NCBI GenBank assembly: GCA_017448965.1
Contig: JAFSKK010000039.1
Span: 1-54,104, forward strand
Length of the DNA: 54,104 nt
From: Bacteroidaceae bacterium
Lineage (GTDB): Bacteria; Bacteroidota; Bacteroidia; Bacteroidales; Bacteroidaceae
Direction: 5' to 3'
Below, piece after piece: positions 1 to 54,104 of the stretch. The notes beneath the pieces were generated by a model. It did not search any database and was not told the DNA's origin. It worked only from the letters and a program-made list of their open reading frames with translations. A program made the position numbers and the translations under genes. Each line of letters starts with the position of its first letter. Within the stretch, counting starts at the first letter, position 1.

Positions 1-133
1 AAAATCACTTACAAAATGTCAATTTCAAAGTTCCTATTATTGATGAAATCGGTTTTCAGAACTTACATTTGTTCCGTTTGTGGATGATTTCTCCAACAAA
101 AAGTTAGACAATTTTTCTAATGACCGATTTGGG
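1..133 (-). repeat. MITE-like element, left copy, cut by the contig start
   Basis: This is the reverse complement of the complete element at 49876-50027. It ends in the terminal sequence ACCGATTTGGG at 123-133. The outer 19 or so bases of the other end lie beyond the contig start. Over the shared length it is the same as the right-end copy and differs from the internal copy at one base. It is followed by TTAAA, an AT-rich sequence that could be one target duplication. Short ORFs running out of it look like chance. Confidence 0.9.
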
Positions 134-152
134 TTAAACAATCTTTTTTATA

Positions 153-231
153 CGAACACGAATCGCACGAATCTTCACGAAAGGAATCCACATCAGGACA
201 TGTTCGTGTCCATTCGCGGGATTCGTGTTCG
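153..231. repeat. Imperfect inverted repeat downstream of the BspA-like gene
   Basis: CGAACACGAATCGCACGAAT at 153-172 pairs with the sequence at 212-231 with about two mismatches, leaving a loop of about 40 nt. It lies 15 nt beyond the stop of the minus-strand gene that follows and could act as its transcription end. No T-run follows the stem in the minus direction, so it may instead be one of the ACGAAT-rich intergenic repeats seen elsewhere in this window. Confidence 0.6.
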
Positions 232-245
232 CCCTTTATCTCTTT

Positions 246-3200
246 TTATTTCACATATACTTTCTTGCCGTCCTTGATGTAGATGCCCTTGGCAGGGGCA
301 GCCACGCGCTGGCCGTTCAGGTTGTAGTAGACGCCGTCAGAAGTCTTCTTGCCGGCTGTCTCGACATCTTCGATGCCTGTGGCGTTATCCTCGTCCACCA
401 GGATGAAGCCGCGCTCCTTCGCTGCGGGCGTGAGGTTGGAGTCAAGTACACGAATGAAGGCTCTGTTGGCGGCAACGGTCGATGACGTGTCATTCTTTCC
501 AGTCACCCAGCTGTGGGCTGTTTTGTAGTAGAAGCCTATGCTGGTCTCAACACCTCTCTTCGCGGTGAAGATGGAGTAGTAGGGGTCTGCATCGTTGTCA
601 TCGATTCCGTCATTGTCTGCGTCAACAAAGTTATTGTTGTACTCGATGTCGACAGTACGTGTGTCCTCTGTCACGCCCTTCAGCCAGTTGCCGCTCAAGT
701 CCTCGTCCGTCTCCTGGTCGGTCACGCACATAGTGTATGTGCCAGGGTTGGCGTTGATGATGACTCCCGTATTGGCCGGGATGACACCTTGCTTGATGCG
801 CTTCATCGTGGCCGTGCCGGCACTGTAGTCCCAACTGTCAATACTGATGTTTGTTACGATGCAGGGCACGAAGTAGTTGGCATCAGGAATTTCCACCGCG
901 TATGGCAGGTAGAGGGTAGCAACGCCTTCCGAACCTACCGTAAGTGTATAGTCGCTCACCTTCATGTCGGTGAAGTACACCTGGAGGGCGGGGAGTTCGG
1001 TCTCCTTGCTCACTGCGGAGAGAGTGGAGAGGCTTGGCGTGCCTGTCTGGTTCTCCTTCACGGTGTAGGTGTCGGTGCTCACGGCGAGGGTGGCGGGGTT
1101 GAAGGTGCCGCGCATGCTGAAGCCGTTCTTGCTCACGCTCACGGGCGTGCCGATGACGAGCTTGTGGGAGAGGCGGAAGCCGTCGTAGGTCTTTCCGTTC
1201 TCTGAGTAGGTGGGCTTCTGTGCGGGCAGGATGAGGTAGGGCTTGCCTGCCTCGATGGATGTGGCGTCGGCGAGGGTGATGGCGTTCACCTTGTCTCCGC
1301 TTCGGGTGTCTCCGCTGAGGGTCTTGAGCTGGGTGGCTGCGCCGAAGATGGAGGCGAGCTGCTTGGTCGTCACGTCGATGGGCAGGCAGATGGAGGTCCA
1401 CTGGCCGGCGGTGAAGGTGCGGCGGATGTGCACGATGCCGGTCTTGCCGTCGTAGCCCATGAGGGTGGCGGTGTTGTCGTGCGCGGCGTCACCGTAGAAG
1501 TAGCACTCCACGGGGGCCACCTCGGTCAGGTAGCCGGGGTCGGTGCTCTCATCGATGTGGGCGTAGCCAGCGTCCGTCGCGCTGGGTTCGTACTTCTGGT
1601 TGTCGCCGCCGACGATGCTTTCGCAGCCGAGGAACATGTCGGTGCCGTGGTCACCGCTGTCAATCACCTTGTCGGCGTTGAAGGTGAGGTCGACGATGAT
1701 GGTCTTCAGCTGGGAGTCTCCCTGGAACATGCCTGCCATCTTGGTGACGTTGGGCGTGCCGAAGGAGGAGATGTTGAGTTGCTTGATGGAGGTGCAGCCC
1801 TTGAACATGTTCTCCATCGTGGTCACGCCAGAGGTGTAGAAGGTTGCAAGGTTGAGCTCGACGAGGTTGTCTTGCTCGTCGTACTTGTTGGCCTTGAGCG
1901 AGGAGCAGCCCTGGAACATGCCGCTCATGTCGGTCACCTTGATGGTGTTGAAGTATTCGGTCAGGGTGGCGATGTCGGTCAGGGAGGAGCAGCCGGAGAA
2001 CATGTCCTTCATCGTGGTCACGTTGGCTGTGGAGAAGTTGCTGCCGAAGGTGACGGAGGTCAGGGCGGAGCAGTCCTGGAACATGCCGGACATGTCGGTC
2101 ACATTGCTGGTCTTGAAGGTCAACTTCATGTCGGCTGTGGAGAAGTCGAGGGCGGTGAAGTTGGTGCCCTTGAACATGTCCTTCATCGAGGTGCACTCGG
2201 TGGTGTTCAGGTTCTCAAGGCCGGAGATGGTGGCGTTGGTCATGCCGGAGAACCAGGCTTCGCAGGTCGTGGGGCGCATGTAGCCGAAGGAGGACTCGAT
2301 GACGACGTTGTCAATGGTGGAGACGTCCACACCAGCAGCCTCCAGCAGGGCGTGGAGATTCCACTTGTTCTCGCCCATGGTGGAGAGGTTGTCGATGACG
2401 GTGAGGCCGGTGGTGAACTCTATCTCCGGATCACCAGCGGGCACAACGGGTTTGAAGGAGGTTGACTTCACATCGGAGGCTCCGCGGTTGCAGAGGTAGA
2501 GGGTCACGTTGCCGGCTCCGTCGTCGTGAACCACGGCGAAGGCCTTGGTGGAGGTGAGCAGGCCAGGAAGGCCGTCCTGACCGTCTGGGCGGGCGTAGTT
2601 CAAGTTCTCAATGGAGAGTCTTACTCTCATATTGGCAGAAGGCTGATTGTCCGGAAAATTTGCATGGGGCGTTCCCTGCTCCATGTTAGGATTTGCCTCG
2701 CAGGCAGAATAGAACTGAGCGTATGTGGTGCCATTGCCACCAACAAGATTTGTACAATTTAGAAAAGCTTCGCTGAAAGCATTGCTCCAATCTCCATACA
2801 TATTCTGTTTCGGGGTTGATTGGGTCACCTTGCTCATGTCCCATCCGTTGCCTACATAAATGGTCTTCAGTTTTGTATCACTTGCAAACATTTTGAAGAT
2901 AGAAGTTACATTGCTGGTGTTTAAGTTTGATATATCAAGAACTTCTAGTTGTGCTAATCCTCCAAATAGAGCTGCTGCTGAAGTTATTTTATTATTTTCC
3001 CAAAGGGAAAGGTCTAATTCTTTTAATGATCCGCATTGGTAAAAGATTTCGGCGAAGGTATTAAAATTAGAAACATCCCAACCTCGCACATTGATAGTTT
3101 GTAAAGATGCACAGCCTGAAAAAGCAGCATTTGCTGTGCTTACATTAGATGTGTTCCAATTGCTTACGTTTAGATGTTTCAATCCCGTACATTCACGGAA

Positions 3201-3749
3201 TATATGGGCTATGGACTGGCAATTAGATACATCCCATTGGTTCAAGTCCAAAGATTCTAATTTTTTACAATAATGAAACATTCTCTCCATCGAAGTCGCT
3301 TGGTCTGTCTTCAAGTATTCAATGTTCTTGATACTTGTAATCTGACGACATCCAATAAACATATACCCACAAGATTGGGGGTGGTAATTAGCGATAAAGG
3401 CATCGGTAAGTTCTGCGTAGGTGACCTTGTTGGCGCGTTTATAGTTTGAACTGACCCATAAAGGTGATACGCTGCCATCGCTGACCCATCCTGTCCATTT
3501 TGGTACACCGTTTTCTTTTTCACCGAAGTCATAGTATTTGCCCACCACGTTACCATCTTCCATCAAATCACTGGTAGGTTTCGTGCCGTAATCATAGATG
3601 AGGTCGTAAGTGGCATTATCGGCATCGAATATCTCGCCGTTGTTAACCTTCATCGTGATGAAAGCCTGTCCTTGTGCCCACATAGACTGCGGCAATAGCC
3701 ACACGGCCGCTATGAGGGCGAGTAGCGTGTAAAAGAATTTCTGTTTCAT
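246..3749 (-). CDS. BspA-like leucine-rich repeat surface protein (DUF285) with C-terminal secretion tail
   Basis: A predicted secreted adhesin-type protein of 1167 residues. I start it at the ATG at 3749 because it opens a clear signal peptide (MKQKFFYTLLALIAAVWLLP, then SMWAQ). The frame stays open 89 codons further upstream, but that stretch is not protein-like. Two blocks of DUF285/BspA repeats are visible, with units such as NTSNVT.M..MF.GC.SL, one in the first third and one in the middle. A beta-rich C-terminal third follows, with a DADNDGIDDNDAD stretch that resembles a calcium-binding loop. The last 30 residues read YYNLNGQRV...KGIYIKDGKKVYVK, a tail shared by many exported Bacteroidales proteins and probably a type IX-like sorting signal. 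Its role in attachment is inferred from the family. It stands alone, divergent from the sugar kinase gene. Confidence 0.88.
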   Translation of the reverse strand: MKQKFFYTLLALIAAVWLLPQSMWAQGQAFITMKVNNGEIFDADNATYDLIYDYGTKPTSDLMEDGNVVGKYYDFGEKENGVPKWTGWVSDGSVSPLWVSSNYKRANKVTYAELTDAFIANYHPQSCGYMFIGCRQITSIKNIEYLKTDQATSMERMFHYCKKLESLDLNQWDVSNCQSIAHIFRECTGLKHLNVSNWNTSNVSTANAAFSGCASLQTINVRGWDVSNFNTFAEIFYQCGSLKELDLSLWENNKITSAAALFGGLAQLEVLDISNLNTSNVTSIFKMFASDTKLKTIYVGNGWDMSKVTQSTPKQNMYGDWSNAFSEAFLNCTNLVGGNGTTYAQFYSACEANPNMEQGTPHANFPDNQPSANMRVRLSIENLNYARPDGQDGLPGLLTSTKAFAVVHDDGAGNVTLYLCNRGASDVKSTSFKPVVPAGDPEIEFTTGLTVIDNLSTMGENKWNLHALLEAAGVDVSTIDNVVIESSFGYMRPTTCEAWFSGMTNATISGLENLNTTECTSMKDMFKGTNFTALDFSTADMKLTFKTSNVTDMSGMFQDCSALTSVTFGSNFSTANVTTMKDMFSGCSSLTDIATLTEYFNTIKVTDMSGMFQGCSSLKANKYDEQDNLVELNLATFYTSGVTTMENMFKGCTSIKQLNISSFGTPNVTKMAGMFQGDSQLKTIIVDLTFNADKVIDSGDHGTDMFLGCESIVGGDNQKYEPSATDAGYAHIDESTDPGYLTEVAPVECYFYGDAAHDNTATLMGYDGKTGIVHIRRTFTAGQWTSICLPIDVTTKQLASIFGAATQLKTLSGDTRSGDKVNAITLADATSIEAGKPYLILPAQKPTYSENGKTYDGFRLSHKLVIGTPVSVSKNGFSMRGTFNPATLAVSTDTYTVKENQTGTPSLSTLSAVSKETELPALQVYFTDMKVSDYTLTVGSEGVATLYLPYAVEIPDANYFVPCIVTNISIDSWDYSAGTATMKRIKQGVIPANTGVIINANPGTYTMCVTDQETDEDLSGNWLKGVTEDTRTVDIEYNNNFVDADNDGIDDNDADPYYSIFTAKRGVETSIGFYYKTAHSWVTGKNDTSSTVAANRAFIRVLDSNLTPAAKERGFILVDEDNATGIEDVETAGKKTSDGVYYNLNGQRVAAPAKGIYIKDGKKVYVK

Positions 3750-4206
3750 AGTCTCTAAAGTTTTAGAGCCTATAGCCATCCCCTGATTCGGCTGTGAATA
3801 AAAATGAGTTTGATTTATAAATGAAAGAACGTGGGAAAGCTGTACTTGCCTACCCCACATGCAGGCCCTGGAATTGCCTCGAACAAGGATAAACAACCAG
3901 ATGCCCACGCTGTTGGTATTATAGCACAACACACACACATACAAGACACTATATCCCATAGGGGTACACTTCTTGCTAAACATGCTGCATGTCATTGCAT
4001 ATAATACTTTCAACATGAACGTCTTAACGGTTTTACCTTCTTGTTCGAATACAAATTTTCCAGGTTTGCATGTCGAAGATAAACGTCGTAACGTCCTTTT
4101 TAATAACCCTTAAGGCAACCTCGGCCGAGGCCTTGGTCACGATCCGTCGGAGCCGATGCTCTTCCGAACTGGCGGCAAAGATAAGGCAAAACTCTAATTG
4201 GAACAA
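3750..4206 (-). promoter_or_regulatory. Promoter and long structured leader of the BspA-like gene
   Basis: On the minus strand there is a good Bacteroidetes promoter: TATCTTTG at 4183-4176 with TTG at 4206-4204, 20 nt apart. The start would be near 4169, which gives a leader of about 420 nt. The first 90 nt are GC-rich and full of inverted repeats (TCGGA...TCCGA, the palindrome CCTCGGCCGAGG, ACGTTACGACGT). ACATGCAGCATGT lies in the middle. CTCTAA...TTAGAG (3753-3768) sits 3 nt before the start codon, where it could hide it. A 89-codon in-frame upstream extension (from 4016) also fills part of the leader. Riboswitch, leader peptide or RNA-binding control are all possible. I recognise no known class. 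Confidence 0.5.
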
Positions 4207-4275
4207 AAAAAATGTAAAAAAAGTGATGAAATGGTTGAAAAAAGTGTTGCAAACCCGAAAAAGCTTCCGATTCTT

Positions 4276-4306
4276 TTGTCAAATGCCGTGATTAGAGTTA
4301 TCTTTG
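4276..4306 (+). promoter_or_regulatory. Promoter of the ROK kinase gene
   Basis: TTG at 4276-4278, 20 nt spacing, then TATCTTTG at 4299-4306. This matches the Bacteroidetes primary sigma pattern. Transcription would start about 20 nt before the ATG at 4333. It faces away from the minus-strand promoter at 4176-4206, so the 70 nt between them form a divergent promoter region. Confidence 0.75.
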
Positions 4307-4332
4307 CCACTGAAACCAAAATCAGGACGAAT

Positions 4333-5472
4333 ATGGATACTCAGAAACCTTATGTGATAGGTGTTGACCTTGGAGGCACCAACACCGTGTTTGGAATTGT
4401 GGATGCACGTGGCAATATCGTGGCGGAAGATTCCATCAAGACGCAAGCCTATAAGACAGCCGACGCATTTGTGGAGGCGGGTGTGGTTTGTCTCAAGCCT
4501 CTCATCGAACAGGTGGGTGGCATCGACAACATTGCAGGCATGGGCATCGGGGCACCTAATGCCAACTACTACAGTGGCGCCATTGAGATTGCTCCCAACC
4601 TCTGTTGGGCACACGATTGTGTGGTGCCTCTTGCCCAGATGTTCTCAGAGAAACTGAGACCCTCTCTGTCCTGCGGACTTTCCCGTCCTCAGCAAGAGCA
4701 CTTGCTTCGGTCGCTCCCGGCAGAGAGACATTTAGTCTCTCCGCTTTTCGGTCGCTACCCCCGTAATGGGGAGAGCCATCCGGACGGTCTTCCTCCCCAT
4801 TACGAGGAAGGGCAGGAGAGAGGGGCCTTCCCCGTTCGTCTCACCAACGATGCCAACGCCGCCGCTATGGGCGAGATGGCATACGGAGCCGCTCGTGGCA
4901 TGAAGAACTTCATCGTCCTCACGCTTGGTACGGGTGTTGGCTCGGGTATCGTCATCAACGGCCAACTTGTCTATGGCCACGATGGTTTTGCAGGCGAATT
5001 GGGTCATGTCACTATGGTGCGTGGCAAGGAGGGGCGTCCTTGCGGATGTGGTCGTACCGGCTGCTTAGAGTCATATTGTTCCGCTACAGGTGTGGCACGT
5101 ACAGCACGTGAGATTCTTGCCAACACCGACCGTCCTTCGCTCCTGCGCAACAAACCAGCTGAGGAAATCGAGTCGCTCGATGTCTCCATTGCTGCCAGCA
5201 AGGGCGACGAGGTGGCCAATGAAATCTTCCAGTTTACAGGCAAGATGTTGGGTGAGGCCTGTGCCGACTTTGCCGCCTTTTCATCCCCTGAAGCCTTTAT
5301 TTTCTTTGGAGGCCTCTGCAAGGCTGGCGACCTCATCATGAAGCCCATCGAGGAATCCTACAATCAGCACGTCATGCCTATCTTCAGAGGCAAGGCCAAG
5401 TTCCTGGTCAGCGGGCTGATGAACGCCAATGCAGCCGTGCTGGGTGCTTCGGCATTGGGATGGGGTGAGTGA
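4333..5472 (+). CDS. ROK-family glucokinase/hexokinase with an in-frame insertion
   Basis: Phosphorylates glucose (or a related hexose) with ATP in the cytoplasm; the family includes the 326-residue ROK hexokinases of Bacteroides. The ATG at 4333 is chosen because it sits just before the phosphate motif VIGVDLGGTNT and about 30 nt after a promoter. The catalytic Asp lies in LTNDANAAAMGE, the ROK glycine motif in LGTGVGSGIVINGQLVYG, and the zinc site in GH...CGCGRTGCLE. All key parts are present. The protein is 379 residues, about 53-57 too long. The excess is one block between FSEKL and FPVRLTND, just before the catalytic Asp, encoded by a palindromic repeat (see 4660-4825). It is probably still translated, since the frame is kept, but activity is uncertain. 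Confidence 0.9.
   Translation: MDTQKPYVIGVDLGGTNTVFGIVDARGNIVAEDSIKTQAYKTADAFVEAGVVCLKPLIEQVGGIDNIAGMGIGAPNANYYSGAIEIAPNLCWAHDCVVPLAQMFSEKLRPSLSCGLSRPQQEHLLRSLPAERHLVSPLFGRYPRNGESHPDGLPPHYEEGQERGAFPVRLTNDANAAAMGEMAYGAARGMKNFIVLTLGTGVGSGIVINGQLVYGHDGFAGELGHVTMVRGKEGRPCGCGRTGCLESYCSATGVARTAREILANTDRPSLLRNKPAEEIESLDVSIAASKGDEVANEIFQFTGKMLGEACADFAAFSSPEAFIFFGGLCKAGDLIMKPIEESYNQHVMPIFRGKAKFLVSGLMNANAAVLGASALGWGE
4660..4825. repeat. Palindromic element inserted in frame in the kinase gene
   Basis: The block is bounded by near-perfect inverted ends, CCCTCTCTGTCCTGC (4660-4674) and GCAGGAGAGAGGGG (4812-4825). Inside are two further hairpins: GAGAGAC...GTCTCTC around 4724-4744, and CCCGTAATGGGGAG paired with CTCCCCATTACGAGG. 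It also contains the direct repeat CGGTCGCT. It adds about 55 codons without a stop or frameshift, and the codons read low-complexity Arg/Pro/Ser-rich protein unlike any ROK kinase. This resembles the protein-coding palindromic elements described in Rickettsia, but the sequence is not related as far as I can see. Confidence 0.8.
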
Positions 5473-5487
5473 AACAACAGGCAAAAA

Positions 5488-5526
5488 AAACGTGGCGGTG
5501 CTTTGTGCATCGCCACGTTTTTTATT
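5488..5526 (+). terminator. Rho-independent terminator after the ROK kinase
   Basis: CGTGGCGGTGC, a 5-nt loop, then GCATCGCCACG followed by seven T. An A-run precedes the stem, so it can also end transcription of the convergent glmM gene, whose stop is at 5543. Confidence 0.9.
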
Positions 5527-5542
5527 GTTGTGTTTACTTTGT

Positions 5543-6952
5543 TTATTTCATTGAATAAACCACGTCCATGATCTTCTTGCCTATCTCGTCGGCAGCTTCC
5601 ATCGTGGCTGCCTCTGAATAGACACGGATGATGGGTTCTGTGTTGGACTTGCGCAGGTGAACCCACTTGTCGGGGAAGTCAATCTTCACGCCGTCGATGT
5701 CGTTCACCTCGGTACCTTCCTGTCCTGTGTACATCTCCTTCACCTTGGCGAGGATGGCATCCACATCGGTGGAGGCATCGAGGTCGATGCGGTTCTTGGC
5801 GATGGCATAGTCGGGATAAGTGGCACGGAGTTGGCTGACTGTAAGCCCTGGTTTTGCCTCGCGCTCGTGTGCCAGATGACTGAGGAAGAGGGCAATGCCT
5901 ACGAGGGCATCACGTCCATAGTGAGCAGCGGGATAGATGACACCACCATTTCCCTCGCCACCAATGACGGTGTTGGTTTCCTTCATCTTGGTCACCACGT
6001 TCACCTCGCCTACAGCGGCAGCGTTGTACTCCATACCGTACTTGCGGGTCACGTCGCGCAGGGCACGGGTGGAAGAGAGGTTGCTCACCGTGTTGCCAGG
6101 GGTGTGCTTGAGGATGTAGTCAGCCACCGTCACAAGAGTGTATTCCTCGCCATACATTTTGCCGTCTTCGCAGATGAAGGCGAGGCGATCCACGTCGGGG
6201 TCAACCACGAAGCCCACATCGTTGCCGCCTTTGGCCATCAGACCCATGATGTCGGAGAGATTTTTCTCCAGCGGTTCTGGGTTATGTTGGAAGTCGCCAG
6301 TGGGGTCTGCATAGAGTGGGGTGATATTCTCCACGCCCAGCGCGAGAAGGAGTTTGGGCAGGATGATGCCACCCACGGAGTTGATGCTGTCGAAGGCCAC
6401 ATGGAAGTTCTGCTTCTTGATGGCTGCTACATCAACGAGGTCAAGATCGAGCACCATGTCGATGTGCTTTTGGTCGTAGGAGTTGTCCTCTATATACTTG
6501 CCTATGTGATCCACATCGGCAAAGTCGAAATCTTCTGCCTCAGCAATCTTGAGCACCTCGTTGCCTTCGGCAGCATTGAGGAACTCACCCTTCTCGTTGA
6601 GGAGTTTGAGGGCGTTCCAGTGACGGGGATTGTGGCTGGCGGTGATGATGATGCCACCACAGGCACCTTCCATTGCCACTGCAATCTCTGTGGTAGGAGT
6701 GGAGGCGAGGCCGATGTTGACTACATCGAAGCCCATGCCCATGAGGGTGCCACACACAACGTTCTTGACCATCTCGCCAGAGATGCGGGCATCGCGACCC
6801 ACGACAATCTTGTTGCTCTCCACCTTCGTGGTGCGACGGATGAGCGTGGCGTATGCACTCGTAAATTTCACAATGTCGAGGGGATTCAAACCCTCGCCGG
6901 CACGTCCGCCAATCGTTCCGCGGATGCCTGAGATAGATTTAATGAGACTCAT
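5543..6952 (-). CDS. glmM: Phosphoglucosamine mutase (alpha-D-phosphohexomutase family)
   Basis: Interconverts glucosamine-6-phosphate and glucosamine-1-phosphate on the way to UDP-GlcNAc for peptidoglycan and surface glycans; cytoplasmic. It has 469 residues, normal for the Bacteroidetes form. All four family signatures are seen: the phosphoserine loop TASHNPRHWN (Ser near 106), the metal site DPDVDR (near 251-256), the sugar loop GGEGNGG (near 331), and the phosphate loop RKSNTEPIIR near the C-terminus. A phosphomannomutase role cannot be excluded from sequence alone. It is the last gene of the minus-strand group NfeD-flotillin-DUF4827-glmM, separated from DUF4827 by 137 nt of AT-rich repeats, and ends at a shared bidirectional terminator. 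Confidence 0.9.
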   Translation of the reverse strand: MSLIKSISGIRGTIGGRAGEGLNPLDIVKFTSAYATLIRRTTKVESNKIVVGRDARISGEMVKNVVCGTLMGMGFDVVNIGLASTPTTEIAVAMEGACGGIIITASHNPRHWNALKLLNEKGEFLNAAEGNEVLKIAEAEDFDFADVDHIGKYIEDNSYDQKHIDMVLDLDLVDVAAIKKQNFHVAFDSINSVGGIILPKLLLALGVENITPLYADPTGDFQHNPEPLEKNLSDIMGLMAKGGNDVGFVVDPDVDRLAFICEDGKMYGEEYTLVTVADYILKHTPGNTVSNLSSTRALRDVTRKYGMEYNAAAVGEVNVVTKMKETNTVIGGEGNGGVIYPAAHYGRDALVGIALFLSHLAHEREAKPGLTVSQLRATYPDYAIAKNRIDLDASTDVDAILAKVKEMYTGQEGTEVNDIDGVKIDFPDKWVHLRKSNTEPIIRVYSEAATMEAADEIGKKIMDVVYSMK

Positions 6953-7089
6953 AATATATATTTACAATTGAACAATTTACTATTTACTATTTATTTTATG
7001 ATTTGACAATTTGTTGATTTGCGAAAAGTGTTCAATTGTTCAATTGCCTAATAAATTGTAAATTGTAAAATGTCAGATGGTACATGTGT
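6953..7089. repeat. AT-rich intergenic inverted repeats
   Basis: The gap between glmM and the DUF4827 gene is made of repeated CAATT/AATTG units, for example TTTACAATTGAACAATTT at one end and AATTGTAAATTGTAAA at the other, able to fold into a long hairpin. Similar material lies at 9163-9197 and 9960-10035. No gene is seen here. Confidence 0.6.
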
Positions 7090-7764
7090 TTAGTATTTCG
7101 GTGGAATCTGATATGTGATTTCGTAATAGAATGGCAGCACATAGCCTGAGGCGTTGTTGGTGCCCGAAGAATGGGGCACGATGATGCGCACTTTGGCTTC
7201 TTCACCAGCTACCTTGGTCAAGCGGATGAAGTTGAGAGGCTTCAGCCACCCTTTGGGTACATTGGAACCATACGCTGAAAGCATTACGCCAGCGGTGTAC
7301 CAAGCGGTGTAACTGCGGCTATAGTGGCTGTAGGTGCACATCATCACATCTTCGATGCTGGATTTGTAGATATTGCTGTTGGTGGTGTCGGCACTCTCGA
7401 TGTCATATTCGAGGAACTTGCAAAGCAGCGGACGGGTGACGGTGGAGTCTTCTTTTTCCTTGGCCAGTTCGACCATCGTGGGGCCTTCCCCCTTGCGTAC
7501 AATCTGCATATAGATGCCGTCTTCGTTGAACAGGACGAACTCGTTCTTCTCAACGTCTGTCGTGCTGTCCTGTGCATAAAACTGCGATTCGGTGATGACA
7601 GTGATCGGACCAACGAACTCGTTCTCACGGAGAAAACGGCCAATGGCACTCTTCTCCTTCGCCTTCTGCTTGGCATAGGTTTCGTGGTCGTTACAACTGG
7701 TGGCTGTGAACACGGCAATGCTCACGAACCAAGTCGCGAGCATTGAATAAAGTAATTTCTTCAC
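7090..7764 (-). CDS. DUF4827-family lipoprotein
   Basis: A 224-residue predicted lipoprotein: MKKLLYSMLATWFV..., hydrophobic segment, then the lipobox TATSC with Cys near 24. The mature part has the DUF4827 pattern (KNEFVLFNEDGIYMQIVRKGEG and SAYGSNVPKGWLKPLNFIRL), thought to be FKBP-like in fold. No function is established. In Bacteroidales this family is commonly found beside phosphoglucosamine mutase, as here. It lies 24 nt downstream of the flotillin gene, so it is probably co-transcribed with it. Confidence 0.82.
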   Translation of the reverse strand: MKKLLYSMLATWFVSIAVFTATSCNDHETYAKQKAKEKSAIGRFLRENEFVGPITVITESQFYAQDSTTDVEKNEFVLFNEDGIYMQIVRKGEGPTMVELAKEKEDSTVTRPLLCKFLEYDIESADTTNSNIYKSSIEDVMMCTYSHYSRSYTAWYTAGVMLSAYGSNVPKGWLKPLNFIRLTKVAGEEAKVRIIVPHSSGTNNASGYVLPFYYEITYQIPPKY

Positions 7765-7788
7765 TTCTTTGTCATTATAATTTGATCA

Positions 7789-9162
7789 TCATTCTTCTTC
7801 ATCCACGGCTTCCTCTGTGGCAGGAGTTTCCTCTTTCTTCTTGGCCAGATACTCGGGCAATGCGAGTCCTGCCTGGTCGAAGAGTTCGTGGAGTGGGGGA
7901 ACGCTCTTCATTAGGCCGCTGAGGAAATTGGCGGTGCTGCCCTTTCCGTCGGCTGAGTTGCCTGAATCCCAAACGGTGACGTGGTCGATGTTGATGCCCT
8001 TGACGGCTTCTACCTGCGTCTTCACCAGTTCTGGCAACTTCTCCAAGAGCAGGAGCATATAAGCTTTGTTGGCGTCGCCACCGGCAGCCTGCACCATCTT
8101 GTCGTAACCCGATGCTTGACGCGACAGGATCTCGAAGAGACCCCTTGCCTCGGCTTCCATCTTGGCGTATGCGGCATCGGCTTCACCTTTTGCGTTCACA
8201 CGAATCTTCTCTGCTTCGGCTTCTGCCTCGATAATCTTACGTTTCTTCTCGATTTCCTGGCTGACGAGCACGTTGGCGCTCTGGGTGGCACGTTCACGGT
8301 CTGCACGGGCTTCCTCGGCTTTCTGTTCAGCAGAATAAGCCTCTTCGAGTGCCTTGGCGGCGGCCACTTTCTCAGCAGCGATGGCTTTGCGTTGTGCCTC
8401 TGCTTCCCGTTCGCGGCGGTCGGCTTCTGAGTTGGCTATCTGCACCTTGGCTTCGTTCTCACCTTGTACAGCCTGTGCATTGGCTTCAGCAGTACGGATA
8501 CGGGTCTCTCGGTTGGCTTCAGCCTTACCGATTTCACCAAACTTCTCTTGTTCAGCCACACGCACCTTGGCTTCGTTGATGGCCTTGGCAGCGGCTTCCT
8601 GTCCGAGTGCCTCGATGTAACCGCTCTCGTCGTTGATGTCGGTCACGTTCACGTTGATGAGGCGCAAACCAATCTTCTTCAGTTCTACCTCTACGTTGCT
8701 GGAGATGGCCTCAAGGAACTTGTCGCGGTCGCTGTTCAGTTCCTCAATGCTCATGGTGGCGATGACGAGACGCAGCTGACCGAAGAGAATATCTCGTGCC
8801 AGTTCCTGAATCTGGGCAGCCGTAAGACCCAACAGACGTTCGGCGGCAGCTGTCATGCTCTCGGTGTCGGTGGAGATACCCACGGTGAAGCGGCAAGGCA
8901 CATCCACGCGGATGTTCTGACGCGACAGGGCATTGGTCAGGTTGGCGTCAATGCTGATGGGGGTGAGGCTCAAGTAGGCATAGTCCTGAATGATGGGCCA
9001 CACGAACGTACCACCGCCATGCACACATTTGGCAGACCCTTTGTTGCCTGTGGTTCCGTACACTACCAGAATCTTGTCAGAAGGACATCTCCTGTAACGA
9101 TTGATGATGGAGATAAGCAACACGATGGCTACAACCACCGCTACAATAATAAGATAAGTCAT
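7789..9162 (-). CDS. Flotillin-like SPFH/band 7 membrane protein
   Basis: A 457-residue membrane scaffold of the FloT/YqiK type. One N-terminal membrane segment (about residues 3-20) is followed by an SPFH domain (about 27-200, with RQNIRVDVPCRFTVGIST). A long Ala/Glu/Lys-rich coiled coil runs from about 200 to 350 with repeated EAxxKA units, ending in an acidic tail. Flotillins form oligomers that organise membrane domains and are usually encoded with an NfeD protein. The NfeD-like gene here lies 35 nt upstream, which fits an operon. The substrate or client proteins are not known from sequence. Confidence 0.92.
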   Translation of the reverse strand: MTYLIIVAVVVAIVLLISIINRYRRCPSDKILVVYGTTGNKGSAKCVHGGGTFVWPIIQDYAYLSLTPISIDANLTNALSRQNIRVDVPCRFTVGISTDTESMTAAAERLLGLTAAQIQELARDILFGQLRLVIATMSIEELNSDRDKFLEAISSNVEVELKKIGLRLINVNVTDINDESGYIEALGQEAAAKAINEAKVRVAEQEKFGEIGKAEANRETRIRTAEANAQAVQGENEAKVQIANSEADRREREAEAQRKAIAAEKVAAAKALEEAYSAEQKAEEARADRERATQSANVLVSQEIEKKRKIIEAEAEAEKIRVNAKGEADAAYAKMEAEARGLFEILSRQASGYDKMVQAAGGDANKAYMLLLLEKLPELVKTQVEAVKGINIDHVTVWDSGNSADGKGSTANFLSGLMKSVPPLHELFDQAGLALPEYLAKKKEETPATEEAVDEEE

Positions 9163-9197
9163 TTATAGTTACAATTTTACGATTTACTATTTACGAT

Positions 9198-9815
9198 TTA
9201 TTTCACTAACACGGTGGAACCGTCAATGGTGCTGACCACTTCCACCTTCTGGCCGCTGGCGATGCTGTCTCCATCGGTCATGGCATCAAACTCGTGCACG
9301 GAACCGTTGAGGCTCACCTGCACCTTTCCCTTGCCGCTCTGCCCGGCAGGGATGCGCAGATAGACATCGACCGTCTTGCCTACGCAGTCGGCAATGTCGA
9401 AGGCACCGTTGTGCTCCAGTTTCTTGGTTTGTTTCTTGATGAAGAAGAACATGAGCACAAAAGCCACGCCTACCAGCAGGGCAAGCAGGGTGAGCACCCA
9501 GTAGTTCTCGATGGCGGTGCTCAAGCAGACACCACCCCAGCCGAAGCCGACGATGAAGTTGACAAAGTTCTTGATGCTGAACAGCGAGATGCCGCCTCCC
9601 AAGTCCATGGTGTCGGCACCATCGAAGTCTACATCCATGTCGCTGCTGTCCATTCCGATGAGCGTCAACACCATCTGAATAAGGAAGATGATGGAGCCTA
9701 CGACAGCACATACCCAGAACACCTGCATCCAAGTGTCCATGTCCTGAAAGGATTCCCACCACGTCGTCTCCAGATCGTACGAAGAGATGGGTGCAACATC
9801 TAATAAATTCATCAT
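9198..9815 (-). CDS. NfeD/YuaF-like membrane protein, flotillin partner
   Basis: A 205-residue inner-membrane protein. I start it at the ATG at 9815 (MMNLLDVAPISSYD); the frame extends upstream to 9938 but that part crosses the putative promoter and is low quality. There are three membrane segments (near residues 30-50, 75-95 and 100-125) and a C-terminal soluble beta-barrel (OB-like) domain, GKTVDVYLRIPAGQSGKGKV...VSLNG..HEFDA, typical of the short NfeD class that lacks the protease domain. It is first in the operon with flotillin, and family knowledge suggests it helps flotillin assemble. Confidence 0.85.
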   Translation of the reverse strand: MMNLLDVAPISSYDLETTWWESFQDMDTWMQVFWVCAVVGSIIFLIQMVLTLIGMDSSDMDVDFDGADTMDLGGGISLFSIKNFVNFIVGFGWGGVCLSTAIENYWVLTLLALLVGVAFVLMFFFIKKQTKKLEHNGAFDIADCVGKTVDVYLRIPAGQSGKGKVQVSLNGSVHEFDAMTDGDSIASGQKVEVVSTIDGSTVLVK

Positions 9816-9875
9816 GACTCTTGGTTTTTGAGAGTTTTTGACTTCGTCCAGCGCATATCTGGCTGAAAAACGCCA

Positions 9876-9883
9876 CAAAGATA
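9876..9883 (-). promoter_or_regulatory. -7 box of the NfeD-flotillin operon
   Basis: TATCTTTG on the minus strand, about 60 nt before the NfeD start. I do not see a clear TTG at the expected upstream distance, so this is a partial match. Confidence 0.5.
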
Positions 9884-10017
9884 AGGAAAAGTGAGGAGTT
9901 AGCAGTGATGAGTTAGGAGTTTTTTTACTAGATGACACTATTTTTTATAAAAAAGTAACAATTATCAATCGTGAATTATGAATTATGAATTGTGAATTGT
10001 GAATTATCAATCATCAA

Positions 10018-10049
10018 TTGTCAATTATCAATTAAAACTCTTACCTTTG
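10018..10049 (+). promoter_or_regulatory. Promoter of the DUF1846 gene
   Basis: TTG at 10018-10020, 21 nt spacing, then TACCTTTG at 10042-10049. Start of transcription near 10056 would give a leader of about 20 nt before the ATG at 10076. The box sits at the end of a run of GAATTATGAATT/CAATTATCAATT repeats. Confidence 0.7.
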
Positions 10050-10075
10050 CAGCCAAATTAGCAAAACAAACATTT

Positions 10076-11539
10076 ATGAAAATAGGATTTGACAACGAGA
10101 AATACCTCAAGATTCAGTCGGAGCATATCCGTGAACGCATTGCCCAGTTCGATGGCAAACTGTATCTTGAGTTGGGTGGCAAACTCTTCGACGACCACCA
10201 TGCATCGCGTGTGTTGCCAGGCTTTAAGCCCGACAGCAAGTTGCGTATGTTCAAGCAGTTGAGCGACAGTCTTGAGATTGTTATTGTGATCAGTGCCGAA
10301 GACATTGAGCAGAACAAGATGCGTGCCGACCTCGGCATCACCTACGACGAAGATGCGCTCCGTCTGCGCGACGAGTTCATGAGCCGTGGCTTCTATGTGG
10401 GTTCGGTGGTCATCACTCACTACGACGGCCAACGTGCAGCCGACCAGTTCCGCCACCGTCTCGAGCGCATGGGCATCAAGTCCTATTTCCACTACTTGAT
10501 CGACGGCTATCCCCACAACGTGGAACTGATTGCCTCCGATGAGGGCTTCGGCAAGAACGACTATGTGGAGACCACCCGTCCGCTCGTCATCGTCACGGCG
10601 CCAGGTCCTGGCAGCGGCAAGATGGCTGTATGCCTCAGCCAACTCTATGGCGAGAACAAACGTGGCATCCGTGCTGGCTATGCCAAGTTCGAGACCTTCC
10701 CCGTGTGGAGCCTTCCGCTCAAGCATCCCGTCAACATCGCCTATGAGGCAGCCACCGCTGACCTCAACGACGTGAACATGATTGACCCTTTCCATTTTGA
10801 TGCCTACGGTAAGGTGGCCATCAACTACAATCGCGACATCGAGATATTCCCCGTCCTCAATGCCCTCTTCGAAGGCATCTACGGCGAGAATCCCTACAAG
10901 TCGCCAACCGACATGGGTGTGAACATGGTGGGCTTCTGCATCAGCGACGATGAGGTGTGCTGTCAGGCTTCCAAGGATGAAATCATCCGCCGCTACTACG
11001 ATGCGACCAACAAACTCGCCGATGGTGCTTGCAACGAGAGCGAGGTGAGCAAGATTCAAATGCTCTTCAATCAGGCCAAAATCACCACAGCCGACCGTCG
11101 TGTCACCGTGGCTGCCAACGAACGGAAGGTGCAGACAGGTGTTCATTGTGCTGCCATGGAAATGGAGGATGGCACCATCATCACCTCCAAGACGGGCGAC
11201 CTGCTCGGCTGTTGTGCCGCCCTCCTGCTCAACGTGATGAAGCACCTTGCAGGCATTGGCGACGATGTGAAACTCATCCCCCAGAGCATGATTGAACCTA
11301 TCCAAAAGACCAAGACTGAATACTTGGGAGGTCACAATCCTCGTCTCCACACCGACGAAGTGCTCGTGGCCATCTCCGTCCTTTCGCAGCACGACGAGAA
11401 CTGCCGTCGCGCCCTCGAACAGCTGCCCAAACTTCGTGGCTGCCAGATGCACTCCACCGTCATGCTCGGCGAAGTCGACCGCAAGATCCTGAAACGTTTA
11501 GGCTGCGGACTCACTTGCGACCCCGTGAAGAAGAAATGA
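10076..11539 (+). CDS. DUF1846 (UPF0371) family protein
   Basis: A 487-residue cytoplasmic protein matching DUF1846 along its whole length: N-terminal FDNEKYL..QS..I..RI..F.GKLYLE.GGKL.DD.HA.RVLPGF, then VTAPGPGSGKMA, a P-loop-like glycine/lysine motif near residue 178, then DLNDVNMIDPFH. The start at 10076 is used because the promoter lies between the longer ORF start (9992) and this ATG. The family is conserved in many gut bacteria, has known structures, but no agreed reaction. Nucleotide binding is an inference from the GSGK motif. Confidence 0.88.
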   Translation: MKIGFDNEKYLKIQSEHIRERIAQFDGKLYLELGGKLFDDHHASRVLPGFKPDSKLRMFKQLSDSLEIVIVISAEDIEQNKMRADLGITYDEDALRLRDEFMSRGFYVGSVVITHYDGQRAADQFRHRLERMGIKSYFHYLIDGYPHNVELIASDEGFGKNDYVETTRPLVIVTAPGPGSGKMAVCLSQLYGENKRGIRAGYAKFETFPVWSLPLKHPVNIAYEAATADLNDVNMIDPFHFDAYGKVAINYNRDIEIFPVLNALFEGIYGENPYKSPTDMGVNMVGFCISDDEVCCQASKDEIIRRYYDATNKLADGACNESEVSKIQMLFNQAKITTADRRVTVAANERKVQTGVHCAAMEMEDGTIITSKTGDLLGCCAALLLNVMKHLAGIGDDVKLIPQSMIEPIQKTKTEYLGGHNPRLHTDEVLVAISVLSQHDENCRRALEQLPKLRGCQMHSTVMLGEVDRKILKRLGCGLTCDPVKKK

Positions 11540-11585
11540 ACCCATCGAAACAACCGCGATAAGAACTCATTTACAATTCAGAGGG

Positions 11586-12782
11586 ATGTTTACCGACCAT
11601 ATATCTGTTGAGGTGATCCTATTTTTTATCCTCTATGGCATCACGGGCGTGGTGCCTGCCATTGCCGCCTTCTACCTGCTGCTGCGCCGAGGCAATGCCT
11701 TCGCGCCTGAGGTGACGTCACCTGTGCGGTTGCGTCGTTGGGCTTCATCATTCTTTGCCGTTTCGACACTGGCACACGTATGGTGGCTGCTGTTCTACCT
11801 CTACTCTGGCGACATACATTCCGTGGTCTATATAGTGCTTGCCATACTCGACAGCGTGTTGCTGTTCACCACCTTTGCTGGCACGCTGCTTGCCATGCTT
11901 CAGGATCGCCACCGGTCGGTATGGCCCGCCCTGATGGGCATCATACCGTTTGTGGTGATGTCTGCGGTGTACGTCGTCTATCCCCGTAACCTGCTCATAC
12001 AGATGGCAAGCATATACCTTCTTCTGCTCAGCTTGCTCTTTACCGCATATATGGTCTTCGCCATCAGACAATACGGACGCTGGCTGAACGACAACTACGC
12101 CGACTTGGAGAATAAGAAGGTATGGCTGTGCCAAGCGGTGTCGCTCGTCTGCATGCTGCTGTTTGTCGTCTATGTACTCGCTACAGACATGGTCTTAATT
12201 TGGCTCATACATGGCATCGAGCTTGTGCTTGTCGCCCTTCTGCTGTGGCGCGTGGAGACCCTGCCAACCTTGGAGACCTTCCCCCAAGCCCTCCTTGAGA
12301 AGGATGGGAGTGATGACCCTCAAGAACAAGCAGATGAACTATCCACTTCCCTCACTCACAGGGCAATTGCGGAATCGGAGCAATTGGTGACCGAAGGGAG
12401 AGAGGAAATGCAAAAGGGTGAGGCTACTTCTCCCTCTTCCAACATCGAACAGCTGTTGGCTGAGCATTGCGTGGAGGCGCAGCTTTACCTGCAGCACGAC
12501 CTGACCCTGCAGCAACTGGCTCAGACGATTGGCACCAACCGTTCCTATCTCAGCCAGTATTTCTCCAGCCAAGGCGTCACATACAACACCTATATCAACA
12601 ACCTCCGCATCAACCACTTCATCACGCTCTACCACAAAGCTACCGCTGCCCATCAACCCATCGTTGCCCAACAACTGGCCAGCGACAGCGGCTACCACAG
12701 CTACAGTACCTTCAGCCTCGCCTTCAAACAGCGAATGGGGCAGAGCGTGACTGCGTGGATGCGCAACACCACCAATCTTTAA
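11586..12782 (+). CDS. Membrane-anchored AraC-family transcription regulator
   Basis: A 398-residue protein. The first 220 residues hold about seven hydrophobic segments, giving a membrane sensor. A Ser/Glu-rich linker (about 230-285) follows, and the last 110 residues form an AraC-type double helix-turn-helix (LTLQQLAQTIGTNRSYLSQYF and SDSGYHSYSTFSLAFKQRMG). It probably senses a signal in the membrane and controls nearby genes. The efflux operon just downstream on the same strand is the obvious candidate target, but this is inference. The linker DNA is oddly palindromic (see findings). It lies 46 nt after the DUF1846 gene and may share its transcript. Confidence 0.88.
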   Translation: MFTDHISVEVILFFILYGITGVVPAIAAFYLLLRRGNAFAPEVTSPVRLRRWASSFFAVSTLAHVWWLLFYLYSGDIHSVVYIVLAILDSVLLFTTFAGTLLAMLQDRHRSVWPALMGIIPFVVMSAVYVVYPRNLLIQMASIYLLLLSLLFTAYMVFAIRQYGRWLNDNYADLENKKVWLCQAVSLVCMLLFVVYVLATDMVLIWLIHGIELVLVALLLWRVETLPTLETFPQALLEKDGSDDPQEQADELSTSLTHRAIAESEQLVTEGREEMQKGEATSPSSNIEQLLAEHCVEAQLYLQHDLTLQQLAQTIGTNRSYLSQYFSSQGVTYNTYINNLRINHFITLYHKATAAHQPIVAQQLASDSGYHSYSTFSLAFKQRMGQSVTAWMRNTTNL

Positions 12783-12935
12783 TCTCACACAGAACCGATA
12801 ACTTCTTTAACTTCGAGCGTCATCGCGAAGCGCTTTGCTCGCAAAGAACCGGTAACTTCAGAAAGTTAAGTAATCTGCTTAATCCGTTTAATCATCCCAC
12901 AGGGATATGTTTTTTCTCAACGATTACACGGATTA

Positions 12936-13008
12936 AACTGTTTTTTCCCCTTCCTTCGCTGTTTGACTTTCAAAATATACAAAAATTGTTTCAAAATTTA
13001 CAAAACAT
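12936..13008 (+). repeat. Dispersed promoter-proximal repeat, copy 1
   Basis: A segment from AACTGTTTTTTCCCC through TTTACAAAACAT is repeated almost exactly at 19468-19542, with a few single-base differences. In both places a TAnnTTTG box lies about 45 nt downstream, so the repeat appears to be upstream promoter DNA. Confidence 0.8.
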
Positions 13009-13051
13009 GTTTTTTTTGTGTTTAAAATGATGCTGTTTCTGAAAAATTGCA

Positions 13052-13059
13052 TACCTTTG
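13052..13059 (+). promoter_or_regulatory. -7 box of the RND efflux operon
   Basis: TACCTTTG about 45 nt before the adaptor start codon. There is no good TTG at the usual distance, which may mean the promoter needs an activator. Confidence 0.55.
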
Positions 13060-13102
13060 TGTACTTTAACACGAAAAACTAATCAATAATGCATAAAAAC
13101 AC

Positions 13103-14203
13103 ATGAAAATGAAATCATTCAAATGGACTTTGATGCTCGGCCTCGTAGCCGGGTTGGTGTCATGCGGCATTGACATGCCCAAGGAGCAGAACACATCGTA
13201 CGAGACGATGGTCGTAAAAAAACAGGACATCACGGTTCCCGTGAAGTTCAGTGCCAAACTGAAAGGACAGACCGATGTCACCATTACGCCTCAGGTGACT
13301 GGCCAGTTGACGAGGATTGCGGTCGTCGAGGGTCAGCAAGTGACGAAAGGGCAGGTGCTCTTCGTGATTGACCAGCGCGATGCGCAGCTGGAATTGGAAT
13401 CCGCTCAGGCCAACCTGCTGGCAGCACAGGCTGCAGAAAGCAGCGCAAAACTTGAGTACGAGTCGAACAAGAACCTGTTTGACAGGAAGATTGTGAGCCG
13501 CTATATGCTCGACAACTCCGAGAACTCGTACAAACAGGCCAAAGCCGCAGTGGTTCAGGCACGAGCATCAGTGAACCGTGCGAAAGTGAACCTCGGTTAC
13601 TGCACCATAACAGCTCCTGTGACAGGTGTGATCGGTGAGATTCCCGTAAGAACCGGCGACCAGGTATCGCCATCCACGCAACTGACAATGGTCAGCGGCA
13701 ATACAAACATGAATGCAGAGTTTTCTGTGTCTGAGAATGTCCTCGAACATGCTGTGGCGGAGGGTATCGAGATGAATCTCGAGGAAGCCATTAAAAACTT
13801 CCCTCCGGTAACGTTCGTGATGAAGAACGGCACCGAATATAAGCATAAGGGCTATATCAGCAGTGCTACGGGCGTGGTGGATGCCTCGACGGGTACCATC
13901 GCCATCAAAGCCACGTTCCCCAATCCTGACGGCCAACTCTTCTCAGGTATTCAGGGTACGGTGGTCATGCATTTCGACGAGAAGGACGTGATGGTGATTC
14001 CGCAAGTGGCTGTGGTGAAACTGTTGGACAAGCAGCAGGTGTATAAGGTGCAGGCCGACAGCACGGCAACAGCAGTCACAGTGACGACTGAGGACATTGG
14101 CGACGGCAAGAACTTCTCCGTGACCAGCGGACTGAAGGTGGGCGACAAGATTGTCACCGTTGGAGCCAATAACGTGAATGAGGGACAGCGAGTGCTTTTT
14201 TAA
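13103..14203 (+). CDS. RND efflux periplasmic adaptor subunit (membrane fusion lipoprotein)
   Basis: Links the inner-membrane pump to the outer-membrane channel of a drug or toxic-compound exporter. 366 residues; the signal MKMKSFKWTLMLGLVAG ends in the lipobox LVSC with Cys 21. The biotinyl-lipoyl half motifs (VTPQV.G.. type ITPQVTGQLTRIAVVEGQQV and LGYCTITAPVTGVIGE) flank a coiled-coil hairpin rich in Ala/Gln/Glu (about 95-150). A beta-barrel and membrane-proximal domain follow. A start at 13109 (MKSFKW) is equally possible. First gene of the adaptor-pump-channel set. Confidence 0.93.
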   Translation: MKMKSFKWTLMLGLVAGLVSCGIDMPKEQNTSYETMVVKKQDITVPVKFSAKLKGQTDVTITPQVTGQLTRIAVVEGQQVTKGQVLFVIDQRDAQLELESAQANLLAAQAAESSAKLEYESNKNLFDRKIVSRYMLDNSENSYKQAKAAVVQARASVNRAKVNLGYCTITAPVTGVIGEIPVRTGDQVSPSTQLTMVSGNTNMNAEFSVSENVLEHAVAEGIEMNLEEAIKNFPPVTFVMKNGTEYKHKGYISSATGVVDASTGTIAIKATFPNPDGQLFSGIQGTVVMHFDEKDVMVIPQVAVVKLLDKQQVYKVQADSTATAVTVTTEDIGDGKNFSVTSGLKVGDKIVTVGANNVNEGQRVLF

Positions 14204-14413
14204 ATAAGGATCTCAAGTTTCGCAAGTTCCACTTGCTTGGAGTTAGGGGAGTTAAAGGAGTTAAAGGAATTAAAGGAGTTAGAGCCGTATGTTATGTACG
14301 ACAGATGGTAACTTACACCCCGCATGGTGGTATAGGCTTTAACTCCTAAGCGAAGCGATAACTTCTATAACTTCTGAGCGAAGCGGTAACTTCCGAAAGT
14401 TAAGTTAAGGATT
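14204..14413 (+). other. Repeat-rich gap inside the efflux operon
   Basis: There is no gene in these 210 nt. They contain tandem GTTAAAGGA/ATTAAAGGA units (about 14250-14283) and, at 14356-14404, the CGATAACTTC...CGGTAACTTC...GAAAGTTAAG repeat also found before the adaptor gene. I see no promoter or terminator. Confidence 0.6.
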
Positions 14414-17400
14414 ATGAAGAACAATATATTCATTAATAAATATGTGATGGCATGTGCCATCAGTATTGTCATAGCGATTGTGGGCTACATCGCGATGAAC
14501 ACGCTGTCTGTCGAGCAATACCCAGACATCGCACCTCCGACAGTGAGTGTCTCCACTTCCTACACCGGTGCCGACCCGCAAACGATTATGGAGTCGGTCA
14601 TCCAGCCGTTGGAGGAGAGCATCAATGGTGTGGAGGACATGATTTATATGACCTCCAAGGCCACCTCGTCGGGTAATGTGGAAATTTCGGTGTACTTCAA
14701 ACAGGGCACCGACCCCGACATGGCGACGGTGAACGTGCAAAACCGTGTGTCGCAAGCCACCTCGTCGCTGCCATCCGACGTGACCAAGGTCGGTGTACAG
14801 GTGTCGAAGAGGCAGAACAGTATCCTGCGCGTGCTGGCTGTGAGGAGTTCGGACGGCAAGTACGACAACGACTTCGTCTCGAACTATGTGGACATCAACA
14901 TCAAGCCGCGCATTCAGCGTATCACCGGCGTGGGTGAGGTGACCGCCCTGGGTAACAAATACTCCCTGCGTGTCTGGATGAAGCCCGACGTGATGGCTCA
15001 ATACAGCTTGGAACCTATTGATGTCATCAATGCCATCAGTAGCCAGAGCTTCGTGTCCTCCACGGGTTCGTTAGGTGAGAGCTCAGAGAACAAATACCAA
15101 TACTCGATGGAGTACAAAGGTACGCTGAAGACAGTCGAGGAATTCAACGACATCGTGCTGCGCACCACCGATGGCGGTCACCTGTTGCGACTGGGCGAGG
15201 TGGCTACGGTGGAGATTGGTGCCGAGAGCTACAGCTTCATGTCGGACATCAATGGTCGCCCCGGTGCCATGATGATGATATTCCAGGCTCCAGGTGCCAA
15301 CGCCACGGAGGTGAACGCCCGCATCACGAAGATTTGTGAGGAAATGCAGGCGACAATGCCTGCCGGATTGGAATTCGTTACGCTGATGACCTCCGACGAC
15401 TTCCTTTTTGCTGCCATCCATAACGTGGTCGAGACCCTCATCATCGCTATCATCCTGGTGATTCTGGTGGTGTTCTTCTTCCTGCAGAACTTCAAGGCCA
15501 CCATCATCCCGTCCATCTCGATTGTCGTATCGCTTCTGGGCACCTTTGCCGTCGTCATGCTGGCAGGCTTCTCGCTCAACATCCTGACGCTGTTCGCCTT
15601 GGTGCTCGCCATCGGTACGGTGGTCGATGACGCCATTGTGGTGGTCGAGGCCGTCATGGCGAAGATGGAGAATGGTATCTCAGATGCTCGTGAGGCCACC
15701 CGCGAGGCCATGAGTGAGGTGTCGGTAGCCGTCGTCTCATGTACATTAGTATTTATGGCCGTGTTCATTCCTGTGACCTTCATGTCGGGCACGTCGGGCA
15801 CCTTCTTCACGCAGTTCGGTGTCACCATTGCCGCGTCGGTCGGCCTGTCGTGCGTATCAGCCTTGACGCTCTGCCCGGCTCTCTGTGCCATCATGCTGAA
15901 GATGTCGGAAAAGAAAGGCGAAGAGAAGAAATCCATCACCTATTATACCCAAAAAGCCTACAATGTCAGCTACAATGCCATTGCCGCCAAGTATTCAAAG
16001 GTCGTCAACAAATTCATCAAGCGCCCCGTTTTGGCATGGGGTTCGCTGATTGTTGCCGCCATCTTGCTGGTGTTCTTCATGAAGAACCTGCCTTCGGGTC
16101 TCGTACCACAGGAAGACCAGGGTGTATTCATGGCAGAGGTGCGTGCACCAGAGGGCTACACGCTGCAGCAGACGTTTGAGCTGGTGACGGAGGTGGAGAA
16201 GAAGTTGAAGAATATCCCTGAACTGGAGAGTTACGCTGTTTCCTGCGGCTATGGTCTGATATCTGGTTACGGCTCGAATATGGCCACCCTTGTTGTTCGT
16301 CTGAAAAATTGGGACGACCGTCCGGGAATGAACCACATGATAGATCTCGTCCTCTACCGTTTCTATATGGACTGCTTGAGCATCAAGAACGCCAAGGTGC
16401 TGCCCTTCCAGATGCCTCAGGTGCCAGGCTACGGTACGAGCAACGACGTGAGTCTGATTGTGCAGGATCCCACGGGTGGCAACCTGTCGGAGTTTGCCCA
16501 AAAGACAGACCATTTCTTGGCCAAACTGGCTGAGCGTCCGGAAATCAGTTCCGCCATGTCAACGTACAGTGAGCGCTATCCGAAATATCAGGTCGAAGTG
16601 GATGCTGCCCAATGCGATCGTTCCGGTGTGTTGCCAAGCGCCGTGCTGAACACGCTGGGAGCCTTCTGCGGTGGTGCCTATGTGGGCAACTTCAATCAGT
16701 TTGGTAAGGTTTACCGCCTGATGGTGGCTGCCGCTCCCGAGTACCGCCTTGATCCTACGTCTCTCAACAATATCTTCGTGAAGGTGCAGAGTGGCAAGAT
16801 GGCGCCCATCTCGCAGTTTGTCACCCTGAAGGAAATTGTCGGTTCATCGAGCATCGAGCACTTCAACCTGTTCCAGAGCATTACCTGCAGCGTTTCACCC
16901 GCCAGCGGCTATAGCGAAGGAGAGGCTCATGAGGTGATTGCCGAGGTGTTCAGACAGGAGATGCCCACCACTGCCACCTACGAGTACAGTGGCATGTCAC
17001 GTGAGGTGGAAGAGGCCGCAGGTTCTAACACCACAGCGATCATCTATGCCATCTGTGCCATCCTCATCTACCTGATTCTGGGTTCGCTCTACAACTCATG
17101 GTTCACCCCGATGGCAGTGCTGCTGAGCGTACCTTTCGGACTGATGGGTGCCTTTGTCATGGCCTACATCTGCTCGCTGTTCAACCTGCCTGGATCGGAC
17201 AACAACATCTACCTGCAGACGGGTGTCATCATGCTGATTGGTCTGTTGGCCAAGACGGCCATCCTCATCACCGAGTTTGCCTCCGAACGTCGTGCCCAAG
17301 GCATGAGCATCGTCGATGCAGCTTTCGAGGCCTGCAAGGAGCGTCTTCGTCCTATCTTGATGACCGTCGTCACGATGATTGCCGGTATGATTCCGCTCGT

Positions 17401-17569
17401 CATCGAGGGTGGTGCTGGTGCCAACGGTAACCGTGCCCTCGCCCTGGGTGTCATCGGTGGTATGACTGTGGGCACCATCGCCCTCCTCTTCGTCGTCCCC
17501 GCCTTCTTCATCGTGTTCCAGAAACTGCATGAGAAGTTCCAAGGCAAAGAAGTGAAAAGCGCAAAGTGA
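14414..17569 (+). CDS. RND-family multidrug efflux pump (HAE1/AcrB type)
   Basis: Inner-membrane proton-driven pump of 1051 residues, standard length for AcrB-like proteins. TM1 begins FINKYVMACAISIVIAIVGY, followed by the porter motif EQYPDIAPPTV.V...Y.GA. The proton-relay acids lie in TM4 at Asp405 and Asp406 (GTVVDDAIVVVEAV), and Lys947 in TM10 (GLLAKTAIL). Two large periplasmic loops and twelve membrane segments are apparent. All relay residues are present, so it should work. The substrate cannot be told from sequence. It lies between its adaptor and its outer-membrane channel gene, 24 nt before the latter. Confidence 0.95.
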   Translation: MKNNIFINKYVMACAISIVIAIVGYIAMNTLSVEQYPDIAPPTVSVSTSYTGADPQTIMESVIQPLEESINGVEDMIYMTSKATSSGNVEISVYFKQGTDPDMATVNVQNRVSQATSSLPSDVTKVGVQVSKRQNSILRVLAVRSSDGKYDNDFVSNYVDINIKPRIQRITGVGEVTALGNKYSLRVWMKPDVMAQYSLEPIDVINAISSQSFVSSTGSLGESSENKYQYSMEYKGTLKTVEEFNDIVLRTTDGGHLLRLGEVATVEIGAESYSFMSDINGRPGAMMMIFQAPGANATEVNARITKICEEMQATMPAGLEFVTLMTSDDFLFAAIHNVVETLIIAIILVILVVFFFLQNFKATIIPSISIVVSLLGTFAVVMLAGFSLNILTLFALVLAIGTVVDDAIVVVEAVMAKMENGISDAREATREAMSEVSVAVVSCTLVFMAVFIPVTFMSGTSGTFFTQFGVTIAASVGLSCVSALTLCPALCAIMLKMSEKKGEEKKSITYYTQKAYNVSYNAIAAKYSKVVNKFIKRPVLAWGSLIVAAILLVFFMKNLPSGLVPQEDQGVFMAEVRAPEGYTLQQTFELVTEVEKKLKNIPELESYAVSCGYGLISGYGSNMATLVVRLKNWDDRPGMNHMIDLVLYRFYMDCLSIKNAKVLPFQMPQVPGYGTSNDVSLIVQDPTGGNLSEFAQKTDHFLAKLAERPEISSAMSTYSERYPKYQVEVDAAQCDRSGVLPSAVLNTLGAFCGGAYVGNFNQFGKVYRLMVAAAPEYRLDPTSLNNIFVKVQSGKMAPISQFVTLKEIVGSSSIEHFNLFQSITCSVSPASGYSEGEAHEVIAEVFRQEMPTTATYEYSGMSREVEEAAGSNTTAIIYAICAILIYLILGSLYNSWFTPMAVLLSVPFGLMGAFVMAYICSLFNLPGSDNNIYLQTGVIMLIGLLAKTAILITEFASERRAQGMSIVDAAFEACKERLRPILMTVVTMIAGMIPLVIEGGAGANGNRALALGVIGGMTVGTIALLFVVPAFFIVFQKLHEKFQGKEVKSAK

Positions 17570-17593
17570 AAAGTGAAAAATTTGCTACCGTAT

Positions 17594-19000
17594 ATGAAAA
17601 CAAAGAATATCATTATCGCAGCAACCATGGGTTTGTCACTCACGGGCTGCGGCTTATATAATAAATATGAGAAGACCGTGCAGGATCCAGCTGAGCCGTT
17701 CGGCACCACACAGGACATCCTGTCGGCCACAGGAGAAACATCCATCGCCGAGATGTCTTGGCGCGAGTTCTTCACCGACCCCCTGCTGCAGCAGTTGATA
17801 GAGCAGGGATTGGCCAATAACACCGACTTGAACACCGCCCGCATCAATGTCGAGAAGAGTGAAATCTCGTTGAAAACCCAACGGCTGGCCTATCTGCCGT
17901 CCCTCTTCTTCTCGCCGCAGGGCATGATCTCCAGCTTCGACGGGGGCAGACCCACGAAGAGTTACATCCTGCCGTTGGATGTGTCATGGGATGCCGATGT
18001 GTTCGGATCCATCACCAATAAGAAACGAGCTGCCAAAGCGGCATGGCTGCAGTCACAGATGGCCGAGGAGTCCACACGTTCCAACCTCATCAGTTCCATT
18101 GCCCTGCAATATTTCTATCTCCAACTGCTCGACCGCGAACTGGACATCCTCACCGAGACCGACAGCCTCTGGAAAGCCTCATTGGATACACAGCAGGCAC
18201 TCTATGAGAACGGTCAGTCCTACTCGACAGCCGTGAACCAGCAGGAGTCTTCATGGCTCGACGTGAAGCTACAGATAGTGAGTATCCGTCGCGCCATACG
18301 CTCGACCGAGAACAACATCTGCAATCTGCTCTGCATCACACCACAGCACATCGAGCGTACCAAATGGCAGACAGAAAACCTTTATCACTCTGCCTCTGAA
18401 GGAAAGCGCATGTTCGACACGCGCTACCTGAAGATTGGTGTGCCAGCCCAGATGCTGGAGCATCGCCCCGACATCCGTATGGCCAACTACTACATGGAAG
18501 AAGCCTTCTACAATGTTCAGGCAGCCCGTGCCGCCTTCTATCCCAGTCTCACACTGACGGGAGAGGCAGGATGGAGCAACAATAGCGGCTTCGTCAATCC
18601 CGGCAAACTGTTGCTTCAGGCCGTCGCTTCCCTCTCGCAGCCTATCTTCGCCCGTGGCCAGATCAAAGCCAACTACAAGATCAGTAAGCTGACCGAAGAG
18701 AACATGAAGAAGAAGTATGTGCAGGCTGTCATCAATGCCGGCAACGAAGTGAATGAGGCCATGGCCGACTGTATGGCTGCTCGCGAGAAGCATGAGTATT
18801 ATCACCGTCAGGTGGAGGTGCTCCATGAAGCCTACACGGGCACCCACGAACTGATGGACAACGGCAAGGCCAGCTACCTCGAAGTCCTCACGGCTCAAGA
18901 GTCGCTCCTCAATGCCCAGCTCAATGAGGCCTCGAACATGTACAACGGTGCCGAAGCCGTCATCGCCCTCTACATCGCCCTTGGCGGCGGCACGAAGTAA
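17594..19000 (+). CDS. Outer-membrane efflux channel lipoprotein (OprM/NodT type)
   Basis: The exit channel of the efflux pump. 468 residues from the ATG at 17594, chosen because MKTKNIIIAATMGLSLTGCG is a proper lipoprotein signal (Cys 19); a start seven codons upstream is also open. Two outer-membrane efflux repeats are present, with long helices and the usual motifs (ARINVEKSEISLKTQRLAYLP, GVPAQMLEHRPDIRMANY, AARAAFYPSLTLTGE, YLEVLTAQESLLNAQ). Last gene of the operon, followed by a strong hairpin. Confidence 0.94.
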   Translation: MKTKNIIIAATMGLSLTGCGLYNKYEKTVQDPAEPFGTTQDILSATGETSIAEMSWREFFTDPLLQQLIEQGLANNTDLNTARINVEKSEISLKTQRLAYLPSLFFSPQGMISSFDGGRPTKSYILPLDVSWDADVFGSITNKKRAAKAAWLQSQMAEESTRSNLISSIALQYFYLQLLDRELDILTETDSLWKASLDTQQALYENGQSYSTAVNQQESSWLDVKLQIVSIRRAIRSTENNICNLLCITPQHIERTKWQTENLYHSASEGKRMFDTRYLKIGVPAQMLEHRPDIRMANYYMEEAFYNVQAARAAFYPSLTLTGEAGWSNNSGFVNPGKLLLQAVASLSQPIFARGQIKANYKISKLTEENMKKKYVQAVINAGNEVNEAMADCMAAREKHEYYHRQVEVLHEAYTGTHELMDNGKASYLEVLTAQESLLNAQLNEASNMYNGAEAVIALYIALGGGTK

Positions 19001-19013
19001 CACCCCGTTTAAT

Positions 19014-19062
19014 CATAGCGAAGGGATATGTGTTCTCTCACATATCCCTTCGCTATGTTTGT
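19014..19062 (+). terminator. Terminator of the efflux operon
   Basis: A perfect 19-bp stem, CATAGCGAAGGGATATGTG (19014-19032) with its complement at 19039-19057, a 6-nt loop, then TTTGTGTG. It starts 13 nt after the channel stop codon. Confidence 0.85.
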
Positions 19063-19135
19063 GTGCCAATGCACAGGCACATCCTCCATTGTCTTCACAC
19101 CGTAACCTCTCATGACTTCCTTCCACTGCCTCAAA

Positions 19136-19200
19136 ACCGACATCGGGGACATCGGTCGACCGACATCGGGGACATCGCCTGACCGACATCGGGGACATCG
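19136..19200. repeat. Three tandem 23-bp repeats
   Basis: ACCGACATCGGGGACATCG occurs at 19136-19154, 19159-19177 and 19182-19200 with exact 23-bp period and 4-nt spacers. Each unit itself repeats GACATCGG/GACATCG. It could be a row of protein-binding sites or a minisatellite. It is too short to be a CRISPR array. Confidence 0.9.
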
Positions 19201-19467
19201 GTTTAGAGGCTGTGGAAGGGGATCTTCCGAGGCTTCGCCTTCGTGTCCTTCGCGCCATACGTGTTCGTATTTCTGTGTTTTCTGTGCTTTCTGTGTGAAA
19301 TAACATCTTTCTGTGAGCCGTCCACGGCTCATTATCTCACACAGACACCACAGAACCTTTAGCTCGACGGAGTCAAATTCACAGAGATTTTATTCGTTTC
19401 ATTCGCACAATTCGCCGACAAGAAAAAGTCTTCATTGGCTATGCCGATGGAGCAGATGACACGAATG

Positions 19468-19542
19468 AACTGTTTTTTTCCCCCTTCCTCTGCTGTTAGA
19501 CTTTCAAAATTTACAAAAATTGTTTCAAAATTTACAAAACAT
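19468..19542 (+). repeat. Dispersed promoter-proximal repeat, copy 2
   Basis: Near-identical to 12936-13008 and, like it, followed by a TAnnTTTG box. Here the promoter has no intact gene behind it. Confidence 0.8.
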
Positions 19543-19564
19543 ACGTTTTGTGCCTATTTTGTGA

Positions 19565-19594
19565 TTGTTGTTTGTAAAAATTTACATATCTTTG
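19565..19594 (+). promoter_or_regulatory. Promoter leading into the secretion-tail relic
   Basis: TTG at 19565-19567, 19 nt spacing, TATCTTTG at 19587-19594: a full Bacteroidetes promoter. The only reading frame downstream is the 38-codon tail fragment at 19684-19800. Confidence 0.7.
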
Positions 19595-19683
19595 CAAATC
19601 TTCACAGATACAACGAATGGAGCGAATAAAACGAATGATTCGTGTTCGAATCAACAACCGAATGTTCAATTCATGATTAATTC

Positions 19684-19800
19684 ATGTTGAACTCATGTTT
19701 GAGGAAAAAGACAGATATATATGATTTGCAGGGAAGGAAGGTGACGCACCCAATCAGGGGAGTGTATATTGTAGGAGGAAGAAAAATCTTTAAACAATAG
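19684..19800 (+). pseudogene. Orphan C-terminal secretion tail, relic of a surface protein gene
   Basis: The frame from the ATG at 19684 encodes 38 residues. The last 27 read IYDLQGRKV then HPIRGVYIVGGRKIFKQ, matching the tail of the BspA-like protein (YYNLNGQRV...GIYIKDGKKVYVK) and of the giant protein (WYTLSGVQL...GIYIFNRKKIVVK). No passenger domain precedes it. It lies about 90 nt after a good promoter, as if the body of a secreted-protein gene had been deleted or moved. It could still be translated as a very small protein, but it has no signal peptide. Confidence 0.75.
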
Positions 19801-19896
19801 AAGAGATATAGAAGTTATTCGCCTTCGGCGGACGAAGAAAAAACAGAAAAAAATATATTCTTCGTCACACAAAGATAAGATAAAGCAAGAAAGAGC

Positions 19897-20052
19897 TATT
19901 TTTATTTATTTTTACTTGTTTTTATCTGTTTTTCTTTCGTCACGCGAAGCGTAATAAACACACGTGTTCTTATACCGAACTCACGTATTTTTATTTATTT
20001 TTTACTTGTTTTTATCTGTTTTTCTTTCGTCACGCGAAGCGTAATAAACACA
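19897..20052. repeat. 66-bp direct repeat, two copies
   Basis: The sequence from TATTTTTATTTATTTTT through CGCGAAGCGTAATAAACACA is present at 19897-19962 and again at 19986-20052, differing by one T, with 23 nt between. Each copy contains the small palindrome ACGCGAAGCGT. It lies about 240 nt upstream of the giant surface protein gene. Confidence 0.9.
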
Positions 20053-20106
20053 TCCGAAGTTAAAACAAAAAGGAGACCAAACAATGAAGAAAACATACAA
20101 CCCAGG

Positions 20107-20244
20107 ATGCAGGTGTCGGGACTCAGGATTGAGAGCCAGATGCTGGGAAACAGCGACACTAAACGCGTTGTGACGGAAGTGGAGAATGACGATGGCATCA
20201 CAATGAAGAGCGGTGGCATTTGGGGGTCGAACACGCTGAGGTAG
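20107..20244 (+). pseudogene. 45-codon open fragment, possible gene remnant
   Basis: The frame from the ATG at 20107 to TAG at 20244 reads MQVSGLRIESQML...TKRVVTEVENDDGIT, which looks like normal protein. A second ATG at 20084 (MKKTYN) begins a different frame that would join it by a frameshift. I take it as a decayed fragment of a secreted-protein gene, but a small real gene cannot be excluded. Confidence 0.35.
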
Positions 20245-20294
20245 GAGCAAAACTACACATTATATATGATAACAACCTAAAACACTAACCTACG

Positions 20295-23200
20295 ATGAAA
20301 AAAAACTTAAATGTATTGCGAGGGCGGCCGTGGCTCGTGCTGCTGGCGCTCTTCGCTTGGCTGCTGCCACAGACGGCGGCGGCGGATCTCTCGTATGAGG
20401 ACGATCCCGACAACTACACAGTGGAACTGGGTGGTTCGAATGTCATCTACTTCACGGCTCCGTGCTATGACACGAGCGGTGCCGACACGTGGATCTACGA
20501 CGGTAACCTCCGGGTTTCTGTAGATGGCGCTGACCCCATCACCATCTTCCACTGGGAGTCTAAAACGGACATCGACAACGACAAAACAACGTTGCCGGTG
20601 AACTTCACTACCACTGCCGATGGTTTCTTCGACATTACGCTGGGTAATTCGAGGAACACCTTCCGGCTGACCAAGAATAATGGCGGCTGGAAAGACGTGG
20701 TGCGCAACAGCGACGGCAAGACCTTCGGGTTCAGTGCCGAGTGGGCTGTGCCCTACAACCTTTTAGGCAAGAAGCTGAGGTTCACCTGGTATGTCAAGCG
20801 TAACGGTAACTCTGCCACTGTCTTAGACCGTCAAGTGCCAGGCCTCCAGGCAAAGGAGATCAGCATGCCGGCGGCAAGTGCCAAGCTGGAGCCTTTCGTC
20901 TCGCTGCCCATGCTGAGCGCGAACAACCCGGGCAAACTGGAAATACCCTGGTTCCTGGCTTCCGACAGCATTGTCAGTGCCCACTACGAGTACACTGACG
21001 ATACCGGCAAGCGTCATGAGGAGAAGATTGAGAAAGTGAAGAGCAGTTCCATCCTGCTCGATGCCAACGTGCCCTACCGTAACTTCCGCGTCGTTTGCAG
21101 CTACAAGGAGGCGAGCGACAAGGGTTCTTACCTCATAGAGAACCAAGGGTCTGCGGTGCAGAACATCCCCGTGATTCACACCCCCGTCGGAGTGACCGCC
21201 CGCCAATTGGACGGCCAGAACCTGAAGGTGGAAGTGAAGTGGAACATAACCTATCCTGACGATGAGGATTTGACACCCACCGACTTTTTCGAGGTGCAGC
21301 GTTCGATTACCGGTGAGGAGAAGGACTTCGTCACCATACAACAGTTGCCTTACATCTCTGTCAGCAAGCAGTCAACCTATACCTTCGTTGACAACACGCT
21401 GATGGATGACATCACGCCTGACATGCTGGTGAATGGCGGTACGCTCGACAAGCTGACCTACCGCGTTCGCCGCACCATCACCAAAGACTGGAACTGGGCC
21501 AAGAACAGTTGCTTCGCGAGCACGAAGTGCGTTGTCGATAACCTGCACCTGTTGCGCATTAAAAACTACTCGGCCAAGTGGGAGGACAAGAATGCCTACA
21601 CCGTCCACGTGTCGTGGAACTATGCCGACGAGCATGGAGCAGTGTGGGACGAGCGCGCCCAGATGGTGCTGCGTGTGGCCATGAAGAACCGCGACGGCCA
21701 GCCTGTGGATACCCAGGTCTATACGCTCGACCAGAACGATCGCGCCCAGTGCTACAAGATTATCAGCCTCTCGCGCTCGTGCGTGAACTATGATATAGAG
21801 ATGTATGTGGAGCAGGGCGAGTCGCCCCTCAACTACATCATCCCGACGACGGAAAACGGCTACTTCAACATTAAGTCCGCTGAAGACTGGAAAACCTTCC
21901 GCGACATGGTGGAGGCCGCCAAGGGGCAGTACGACGTGAATGCCCGCCTCTATGCCAACATCAGCACGGACCTCAGCATTGGCTGGGGAGAAGACATCGC
22001 CTACCGGGGCACCTTCGACGGCAACGGCCACACGCTGACCTTCAACAACACCAGTCACAGCAGCAATGACTTCGTTGCCCTCTTCCGCTATGCCAAGGAC
22101 TACACCATCCAGAACCTGCACCTGACGGGCAACGTCAAGGGTGGCATTCACTCTGCAGGACTCGTGGGCCACAGCGACGCTTCTGAGGGAGGGCGCAACA
22201 CCATCCAGAACTGCCGTGTGTCTGTCAATGTGGAATCTACCAAGACCCATGCCGGCGGCATCGTCGGCCACGGTCTCGAAGCTGCCCACACCATCACCGA
22301 CTGCTTGTTCGACGGTTCCATCAAATGCTCCAGTGGTAACTCTGCCGGAGCCATCATCGGATGGTCGAACAAAAACGACGGCGACATGGTAACCAACTGT
22401 CTGGAAAAAGGTACCTATACCAACATCAAAAACCTGGGCATGAACTTCACCCACGGAGTTGGCGCATGGGGTAATGGCGATCATGGCTCGAACAACTGGA
22501 CCAGTCATAACTGGGCCGAAGCCAGTCAGGTTGGCTCTCGTTCGGCGGCTGAACTGATTGAGGAACTGGGCAGCAGTAACTGGGTGACGGATAACGGCAC
22601 GGTGGTTCCCAAGACGAACACCATCACCGGCATTACAAACTTCTTCTTCCCCATCCGCTCGTATGATGACTGGGTGGCCTTCCGTGACAAGGTGCAGGCT
22701 GCCAAGGGCCAGTACGACGTGAATGCCCGCCTCTATGCCGACGTGAATGCCGGTACCATCATGGTGGGCTGGGAACAGGAATACTCCTATCGCGGCATCT
22801 TCGACGGTAACGGTCATACACTGACCTTCAGCGTGAATGACCATGGGGTAGAAAATCTTGCTCCCTTCAAGTATGTAGGCAATGCCACCATCCGCAACCT
22901 ACGGACGGCAGGCACCATTAACAACGACCATAAGTTTTCAGCTGGTCTCATTGCCAATGTCCTGCCCAACTCGACAGTTAGCATAGAGAACTGCCGTTCG
23001 TCTATGGCGCTTAACTGCAGCGTGGATGGCGATGCCACTAACGGTGGTTTTGTGGCTGTCGTACATGTCGATGCTAATGTCACGTTCCTCAACTGTAAGT
23101 TCGACGGCAGCTTTCAGGGGGCTAACAGCAGTCATAACGGTGGCTATGTGGGCTATACCAACGGACCTGTCACTATTGAGAACTGTCTCTTCGCCCCTGC

Positions 23201-26200
23201 AAGCATTAACACCAAATCTGAAGGCAGCGAAACGTGGGCACGAGTTGGTATAGGGTCACTGAATGTCATCAACAGCTATGCCACCCGTGATTTCACAGCA
23301 TTGGTCGTCATCCGTAATGCCAATGACTGGACTACATTCAGGGATATGGTGGAGAAAGCTAAGGGTCAGTATGATGTGAATGCCATTCTCGCTGCCGACA
23401 TCAGCAGCAACACCAGTGCGGGTGATGAAGCTTATCCCTACAGGGGAACCTTCGACGGTAACGGCCACACGTTGACCATCAACATCTCTCATAATTCAAG
23501 TTGTCAGGCACCCTTCCGCTATGCGAGCAATGCCACCTTCCGAAACCTGCGGACGGCTGGAACCCTCACTGTCGGCGGTATGTTTAACGGTGGTCTCATC
23601 GGAGAAGTAATTGCAGGAAGCACTGTCAACATCGAGAACTGCCACTCGTCGATGACCATTAATTGCAGCTTGAGTGGCGATGGCACCAACGGCGGCTTCA
23701 TAGGCCATATAATGGTTACGGATGCCAAAGTCACGTTCCGCAACTGTAAGTTCGACGGTAGCTTTGAGGGTGCCAATAGCAGTTGCAACGGTGGCTTCGT
23801 GGGCTGGTCCAGCAGTCCTATTACCTTTGTGAACTGTCTCTTCACGCCTGCCAGTGTCAAAACTGACCCCTATGATAGTGATACATGGGCACGCGGCGGA
23901 AACTACACTACTTCCAACTGCTATGCCACCAAGGAGTTCATCCACGTCATCAACAACTTCAGTGACTGGGAAGAGTTCAGAAAAGCGGTAGATAGCCGTG
24001 GCAATCATAGCGTCAATGCTATTTTGAATGCAGACATCTCAGCAAATACTTCCATAAATAACTTCAAGGGTATGTTCGATGGTAACGCTCATTCCATTGA
24101 GATGAGTTGCCCCATGTTCAATTCTGCCGATGGCTACACCATCAAGAATCTGCACGTCAAAGGCGGCTACGGTGGCAACCAACACGTTGCCGGACTCGTA
24201 GTCAGCAGCTTGAACGCTAATATCCAGAGCTGCTGGGTATCGACCTCTATCCATTGTAACACAACACATGCCGGTGGCTTTATTGGCCATGCACAAGATT
24301 CACCGCAGACCATCAACAACTGTCTGTTCGACGGTGCCATTAGCACCAAGAACGATGGCAAGAACGATGGAACATCCTACGTCGGAGCATTCATCGGCTG
24401 GGGAGGCGGTGCAGATAACCACGTAACCAATTGCTTGGAAGACGGAAATTATTACTACGTTGACCACGCTGGATTCTGCTATAAAGGGAGTGGCAGTGCA
24501 TGGGGTAATACCGGTAACAGCAAAAATAACTATACCTACAAAGGCGTAAGCTGGAACGAGGTCAATTACGCTGGCATCAGGCATAACAATATAAACTATG
24601 TTGTCGAGAAACTGGGTTCTGGCTGGTATGCGGATGGCGACAAGGCACTACCCAAGATGACCCGACGCGATTTGTGGAACAACGTAGGCTCCTTGTCGGC
24701 AAGCGATTTGGCCTCGAAACTGGGTCCTGACTGGAAGGTGGATGGCAACAAAGTGGTGCCTGTGATGAGCACAACGAGTGTCACTGAGACAGATTTTGAA
24801 CAGTACTTCACCTTCGGCTGGACGAAGGAGGACGACGAGCTCGTACCTGAGACCACTACGGTTGAGGAACCCGTTTACACCGAGATCACCAAGCCGACGC
24901 TGCCCAACTTCTACCACAAGAACACGGGTACAATAGACAAGACACTGGTGACGACGACGCGTCAGAGCAGCGTGCTGCTGGCCTGGAACACCGACGGCAA
25001 CCCCATCGACTACTTCACCGTGATGCGCCGCGTGAAGGGTCAGGGCGACGATGCCTGGAAAGAGATTGCCACCTTCTTGGATGATATGAGCTATGAGGAC
25101 ACCAGTGTGTCGCCTCTGGCTACCTACGAATACAAGGTGCTCGGCGTGAATGACTGCGAGGGCCGTGACTCGACCGCGACCGAAGTGAAGGTGGGCGAGT
25201 GCAAGCACACGGGCCGCGTCGATGGCTATGTGCGCTTCAACGACGGCACCAGCGCTGCCGGCATCCAGGTGGACATCAACTATAAAGGTAAAAAGGTGAT
25301 GAGCGTCTTCACCGACGATAGCGGACACTTCGTGGCCGACGAACTGTCGTACCAGGGCGGTGCGAGCGTCACGTACGATGTGAGTGCTGTGGGCAAGAAC
25401 GGCGAAGATTTCTCGCCAAAGGGCTTCAGCGTGACCTTCGATGCCCATAGCAACGACGAGACGCTGCGCGAAATCTCCATCCTGAACGGCAAGCGCTTCT
25501 CGGGCTACGTGATGTACGACGGCACGAGCATCCCCGTGAAGGGTGCCAACTTCAAAGTGAACGGCAAGAAGGTCTATAACACGAAGGGCAAGCTCTTAGA
25601 GACAGAGTACGACGGCTCGTTCTCCTTCCGCGTGCTGCCCGGCAACGACACCATCCAGGTGGTGATGGACGGCCACAACTTTACTAATGACGGCTACTTC
25701 AAGGGCGCCACTGGCCACAACTTCACCGACGATGTGGCTGGCATCTACTTCTACGACGCCACGAAGGTGAAGCTCGCTGGCCGCGTGGTCGGCGGCGAGG
25801 AGCAGGGACAGAAGCCTTTGGGCAACAACCTCTCGACAAACAACCTGGGCGACTCGCTGACCATCGTGCTCACCCTTGAGGGCGACAACACGTCGTGGTT
25901 GGTCTATGACAACCTGAACCCCAACAAGACGGAGCGCGAGGAGGTGGTGCGCCACCAGCGCAACGGCAACAAGCACTTCACGTCGGTGAAGACCCAGCGC
26001 AAGCGCATGACCGTATGGCCCGACCCGACGACGGGTGAGTACGAACTGCTGCTGCCACCAGTACGCTGGAAGGTGCAGCAAGTGTATTGCACCGGCTATC
26101 CCACGCTGTTCCAGGAGGGACAGGTGAGCGAGGTCATCGACCTGACCGACTGCCTCACCCCGAACACCATTACCTACACGGGCAGCTACAAGGACGTTGA

Positions 26201-29200
26201 CACCATAACGGTGAAAGACCCCAAGCTGACTTACAACGCCATCTACAACCGCATCTACCGTGCACCGGTGGAGGTGACCTACAAGCAGTTGGGCTACGAC
26301 TCGTTCGACTATTTCGGCGACAAGAACTACTACGCCAGCGAACTGACGGGCGAGACGGTGGAGGTGCCTCTGGCATTCCCGAACCCCGCCGACACGACGA
26401 AGGCGGTTTACAGCTTCACGTACCCCGTGTTCAGCATTGATCGCAAATATACCATCGAGTTGCAGGTGGGCGAGAACTATCTTTACAACAACGACCCAGC
26501 CGGCAAGGTTGACATCGTCCGACTGGGCGGCGGCATGGCCATGATGCAGAACGGCATGAACCCCGGTTCATACGATGAGCCAGTGGCGATAGACAGCCTC
26601 GGACGGGCACGCTTCACCGTACAGGCCAGCCAGACCACCAACATGAAAAATTCGCTGAAGACGGTGACCTTCACCGTGATGCGCGACGGAACCTTCCTTG
26701 AGGCTAAGCCCCTGCAGGGCTATGTGCTCAATATGTTCCCCGTTGGCGAGAGCACAGAACTTCTGACCGATGGTCAGCCTCTGCTGTTCGATATCCTGCG
26801 TGACCCGCCTGGATCCTACAGCTCGAACACGCTGGCTAAGGGCGCTACGCTGAACTATTCGTACATGATGAACCTGACGCTGATGGCAGGTATCATGATT
26901 ACCTACAAGGATGGTAAGAAACTGCAAACTTTGTCTGCCACCGTGGTGGCACCTCAAGGTTCAGGTACCGCTGTCGGTCCTATCAGTGCCGGAGAAACAC
27001 AGGAGGGATCTATTGACCAATTTATTTACTCAGCACAGGGCAGCAAGGCCTTCTCTTATACCATGGCCATCGGCAACAACATCAGCACCAGCGGCGACCC
27101 GTCGATGGTGGGTGCAGACGCCGACCTCTACATCGGTGCGGTGCAAAACGTGGTGGTGACGCCGATGTCCACCGTCCGCGCCGTGAACAAAAAGATGTTT
27201 GACCAGATAGCCGGTCGCCAGGGTGGCATCAACAAGGCATCTGAGATGACCAAGGACATCGACTATGGAACGGTGGTGAAGATTGCCGAGGGCTGTGATG
27301 CCAATGGTGACAGCATCTACCTGATACGCGACGTGGCACTGGGCTATGGTCCAAAGATACAGTCGCAGTTCATCTACTCGCAGAAGCAAATCCTGACGCA
27401 GATTATTCCTAACAAGGCGAAGGAGATTGTCGATATGATGTTCTGTGGCACCAAGGACGAGGCGCAGGCGATAGCCGACAGGACTGGCAAGCCTGTCTAT
27501 TGGTCGCTGCGCGAACCTAAGGACTCGATGTTTGCCGTGGTGAACAAGCAATTGTCCGACCGTGCCTACAACTACAACATCGACAAAGCCGAAAAGGGCA
27601 TCAACTACATGGTAGTGATACCTAATGGCACATCGCCGGATCAGTTCAACGATGAGGTGACAGAGAAGTACCAGATCATCAAGGCCTGGACGGAGATGAT
27701 CGCCCAGAACGAGTATGAGAAACTGCAAGCCAGCGACCTGCTGACCAACTATGACATAGCTGGTGCTCAAGGTGTGAACTACAGCGAGACCTTCGACAGT
27801 AACTTCTCTAACTCATGGACGCACCACTTCCCCGTTGCCACCGAGGTTGACTACTTCGGCCCCGGCATCAGTTATGCCACTTCGGCCTTCTCTATTGGTG
27901 CTACCATTGTGGGCAGTATCCTTGCTTCAATGGAAGAGATGAAATATTGGAAAAGCCCTGGAGTGGCTACCTCCAAGGTGGATATTAGCAAGGACGATGG
28001 ATGGAATGCGTCGCTTGATTTCGCTGGCAAACTGAGCCAGTGGACCATTACCCCTGTGGCTTTATACCAGACGGTAGGTGCCAATTCTGAGGCTAAGGCG
28101 TTCAACCGTACGGAGAGCTTTACCATTGCAACCGACCCGATGAGCCGTCTGAGTGTGGATGTCTATCGCGTGAAGCCCCTGTATGAGTATGATAAGTCCG
28201 GGTCGTTAGTCCATAACATGATCAATCCACGGTATATCGCTAACGATTCCGTAGGTGTTACCAACATCTTTACGAACTACCAATTCGAGAAGATGACTGA
28301 TTTGGTGACTGATTTCGTGGGTAAGGAGGCTCGCGAAGATGGCCTCACAGGTCCGCGTGGCTTCGTCTTCCGCACCCGTGGCGGTGCTACTCAGAATCCG
28401 TGGGAAGACCAGCGCACGACGAAGTTCTATGAAACGGGACGGGAACTTGATGCCCGCACGCTGAAGATTGTGAACCCGAAGATTCGCTTAGACAAGCAGG
28501 ATGTGAGTGGCGTGTCCATCAACGATGCAGCCCACTTCAAGGTGTATGTGAGCAACGAGAGCGAGAAGCCCGAGGCTACCGAGGGTCTGACCGTCCTGCA
28601 GTTGTTCTCCGTTGACCAGACTAACACCAACGGTGCGAAGATTAGCGTCAACGGACAGACACTGACCACTGGCGGCATGACCATATCGGTGGTGCCGGGC
28701 TCGGAAACGGAACTCGACATGGAGGTTCGTGCCGGCCAGGGTTTCGACTTCATGGGTCTGACCATCGGCGTGATGTCGCCTACCGACGCTGTCAATACCA
28801 AGGAACTCGTCTCGTTCAATGTTCACTACCTGCATGAGGCAGGAGGCTTGGCCATTGCTGTGCCGGGTGACAAGTGGGTGCTGAACACCAATGCGCAGAT
28901 GGATTCGAAGCGCGGCTGGTACTTGCCTGTCACCATCAACGGCTTCGACCGTCACCAGCACAACTTCGACCATATTGAGTTCCAGTACAAGGAGTCGCAG
29001 CGCGGCGATGACTCGTGGACGAACATCTGCTCGTTCTATGCAGACCCGACGCTGATGGCCAATGCCAACGGCGTTCGCAAGCTGATTCCAGAGAACGGTA
29101 ACATCGTGACTGAGTTCTTCGGCGAGAGCTGGGTGATTGAACGCAGCTACGACCTGCGAGCTGTGCTCTTCTGCCGCAATGGCAGTGACTTCCTGACCAC

Positions 29201-32200
29201 ATCGTCGAAGATCATCAGCGGTATCAAGGACACGCGCCGTCCACAACTGTTCGGCACACCTGAGCCGAAGAGCGGTCTGCTGACCAATGGCGACGACATT
29301 GTGTTCAACTTCTCTGAGGATATTGAATATAACTATCTGAGCGCCATCACCAACTTCGAGGTGAAGGGCGAGGTGAACAACAACTCGCTCTCTGAGATGG
29401 TTAGCGTGCAGTTTGCAGGCAAGGCCAGCGTAGAGAGCGAAGCTAAGCGCAACTTCAGCGGTAAGGATTTGACCATCGACATGAGAGTGAAACCTGCCGA
29501 GACGGGACGCGATATGCCGCTGTTCTCGCACGGCACGAACGGTCAGAATCTGCAACTGTGGCTGACGAGCGACTTCATGCTGAAGGCTGTGGTCAACAAT
29601 CAAACCTTCACGTCTGATGAGGCCATCGTGAAGAAAGGCTTCACACAGGTGGCTGTCAGCATCAACCAGACGGACAGCACGCTGACGTTCTTCAACGGCG
29701 GCGTGGAGATTGGGCGCAACAAACTGAACGCTCTGTACTACGGTACGGGTCCGCTCATCTTCGGTCGCACCAACGAACTGGATCGCAATGAGAGCCTGTA
29801 CTATGAGGGCCGCATGATGGAGGCACGCCTGTGGTACGCCGCCATGGACGGTGGACTTATCGGCACGACCTACGGCGGTCGCCGACTGACGGGCTACGAG
29901 AGAAACCTCGTAGACTACTACCCAATGAACGAAGGCTCGGGCGACTATGTCATCGACCATACCCAGGGTGCCAACGCTAAACTGATGGGCGCTTCGTGGG
30001 CCATCCCACGCGGTCTGTCGCTGCACTTGGAGAAGGCCGACAAGGGTGTGCTTCTGGATAAGAACGCCATGAACCGCACCAGCGAGCATGACTACACGTT
30101 GATGTTCTGGTTCAAGACAGATGCCGACGGTCGCGGCGCACTGCTGAGCAACGGTCGCGGACTGAGGGAGGACATCGGTGCTGAGAACCTGTTCCACATT
30201 GGTTTCGAAGGCGACAAGCTGATGTACCGCACGAACGGCTTTGAGGCTGAAGTGCCAGGCGACTGGAGCGACGGCCAGTGGCACAACTTCGCCATGACGG
30301 TGAACCGTGCCCGCAACGTGGCGAACATCTATATGGATCAAGAATTGCGCACGACCTTCGAGGCTGACTCCATTGGTGGTATCAGTGGCGGTTATCCGCT
30401 CATCGGTGCTACCCGCTACGACGTGGTGAAGGAGAATGGCGATGTGGAGGTGATGGATGACGACGATGCTCTGACGGGTAACGTGGACGAACTGCTGTTC
30501 TTTGCCCAGGCACTGCCACAGGAACTCATCAACACATACGCGAAGAAGAGTCCGAACGGCGACGAGGCGGGTCTGCTGACCTATCTGGCCTTCGACCGCA
30601 CAGAACGTCAGAAGGACAACGACCTCGAACTGGTGCCATACGCATACAGCAAGAAGATCTATCTGGACGACAAGGGCGAACCACGTTATCAGCTTGATCC
30701 GCTGACGAAGGAACCTACTGGAACATTGGTACGTGACTATCTGTTTGTGGATGAAGAAGATGTCGTGCTGACGCACTTCGACCAGACGCAGGCTGCTCCT
30801 GTGGTGCCTTACGAGGAGGTGAAGAACCTGAAGTTCGGCTTCATCGGCAGAGGTAATCAGCTGATGGTAGAGCTTGACGAGAATGCCGCTCGACTGAACC
30901 ACCGCAACATCTACGTGACGGTGCGCGACATCGAGGACAAGAACGGCAACACGATGGCTTCGCCTCAGACGGCTTGCTACTATGTGACCAACAGCAGCCT
31001 GCAGTGGTTATTGAACAGAGCGGACTACACCATTAAGTATGGCACTGGCGAGAATGCAGGCGAGGAACTGACGCTGCCGTTCTACAACCACGGCTCCATC
31101 AGCCACACCTACACGATTGAGAACTGCCCGAAGTGGCTCAAGCTCGACAAGTACACCGATGTGGTGGCACCGCAATTTCTGGATGGTGTCGAAGCTGTCA
31201 TCAGCAAAGACCTGAACATCGGTACGTATAACGAGATTATCTATCTGACCGACGAGGAGGGTATCACCGAACCGTTCTACTTCAACCTGACGGTGGAAGG
31301 CGACAAGCCTGACTGGGCACAGAACGTGAGCGGTGACCTCCTGCAGAACTCGATGAACATCAGCGGACAGGTTTATCTGTACGATGAACTGGACACCGAT
31401 GCACGCGACATCGTGGGTGTCTTCGACAATGAGAATGTCTGCCACGGCTATGCGAACATCAGCCACGATGCACAGACTGGCGAGACGGCTCTGTACCTGA
31501 CTGTCTATGACAACCAGACGAGCGGGCGCGAACTGAACTTCCGTCTGTGGCAGTACAGCACGGGACGCGAGATTTTGCTGACACCAGAGGACAGCATCAA
31601 GTTCCAGAAGGATGCCATGCTGGGCAGCAACAAGCCTGTCCGCTTCGACGGCAGCGATGCCTTCGTACAGAACTTCAAGCTGAGCAAGGGCTGGAACTGG
31701 GTATCGTTCAACGTGAACAGCGAACAGCTGAAGGACGTGAACAAACTGCTCAGCAGCATGCCTTGGAGCGATGGCGACATCCTGACCGAACTGGGCAGCA
31801 ACATGACGCTGACTTACGAGAAGGCTCAAAAGCAATGGCTGGCATCTGGCAGCACTGCGAACATGGAGATCTCACCGAAGAAGGCGTATGCCATCATGGT
31901 TCATGAGGATTGCACCTTCCCAATCGGTGGCACCGTCATCAGCGAGAAGGATGCACGCACCATCACGCTGAACAAGGGCTGGAACGCCATTGGCTACACG
32001 CCGATGACGAACCTGACCGTGGAAACGGCACTGAGCGACTACTACGACGAGGCTGAGCCAGGCGACGTAATCAAGAGCCACACGGAGTTTGCTTACTTCA
32101 CCAAGGCTGGCAACTCAGGACGCTGGCGCGGCAGCTTGCAGTACATGAAGCCTGGCGAGGGTTACCTGATGCTTCGCAAGGGTGCTACGAGTGCCTCGTT

Positions 32201-32696
32201 CGCTTATCCGTACTACGAGATGGGTAGCAGCTTCCGTGAGGACTGGTCGCAAACCACAAACCGCAGTGCAGTCGCGCTTGCCAACAAGCGTTCGACCATG
32301 AGCGTGAGCGCTACCGTGGAAGGCTTCGATACCGAAGAAGGCGACCGCTTGGTGGCTTACGCAAACGGCGAAACAGTGGGTGAGGCTGTGATGACGGCTG
32401 ACGGTGAAACGCAGCCCGCAGGTGGACTCTTCTACCTCAGCATCGGTGGCGATGGACAGCAGCCTATCTGGTTCGCAATTGAGCGTGACGGTGAGATTGT
32501 TGCTTCTTCTGGTGAAATCATGACCTTCAAGACGAATGATGTCATCGGTACTCCTGACGAGCCTACGGCTATCAGCTTCGTGCAGGCGATTTATGAAAAC
32601 GGTAAGTGGTACACCCTCTCTGGTGTGCAGCTGCCGAAGAAGCCAACACAAAGAGGTATCTACATCTTTAACAGGAAGAAGATCGTCGTGAAATGA
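20295..32696 (+). CDS. Giant secreted multidomain surface protein (4133 residues)
   Basis: An exported protein of 4133 residues with a signal peptide (MKKNLNVLRGRPWLVLLALF...PQTAAA) and a C-terminal sorting tail (WYTLSGVQL...RGIYIFNRKKIVVK). Order seen: beta-rich N-terminus; four related beta-helix units starting near 530, 791, 1009 and 1222, each opening with W..FRD.V..AKGQYDVNA and carrying FDGNGHTLT; a fibronectin III-like domain (about 1535-1634); two carboxypeptidase-regulatory-like folds (about 1639-1795); an unrecognised 1100-residue core; two LamG/jellyroll-like domains (about 3054-3190 and 3240-3425); paired GWNWVSFNV/GWNAIGYTP domains (about 3795-3980); and a final beta domain before the tail. 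No catalytic site is recognised. The domains suggest glycan or matrix binding. It is followed by a lipoprotein with a related domain and a DUF4421 gene. Confidence 0.88.
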   Translation: MKKNLNVLRGRPWLVLLALFAWLLPQTAAADLSYEDDPDNYTVELGGSNVIYFTAPCYDTSGADTWIYDGNLRVSVDGADPITIFHWESKTDIDNDKTTLPVNFTTTADGFFDITLGNSRNTFRLTKNNGGWKDVVRNSDGKTFGFSAEWAVPYNLLGKKLRFTWYVKRNGNSATVLDRQVPGLQAKEISMPAASAKLEPFVSLPMLSANNPGKLEIPWFLASDSIVSAHYEYTDDTGKRHEEKIEKVKSSSILLDANVPYRNFRVVCSYKEASDKGSYLIENQGSAVQNIPVIHTPVGVTARQLDGQNLKVEVKWNITYPDDEDLTPTDFFEVQRSITGEEKDFVTIQQLPYISVSKQSTYTFVDNTLMDDITPDMLVNGGTLDKLTYRVRRTITKDWNWAKNSCFASTKCVVDNLHLLRIKNYSAKWEDKNAYTVHVSWNYADEHGAVWDERAQMVLRVAMKNRDGQPVDTQVYTLDQNDRAQCYKIISLSRSCVNYDIEMYVEQGESPLNYIIPTTENGYFNIKSAEDWKTFRDMVEAAKGQYDVNARLYANISTDLSIGWGEDIAYRGTFDGNGHTLTFNNTSHSSNDFVALFRYAKDYTIQNLHLTGNVKGGIHSAGLVGHSDASEGGRNTIQNCRVSVNVESTKTHAGGIVGHGLEAAHTITDCLFDGSIKCSSGNSAGAIIGWSNKNDGDMVTNCLEKGTYTNIKNLGMNFTHGVGAWGNGDHGSNNWTSHNWAEASQVGSRSAAELIEELGSSNWVTDNGTVVPKTNTITGITNFFFPIRSYDDWVAFRDKVQAAKGQYDVNARLYADVNAGTIMVGWEQEYSYRGIFDGNGHTLTFSVNDHGVENLAPFKYVGNATIRNLRTAGTINNDHKFSAGLIANVLPNSTVSIENCRSSMALNCSVDGDATNGGFVAVVHVDANVTFLNCKFDGSFQGANSSHNGGYVGYTNGPVTIENCLFAPASINTKSEGSETWARVGIGSLNVINSYATRDFTALVVIRNANDWTTFRDMVEKAKGQYDVNAILAADISSNTSAGDEAYPYRGTFDGNGHTLTINISHNSSCQAPFRYASNATFRNLRTAGTLTVGGMFNGGLIGEVIAGSTVNIENCHSSMTINCSLSGDGTNGGFIGHIMVTDAKVTFRNCKFDGSFEGANSSCNGGFVGWSSSPITFVNCLFTPASVKTDPYDSDTWARGGNYTTSNCYATKEFIHVINNFSDWEEFRKAVDSRGNHSVNAILNADISANTSINNFKGMFDGNAHSIEMSCPMFNSADGYTIKNLHVKGGYGGNQHVAGLVVSSLNANIQSCWVSTSIHCNTTHAGGFIGHAQDSPQTINNCLFDGAISTKNDGKNDGTSYVGAFIGWGGGADNHVTNCLEDGNYYYVDHAGFCYKGSGSAWGNTGNSKNNYTYKGVSWNEVNYAGIRHNNINYVVEKLGSGWYADGDKALPKMTRRDLWNNVGSLSASDLASKLGPDWKVDGNKVVPVMSTTSVTETDFEQYFTFGWTKEDDELVPETTTVEEPVYTEITKPTLPNFYHKNTGTIDKTLVTTTRQSSVLLAWNTDGNPIDYFTVMRRVKGQGDDAWKEIATFLDDMSYEDTSVSPLATYEYKVLGVNDCEGRDSTATEVKVGECKHTGRVDGYVRFNDGTSAAGIQVDINYKGKKVMSVFTDDSGHFVADELSYQGGASVTYDVSAVGKNGEDFSPKGFSVTFDAHSNDETLREISILNGKRFSGYVMYDGTSIPVKGANFKVNGKKVYNTKGKLLETEYDGSFSFRVLPGNDTIQVVMDGHNFTNDGYFKGATGHNFTDDVAGIYFYDATKVKLAGRVVGGEEQGQKPLGNNLSTNNLGDSLTIVLTLEGDNTSWLVYDNLNPNKTEREEVVRHQRNGNKHFTSVKTQRKRMTVWPDPTTGEYELLLPPVRWKVQQVYCTGYPTLFQEGQVSEVIDLTDCLTPNTITYTGSYKDVDTITVKDPKLTYNAIYNRIYRAPVEVTYKQLGYDSFDYFGDKNYYASELTGETVEVPLAFPNPADTTKAVYSFTYPVFSIDRKYTIELQVGENYLYNNDPAGKVDIVRLGGGMAMMQNGMNPGSYDEPVAIDSLGRARFTVQASQTTNMKNSLKTVTFTVMRDGTFLEAKPLQGYVLNMFPVGESTELLTDGQPLLFDILRDPPGSYSSNTLAKGATLNYSYMMNLTLMAGIMITYKDGKKLQTLSATVVAPQGSGTAVGPISAGETQEGSIDQFIYSAQGSKAFSYTMAIGNNISTSGDPSMVGADADLYIGAVQNVVVTPMSTVRAVNKKMFDQIAGRQGGINKASEMTKDIDYGTVVKIAEGCDANGDSIYLIRDVALGYGPKIQSQFIYSQKQILTQIIPNKAKEIVDMMFCGTKDEAQAIADRTGKPVYWSLREPKDSMFAVVNKQLSDRAYNYNIDKAEKGINYMVVIPNGTSPDQFNDEVTEKYQIIKAWTEMIAQNEYEKLQASDLLTNYDIAGAQGVNYSETFDSNFSNSWTHHFPVATEVDYFGPGISYATSAFSIGATIVGSILASMEEMKYWKSPGVATSKVDISKDDGWNASLDFAGKLSQWTITPVALYQTVGANSEAKAFNRTESFTIATDPMSRLSVDVYRVKPLYEYDKSGSLVHNMINPRYIANDSVGVTNIFTNYQFEKMTDLVTDFVGKEAREDGLTGPRGFVFRTRGGATQNPWEDQRTTKFYETGRELDARTLKIVNPKIRLDKQDVSGVSINDAAHFKVYVSNESEKPEATEGLTVLQLFSVDQTNTNGAKISVNGQTLTTGGMTISVVPGSETELDMEVRAGQGFDFMGLTIGVMSPTDAVNTKELVSFNVHYLHEAGGLAIAVPGDKWVLNTNAQMDSKRGWYLPVTINGFDRHQHNFDHIEFQYKESQRGDDSWTNICSFYADPTLMANANGVRKLIPENGNIVTEFFGESWVIERSYDLRAVLFCRNGSDFLTTSSKIISGIKDTRRPQLFGTPEPKSGLLTNGDDIVFNFSEDIEYNYLSAITNFEVKGEVNNNSLSEMVSVQFAGKASVESEAKRNFSGKDLTIDMRVKPAETGRDMPLFSHGTNGQNLQLWLTSDFMLKAVVNNQTFTSDEAIVKKGFTQVAVSINQTDSTLTFFNGGVEIGRNKLNALYYGTGPLIFGRTNELDRNESLYYEGRMMEARLWYAAMDGGLIGTTYGGRRLTGYERNLVDYYPMNEGSGDYVIDHTQGANAKLMGASWAIPRGLSLHLEKADKGVLLDKNAMNRTSEHDYTLMFWFKTDADGRGALLSNGRGLREDIGAENLFHIGFEGDKLMYRTNGFEAEVPGDWSDGQWHNFAMTVNRARNVANIYMDQELRTTFEADSIGGISGGYPLIGATRYDVVKENGDVEVMDDDDALTGNVDELLFFAQALPQELINTYAKKSPNGDEAGLLTYLAFDRTERQKDNDLELVPYAYSKKIYLDDKGEPRYQLDPLTKEPTGTLVRDYLFVDEEDVVLTHFDQTQAAPVVPYEEVKNLKFGFIGRGNQLMVELDENAARLNHRNIYVTVRDIEDKNGNTMASPQTACYYVTNSSLQWLLNRADYTIKYGTGENAGEELTLPFYNHGSISHTYTIENCPKWLKLDKYTDVVAPQFLDGVEAVISKDLNIGTYNEIIYLTDEEGITEPFYFNLTVEGDKPDWAQNVSGDLLQNSMNISGQVYLYDELDTDARDIVGVFDNENVCHGYANISHDAQTGETALYLTVYDNQTSGRELNFRLWQYSTGREILLTPEDSIKFQKDAMLGSNKPVRFDGSDAFVQNFKLSKGWNWVSFNVNSEQLKDVNKLLSSMPWSDGDILTELGSNMTLTYEKAQKQWLASGSTANMEISPKKAYAIMVHEDCTFPIGGTVISEKDARTITLNKGWNAIGYTPMTNLTVETALSDYYDEAEPGDVIKSHTEFAYFTKAGNSGRWRGSLQYMKPGEGYLMLRKGATSASFAYPYYEMGSSFREDWSQTTNRSAVALANKRSTMSVSATVEGFDTEEGDRLVAYANGETVGEAVMTADGETQPAGGLFYLSIGGDGQQPIWFAIERDGEIVASSGEIMTFKTNDVIGTPDEPTAISFVQAIYENGKWYTLSGVQLPKKPTQRGIYIFNRKKIVVK

Positions 32697-32721
32697 ACAT
32701 TAATTGATAATTATGATTCAA

Positions 32722-32903
32722 ACAACGAATTTTACGAATGAAACTAATTTTGCCATCTGGGCAGGAGGTGTGTGTTCCATGCCGCAAGCGGCGACGAATG
32801 AAACCAATTCCATCCGGATTGCATTAGTGAGAAAGGTGCATTCGTGTCATACATCTCTGTCTGCATAGTTCGTTTATTAGTTTAATTCGTGAAATTCGTT
32901 GTT
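32722..32903. repeat. Intergenic inverted-repeat element, long form
   Basis: Its ends are 28-nt inverted repeats: the left arm starts AACAACGAATTTTACGAATG (32722-32749) and the right arm (32876-32903) is its near-perfect complement. A 64-bp short form with the same ends is at 35737-35800. The left arm and next bases (GAAACTAATTTTGCCATC.GG) recur there in opposite orientation. A second partial unit (GACGAATGAAACCAATTCC) lies inside. Confidence 0.75.
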
Positions 32904-32931
32904 GAAAAATATCCGAAATAATAATATGTAT

Positions 32932-33693
32932 ATGAAAACTAAATATTTATTGTTTGGATTGTTGGCGGCATTGGTGTGTGCTTGCAACGATAGCAATGAC
33001 AGCAATAGTGCCAGCTACACGGAGACCAAACTCAGTGAGGCGCCTGAGTGGCAGATAGACTGGACCAACAACCAGGAGCGTCCGAACTGGACGGAGCCGG
33101 ACTTCTCATCCATCTACGAGAACTGGACCATCCTGAAGGTGCAGATTGAGGATGAATTACAGCCTTATGTCTCCGATGGCGACATGATGGCGCTCTTCAT
33201 CAACGGTGAACTGCGCGGACTGGCAGAGCCTGCTGTCAACATAGGCACAGGACAGACAGAAAATGGCAAGTTCGTGTTGAAGGCCTGGGGCAACGAGACG
33301 GGCTCGGAAACGGTGAACATGTCGCTGCAATACTACAGCCAGACGCTGAAGCACATCTTCACGCTGTCTGACAACATCACTTTGGATCCGGACGAGACCA
33401 CTGGCATCGACGAGGACTTCATCCCGGAATTTACATACGGCTCTGCCAAATATCCCGTGGTGAAGACGGTGGGTGTGGAAAGCTTCCTGACCAAGGCTGG
33501 CATCACTCCCATCAGCGGTAATACGGTGGCTGCCTTTGTGGGCGAAGAGTGCCGTGGCACGGCGTCGCTATCTGCGTCTGGCAGTACGCAACTGGTCATT
33601 TTCGGTCGCACCGCAGGGGAGTCGGTAACGCTGAAATATTATGACGCTACAGTCGGCAAATTGTACACCATTTCCGATGCCATGAAATTGTAA
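32932..33693 (+). CDS. Lipoprotein companion of the giant surface protein
   Basis: 253 residues from the ATG at 32932 (MKTKYLLFGLLAALVCAC, lipobox LVCAC); a start two codons earlier is possible. The mature part holds two similar beta domains, each with the pattern GD..AlFiNGE.RG.A....G....V.....G..V....Y......IFT.SD (LFINGELRGLAEP and AFVGEECRGTASL). The same pattern appears near the end of the giant protein (VGVFDNENVCHGYA and VAYANGETVGEAV). I do not recognise a named family. The shared domain and the position, after a 235-nt gap, suggest the two work together at the cell surface. Confidence 0.75.
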   Translation: MKTKYLLFGLLAALVCACNDSNDSNSASYTETKLSEAPEWQIDWTNNQERPNWTEPDFSSIYENWTILKVQIEDELQPYVSDGDMMALFINGELRGLAEPAVNIGTGQTENGKFVLKAWGNETGSETVNMSLQYYSQTLKHIFTLSDNITLDPDETTGIDEDFIPEFTYGSAKYPVVKTVGVESFLTKAGITPISGNTVAAFVGEECRGTASLSASGSTQLVIFGRTAGESVTLKYYDATVGKLYTISDAMKL

Positions 33694-33714
33694 AACATCT
33701 AAAAACCGATCACT

Positions 33715-34977
33715 ATGAAACGTAAACTTATTGTTACCCTATGTGCCGTGCTCATCTCTTCTGTAGGCATGGCACAAGAAGGTGAATCGAAGGGACTTCT
33801 TCATCGAGTGAAGCAACTTGCCGATGCCACCATGGTGCATGGTGTAGACACCAACTACATCAAGACCCCTGCGCAACCCTGGCAAGTCAGCATCAAGAGC
33901 CGTGTGGCGCAGACGGACTTGCAGATGCACTCCACGGTCGACGGCGCTGAGCTGTTCGATGGAGGAGGCACGATGCCCCTCATCTTGGGAGTGGGCGACA
34001 TGGCCACCGACCCACGCATCATGACTCGTGTGTCCACCTCGGTGGGTGTGAAAGTGGGCTACAAAGGCCTCAGTGTCAGCTATTCCCTCCCTGTAGGCGG
34101 CGACAAAGGGCAGAACCTCTCTCTCAGAACTGCAGGCAGGTGGTACAGCGTCAACTTGCGTTGGCACAAGTTCAAGGCTAAAAATGCGAGAATCCACTAT
34201 GCTGGTGCTGCAAAATACAGATGGATTGAAGATTATAGCGAACAGACAGATGAAGTTTACTTCACCGATTGGTCAGAGCCTGAGTCTTGGGACTATTCAG
34301 AAAAGGAACCGTTTGCCTCACCTGTCAAACTCCAGACGCTGATATTCGATGGTTGCTACATCTTCAACAGCAAGAAGTTCTCCTATGCAGCCGCTTACAC
34401 CCAGAAGACCATCCAGGTGCGCTCTGCCGGGGCACCTATCGTAGGACTGATGGGTTACTATTCTGATTTTAAGTATAACGACCCTCGCAATGCTGAGCTT
34501 ATCTATGAGATGGACGGCATAGGACGTCTGCGCCAGTATCAGGTGAGTGTGGGTGGTGGATACGCCTACAACTTCGTGCCCGCCAAAGGATGGCTCATCA
34601 GTGGTATGTTCATGCCGATGGTGACGATAATGAATCGTACAAAAATCAACACGTACACGAGCAATGTGAAGGAAGTTGCCCACGAACACCTCACGGATTA
34701 TGCCGTTGCATGCTTGGAAGCCGAAAGTGCGGGAGAAGAATATCCTGAATTTCCAGAACTGTCATCGGATAGGTATACGATAGAGAGCGCGGGATCGAAC
34801 TCACGCAACAACCGCATCGCCCTCAACTTCACCGGTCGTTTGTCCGTCACCTACAACTGGGATCGCTACTTCATCAATGCCAACGGCCAGTTCAACAACT
34901 ACAATTTCAAGCATCAAGCCATGCGTGGCCACCTGAACGACTGGTTCATCAACGCATCGGTAGGTGTGAGATTGTAA
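33715..34977 (+). CDS. DUF4421-family exported protein, probable outer-membrane beta-barrel
   Basis: 420 residues with the signal peptide MKRKLIVTLCAVLISSVGMAQ. The sequence VHGVDTNYIKTPAQPWQVSIKSR is typical of DUF4421. Later strands alternate hydrophobic and polar residues with many aromatic residues (YKGLSVSYSLPVGG, YSVNLRWHKFKA, FINASVGVRL at the end), and the C-terminus closes like a barrel strand. Function unknown; a surface channel or anchor is inferred. It follows the lipoprotein gene by 21 nt and ends before a strong terminator, so it is the last gene of the surface group. Confidence 0.72.
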   Translation: MKRKLIVTLCAVLISSVGMAQEGESKGLLHRVKQLADATMVHGVDTNYIKTPAQPWQVSIKSRVAQTDLQMHSTVDGAELFDGGGTMPLILGVGDMATDPRIMTRVSTSVGVKVGYKGLSVSYSLPVGGDKGQNLSLRTAGRWYSVNLRWHKFKAKNARIHYAGAAKYRWIEDYSEQTDEVYFTDWSEPESWDYSEKEPFASPVKLQTLIFDGCYIFNSKKFSYAAAYTQKTIQVRSAGAPIVGLMGYYSDFKYNDPRNAELIYEMDGIGRLRQYQVSVGGGYAYNFVPAKGWLISGMFMPMVTIMNRTKINTYTSNVKEVAHEHLTDYAVACLEAESAGEEYPEFPELSSDRYTIESAGSNSRNNRIALNFTGRLSVTYNWDRYFINANGQFNNYNFKHQAMRGHLNDWFINASVGVRL

Positions 34978-35024
34978 GTTCATTGTCGTTACTACTTCAT
35001 AGACCACTTGAACTACTCAATTAA

Positions 35025-35064
35025 CAAGAAAACCTCGTTTCCTAATGAAAATGAGGTTTTCTTG
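35025..35064. terminator. Bidirectional terminator between convergent genes
   Basis: CAAGAAAACCTC (35025-35036) pairs perfectly with GAGGTTTTCTTG (35053-35064), with a 16-nt loop. It lies between the stops of the DUF4421 gene and the minus-strand lipoprotein gene. Confidence 0.85.
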
Positions 35065-35104
35065 TTGTTCTATTATTTGTAGCTCATTTTAGCTACGAGA
35101 CAAG

Positions 35105-35680
35105 TTATTTCTTCACCTTGATGCTCTTAATCATCTCCTTGAAGTCGGGGGTGTCTTCGAGTTTGTAACCGCCAATGTTGAGTTGGATGCGGCCGCCTTT
35201 GTCGCTGAGAGGTGCGGCAAGCACGCTGTGGTCGCCAAATTCGTAGGCACGGTAGGTGTAGAGGTAGGTGTAGTCGCCCAGCTTCTGGTTGGGCTGGCTC
35301 TTGGACTCCTCGAACACATCCTGCTCGGTCTCGATGGCATCTTCAGCCTTGAAGACTTCGCTGTCCCAAATCTTGACTTCCAGCTTCCAACCGAAATTGG
35401 AACCTTTTTCGGGCTTCTCTACAGGCTCGATGGTGCAACCAGAATCCGACTGCTTGGTCACCTGCCAGCCTTCGAGGATGTTGATGCTGAACAGGTCGGT
35501 CTTGTAGGTGGCAGGGCCGTTGATGACTTCTGGTTCGGCTGGGGCTTCGGGCTCTTCAGCCTCAGTCTCAGTGGTGACTTCCGTGCTGTCAGTTTCACCT
35601 GACGGCTGGTTTGAACTACCTGTGCAGGCCATGAATGACATGGTGACTGCTGCTCCGATGAGCATGAACACTTTTTTCAT
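35105..35680 (-). CDS. Predicted lipoprotein, unknown family
   Basis: 191 residues. MKKVFMLIGAAVTMSFMAC gives a clean lipobox with Cys 19. A low-complexity Thr/Glu/Pro linker (about 25-50) tethers a compact domain (55-190) starting TYKTDLFSINILEGWQV and ending FKEMIKSIKVKK. That pattern resembles small beta-sheet domains of the PsbP/Mog1 fold, but this is only an impression. It has its own gap upstream filled with a palindromic repeat. I see no clear promoter. Confidence 0.8.
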   Translation of the reverse strand: MKKVFMLIGAAVTMSFMACTGSSNQPSGETDSTEVTTETEAEEPEAPAEPEVINGPATYKTDLFSINILEGWQVTKQSDSGCTIEPVEKPEKGSNFGWKLEVKIWDSEVFKAEDAIETEQDVFEESKSQPNQKLGDYTYLYTYRAYEFGDHSVLAAPLSDKGGRIQLNIGGYKLEDTPDFKEMIKSIKVKK

Positions 35681-35736
35681 AACTTTGCTTTTTTTAGATT
35701 AGTAATAAGGGTTGATATTAAAGTTTCATATATTTC

Positions 35737-35800
35737 AACAACGAATTTAACGAATGCAATCCGGATGGCAAAATTAGTTTCATTCGTAATATTCGTTGTT
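35737..35800. repeat. Intergenic inverted-repeat element, short form
   Basis: AACAACGAATTTAACGAATG at one end pairs with CATTCGTAATATTCGTTGTT at the other (about 18 of 20). The inner part (CCGGATGGCAAAATTAGTTTC) is the reverse complement of the left end of the element at 32722-32903 with about one change in 30. Confidence 0.8.
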
Positions 35801-35825
35801 TCGGAATCATAATTGTCAATTATAA

Positions 35826-36578
35826 TTAGTGGTGTTGTGCAAGAAGTGCGGTGAGGCGCTCGTAGGTCATGCCTTCGAAACTGTCGAGCACAACGTTGCA
35901 CTTGTCTGCTATCTCTTCTCTGGTGTGTCCTGTGGCAAGCCCGATGGTGAAGATGCCTGATGCCATGCCGGCTTGCAGTCCTGTATAAGCATCCTCGAAC
36001 ACTACACATTCGTCGATGTCGGCATTGAAGGTCTTGGCACCCAGCAGGTAGCAATCGGGAGCTGGCTTGGAGGCGGTGAAGTCTTCGGCGGTGAGCACCT
36101 TATCGAAGAGCGCGTCGAAGTTGGGTATCTGCTGTCTCACGCTCTCTATCTTGGGGATGTTGGAGCTGGTCACCACGGCGCATTGCACTCCGTTGCGCTT
36201 CAAGTCCTGGAGGAAGTCGAGCGCACCAGGATAGAATTCATACTTCATCTGTGCCTCGTAGGCATTCAGGCCTTCCGTGATTTCCGCCTGCCATTGAGGG
36301 TCGGGGAAGTAGGTGTCGAATATCTGTGTGAGGGTAGTGCCCTTGATGAGAAATTCGAGCCGTGGCACATCGGGACGGTATTTCCGTGCTGTAGCTCCCC
36401 AGAAGACGGTGTACTGGTCTTCTGTGTCGACCAGTGTACCGTCTAAATCGAAGAGGACCACCCGAACTTTCCTTCTGCGTGGAACGTTCCTCTCGCCTTT
36501 CACGAACAGTTCGCCCCAGGGCATTGCTGTCTTCTCATCCTCGATGTCTTCGTTCCTTTTTGTCCAGAATGTTGCCAT
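35826..36578 (-). CDS. HAD-superfamily hydrolase (beta-phosphoglucomutase/phosphatase type)
   Basis: 250 residues; removes or moves phosphate on a small metabolite, substrate unknown. Motif I FDLDGTLVDTED has the nucleophile Asp44 and acid Asp46; motif II is VTSSN, motif III the Lys in SKPAPDCY, motif IV VVFEDAYTG. An alpha-helical cap (about 55-125) marks subfamily I. The start at 36578 lies only 5 nt after the stop of the SH3/YARHG gene, which fits translational coupling. The first 35 residues are unlike the family, so a start nearer motif I (for example MPWGEL) is possible. Confidence 0.88.
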   Translation of the reverse strand: MATFWTKRNEDIEDEKTAMPWGELFVKGERNVPRRRKVRVVLFDLDGTLVDTEDQYTVFWGATARKYRPDVPRLEFLIKGTTLTQIFDTYFPDPQWQAEITEGLNAYEAQMKYEFYPGALDFLQDLKRNGVQCAVVTSSNIPKIESVRQQIPNFDALFDKVLTAEDFTASKPAPDCYLLGAKTFNADIDECVVFEDAYTGLQAGMASGIFTIGLATGHTREEIADKCNVVLDSFEGMTYERLTALLAQHH

Positions 36579-36583
36579 CAGCC

Positions 36584-37159
36584 TTATTCGTACCTCTGTA
36601 TGAAGGAGATGTTATACTTCTCGTACTTGTTGAACTCGCTGGATGGAACTTCGCTGCGCCATCCGTTGTACCAAGGCTGTGAGTTGAAGTAGGAGCGCAG
36701 GGAGGAGTCCTTGAAGATGCGGCCATGACGTGCGTAGATGGAGTTGCGGAGCACGCGCAGCTGGCCTTTGTCGTAGCCGGCGATGTCGTTGTAGGTGGCA
36801 TATCTCTCAGCGAGCCAGTCGTACTGTGTGCCCCATGCCGTGCCGCTGGAAGAGCTGCTTCTTGAGCTTCTGCTTGGGATGGAAGGAACACCGCCTCGTG
36901 AAGAACTGGACACGATTTTGCTGGCTGCCATGTAGCCGATGAACAACTGGTTGTTGTTGAACACCTTGCACCACGAACCGTTGTAGGGTTCATAGTAGAT
37001 GCCTGAGCCGTCCTTGATCTTGGTGACGATTCCATAGGAGGTGCCTGGACCTTTTCTCACGTTGGTGTAGCCACCTTCTTGTTTCACATAGCCATAAATC
37101 TGTGCCATGCTGGGAATGGCCAGCGCGGCAAGAACCAATAAAAGCAGGAATTTTTTCAT
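36584..37159 (-). CDS. Secreted SH3b and YARHG domain protein
   Basis: 191 residues with signal peptide MKKFLLLLVLAALAIPSMAQ. Residues 22-85 form a bacterial SH3 domain (YTNVRKGPGTSYGIVTKIKDG...WCKV), usually a peptidoglycan-binding module. A Ser/Arg-rich linker follows, then a YARHG domain (about 125-180, with LRNSIYARHGRIFKD and YFNSQPWYNG), typical of extracellular peptidase- or cell-wall-linked proteins. Probably acts at the cell wall. First gene of a two-gene operon with the HAD hydrolase, from the promoter at 37200. Confidence 0.9.
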   Translation of the reverse strand: MKKFLLLLVLAALAIPSMAQIYGYVKQEGGYTNVRKGPGTSYGIVTKIKDGSGIYYEPYNGSWCKVFNNNQLFIGYMAASKIVSSSSRGGVPSIPSRSSRSSSSSGTAWGTQYDWLAERYATYNDIAGYDKGQLRVLRNSIYARHGRIFKDSSLRSYFNSQPWYNGWRSEVPSSEFNKYEKYNISFIQRYE

Positions 37160-37199
37160 TTTCTTGATGTTTTTAGGTTAATAGATATAGATTTAGCCA

Positions 37200-37231
37200 C
37201 AAATGTAGGGATTTATTTGATAGGATGACAA
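37200..37231 (-). promoter_or_regulatory. Promoter of the YARHG-HAD operon
   Basis: On the minus strand: TTG (37231-37229), 21 nt spacing, TACATTTG (37207-37200). Start of transcription would be near 37193, about 35 nt before the ATG at 37159. Confidence 0.7.
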
Positions 37232-37302
37232 ATTTTTCCTTAAAATGTTGCGATGATTGTATATTTTTTTCAAGGAGGTGCGTGAAAAACATGGGAAATG
37301 TT

Positions 37303-37332
37303 TTGTGCAGTCTCCTATTTGTGTTACCTTTG
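37303..37332 (+). promoter_or_regulatory. Upstream promoter of mdh or of a small RNA
   Basis: TTG at 37303-37305, 19 nt spacing, TACCTTTG at 37325-37332, a very good match. It lies 240 nt before mdh, well above a second promoter. The transcript would begin near 37340 and run through about 190 nt without a convincing gene (one 23-codon frame from about 37361 ends at 37431). Confidence 0.65.
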
Positions 37333-37502
37333 CATACAGAGATTCGTGTGCGTCTTATCATGCACTTATTGATGTCAACTCCTCTGTGGACTATTTTGTC
37401 TAATCAGGGATACTTTGCCCGACAAACATGACATTTTTGTGCGGTTCTGACCTGCATATATGAGAAACTTTGGAGTCTTGAGCGAAAAAAGTGCCAGTTT
37501 TG

Positions 37503-37533
37503 TTGTATATAAAGAAGAAAAGAGATAATTTTG
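37503..37533 (+). promoter_or_regulatory. Proximal promoter of mdh
   Basis: TTG at 37503-37505, 20 nt spacing, TAATTTTG at 37526-37533. Gives a leader of about 40 nt to the ATG at 37580. Confidence 0.75.
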
Positions 37534-37579
37534 CGAACAAAGTACGAAAAACAATAATTTCAAACTAAAAATTAGTACT

Positions 37580-38578
37580 ATGGCATTCTTAACAGATGAC
37601 AAACTTGTGATTGTTGGCGCTGGTGGCGCCATCGGCTCAACTATGGTTCAGTTGGCTCTGACGATGAAGCTGACTCCTAATGTGTGTCTTTATGATGTGT
37701 ACGCTCCAGGCATGGAGGGTGTGATGGAAGAAATGTTCCATTGCGGCTATGACGGCGTGAACTTGACGGCTACCACAGATGTGGCTGAGGCTTTCAAGGA
37801 TGCGAAGTACATCATCTCTTCTGGCGGCGCTCCCCGTAAGGCTGGCATGACTCGTGAAGACCTCCTCGCCGGCAACTGCAAAATTGCTGAGGAACTCGGC
37901 AAGAACATCAAGGCATATTGCCCCGATGTGAAGCACGTGACCGTGATTTTCAACCCTGCTGACTTGACAGGTCTCGTTACCTTGCTGTATTCAGGTTTGA
38001 AGCCAGGTCAGGTGACCACTCTGGCAGCCCTCGACTCTACTCGTCTGCAGTCGGCTCTGGCCAAGCAGTTCGGTGTGAAGCAGTATGAGGTGACAGGCTG
38101 TGCCACATACGGTGGTCATGGTGAGCAGATGGCTGTGTTTGGCAGCGCTGTGAAGGTGGCTGGCAAGCCTCTCAACGAACTCATCGGCACTCCAGCACTT
38201 CCTGAGGAGGAATGGGAGAAATTGAAGGTGGCAGTGACCAAGGGTGGTGCGAAGATTATTGAGCTTCGTGGACGCTCTTCTTGGCAGAGTCCTGCTTACT
38301 GCTCTGTGGAGATGATTCGTTCGGTGATGGGCGGTGAGAAGTTCCGTTGGCCAGCCGGCACTTATGTATGCAACGAGAAGTACAACCACATCATGATGGC
38401 GATGGACACAACCCTCGACACCAATGGCTGCACTTACAAGATGCCTACAGGCACTCCCGAGGAAATGGCGAAGTTGGACGCTTCTTACGAGCATCTCTGC
38501 AAGATGCGTGACGAACTCGTGACGCTCAACATCGTTCCTCCTATTTCAGAGTGGAATAAGATCAATCCAAACCTGTAA
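37580..38578 (+). CDS. mdh: Malate dehydrogenase
   Basis: Oxidises malate to oxaloacetate with NAD in central metabolism; in gut Bacteroidales it mainly runs in reverse toward succinate. 332 residues, usual for the Bacteroidetes form. NAD-binding motif VIVGAGGAIGS at the N-terminus; substrate-binding Arg residues in GGAPRKAGMTRED; NPAD as the NAD ribose loop; active-site Asp/Arg in LDSTRLQSAL; and the catalytic His in GGHGEQMAV. Stands as a single gene with two promoters, then a palindromic gap before tamB. Confidence 0.95.
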   Translation: MAFLTDDKLVIVGAGGAIGSTMVQLALTMKLTPNVCLYDVYAPGMEGVMEEMFHCGYDGVNLTATTDVAEAFKDAKYIISSGGAPRKAGMTREDLLAGNCKIAEELGKNIKAYCPDVKHVTVIFNPADLTGLVTLLYSGLKPGQVTTLAALDSTRLQSALAKQFGVKQYEVTGCATYGGHGEQMAVFGSAVKVAGKPLNELIGTPALPEEEWEKLKVAVTKGGAKIIELRGRSSWQSPAYCSVEMIRSVMGGEKFRWPAGTYVCNEKYNHIMMAMDTTLDTNGCTYKMPTGTPEEMAKLDASYEHLCKMRDELVTLNIVPPISEWNKINPNL

Positions 38579-38676
38579 TAAAATGAGGAATTAGGAATTT
38601 GGAATGAGGAATTATTACTTGCCATCGGGATGGTAGGTGTCAATTCCTCATTCCTCATCCCTCATTCCTAATTCTG
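38579..38676. repeat. Palindromic gap between mdh and tamB
   Basis: Repeats of GGAATGAGGAATT on one side and AATTCCTCATTCC on the other can fold into a long hairpin around ATTACTTGCCATCGGGATGG. It may end the mdh transcript, although no T-run follows, or it may be one of the AT-rich intergenic repeats. Confidence 0.55.
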
Positions 38677-41600
38677 ATGAAGAAGTACGGAAAGTATACG
38701 CTTTTAGGTTGGAGTTGGCGCATCCTCTTATGGATTGTGCTAACTCCAATTTTCTTATTGCTGTTGCTTTTCGTGCTGATTTATTTGCCTCCAGTACAGA
38801 AATATGCGGTGGATAAAGCCGCAGAAGTGCTGAGCGAGGAGATGGGCATGGAGGTGACGGTGGAGAGTGTCTGCCTGAAGTTCCCGCTCGACCTCTCGAT
38901 GGGAGGTATCTTGGCGTTGGAAGAGGGTGACACGGTGGTGGCTGCTCGCGAGTTGGACATCAGCGTGAAGGCCTTGCCGCTGTTCCGTTTGCAGGCAGAG
39001 GTGGACGGCATCTATCTGTATGATGCGAAACTGAATACGAAGGGACTGATTGAGGCATGTGTGGTGAAAGGCTCGTTGGCAGAATTGAGTCTTGATAGCC
39101 ACAGCACAGACATCGAGAATGAGTTTGCTGTGGTTAACAAGGCGTTGCTGAGAGATGCTGATTTGACGGTGCTGCTGAATGATTCTGTGCCAGAAGACAC
39201 GACCACCAGTGAGGTGAATTGGAAGATTCGTGTGGATGATTTGGCGTTTGAGAATGTGAAGGTGGCTGTGCTGCTCATGCCACAGGCTGACAGCACATGG
39301 ACTTCGGCGCATTTGGCTGATGCCCATGCGGAGGCGTTCCTCGACCTTGGCAAAGAAATATATCAGGTGAACAAGTTGGTGGTGAGTGGTTCGACCGCCA
39401 GTTTCGCCATGAAGAACGAACCAGAACTGCCCAATCAGCTTGACCCCTCCCATCTGTCCTTCACGGATGTGGGGCTGGAGGTGGACTCTTTTGAATACAA
39501 AGGTGTCACGGGCGAAATGGCCCTGAACATCCGTCAACTCACGGGCGTGGAACAATCAGGGCTGACCATTGCGGAGACGCAGGGTCGGGTGGAGATGGAC
39601 TCGCTCTCGCTGACGGTGCCGAGGTTGCACATGAAGACGGCTGACAGCGACCTGAAGATGGCGTACCGCATGGACATGAATGCCTTTGACGATGTGAATC
39701 CAGGCACGTTCTCTTTGGTTGCAGAGGGTTTGATTGGCAAGGGTGATGCGATTTTCTTCACACGCATGGGTGGAGCAGACACGAAGGATGTGTGTGCCAT
39801 GCTGAACCAGACGTTGCCAGTGCGTCCATCGGAAGTGCGGTTGGAGGCAGATGGCAATCTTGAAACGCTGCATGTGGGCAGACTTTATGCGAAAGTGCCC
39901 GATGTGGCCGTGATGGATGGTTCTGCCACGCTCTGGGATGTGGTGGATAACCTCTCGCTGCAAGCCAATGTGAATGCCAAAGATGCGTATGGCACCAGTG
40001 TCGATTTGAAGGGTGCATACGTGCTTGCCTCTGATGCCTATAGTGCTGATGCGACTTTCAATAATGTGGTGGTGAACCGCTATGTGCCGATGGATGAGCA
40101 CACTGTCCTGTCGGGCAAGGCCACCGTAAGAGGACGCGGCTTCGACTTCCTCTCGCCTTCCACGGCGCTGGAAGCGACGGTGCATCTGTCCAAGGCGTAT
40201 ATGGGCAAGATGGACTTGAGCAACATCGATGCCGATGCCATGTTGAAGGGCAGCAAGCTGCTGCTGAACATGACTGCCGATAACGAACAATTGCAAACCG
40301 ATCTGACCTTTGACGGCGAACTGAAACGGAATTTGCTGGAGGGTACCCTCACGCTGAACCTGCCGTTTGTTGATGTTCAGCGCATGGGCTTCAGCGAAGA
40401 CGTGTTGCAGGCAAGTACTCGTGGAACGATGCATGTGTCGTATAATCTGGACAAACTCTTCCGCATCGAGTCTCAAGTGGATGCACTCGACTTGAAGATG
40501 GGGAAGGACAACATCCGCTCGGATGCTTTCTATCTTTTTGCAGAGGCACAGAAAGACACTACGTCAGCCACATTGCGGACGGGTGACCTCGATTTCACGT
40601 TCTTCACCCCCAACAACATTTTCAACCTCTTGCCGAAAGTGGAACGGTTGCAGAAAGAGACGGTTAGACAGTTCACGAAGCATGATGTGAACCTTGATGT
40701 GCTGAAGTCATACTTGCCAGAACTCTCGCTGCATACGACGGCAGGCCCCGACAATCCTGTGTCGGACATCTTGGAAACTTATGGCCTTCGTTTTAAGGAG
40801 TTTGTGGCAGATGTGGAGGCCTCTCCTGTTACGGGTCTGAAGGGAATGGGGCATGTGTACGGCTTCCGCAAGGACAGCGTCATGATTGACACGGCTTTCT
40901 TCGATATTGCCCAAGACTCCACACAACTCAACTATCATGTGGGTGCACGTTGTCATGAGCAGCCCCAAATCCCAGCCTTCCGAGCCTATCTGGATGGATA
41001 CCTTATGGCCAACGAGGTGGATGCTCACCTTACCTATTTTGACAAGAATGACCGCAAGGGCATTGATTTAGGTGTAAAGGGAAAGGCGACCGATGCCCAA
41101 GTCACCTACAGCCTCTATCCCCAGAAACCCATCATCTCCTTCCGCGAGTTTAGCATCAATGCCGATAACTATATTATTACACGACCCAATAGCCCCATTA
41201 TGGCTGACGTGCGTCTGACGAGCACCTCCGATGATTGTTACGTGGCAGTCTTTGCTGACGAGAACGAACAGGGAAAACAGGTGGCCACCATCAATGTTGA
41301 TGACTTGAATTTGAAGGAGATTCTTGCCGCGGTTCCAGTGCCAGGATTGCCATCTATGGGCGGTATGCTGCATGTGAATACCACCTATATTGACAGAGGC
41401 GAGAACTTCCTTGTGCGAGGTGATCTCAGTGCAGACCGCTTCACTTATGAGGGAATGGCCGTCGGCAACATCGCTTCCAATTTCAGTTATATGCCAGAAG
41501 GTGAGACCCGTCATGTGATTGATGCCACATTGGCATACGACCAAACTGAAGTTCTGCAACTGAACGGAATCTACGATGCTCAGGGCGATGGCGCGCTGGA

Positions 41601-43266
41601 TGCTGACCTCTCCTTTCTTGATGTGCCGATGTCGATGTTCTCGCCATTCATTCCCGACCAGATTGTGGGCTTTACGGGCCAGTTGGCTGGTGGAATGAAA
41701 GTGACAGGCCCGATGGATGCTTTGTTGTTCAATGGCACCTTGATGCCGAAGGATCTGCACATGATTTCCGATCAGTATAGCCTGAATTTCTCGCTGACCA
41801 ACGACACGATTGTGTTCAACAATAGCCGTGTGGATTTCGATGCCCTCAAGTTCTATGCGGTGGATGACAATCCGCTCACGCTGAATGGCTATGTTGACTT
41901 CTCGAATTTCGATGAGGTGCTCATGTCGCTTTCGCTGATGGGTCGAAACTTTAAACTGATTGAGGCGAAACCCACCAGCAAGTCCTTGCTGTATGGTGAT
42001 ATGTACGGTGACTTCTACACCCGTGTGATTGGTTCCACAAAGGACTTGACGGTGCGTGGTCTTGTTCGTGTTCTGCCGACCACGAACCTCACCTACATCT
42101 TGTCGGAAACGGCACTGTATCAGACAGACCGACTCGAAGACATTGTCACCTTTGTGGATTTTAACGCACCACCTCCTCCAAAGGAGTCCATCCCGAAGAA
42201 GACCTATATGGGTATCGATATGAACTTGGTGCTGAGTATTGAGGATGGTGCCAAACTGCGTGGTGAGTTCTCTGCAGACAAGCAAAGTTATGTCAATGTG
42301 CAGGGTGGTGGCTCCATTACCATGTCGTACACGCCTGAAGGTGTGTTCAATATGCAGGGACGCTACACCATCAACGAGGGTGAGATGAAATACACGCTCC
42401 CCGTCATTCCGCTCAAGACCTTCTCCATCCATCCCGGTTCCTACATCGAGTTTACAGGTGTGCCCGGCAATCCGCTGCTCAACATCACCGCCACCGAACG
42501 CATGAAAGCCACCGTCGCAAGAGAAGGTGGTGCTACCCGAACGGTGCCCTTCGATGTGGGTCTGAAAATCTCCAACACGTTGCAGGAGATGGGTCTGGAG
42601 TTCATCATCGATGCACCCGAAGACCAGTCCGTGCAGAACGAACTCGCAGCCTGCTCAGCCGAAGACCGCAACAAACTCGCTGTGGGCATGTTGGCCACAG
42701 GCATGTATCTGTCCAGTTCCAACGGCAAGGGTCTTGCAGCAGGCAATGCGCTGAGTGGATTCTTGGAGGAGGAAATCAACAAGATTGCGGGTAGTGCCCT
42801 CTCCACGATGGTCGACGTGAGTGTCGGGGTGGGGCAGACCGTTCGTGAAGATGGTTCCAAGCGCACCGACTACTCCTTCCAGTTCTCCCGCAAGTTCTTC
42901 TCCGACCGTCTGAAGGTCATCATAGGCGGTAAGGTAAGTTCTGACAACAGCACCACTCGTCGTGAGTCAGGTGCCTTCATCGACAACGTGTCGTTGGAGT
43001 GGCGCCTCGACAATGGTGGCACGCAATACATCCGTCTCTTCCACGAGAAAGACTACTCCAGCCTGATTGAGGGCGAACTGGACAGAAATGGCTTCGGTGT
43101 GGTGCTCCGCAAGAAAGTGGACAAACTCTCCGAACTCATCTTCTGGAAACGGCGCAAGAAGGAGGACGTGCAACCAGAGACCAACACGAACTCTGAGTCC
43201 ACAGAGACCAACACGAACTCTGAGCAAACGGAGAACAACACGAACCTCGAGCAAACGAAAGAATAG
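38677..43266 (+). CDS. tamB: Translocation and assembly module protein TamB
   Basis: A 1529-residue inner-membrane-anchored protein that spans the periplasm. One N-terminal membrane helix (about 12-40) is followed by an AsmA-like start (VQKYAVDKAAEVLSEEMGMEVTVESV), a very long series of beta strands forming a hydrophobic groove, and the C-terminal DUF490 domain (VQGGGSITMSYTPEGVFNMQGRYTI, PGNPLLNITATE, FQFSRKFFSDRLKV). Thought to carry lipids or outer-membrane proteins to the outer membrane with its Omp85 partner. The last 40 residues are low-complexity Asn/Thr/Glu repeats (NTNSE). The partner gene begins 4 nt after its stop, so they form one operon. Confidence 0.92.
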   Translation: MKKYGKYTLLGWSWRILLWIVLTPIFLLLLLFVLIYLPPVQKYAVDKAAEVLSEEMGMEVTVESVCLKFPLDLSMGGILALEEGDTVVAARELDISVKALPLFRLQAEVDGIYLYDAKLNTKGLIEACVVKGSLAELSLDSHSTDIENEFAVVNKALLRDADLTVLLNDSVPEDTTTSEVNWKIRVDDLAFENVKVAVLLMPQADSTWTSAHLADAHAEAFLDLGKEIYQVNKLVVSGSTASFAMKNEPELPNQLDPSHLSFTDVGLEVDSFEYKGVTGEMALNIRQLTGVEQSGLTIAETQGRVEMDSLSLTVPRLHMKTADSDLKMAYRMDMNAFDDVNPGTFSLVAEGLIGKGDAIFFTRMGGADTKDVCAMLNQTLPVRPSEVRLEADGNLETLHVGRLYAKVPDVAVMDGSATLWDVVDNLSLQANVNAKDAYGTSVDLKGAYVLASDAYSADATFNNVVVNRYVPMDEHTVLSGKATVRGRGFDFLSPSTALEATVHLSKAYMGKMDLSNIDADAMLKGSKLLLNMTADNEQLQTDLTFDGELKRNLLEGTLTLNLPFVDVQRMGFSEDVLQASTRGTMHVSYNLDKLFRIESQVDALDLKMGKDNIRSDAFYLFAEAQKDTTSATLRTGDLDFTFFTPNNIFNLLPKVERLQKETVRQFTKHDVNLDVLKSYLPELSLHTTAGPDNPVSDILETYGLRFKEFVADVEASPVTGLKGMGHVYGFRKDSVMIDTAFFDIAQDSTQLNYHVGARCHEQPQIPAFRAYLDGYLMANEVDAHLTYFDKNDRKGIDLGVKGKATDAQVTYSLYPQKPIISFREFSINADNYIITRPNSPIMADVRLTSTSDDCYVAVFADENEQGKQVATINVDDLNLKEILAAVPVPGLPSMGGMLHVNTTYIDRGENFLVRGDLSADRFTYEGMAVGNIASNFSYMPEGETRHVIDATLAYDQTEVLQLNGIYDAQGDGALDADLSFLDVPMSMFSPFIPDQIVGFTGQLAGGMKVTGPMDALLFNGTLMPKDLHMISDQYSLNFSLTNDTIVFNNSRVDFDALKFYAVDDNPLTLNGYVDFSNFDEVLMSLSLMGRNFKLIEAKPTSKSLLYGDMYGDFYTRVIGSTKDLTVRGLVRVLPTTNLTYILSETALYQTDRLEDIVTFVDFNAPPPPKESIPKKTYMGIDMNLVLSIEDGAKLRGEFSADKQSYVNVQGGGSITMSYTPEGVFNMQGRYTINEGEMKYTLPVIPLKTFSIHPGSYIEFTGVPGNPLLNITATERMKATVAREGGATRTVPFDVGLKISNTLQEMGLEFIIDAPEDQSVQNELAACSAEDRNKLAVGMLATGMYLSSSNGKGLAAGNALSGFLEEEINKIAGSALSTMVDVSVGVGQTVREDGSKRTDYSFQFSRKFFSDRLKVIIGGKVSSDNSTTRRESGAFIDNVSLEWRLDNGGTQYIRLFHEKDYSSLIEGELDRNGFGVVLRKKVDKLSELIFWKRRKKEDVQPETNTNSESTETNTNSEQTENNTNLEQTKE

Positions 43267-43270
43267 ACAC

Positions 43271-45613
43271 ATGAAGGCGTTACGATACATATTATATATA
43301 TATATAGTGGGCATGATTGCGGCATGCTCCACCACCTCCCATCTGCCTGAAGGAGAGACACTCTACACGGGTGTGAAGAAGATGAAGGTGCACGACCAGA
43401 AGGGGACGGCGGCAGAAGACTTGGCCGTGACGGAAGTGAAGGCAGCGTTGGCTTACAAGCCCAATGGCTCCCTCTTGGGCAGTTCGTCCAAACGAAGCCC
43501 CCTCCAGCTGGGACTCTGGATTTACAACGCCTACGTCGACAAGCCCCGCACAGGGTTCAACAAATGGATGTTCAACTCCTTTGCAGGCACCCCCGTCACC
43601 ATCTCCAGCGTGTCGCCCGAGACCCGCACCAAGGTGGCCACCAACATCCTGCAAAACTACGGCTACTTCCGAGGTGATGTCGACTACACCCTCATCGACC
43701 AGCGTAAACCCCGCACACAGCGCATTTCCTACGACATCCATCTCGGTCAGCCCTACCTCTACGACAGCATCCGCTATGCCTTCCGCGACAGCATTCAGGA
43801 CAGCATCCTGCGTGCCACAGAAAAAGAGAGATACCTGCATCAGGGAGACCAGTTCTCCACGCTGAACCTCACCAACGAGAAAGACCGCATCGTCACCGCC
43901 TTCCGCAACAACGGCCTCTACTACTACCGCCCTGACTACATCAGCTACTTTGCCGACTCCACCAATGTCCCCTACCGCGTGAAACTGCTCGTGGCAGCCG
44001 ACCTGGACATGCCCGATGTGGCACGTCGTCAGTTCTATTTCGGCAACACCAGCGTCTACATCCGTCAGAGCCGCACCAGCGCAGCCAACCAGCAGCGTCG
44101 CCGAAACCGGTCCGCCCCCGTGTTCAACGACTCCATCCAGCGCCGTCGGCTGAAGATAGCCTATCAGGGAGAGCACATCCCCATCGCCCCACGCGTCATG
44201 CTGAAGAACTTCAAGTTCCATTCCCGACAGATGTTCAACCAGTCCCGTGTCGACCAGACCTTGACCAACCTCCATCGCATGGACATCTTCTCCAACGTCA
44301 AGTTCACCTTCACCCCGCGCGACACCACAGGCGGCAATGACACCATCGACACCCGTCTCGACCTGACGATGGACCAGCTCATCAACGCCGAGACCGACTT
44401 CAGTTTCACCTATAAGTCCAACTCACAGGTTGGTCCTGCCGGAGGCATCACCATCTCCAAGCGAAACGCCTTCCGACACGGCGAGACCTTTGCCGTCGGA
44501 CTCCGAGGCAGTTACGAATGGACCACACGCAAAATGTATGGCGAGGACGAACGCGTCAACTCCTATCTGGCAGCCCTCGACGTCTCCCTGTCCTATCCCT
44601 GGATAGCCTTCCCTTGGCTCAACAAGCGCTTCTACAAATACCCCACCGCCACCCAGTTCAAATTCACCCTGGAGCAGCGCAAACGAGCCTACTACTACCG
44701 TCTGATGTCCTCCAACATCGAGGCAGGCTACGACTTCCAGACCTCCCGTTCGTGGAGCCATCGGCTCACACCCCTCACCGTCACCTACAACAAGATGCAG
44801 AACACCACCGAGAGGTTCGACTCCATCTTCTATTACAATCAAGCCCTCTACATGTCTCTGCAAGACGTCTTCGTCCCTGCACAGCAATACACCATCATCT
44901 ACGACAACACTTGGAACAATCGCATACGCCACACGATGCACTTCGAGGGCAGCGTGAAGCAGTCAGCCAACTTCCTCAACCTCATCAACGCGGCGCTCGG
45001 GTTCGACTACAACCAGAAGGACAAACTGCTCCTCTCCACCCCCTATTCCCAGTTCCTCAAGTTCAACTTCCAGCTCAAGAACATCTTCCACCTCACCGAG
45101 AAGACCTCCCTCGCCACCCGTGTGCAAGTGGGCGCCATCTGGTCATACGGCAATTCCGACTACGCCCCCTACAACGAACTCTTCTACGTCGGAGGTGCCA
45201 ACAGTATCCGAGCCTTCTCCATCCGCAGCATAGGTCCCGGACGATTCCACGACGACTGGCTGGACTTCTATCTGGCACAGACAGGCGACATCAAGCTGGA
45301 GATGAATGTCGAATACCGTTTCCCCATCCTCAACGCCTTCCAGGGCGCCCTCTTCGTCGATGCCGGAAACGTATGGCTCCTGCGTGAAAACTCCTATCAG
45401 GTCGGAGGCAAGTTAGGCGATGGCGGCTTCCTCAAGACGCTCGCCCTTGGCACAGGCTTCGGCATCCGCTACGACCTCGACTTCCTCATCCTGCGCCTCG
45501 ACGTCGGCGTCGGCATCCATGCCCCCTACGACACCGGCAAGTCCTCCTACTACAACCTCCCCAAGTTCAAGGACGCCCATGCCATCCACTTCGCCGTCGG
45601 CTACCCCTTCTGA
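43271..45613 (+). CDS. tamL: TamL, lipidated Omp85/TamA-type outer-membrane protein
   Basis: 780 residues from the ATG at 43271, chosen because it opens a lipoprotein signal (MKALRYILYIYIVGMIAAC, Cys 19) just after the tamB stop; the longer frame upstream runs inside tamB. POTRA-type repeats fill roughly residues 30-370, then a 16-strand barrel typical of Omp85, with the surface signature near VGGANSIRAFSIRSIGPG and a C-terminal closing strand ending AVGYPF. Bacteroidetes use this lipid-anchored TamA relative with TamB to assemble or maintain the outer membrane. Confidence 0.92.
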   Translation: MKALRYILYIYIVGMIAACSTTSHLPEGETLYTGVKKMKVHDQKGTAAEDLAVTEVKAALAYKPNGSLLGSSSKRSPLQLGLWIYNAYVDKPRTGFNKWMFNSFAGTPVTISSVSPETRTKVATNILQNYGYFRGDVDYTLIDQRKPRTQRISYDIHLGQPYLYDSIRYAFRDSIQDSILRATEKERYLHQGDQFSTLNLTNEKDRIVTAFRNNGLYYYRPDYISYFADSTNVPYRVKLLVAADLDMPDVARRQFYFGNTSVYIRQSRTSAANQQRRRNRSAPVFNDSIQRRRLKIAYQGEHIPIAPRVMLKNFKFHSRQMFNQSRVDQTLTNLHRMDIFSNVKFTFTPRDTTGGNDTIDTRLDLTMDQLINAETDFSFTYKSNSQVGPAGGITISKRNAFRHGETFAVGLRGSYEWTTRKMYGEDERVNSYLAALDVSLSYPWIAFPWLNKRFYKYPTATQFKFTLEQRKRAYYYRLMSSNIEAGYDFQTSRSWSHRLTPLTVTYNKMQNTTERFDSIFYYNQALYMSLQDVFVPAQQYTIIYDNTWNNRIRHTMHFEGSVKQSANFLNLINAALGFDYNQKDKLLLSTPYSQFLKFNFQLKNIFHLTEKTSLATRVQVGAIWSYGNSDYAPYNELFYVGGANSIRAFSIRSIGPGRFHDDWLDFYLAQTGDIKLEMNVEYRFPILNAFQGALFVDAGNVWLLRENSYQVGGKLGDGGFLKTLALGTGFGIRYDLDFLILRLDVGVGIHAPYDTGKSSYYNLPKFKDAHAIHFAVGYPF

Positions 45614-45668
45614 TGTCACAAGCGAAAAATTTTTCTGCATAATTCATGGAAAATTGGCGGATTCTTTC

Positions 45669-45676
45669 TATCTTTG
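45669..45676 (+). promoter_or_regulatory. -7 box for the small secreted protein gene
   Basis: TATCTTTG about 30 nt before the ATG at 45708. No TTG at the expected distance, so a partial match. Confidence 0.5.
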
Positions 45677-45707
45677 CACACAATAATAATCTTAAACATA
45701 AATCATT

Positions 45708-46376
45708 ATGAAGAAAAAAACGCTCATCACCATGCTCTTGGCCCTTGTCGCCATGACTTCCGCTCATGCACAATGCCAATATTGTAACACCTACGAAGAC
45801 TTCCTGGCAGGACGCTGGCAGCCGCTCGACACCGTCTATTGTGACACCCACAGCAAGAGCGAAAAGATTCTCCTGGGCATCAACGACTTCACGCTGACCA
45901 CAGGCGACAAGACCCTCGACAAAAATCTGAAGAAGGAAGCCCTCATCGTCAAACAGGCCGATACGCTCTATGTGAACTGCCGCAACCTCCGATTCGAAAA
46001 GACCAGCTTTGGCAACGGCTACATCAAAGCCAGACGTCTGGGACAGAAAGAATTGCTCATCGTCAACAAAATCATCGGCATGGACGTAAGTGCCACCGCC
46101 GCAGTGTCCAGTCTCGTGCTGGGAAGCATCGGCAGCGCGTGGACTGCCAGCGAACAGATGAAGCAGCAGGTCTGCTATGTCATCTCGAACGGTGCCAATG
46201 AAAAAGGCCGCATAGACATCCGCCTGATAGACGACGAACTCATGGAGCAGCTGGTGGGCAAGCGCAAAGACCTCCACGACGCCTACTTCGCCGAGGAAAA
46301 CGACACCAAACGCCGCTTGGCCGCACACATCGTTCCTATCCTCGAAAAGGCAGGACTCCTCAAACAAGGAAAATAG
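45708..46376 (+). CDS. Small secreted protein of unknown family
   Basis: 222 residues with signal peptide MKKKTLITMLLALVAMTSAHAQ. The start of the mature part has CQYCNTYEDFLAGRWQPLDTV, with two close cysteines, followed by a beta-rich region, a hydrophobic stretch near 125-145 (VSATAAVSSLVLGSIGSAW) and a helical C-terminus. I do not recognise the family. It has its own promoter box and a terminator. Confidence 0.8.
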   Translation: MKKKTLITMLLALVAMTSAHAQCQYCNTYEDFLAGRWQPLDTVYCDTHSKSEKILLGINDFTLTTGDKTLDKNLKKEALIVKQADTLYVNCRNLRFEKTSFGNGYIKARRLGQKELLIVNKIIGMDVSATAAVSSLVLGSIGSAWTASEQMKQQVCYVISNGANEKGRIDIRLIDDELMEQLVGKRKDLHDAYFAEENDTKRRLAAHIVPILEKAGLLKQGK

Positions 46377-46413
46377 TCGAACGGATGTCGGGGAGAAGAG
46401 GAAGAAAGATAAG

Positions 46414-46456
46414 ATAGCCCGTGCAACGAAAAAAGATGTACGGGCTATTCCTTTGT
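46414..46456 (+). terminator. Terminator after the small secreted protein gene
   Basis: ATAGCCCGT (46414-46422) pairs with ACGGGCTAT (46440-46448) around an A-rich loop, followed by TCCTTTGTTT. Confidence 0.75.
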
Positions 46457-46506
46457 TTAGTTCAAATTGCTTCTTGTCCGCTTTCCGCATTTCCTACTTT
46501 CCGCAT

Positions 46507-49107
46507 TTATAGGATAGGAAGTTCAGCAACCAGTTTCTTGTAGTTGCCGCGCATGGTGCGTTCGATGGCTTTGTCATTCAGCAGGCGTTCCAGTGTTTTC
46601 TGTGCCGAGCGATTGTTCGCGTAGCCAAACACTTGGGCGAACTTCTCGGTGGTGAATTCCTCTGGCAGTTGGCGGAAACACTCAACGAACTTGTTGGTGC
46701 GTCGGCGTTGCTGAGCAGCATCAATCAACTGGTCGTCGTAATACTTTCGGTGCAGGTCGTAGAACCAATGCAGCTGAGTGTGATACTGAATGTCAAGCAC
46801 CAGGTCGCAGAGTGCCTTGTCCGTCTCGTCAATCTGATAGGTGCCCGTCTGTTCGCGTTCCTCCCAGTGGCGCATGTCGATGTAGGGTGCGCTGATGTTG
46901 ATGCCATAGTAGGGAACGCGCTTGATGAGTAGCCAGTCGGCTTGGTCTTTGTTGAATTCGGCAATGGCTCGTTGCTCGTCGCACCATTTGTGCACATGCT
47001 CCACCAATGGCCAGACAGGCAGCTCCCCTTTTCGCTGATCCAGTTTGTAGCTCCACTGCCTAAGGGTCTCGTCTGCCACGGCAAGGAAATCATCATTCTT
47101 GTCCACCAATGGCATCATCTCGAAGTCGGGCTTACCCATGGGAATGGTGCCCATTCGGGTGTCGAGACCAATGTTGAAATTCCGTTCGTTCACCAGTCGT
47201 CTCAGGGTGGGAGGAGTACAAGTCTCTATCTGGTTCCAAAAGATTCTGAAACGTCCGCTCACCGACTGATTGTTGGAATAGTGTTGCGAGTCAAACTCGT
47301 TGTGGAATGCCTTCAGCGCCATGATGTCACGATTCTGCCACCCTCCCGACTTCGACATGTTGATGGAGTTGTCCTTCTCCGAGTCCACTGTGATGAGGTG
47401 ACAGTTCATCTCCTCCCCGTCCACCATCGTCTTGCAGTTCAGCATGCTGCGGATGAACTCTGTGTTCGATGCTCGTGGACCAAACATGCGGTTGTAAATC
47501 TTGTCGCGGGGACGGGTGTCCTTGTTGCCGCCAGCGTTGCCTTTCATTTCTTTCCATGTGTTGGTTGCCTCGTCGGCCAGCCTGTCAGCCTCGATGATGG
47601 GAGCCAGCAGCAGTTCCTGCAGACGGCTCAAGGTGCCCTTTCCGCTGGTGGGGTCGCCCACACCCAGAATGATGTAGTTCAGTCGGCTTCTGATGGACTT
47701 GTTGGCGTAGAAGATGTAGTAAGTCTGCGTCATGCAAGTGCCCATCATGGCGGCAGAAGCAAAGAAAAGGAAAGGCCACAATCGGCGCGGATGAGGTTCG
47801 CACACTTCTCTCAGACATGGAAACACGTCGAAGAACTGCTCAATCTGGTCACACCACTTCTCGAAGGGCAAATCCTCCATCGGGTCACCCTTGCCTGCTG
47901 ATGTGGATTGCGGTGTGTCGATGCCCGCCTCCAGCATGAGTGTGGCAAGTGCCTTCGGGGTGCATTTCAGCAACATCTTCTTGGCTGCGCTTTCAATGAG
48001 ATTCTCCACCTCATTGGGTTGTTGATCCCAGTTCTTCACCCACTCCAGTTCGTGCGCCATAGCGATAGCCCTTTGGGGGTTGTTGTCCAAGAGCCACAGG
48101 AGCCAGTGAGACGTCTGCGCACTGAATGTGGCATGATTCTTCCCTTCGGGCAGTCTCTCTCCATAGTAGTCGTTGAGTGCCTTGATGATGGCTTGCTCTC
48201 GTTCTGTGAAAGTGATGGCAGCAGAAGTGGAAAGGGGCTGTGCTGGTACAGCAGCAGAAGAAGGGGACACTGTGTCCTGTTTTGGATTCTTGCGCTGACG
48301 TTCCAGTTCTTGCCAACGGGGTTGCGTAGGTTCAGATTCACCTCGACGGTAAGCCTCGCCATACTTCTCCTCAAAGGCTGGATTCTCGTAGCTGAACAAC
48401 TCCTCCCAGTCGATGAACTTCACATCGCCTGCCTTTGGCAAGAAGTGGGCATGGTCGCTGTTCTTCGTCTGTCCGTCGGCATACTCCAACACACCGAGCA
48501 TCTCTGCCATCTCGTAGGCATTGTCCTGCAGGTTGCCCCATTCCAGACGTGCCTTGAACACCACCTTGATGCCCTCACCGCTTGGTGTGATGAACACCCA
48601 CAAGATGCCCAGTTCCTTGAAGTCATCCCTCTGGAGCCACTGTTGGGTGAGCTTCTCGGCATTCTCCACATGGTCGGCATCCAGCACCGCCAGTCCCGAC
48701 AGGTAACCATTGGCTTGTATGCGCCACAACCCTGTGCGTCCCCATCTGTCCTTGCTTTCGGCAAAGTGAGTCACCGTTGGGATGATGGCAGGCAGCGCAC
48801 TCTTCTTCTGGGTGATGAAGAGTTTCACACGTTTCAGGTCGTCGGCAGGCATGAGCTTCTTTCTCCTGCGCTCATCCTTCTTCAGTTCCTGCGCGAGCCA
48901 CTTCTTGTAGTCCTCGGTTTTCACCACTTCCTTCACCCATTCCTCCACCGCTTCACGTACCTCAGCCTCTGCCATCTCGCGCTTCAGTCGGCGGTAAGCG
49001 TCGATGAGTTCCATGTTTTGAGGTTGCATCATCAGACTTTTGAGCACCTCTGCCGTGAGTTCCTCGGTGGGTTTGTTAATGTTTTGTTGATAAACTCTAT
49101 TCATCAT
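46507..49107 (-). CDS. VirE_N (BT4734-like) and DUF3987 ATPase/primase-like protein
   Basis: 866 residues. The N-terminal third carries the VirE_N/BT4734-like domain (GYLSGLAVLDADH...ILWVFITPSGEGIKVVFK), which resembles primase-polymerase folds. A middle linker leads to a DUF3987 domain with a Walker-A-like loop GVGDPTSGKGT near 480-492, later NVGLDTR-type FNIGLDTRMGT, and a C-terminal helical part like a winged helix (EEFTTEKFAQVFGYANNRSAQ). Such proteins are common in mobile islands of Bacteroidetes and probably act on DNA. No integrase is seen nearby. Its ATG overlaps the stop of the gene before it by 4 nt, so they are translated together. Confidence 0.82.
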   Translation of the reverse strand: MMNRVYQQNINKPTEELTAEVLKSLMMQPQNMELIDAYRRLKREMAEAEVREAVEEWVKEVVKTEDYKKWLAQELKKDERRRKKLMPADDLKRVKLFITQKKSALPAIIPTVTHFAESKDRWGRTGLWRIQANGYLSGLAVLDADHVENAEKLTQQWLQRDDFKELGILWVFITPSGEGIKVVFKARLEWGNLQDNAYEMAEMLGVLEYADGQTKNSDHAHFLPKAGDVKFIDWEELFSYENPAFEEKYGEAYRRGESEPTQPRWQELERQRKNPKQDTVSPSSAAVPAQPLSTSAAITFTEREQAIIKALNDYYGERLPEGKNHATFSAQTSHWLLWLLDNNPQRAIAMAHELEWVKNWDQQPNEVENLIESAAKKMLLKCTPKALATLMLEAGIDTPQSTSAGKGDPMEDLPFEKWCDQIEQFFDVFPCLREVCEPHPRRLWPFLFFASAAMMGTCMTQTYYIFYANKSIRSRLNYIILGVGDPTSGKGTLSRLQELLLAPIIEADRLADEATNTWKEMKGNAGGNKDTRPRDKIYNRMFGPRASNTEFIRSMLNCKTMVDGEEMNCHLITVDSEKDNSINMSKSGGWQNRDIMALKAFHNEFDSQHYSNNQSVSGRFRIFWNQIETCTPPTLRRLVNERNFNIGLDTRMGTIPMGKPDFEMMPLVDKNDDFLAVADETLRQWSYKLDQRKGELPVWPLVEHVHKWCDEQRAIAEFNKDQADWLLIKRVPYYGINISAPYIDMRHWEEREQTGTYQIDETDKALCDLVLDIQYHTQLHWFYDLHRKYYDDQLIDAAQQRRRTNKFVECFRQLPEEFTTEKFAQVFGYANNRSAQKTLERLLNDKAIERTMRGNYKKLVAELPIL

Positions 49108-49601
49108 TTGTTTCCTCCATTTTTAATGTTGTTTACTACTTTGTTGAATTTCTCGTTGGCTGGCAGTCTTCTTACCACCAGCTGCACAAGGCGCAGCACC
49201 TCGGCTTGCCAGTCGCGGCAGTGGCAGGAAAGGTCAACCGTGCCAGTGAAGGTCATCTTGCCCTTCTCCATGTCGAGCCAGCATTCCAGTTCGTCCTCCG
49301 CCACCACGCGCAGACTCTCAGGCATCTGCACTGGCTTCTTGGGCTTCAAATCCTTGGTCAGCGCATTGAACTGAGCCGCCAGGTCTGCATACTGGTCTGC
49401 CGAACTCTCCTTGCACTTCAGGGTCATCATCCGCGAAGGGTCGCTGCCCGTCGTTGTCCAACGCTTGCCACCCCCGGCACACGTCTTCACGTCCTGCTGG
49501 GTGCTGGGAGCCTCGTTGAAAGGCTCAAAGCCAAAACGCTTGGTTTCGGGGTCGTAGGTGCCTGTTCCTCGCACCTTGAGTTTCTTTGTTTTCTTTTCCA
49601 T
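49104..49601 (-). CDS. Small protein coupled to the DUF3987 gene
   Basis: 165 residues, basic at the start (MEKKTKKLKVRGTGTYDPET), no signal peptide. The middle has LDMEKGKMTFTGTVDLSCHCRDW, a beta segment, and a helical C-terminus (VLRLVQLVVRRLPANEKF). The family was not recognised. It overlaps the next gene by ATGA, which implies a close partnership, perhaps a DNA-binding or accessory subunit. Upstream are a TAATTTTG box (49768-49775, minus strand) and a long hairpin. Confidence 0.75.
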   Translation of the reverse strand: MEKKTKKLKVRGTGTYDPETKRFGFEPFNEAPSTQQDVKTCAGGGKRWTTTGSDPSRMMTLKCKESSADQYADLAAQFNALTKDLKPKKPVQMPESLRVVAEDELECWLDMEKGKMTFTGTVDLSCHCRDWQAEVLRLVQLVVRRLPANEKFNKVVNNIKNGGNK

Positions 49602-49724
49602 TGTTATAATGAAGAATTGAAAATGATGCCTTGCACTCCAGTCATCATAGGCGATTTCAACGACTGGCGGGTACCGTGCTCAGTATGGTTCCCTACATTA
49701 CCCTCAGACAGGCACGAAGAAAAA

Positions 49725-49771
49725 TTTGCACCCGACAGAGGGAGTGTGTGACTCCGTTTGTCGGGTGCAAA
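49725..49771 (-). terminator. Long hairpin with T-run, terminator or operator
   Basis: TTTGCACCCGACA (49725-49737) and its complement (49759-49771) form a perfect 13-bp stem. An inner GGAGT/ACTCC adds to it. On the minus strand the stem is followed by ATTTTTC, a terminator layout that could end the transcript of the coiled-coil gene. The outer arm overlaps a TAATTTTG box, so it could also be an operator for the small-protein/DUF3987 operon. Confidence 0.6.
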
Positions 49772-49875
49772 ATTACAATCCGTTTTCTGTGTTTGTAGGA
49801 CTACAATGTGGCTACAAATTTGACCACAAAAACATATCCATTTGATTTTCAGTCTATCATTTTTCTTTTGTTTAT

Positions 49876-50027
49876 CCCAAATCGGTCATTAGAAAAATTG
49901 TCTAACTTTTTGTTGGAGAAATCATCCACAAACGGAACAAATGTAAGTTCTGGAAACCGATTTCATCAATAATAGGAACTTTGAAATTGACATTTTGTAA
50001 GTGATTTTTTCTAATGACCGATTTGGG
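49876..50027 (+). mobile_element. Complete 152-bp MITE-like element
   Basis: Perfect 22-bp inverted ends (CCCAAATCGGTCATTAG... and ...CTAATGACCGATTTGGG). It is flanked by TTTAT on both sides (49871-49875 and 50028-50032), a 5-bp target duplication. It encodes no protein. Two more copies lie at the contig ends. The 5-bp AT-rich target and terminal C would suit an IS1634-type parent, but no parent transposase is in the window. Confidence 0.92.
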
Positions 50028-50028
50028 T

Positions 50029-51039
50029 TTATTTTTTTGTAGTGACTACACTTTCTTCTTCAATCTGAGCTATCAGTCGTTGTGATATCGCATCGTTAAA
50101 AACTTTCATCTTTTCAACAAGCAACCCCACGTCTTTCTTCACGCCATTCTGATCATAATTGATGCCTTTGTTCACGGTCGTACGGATGCTACCTCCTGAG
50201 CGACCAGACACCATACCAATGAAATCGGAAAAAGCTTTTATGTTCACAGGCGTCTCGCCTTTTTCTGCTTTTAGTGTAACATTCAGTATGGTCTGGAACA
50301 GAATGACCAACTGTCTGTTTGTGAATCGGGGATACTTGCCCCCCTCATTCAACTCTCCGCCCGATTCAGCAGCCTCTTGTTGTTCCAGTTTTGTTTTCAG
50401 TGTTTCGTTCTCCGTCCTCAACTGCTCGTTTTCTTGTTGCAGTTCCTTCATTTTCTCATCTTGGTTACTAGGCTGCGAAGGACCCAAAATGGCCTTGTGC
50501 ATGGCTGAACTAATCTTTGCATATTCCTCTTTTGCTTTTTGTTGCGCCTCTTCTTTCACAAGGTCGTGCATGATGTCTAACTTGGTCTTGTCTGTCCACT
50601 CTCCTCCAAACGCTAACTCATAACACGACCATTGACTTTTCCAGATTCTCAGCATCTGATTGAGGAATGCGGTGCGTGGTGCATCTCGGCATTCAAGATA
50701 GAGGATGCCCCATGCCACACACAGTGCGCATTCGGCCAAGTTTTCTTCGTAGTCCTTCACAGCGTAAGGTAATTCGTCACGCAACTCTGGCTTCCATTTC
50801 CAGACCTGCCCCTTAGCCTCTCGTATCACTCGCAAGCACTGCGTTTCCGGGTGGCGGTGTTGGACAGCGGAAACGAGCACCTTCGTCCCGTAGTTAAGCA
50901 CTTGCGCAAACATCCCCTCGTCTTCCTGCACTTCCAAAGGAATTTGCTTCAACAAGAATTTGCTGTACATGAATTTGTAAGTTTCCTTTTCCTGCACCTC
51001 TTCCAACCAGTAGTCGAGGCTGTCTTGCTTTTTTTCCAT
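50029..51039 (-). CDS. Coiled-coil protein of unknown family in the accessory region
   Basis: 336 residues from the ATG at 51039, chosen because the promoter lies within the longer frame. The N-terminal half is helical (YWLEEVQEKETYKFMYSKF); the middle (about 200-250) is a coiled coil (MKELQQENEQLRTENETLKTKLEQQE). The C-terminal part (PRFTNRQLVILFQTILNVTL...FIGMVSGRSGGSIRTTVNKGI) looks like an alpha-helical domain seen in Bacteroidales accessory genes. No function is recognised. The stop codon TAA lies inside the target duplication of the MITE, so the element inserted right at the gene end. Confidence 0.78.
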   Translation of the reverse strand: MEKKQDSLDYWLEEVQEKETYKFMYSKFLLKQIPLEVQEDEGMFAQVLNYGTKVLVSAVQHRHPETQCLRVIREAKGQVWKWKPELRDELPYAVKDYEENLAECALCVAWGILYLECRDAPRTAFLNQMLRIWKSQWSCYELAFGGEWTDKTKLDIMHDLVKEEAQQKAKEEYAKISSAMHKAILGPSQPSNQDEKMKELQQENEQLRTENETLKTKLEQQEAAESGGELNEGGKYPRFTNRQLVILFQTILNVTLKAEKGETPVNIKAFSDFIGMVSGRSGGSIRTTVNKGINYDQNGVKKDVGLLVEKMKVFNDAISQRLIAQIEEESVVTTKK

Positions 51040-51072
51040 AACTTCGGCTTTTTTATATTTTTTTGTTGGATG

Positions 51073-51102
51073 CAAAGTTAACAAAAACTCTTTTCAATAC
51101 AA
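51073..51102 (-). promoter_or_regulatory. Promoter of the coiled-coil protein gene
   Basis: Minus strand: TTG (51102-51100), 19 nt spacing, TAACTTTG (51080-51073). The start codon at 51039 lies about 27 nt from the expected transcription start. Confidence 0.8.
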
Positions 51103-51290
51103 AAAAACGAGATTTGTTTTTACATCTTCCACAAAACCACAGAACGGAAAAGAATCGTGCCATGCAAAAAACTCTGCCTATCTGTTGAGGATAAGCAGAT
51201 CTATCTAATAGGAGGGGTGGACGACTATGAAAATGGGTGCTAATAATATATTTCAATTCTTTGAAAGGGTGAGTTGTTCGGCTGAGCGAC

Positions 51291-51779
51291 CTACATCCAT
51301 AAAGAAGAATACTCTTCCTTCACTTTCTCTACATCGATTCTCTTGATTTCGTCTGGCATCTCAAAATTCAGGTAACGATAGTATTTCTCATATTTCCGAA
51401 GGCACTCTTCAACCTTTTCCTTTACGGATTCAACAGATCTTCCATAAACAAGCAGTTCGGCAAACACGTTATTTTTCAGATGCTCGTCCAGTAGCGTCTT
51501 TGCCTCATCCGACTTGCCCATATGTTTCAATTCAACTATTTTTTGACGCAACTGATATTCGGGGAATTTGTCCATAACCAACTGTTCTTTCAGCAGATGA
51601 ACATCCTTGGTCATCGTCAAGATCTTGGAAAATAACACGATGTTGAGAATGCCCATGATGACAATGGTCCAACCAATGATAGCCTCACCAATTTCGTCTC
51701 CTGGGCTTCTATAAGAAGAGTAAGCGAAAATGGATGTGGCGATTGCCATAAAAGCCAAAGTCAAAAATGTCTTTTTCAT
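51291..51779 (-). CDS. Small membrane protein of unknown family
   Basis: 162 residues. A signal-like first segment (MKKTFLTLAFMAIATSIFAY) and a second membrane segment (about 33-53, AIIGWTIVIMGILNIVLF) are followed by a charged helical domain (about 60-160; FPEYQLRQKIVELKHMGKSDEAKTLLDE) that may form a coiled coil in the cytoplasm. Family not recognised. It lies 73 nt downstream of the WG-repeat gene on the same strand and may share its transcript. Confidence 0.75.
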   Translation of the reverse strand: MKKTFLTLAFMAIATSIFAYSSYRSPGDEIGEAIIGWTIVIMGILNIVLFSKILTMTKDVHLLKEQLVMDKFPEYQLRQKIVELKHMGKSDEAKTLLDEHLKNNVFAELLVYGRSVESVKEKVEECLRKYEKYYRYLNFEMPDEIKRIDVEKVKEEYSSLWM

Positions 51780-51852
51780 TGTTGTAGTTGGGCGCTTATA
51801 TGCCGTTACCCATCGGCTTTAATAAATTAAAGTACTTATTCTTTACAACAAG

Positions 51853-53265
51853 CTATTTCTTTCTTATTTCTTTAATTTTTCCTTTTTTGTATGAATAAAA
51901 GATAGTTTCGCCGCCCCATTCCGAGCAGCCAAGAAGGGTGTCATTTTCAAAGTGCACATAATCAAATTTGACAGGTACCACTTCTTCACCTGTGCTATTG
52001 ACAAATCCTTCTTTGTCGTTACGATTGACTTTCCCAAGTCCATTTACAAAAGGCTCGGCTCTATCATATATGGGTTTAATGACAAAATCTCCTTTTCTGT
52101 TAATGTATCCGACATTTAACCCCCAATAATTGCTTGAGGACACCCCCATAGGTGCTAATCCCTCTCGGAATTCAGGAATCGTTGAGGACGATTGAGGTTG
52201 GAATTGGAACGGAATTACAACATTATCACTTTTATCAATAAATCCAATTTTGTAATTTGGAACTCTTCCTACAACTGCATTAAAATAGCCGTCTCTTTTA
52301 CCTACTGCAGCTAATCCATCAGAGAAATTGTTGGCAACGTCATATTTAAGTTGTATAATAACCCTGTTTTGAATATCAATATAGCCGCATTTGTTGTCTT
52401 TCTCAACCCAGATCAGTCCTTCTGAATAGTCTCCCATGTCATCATATTCAAAAGGAATAGCCTCCTTCCCCGTTTCACATTCAACCATACCATACAGTAT
52501 AGGCTTTTGAGCGTCTGCTTGAAATTTGGTTAATCTGATGTATCCATTTTTAGGAGCTTCGTATTTTGGCTCTCTATGCCCGACTATTATATAATACTCA
52601 CAATTGTAATTGCAGTCGGTAACAACTTTATTATGAGAATTGATGATGCCAACACATCTATTCAATTCAGATAAAGAAATATCAGATCCCTCGAAATGAT
52701 AATATATTGTGTCGTATTTCAATTCGACAGCTATACTTCCGATAGAATCAATAATGCCATATTTCCCGTTTCTGCCAACAACAGTGCAATGACTGTCAAT
52801 GTTGGCAATGTCATCAAAATCAAAAGGTGTATTCATTTTATTATCGGTGTCAAAAATACTCCATTTATCCTTTTTCTGTATCGCTATGAAACAGCGTTGC
52901 TCATCATCAAATTTGTATCTGATACTATCGAATTCTACTTCCGTAATCTTATCTCCATTGTAGGATATAATGCCATATTTCTGATTATGTTGCACAACTT
53001 TACTATCTGAGTTGAAATCGAAAATGGTATCATATATGCAGTTCAAGACTTCTTTGCCATAGTGGTCGATTAATCCAAATTTTCCTTTTTTGACAATGGC
53101 ATATCCAAATTCAAAATTTTGGATTGTATCATATCTTTCAATTGTTTGATGATACAATTCGTTTGACAAAACTTCTTTAGGAGAACCAGACGGTAAGTCT
53201 GATTTTTTTTCATTGCATGAGAAAAAAGAAAAGATGATAATAAGAAAAGCTAATGTCTTTTTCAT
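51853..53265 (-). CDS. WG-repeat lipoprotein
   Basis: 470 residues, lipobox FFSC with Cys 17. Nearly the whole mature protein is made of WG-type repeats, about eight, with units such as KGKFGLIDHYGKEVLNCIYD, NGKYGIIDSIGSIAVELKYD and CGYIDIQNRVIIQLKYD. They form a beta-propeller-like or solenoid scaffold at the cell surface or in the periplasm; the ligand is unknown. Base use here is markedly more AT-rich than in the region before 46 kb, which fits an acquired segment. Confidence 0.9.
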   Translation of the reverse strand: MKKTLAFLIIIFSFFSCNEKKSDLPSGSPKEVLSNELYHQTIERYDTIQNFEFGYAIVKKGKFGLIDHYGKEVLNCIYDTIFDFNSDSKVVQHNQKYGIISYNGDKITEVEFDSIRYKFDDEQRCFIAIQKKDKWSIFDTDNKMNTPFDFDDIANIDSHCTVVGRNGKYGIIDSIGSIAVELKYDTIYYHFEGSDISLSELNRCVGIINSHNKVVTDCNYNCEYYIIVGHREPKYEAPKNGYIRLTKFQADAQKPILYGMVECETGKEAIPFEYDDMGDYSEGLIWVEKDNKCGYIDIQNRVIIQLKYDVANNFSDGLAAVGKRDGYFNAVVGRVPNYKIGFIDKSDNVVIPFQFQPQSSSTIPEFREGLAPMGVSSSNYWGLNVGYINRKGDFVIKPIYDRAEPFVNGLGKVNRNDKEGFVNSTGEEVVPVKFDYVHFENDTLLGCSEWGGETIFYSYKKGKIKEIRKK

Positions 53266-53822
53266 ATTTGTTATGTTTTGAAAGTTATACGGTTGTCATC
53301 ATCAAAAAAGCGCAAACCCCGCCATATCACTACTCAGGCCTTGCACTGCCTCATACATTCTATGGAGAAGTCTGCGCGATGAAACGCATACTCCCTGAAT
53401 GTATGTGATGCTCTTTTCTGTGTCGAGGTGCAAGTTCGAGTAGTGAATTGAGCAAAATATGTCATGCTCCTTTCGGAACATGTCGCAAATATATAGTGAA
53501 AATTTTACAAAACAAAGGATTTTGTGGAAAAGTTGATGAAAAATGCCGATAAGATGCCTTTGAGGTGCTCCCCTTGCAAGAAAAGTGAAACATTACAATC
53601 GCATCCTCTGCTAACAAACAAATGGTAGAAAAGTAGTAAAGTAAGAAAGTGGACATGAATACTTTCAAAGAAAAGAATAAAAAGATTGTAATAATCGTAT
53701 AATATAAAAACTTATAGGTTCATCCGACAAATGCATAGTTAATCAACAAATAAATGAATAATAAGAAAGATAGCTAAGATAAAATCACTACCTTTGGTTA
53801 CCCCTAACTAAAGCATAGTAAT
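53266..53822. other. Intergenic region with a nested hairpin, before the transposase relic
   Basis: No gene seen in these 557 nt. The main feature is at 53327-53446: TCACTACTC (53327-53335) with GAGTAGTGA (53438-53446), TTGCAC (53341-53346) with GTGCAA (53428-53433), CATACATTC (53352-53360) with GAATGTATG (53397-53405), then TGCG with CGCA inside. These nest into one long stem. The rest is AT-rich. A box TACCTTTG lies at 53789-53796. Confidence 0.7.
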
Positions 53823-53968
53823 ATGAATCCCAGCTATCTGTATCACGCCTTTGGTGTCCGCCACCAAGAATGTACCAAAACTGAGTACAAAGGTAATCAA
53901 AATATTCATTATATTCAGACACGTAAGGATGAATTGTGCTGTCCGGAATGCAAAAGTCGTAAGATTAT
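53823..53968 (+). pseudogene. ISL3-family transposase, N-terminal fragment broken by a MITE
   Basis: The first 48 codons (MNPSYLYHAFGVRHQECTKT... and CCPECKSRKII) match the zinc-finger start of ISL3-type transposases; the CPEC is the first half of the finger. The MITE copy begins at 53969, so the frame ends in MITE sequence. The rest of the IS, if any, lies beyond the contig. GGTTACCCCTAACTAAAGC at 53796-53814 may be its left terminal repeat, but I could not confirm a partner. Confidence 0.78.
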
Positions 53969-54104
53969 CCCAAATCGGTCATTAGAAAAATTGTCTAACT
54001 TTTTGTTGGAGAAATCATCCACAAACGGAACAAATGTAAGTTCTGAAAACCGATTTCATCAATAATAGGAACTTTGAAATTGACATTTTGTAAGTGATTT
54101 TTTC
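53969..54104 (+). mobile_element. MITE-like element, right copy, cut by the contig end
   Basis: Same sequence and orientation as 49876-50027 with one base change at the position matching 49953. It starts with CCCAAATCGG and lacks about 16 bases of its far end because the contig stops. It is inserted in the ISL3-type transposase gene. Confidence 0.9.

Follow-up and report, generated by a model that had tools for sequence, protein, structure and literature searches.

The window analysed here, a stretch of 54,104 nt from the genome of a Bacteroidaceae bacterium (contig JAFSKK010000039.1), contains a palindromic element that lies in frame within a gene for a ROK-family sugar kinase, as sequence comparison confirms. 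The block is probably a translated, non-autonomous MITE-like element, whose family would be mobilised by the DUF559 nuclease encoded by its longer relatives. At the level of sequence, the insertion into the kinase gene, the open frames and the number of copies are established, as are the ends shared among copies, the tight linkage of such ends to DUF559 genes and the co-variation of nuclease and ends.

The limits of the element were set by comparison with other copies in the same genome (Table 1). A previous interpretation made from the letters of the window without database searches (hereafter the sequence-only reading) had placed the block at 4657..4825; its start stands, whereas copy comparison moves its end three bases further, to 4828. 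The inverted ends and internal hairpins described in that reading could be located, and the element strand folds at -86.3 kcal/mol, compared with a mean of -64.4 kcal/mol for shuffled sequences (sd 4.7, n = 200; z = -4.6), none of the 200 shuffles folding as well. Searches against Rfam gave nothing above gathering score for the element, the two weak matches being to microRNAs (E values of 0.5 and 0.86). The sequence-only reading has to be amended in that the window copy is a long form, its left unit having ∼80 bp more than that of the common 97-bp form of the family. Its long left unit recurs in the congeners G036, G007, G003, G029 and G030.

Table 1. Positions of the kinase gene, the palindromic element and its parts in the window.
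Feature	Position	Strand	Basis
ROK-family sugar kinase gene, 379 aa, host of the element	4333..5472	+	Open frame, Pfam, solved relatives
Variable linker of the kinase, residues 107–166 (60 codons, 180 nt)	4651..4830	+	Orthologue comparison
Palindromic element, 172 bp, from AGACCCTCTC to GAGAGGGGCCT (family form GAGAGGGTCT)	4657..4828	+	Other copies in own genome
Left (A-type) unit, long form, ending in CCATCCGG	4657..4783	+	Comparison with congeners
Extra ∼80 bp within left unit, with two small hairpins, missing from common 97-bp copies	4680..4757	+	
Right (B-type) unit, inverted orientation, degenerate in the window copy	4784..4828	-	
Main hairpin, arms 4759–4773/4793–4807, bearing family motif CCNTAATGGGGAG	4759..4807		
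Inverted ends of the element (arms)	4661–4674/4812–4825		
Other internal hairpins (arms)	4720–4729/4735–4744; 4684–4696/4701–4713		

The kinase frame is open from the ATG at position 4333 over all 379 residues, so that the lengthened but intact protein proposed in the sequence-only reading is borne out; the translation matches the Pfam ROK family (2.7e-54), and its best solved relatives are the glucokinase chains 3vgk and 2qm1. Related records come from Bacteroidales, mostly uncultured, with ruminants named in many of them. Orthologous loci were resolved in 125 cases, from which L001 and L066 (repeats of one locus) and L095 (misaligned) were dropped. In 95 of the remaining 122 loci, among which genomes present under both handle and name enter twice, the linker consists of 4–5 codons (12–15 nt), as against 60 codons in the window kinase. 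Within the genus, linkers of 4–5 codons were found in 20 of 36 kinase loci and most others measure 6–20 codons, several of these being low-complexity DNA (CAACTCTCAACTC and similar). The block itself is confined, among the 122 loci, to the window and one congener (G016, locus L032; L102 has the same sequence), and it was not seen in orthologues of unrelated species. In the congener the linker, identical in L102, has 35 codons and represents a shorter version of the window repeat at the same site. Orthologue alignment upholds the insertion that the sequence-only reading had proposed, though not as a perfectly clean one: the linker has been remodelled and no target duplication is visible.

In the AlphaFold2 model of the kinase (34 sequences, mean pLDDT of 75.5), residues 111–163, between the helix at 100–108 and the strand at 168–172, have pLDDT below 50 and the remainder is mostly confident, as for a disordered loop carried by an otherwise folded kinase. 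In the NDAN motif, the catalytic Asp is residue 173. The linker seems to tolerate insertions, given that some of the loci L033–L045, L059, L060 and L092, which belong to other species, have unrelated inserts of 9–20 codons in it, often of low complexity and resembling CAACTCTCAACTC.

The assembly of the host genome (3.03 Mb in 74 contigs, 86% complete) yielded 92 DNA matches to the block at E≤10, nearly all of them partial (1–22, 102–127, 102–168 and 124–168), and 54 exact copies of the hairpin motif CCNTAATGGGGAG compared with none of the reversed pattern. Therefore, the block is not a product of chance. From the 34 stretches fetched, 31 copies were delimited and used; contig C44 (L195), which repeats the two copies of C31, a second single unit of L182 near 3183, and chance or other-family arms in L191, L200, L204, L207 and L212 were left out, and L210–L215 contained no delimited copy. 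The common form of the family, 97 bp in length, is built of two inverted hairpin units, AGACCCTCTC-unit-CCATCCGG followed by CCG..ATGG-unit-GAGAGGGTCT. The general layout is AGACCCTCTC...CCATCCGG, a short variable core, and CCGCATGG...GAGAGGGTCT, the two units of longer copies being separated by the variable core; solitary single units were also encountered (L186, L200, L203 and L207). Judged by DNA similarity, the family is present in 22 of 61 genomes (own included), all belonging to one genus, and judged by the motif in 24 of the 45 genomes of that genus. The search for further copies that the sequence-only reading had called for thus returned dozens in the own genome alone, within genes as well as in gaps. 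A second palindromic family (AGCCCCCCAGCCCCCGAAGGGGGAGGGC and its inverse) was observed in the same genome (L200, ∼1962–2078; L207, ∼462–572), and its copy in L200 shares the reading frame of Mfd with a copy of the window family.

A frame taken as that of the host gene reads through 22 of the 31 delimited copies. That all 22 are open is partly a matter of definition, a gene-breaking copy being scored as intergenic, and the other nine copies were taken as a group. The strong part of the in-frame evidence is provided by copies situated in or between protein domains. All 20 further host open reading frames scanned with Pfam (carrying 21 copies) match a family. Once the ROK kinase is counted in, 16 of the 22 copies are placed within a domain or separate two matched domains or stretches. 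The hosts of these 16 are the ROK kinase, DUF5107/TPR, CobJ/CbiC, PFL-like, MutS2 (C-terminal copy), GH88, ArsP, Mfd, MutY, RsmF, topoisomerase, two class I/II aminotransferases, CTP synthase (PyrG), MatE and CbiB. In the other six a Pfam domain is found on one side only (TPR, the first copy of MutS2, two HHH proteins, ComEC and a nucleotidyltransferase). The CobJ/CbiC copy (L187, 2526–2622) is part of one 507-codon frame spanning both domains, and its site may be the junction of two genes. A single codon phase is used by 16 of the 22 copies, and 15 of these 16 peptides start with xTLSP(T/A)LP. The possibility that open frames are built into the design of the repeat was also considered (the 22 intragenic copies have 82 of 132 frames open, where shuffles predict 54.2), but no such claim is made, an open frame being what intragenic copies are selected for. 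With 54 exact arms, 31 delimited copies and 22 in frame, the interpretation put forward from the letters alone, an in-frame repeat of the translated type in Bacteroidales, is supported. It needs amendment in one further respect, namely that the family is not an orphan: its relatives bear a DUF559 nuclease gene.

Besides the kinase, PyrG provides empty sites. It was searched in 36 relatives; 29 loci, own included, were resolved and L301 was left out. The PyrG loop spans 21–30 nt in 26 of the 29 and carries an insert in three, where it measures 111 nt (own), 129 nt (G016) and 168 nt (G003); the three inserts are different palindromic repeats, all in frame. The 97-bp own copy leaves 14 bases, compared with 27–30 in most other species, so that the net lengths are not those of an element that simply inserted and duplicated its target. 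Neither the own copies (inspected by eye) nor the kinase and PyrG sites, when compared with the sites of other species, showed a target duplication; none of the latter sites is near-identical to an occupied one. The PyrG loop of G013 (L295) is short and ends in CAGACCCTC, with which an element begins, and this may be a scar left when a copy was lost.

Among the 31 delimited copies a gene-sized core is present in one only (C65:19233–19763 of the own genome, 531 bp), and it encodes a DUF559 protein. Searching the genus with PF04480 gave 42 matches in 25 of 45 genomes, and removal of four weak matches inside large proteins left 38 loci. At each of these, the 450 bp preceding the DUF559 gene were compared with the 350 bp following it and the best inverted repeat was scored, with 2000 windows from the neighbourhoods of the kinase and PyrG genes serving as controls. 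The score exceeds the 99th control percentile in 28 of the 38 loci and the 95th in 35 (Mann-Whitney p = 7e-26); this test supersedes an earlier version, in which 22 of 28 loci were above its 99th percentile. At most loci the two ends match each other but differ from the ends of other loci. The window-family motif TAATGGGGAG (one mismatch allowed) flanks the gene on both sides at only three of the 38, located in G000, G036 and G034, which are the top three of the 45 genomes in motif count (54, 44 and 33; next 30), the counts taking in the arms of the nuclease element itself. Across 33 loci, similarity of the ends rises with DUF559 identity (Mantel rho 0.37, reached in 0 of 2000 permutations), with rho at 0.34 after pairs more than 90% identical were dropped. 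Over the genus, the correlation between DUF559 presence and copy number is weak: matches occur in 8 of 10 genomes with at least 10 copies versus 14 of the other 35 (Fisher p = 0.035, Mann-Whitney p = 0.053), the copy-rich genomes without a match being G005 (65% complete) and G067.

At 10 of 33 genus loci the DUF559 frame takes in the upstream end. In the G036 element the frame passes from the B end (KTLSPALPHNGEG) into DUF559, and the commonest in-frame reading of the repeat, TLSPTLPRNGEG, is the same as this reading. In four genomes (L205, L217, L235 and L241) DUF559 elements adjoin the start of a gene that resembles leuC in translation.

Residues D68, E79, H85, R97 and R110 are among those invariant in 42 aligned DUF559 domains, a pattern expected of a PD-(D/E)XK nuclease. 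The DUF559 profile matched the solved chains 3hrl (7.8e-37) and 3r3p, the homing endonuclease I-Bth0305I (1.9e-7), and Foldseek searches with the AlphaFold2 model (pLDDT of 82) pointed to the same two structures (E values of 2.1e-7 and 6.5e-4, respectively) and more weakly to Vsr (0.036). DUF559 is thus predicted to be a small PD-(D/E)XK nuclease that shares its fold with Vsr and I-Bth0305I, and by fold and catalytic residues it fits the Vsr-like, or EDxHD, homing endonucleases. The cited parts of the literature describe a Vsr-like DUF559 protein of Caulobacter that is required for the SOS response of a cytosine-methyltransferase mutant (PMC12907096), and an EDxHD homing endonuclease family that includes a DUF559 gene (PMC9403480). 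A recurrent motif of the approximate form T-A-(S/D/N)-x-x-x-Y was observed ahead of the DUF559 domain in the open reading frames of L217, L229, L235, L265, L281 and L330, whether the copy is free or embedded in a host protein.

Beyond the genus, 247 genomes of the phylum were sampled, and 138 of them have a DUF559 match. When 30 phylum loci were compared with 177 local control windows, inverted repeats exceeded the 99th percentile (34) at 14 loci and the 95th (27) at 22, eight remaining below the latter. Twenty-seven long DUF559-bearing open reading frames were also scanned; they were picked for length, 10 being taken from the 13 longer frames of the first 30 loci and 17 from elsewhere, and provide no rate. 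All 27 also match a host family: leucyl-tRNA synthetase (LeuRS) in seven, restriction-modification methylases in five, HsdR in four, MetH and RecG in three each, UvrD-like proteins in two, and HsdM, methylmalonyl-CoA mutase and a GATase_5 glutamine amidotransferase in one each. The DUF559 domain is located inside or between matched host domains in 23 of them; in the other four (L257, L269, L346 and L354) the host domain is one-sided, DUF559 being C-terminal in L269. Peptides encoded by the palindromes (SPSPKEKGA, PLPLGEDLGEGK) border many of the host-embedded DUF559 domains, and no intein domain was detected in the Pfam scans of the 27 frames. In LeuRS the in-frame domain occupies two distinct sites in seven genomes (L258, L261, L349, L356, L344, L345 and L348). 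In RecG it is found at one and the same place in three genomes (L352, L353 and L355), with worn flanking peptides, and perhaps represents an old, inherited insertion.

Of 38 DUF559-matching records from plasmids of other phyla, 12 were examined. Four of these loci (three from Deinococcus and one from Azospirillum lipoferum) beat every local control window (25 each), three (Picosynechococcus, Sphingomonas and Qipengyuania) have palindromes that match on both sides without exceeding the best local control, and five have no convincing flanking palindromes. On the three Deinococcus plasmids (L319, L320 and L321) DUF559 sits between palindromes at three different places of one hpa gene group.

According to the explanation that we favour, the element inserted into the flexible linker of the ROK kinase and would be translated as a disordered loop. 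Longer relatives have one DUF559 gene where the short forms have a short core. The nuclease would recognise those hairpin ends that belong to its own type and introduce a break or nick through which element DNA gains access to new sites; no target duplication would arise, and a few target bases would often be lost. Intragenic copies would then persist only when the frame is kept. We infer that the longer kinase product is made and that DUF559 is the mobiliser, and the chemistry suggested above is of the same standing. Several results count against this explanation: DUF559 presence and copy number are only weakly correlated over the genus, the copy-rich G005 and G067 have no DUF559 match, eight of the 30 phylum loci stay below the 95th percentile, and only four of the 12 plasmid loci have flanking inverted repeats that beat their local controls. 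Moreover, a lone 120-aa nuclease is not a known transposase.

The same family could have been spread by other means. DUF559 might be a passenger or parasite, its gene homing into the repeats or riding between units that another enzyme moves. This would agree with the solitary single units, which indicate that units can spread without the gene, and with the description of I-Bth0305I-type enzymes as homing endonucleases in the cited part of PMC3943268; nevertheless, the nuclease and the ends co-vary in the Mantel analysis, the nuclease residues are conserved and no other gene-sized core exists among the 31 copies, all of which makes the passenger role rather unlikely. Somewhat less credence still is given to a classical MITE whose DDE-type transposase has since disappeared or escaped detection, the assembly being incomplete. 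Terminal inverted repeats, high copy number and a size of 97–170 bp are what such a MITE would display, and the own assembly is only 86% complete, yet no target-site duplication was seen at the own copies or at the kinase and PyrG sites, and the gene recurrently found between such ends is DUF559 (the loci having been chosen for DUF559 and the transposase search having covered Y1 only).

A REP/BIME-like repeat moved by a RAYT (Y1, HUH) transposase is improbable. BIMEs likewise consist of two inverted palindromic units and a variable linker, but Y1_Tnp has no match in the own genome, and the copy-richest genomes G000, G036 and G034 are absent from the 14 of 45 genus genomes that pass the Y1 cut-off. 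RAYT was accordingly rejected as a mobiliser: the match over the genus is poor, with G036 having a hit only below the cut-off and G034 none. It is very hard to credit that ribosomes bypass the transcribed insert, as they do in gene 60 of phage T4 and at the inserts of Magnusiomyces mitochondria, or that it is removed as an intein. Bypassed inserts are known (cited part of PMC5009743), but skipping needs no open frame and 16 copies in or between Pfam domains stay open and in frame; the Pfam scans of the kinase, the copy hosts and the DUF559 hosts contained no intein domain. Ordinary protein variation, for which the variable length of the kinase linker in the genus, partly due to unrelated low-complexity DNA, might be invoked, or an assembly artefact can practically be dismissed, being already refuted by the copies: the family is found at ∼31 places of the own assembly and in 24 of 45 genus genomes, and the congener (L032, L102) has its shorter version at the same kinase site.

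Mobilisation by the DUF559 nuclease of longer relatives remains our preferred reading, and a wider proposal can be attached to it tentatively, in which we place slightly less than even confidence. DUF559-bearing elements could constitute an undescribed class of mobile elements, consisting of a Vsr/I-Bth0305I-like nuclease and self-matching palindromes, which insert without target duplication and can be translated unspliced within host proteins, essential ones included (LeuRS, MetH, RecG and HsdR), and which by internal deletion would have given rise to the translated palindromic repeats of Bacteroidales, perhaps also to those of Rickettsia. Reports of such repeats date back to 2000 and concern mainly Rickettsia, and the cited passages of that literature name no mobilising enzyme for them. 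Among the open-licence matches listed, no title or opening of an abstract dealt with such elements in Bacteroidales or with DUF559 together with palindromic repeats. The family described here supplies a candidate enzyme together with ends that match it, occurs in a phylum amenable to laboratory work, and includes many natural insertions for which empty sites are available. If the proposal is true, it would give a common function to DUF559, matched in 138 of the 247 sampled phylum genomes, and would show how conserved proteins can acquire new loops, or even an entire nuclease domain, from mobile DNA.

Several known systems share features with the window family. In REP/BIME repeats and their RAYTs, enzyme and repeat evolve together. 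The window family resembles them in having two inverted palindromic units and a variable linker, but the three copy-richest genomes are without a RAYT over the cut-off and many copies are intragenic and open. DUF559 is like the I-Bth0305I/Vsr-like (EDxHD) homing endonucleases in its profile match to 3r3p and in its modelled fold, whereas the DUF559 element differs from the I-Bth0305I type in that no intron or intein domain was seen, its gene is placed between palindromes and it has short multicopy relatives. ERIC and the Correia/NEMIS MITEs are likewise small and non-autonomous, and in-frame fusion of such repeats with genes can occur, according to the cited part of PMC2229807; the window family differs in that target duplication was not observed, genes contain 22 of the 31 delimited copies and the ends go with DUF559. 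The Rickettsia palindromic elements (RPE), as described in the cited parts of PMC10969869 and PMC2229807, are ∼100–150 bp long and inserted in frame in many unrelated conserved genes; in the latter source their target duplication carries a question mark. Like them, the window family is palindromic, has terminal inverted repeats and occurs in frame in many unrelated conserved genes (22 of 31 copies), its common form of 97 bp and the 172-bp window copy corresponding to the RPE type of palindrome (∼105–150 bp, inverted ends). It is set apart by another phylum and sequence context, a modular build of two units and a variable core, and a nuclease-bearing relative whose ends match. Judged by these described features, the window element appears to work like an element of the RPE kind, in Bacteroidales.
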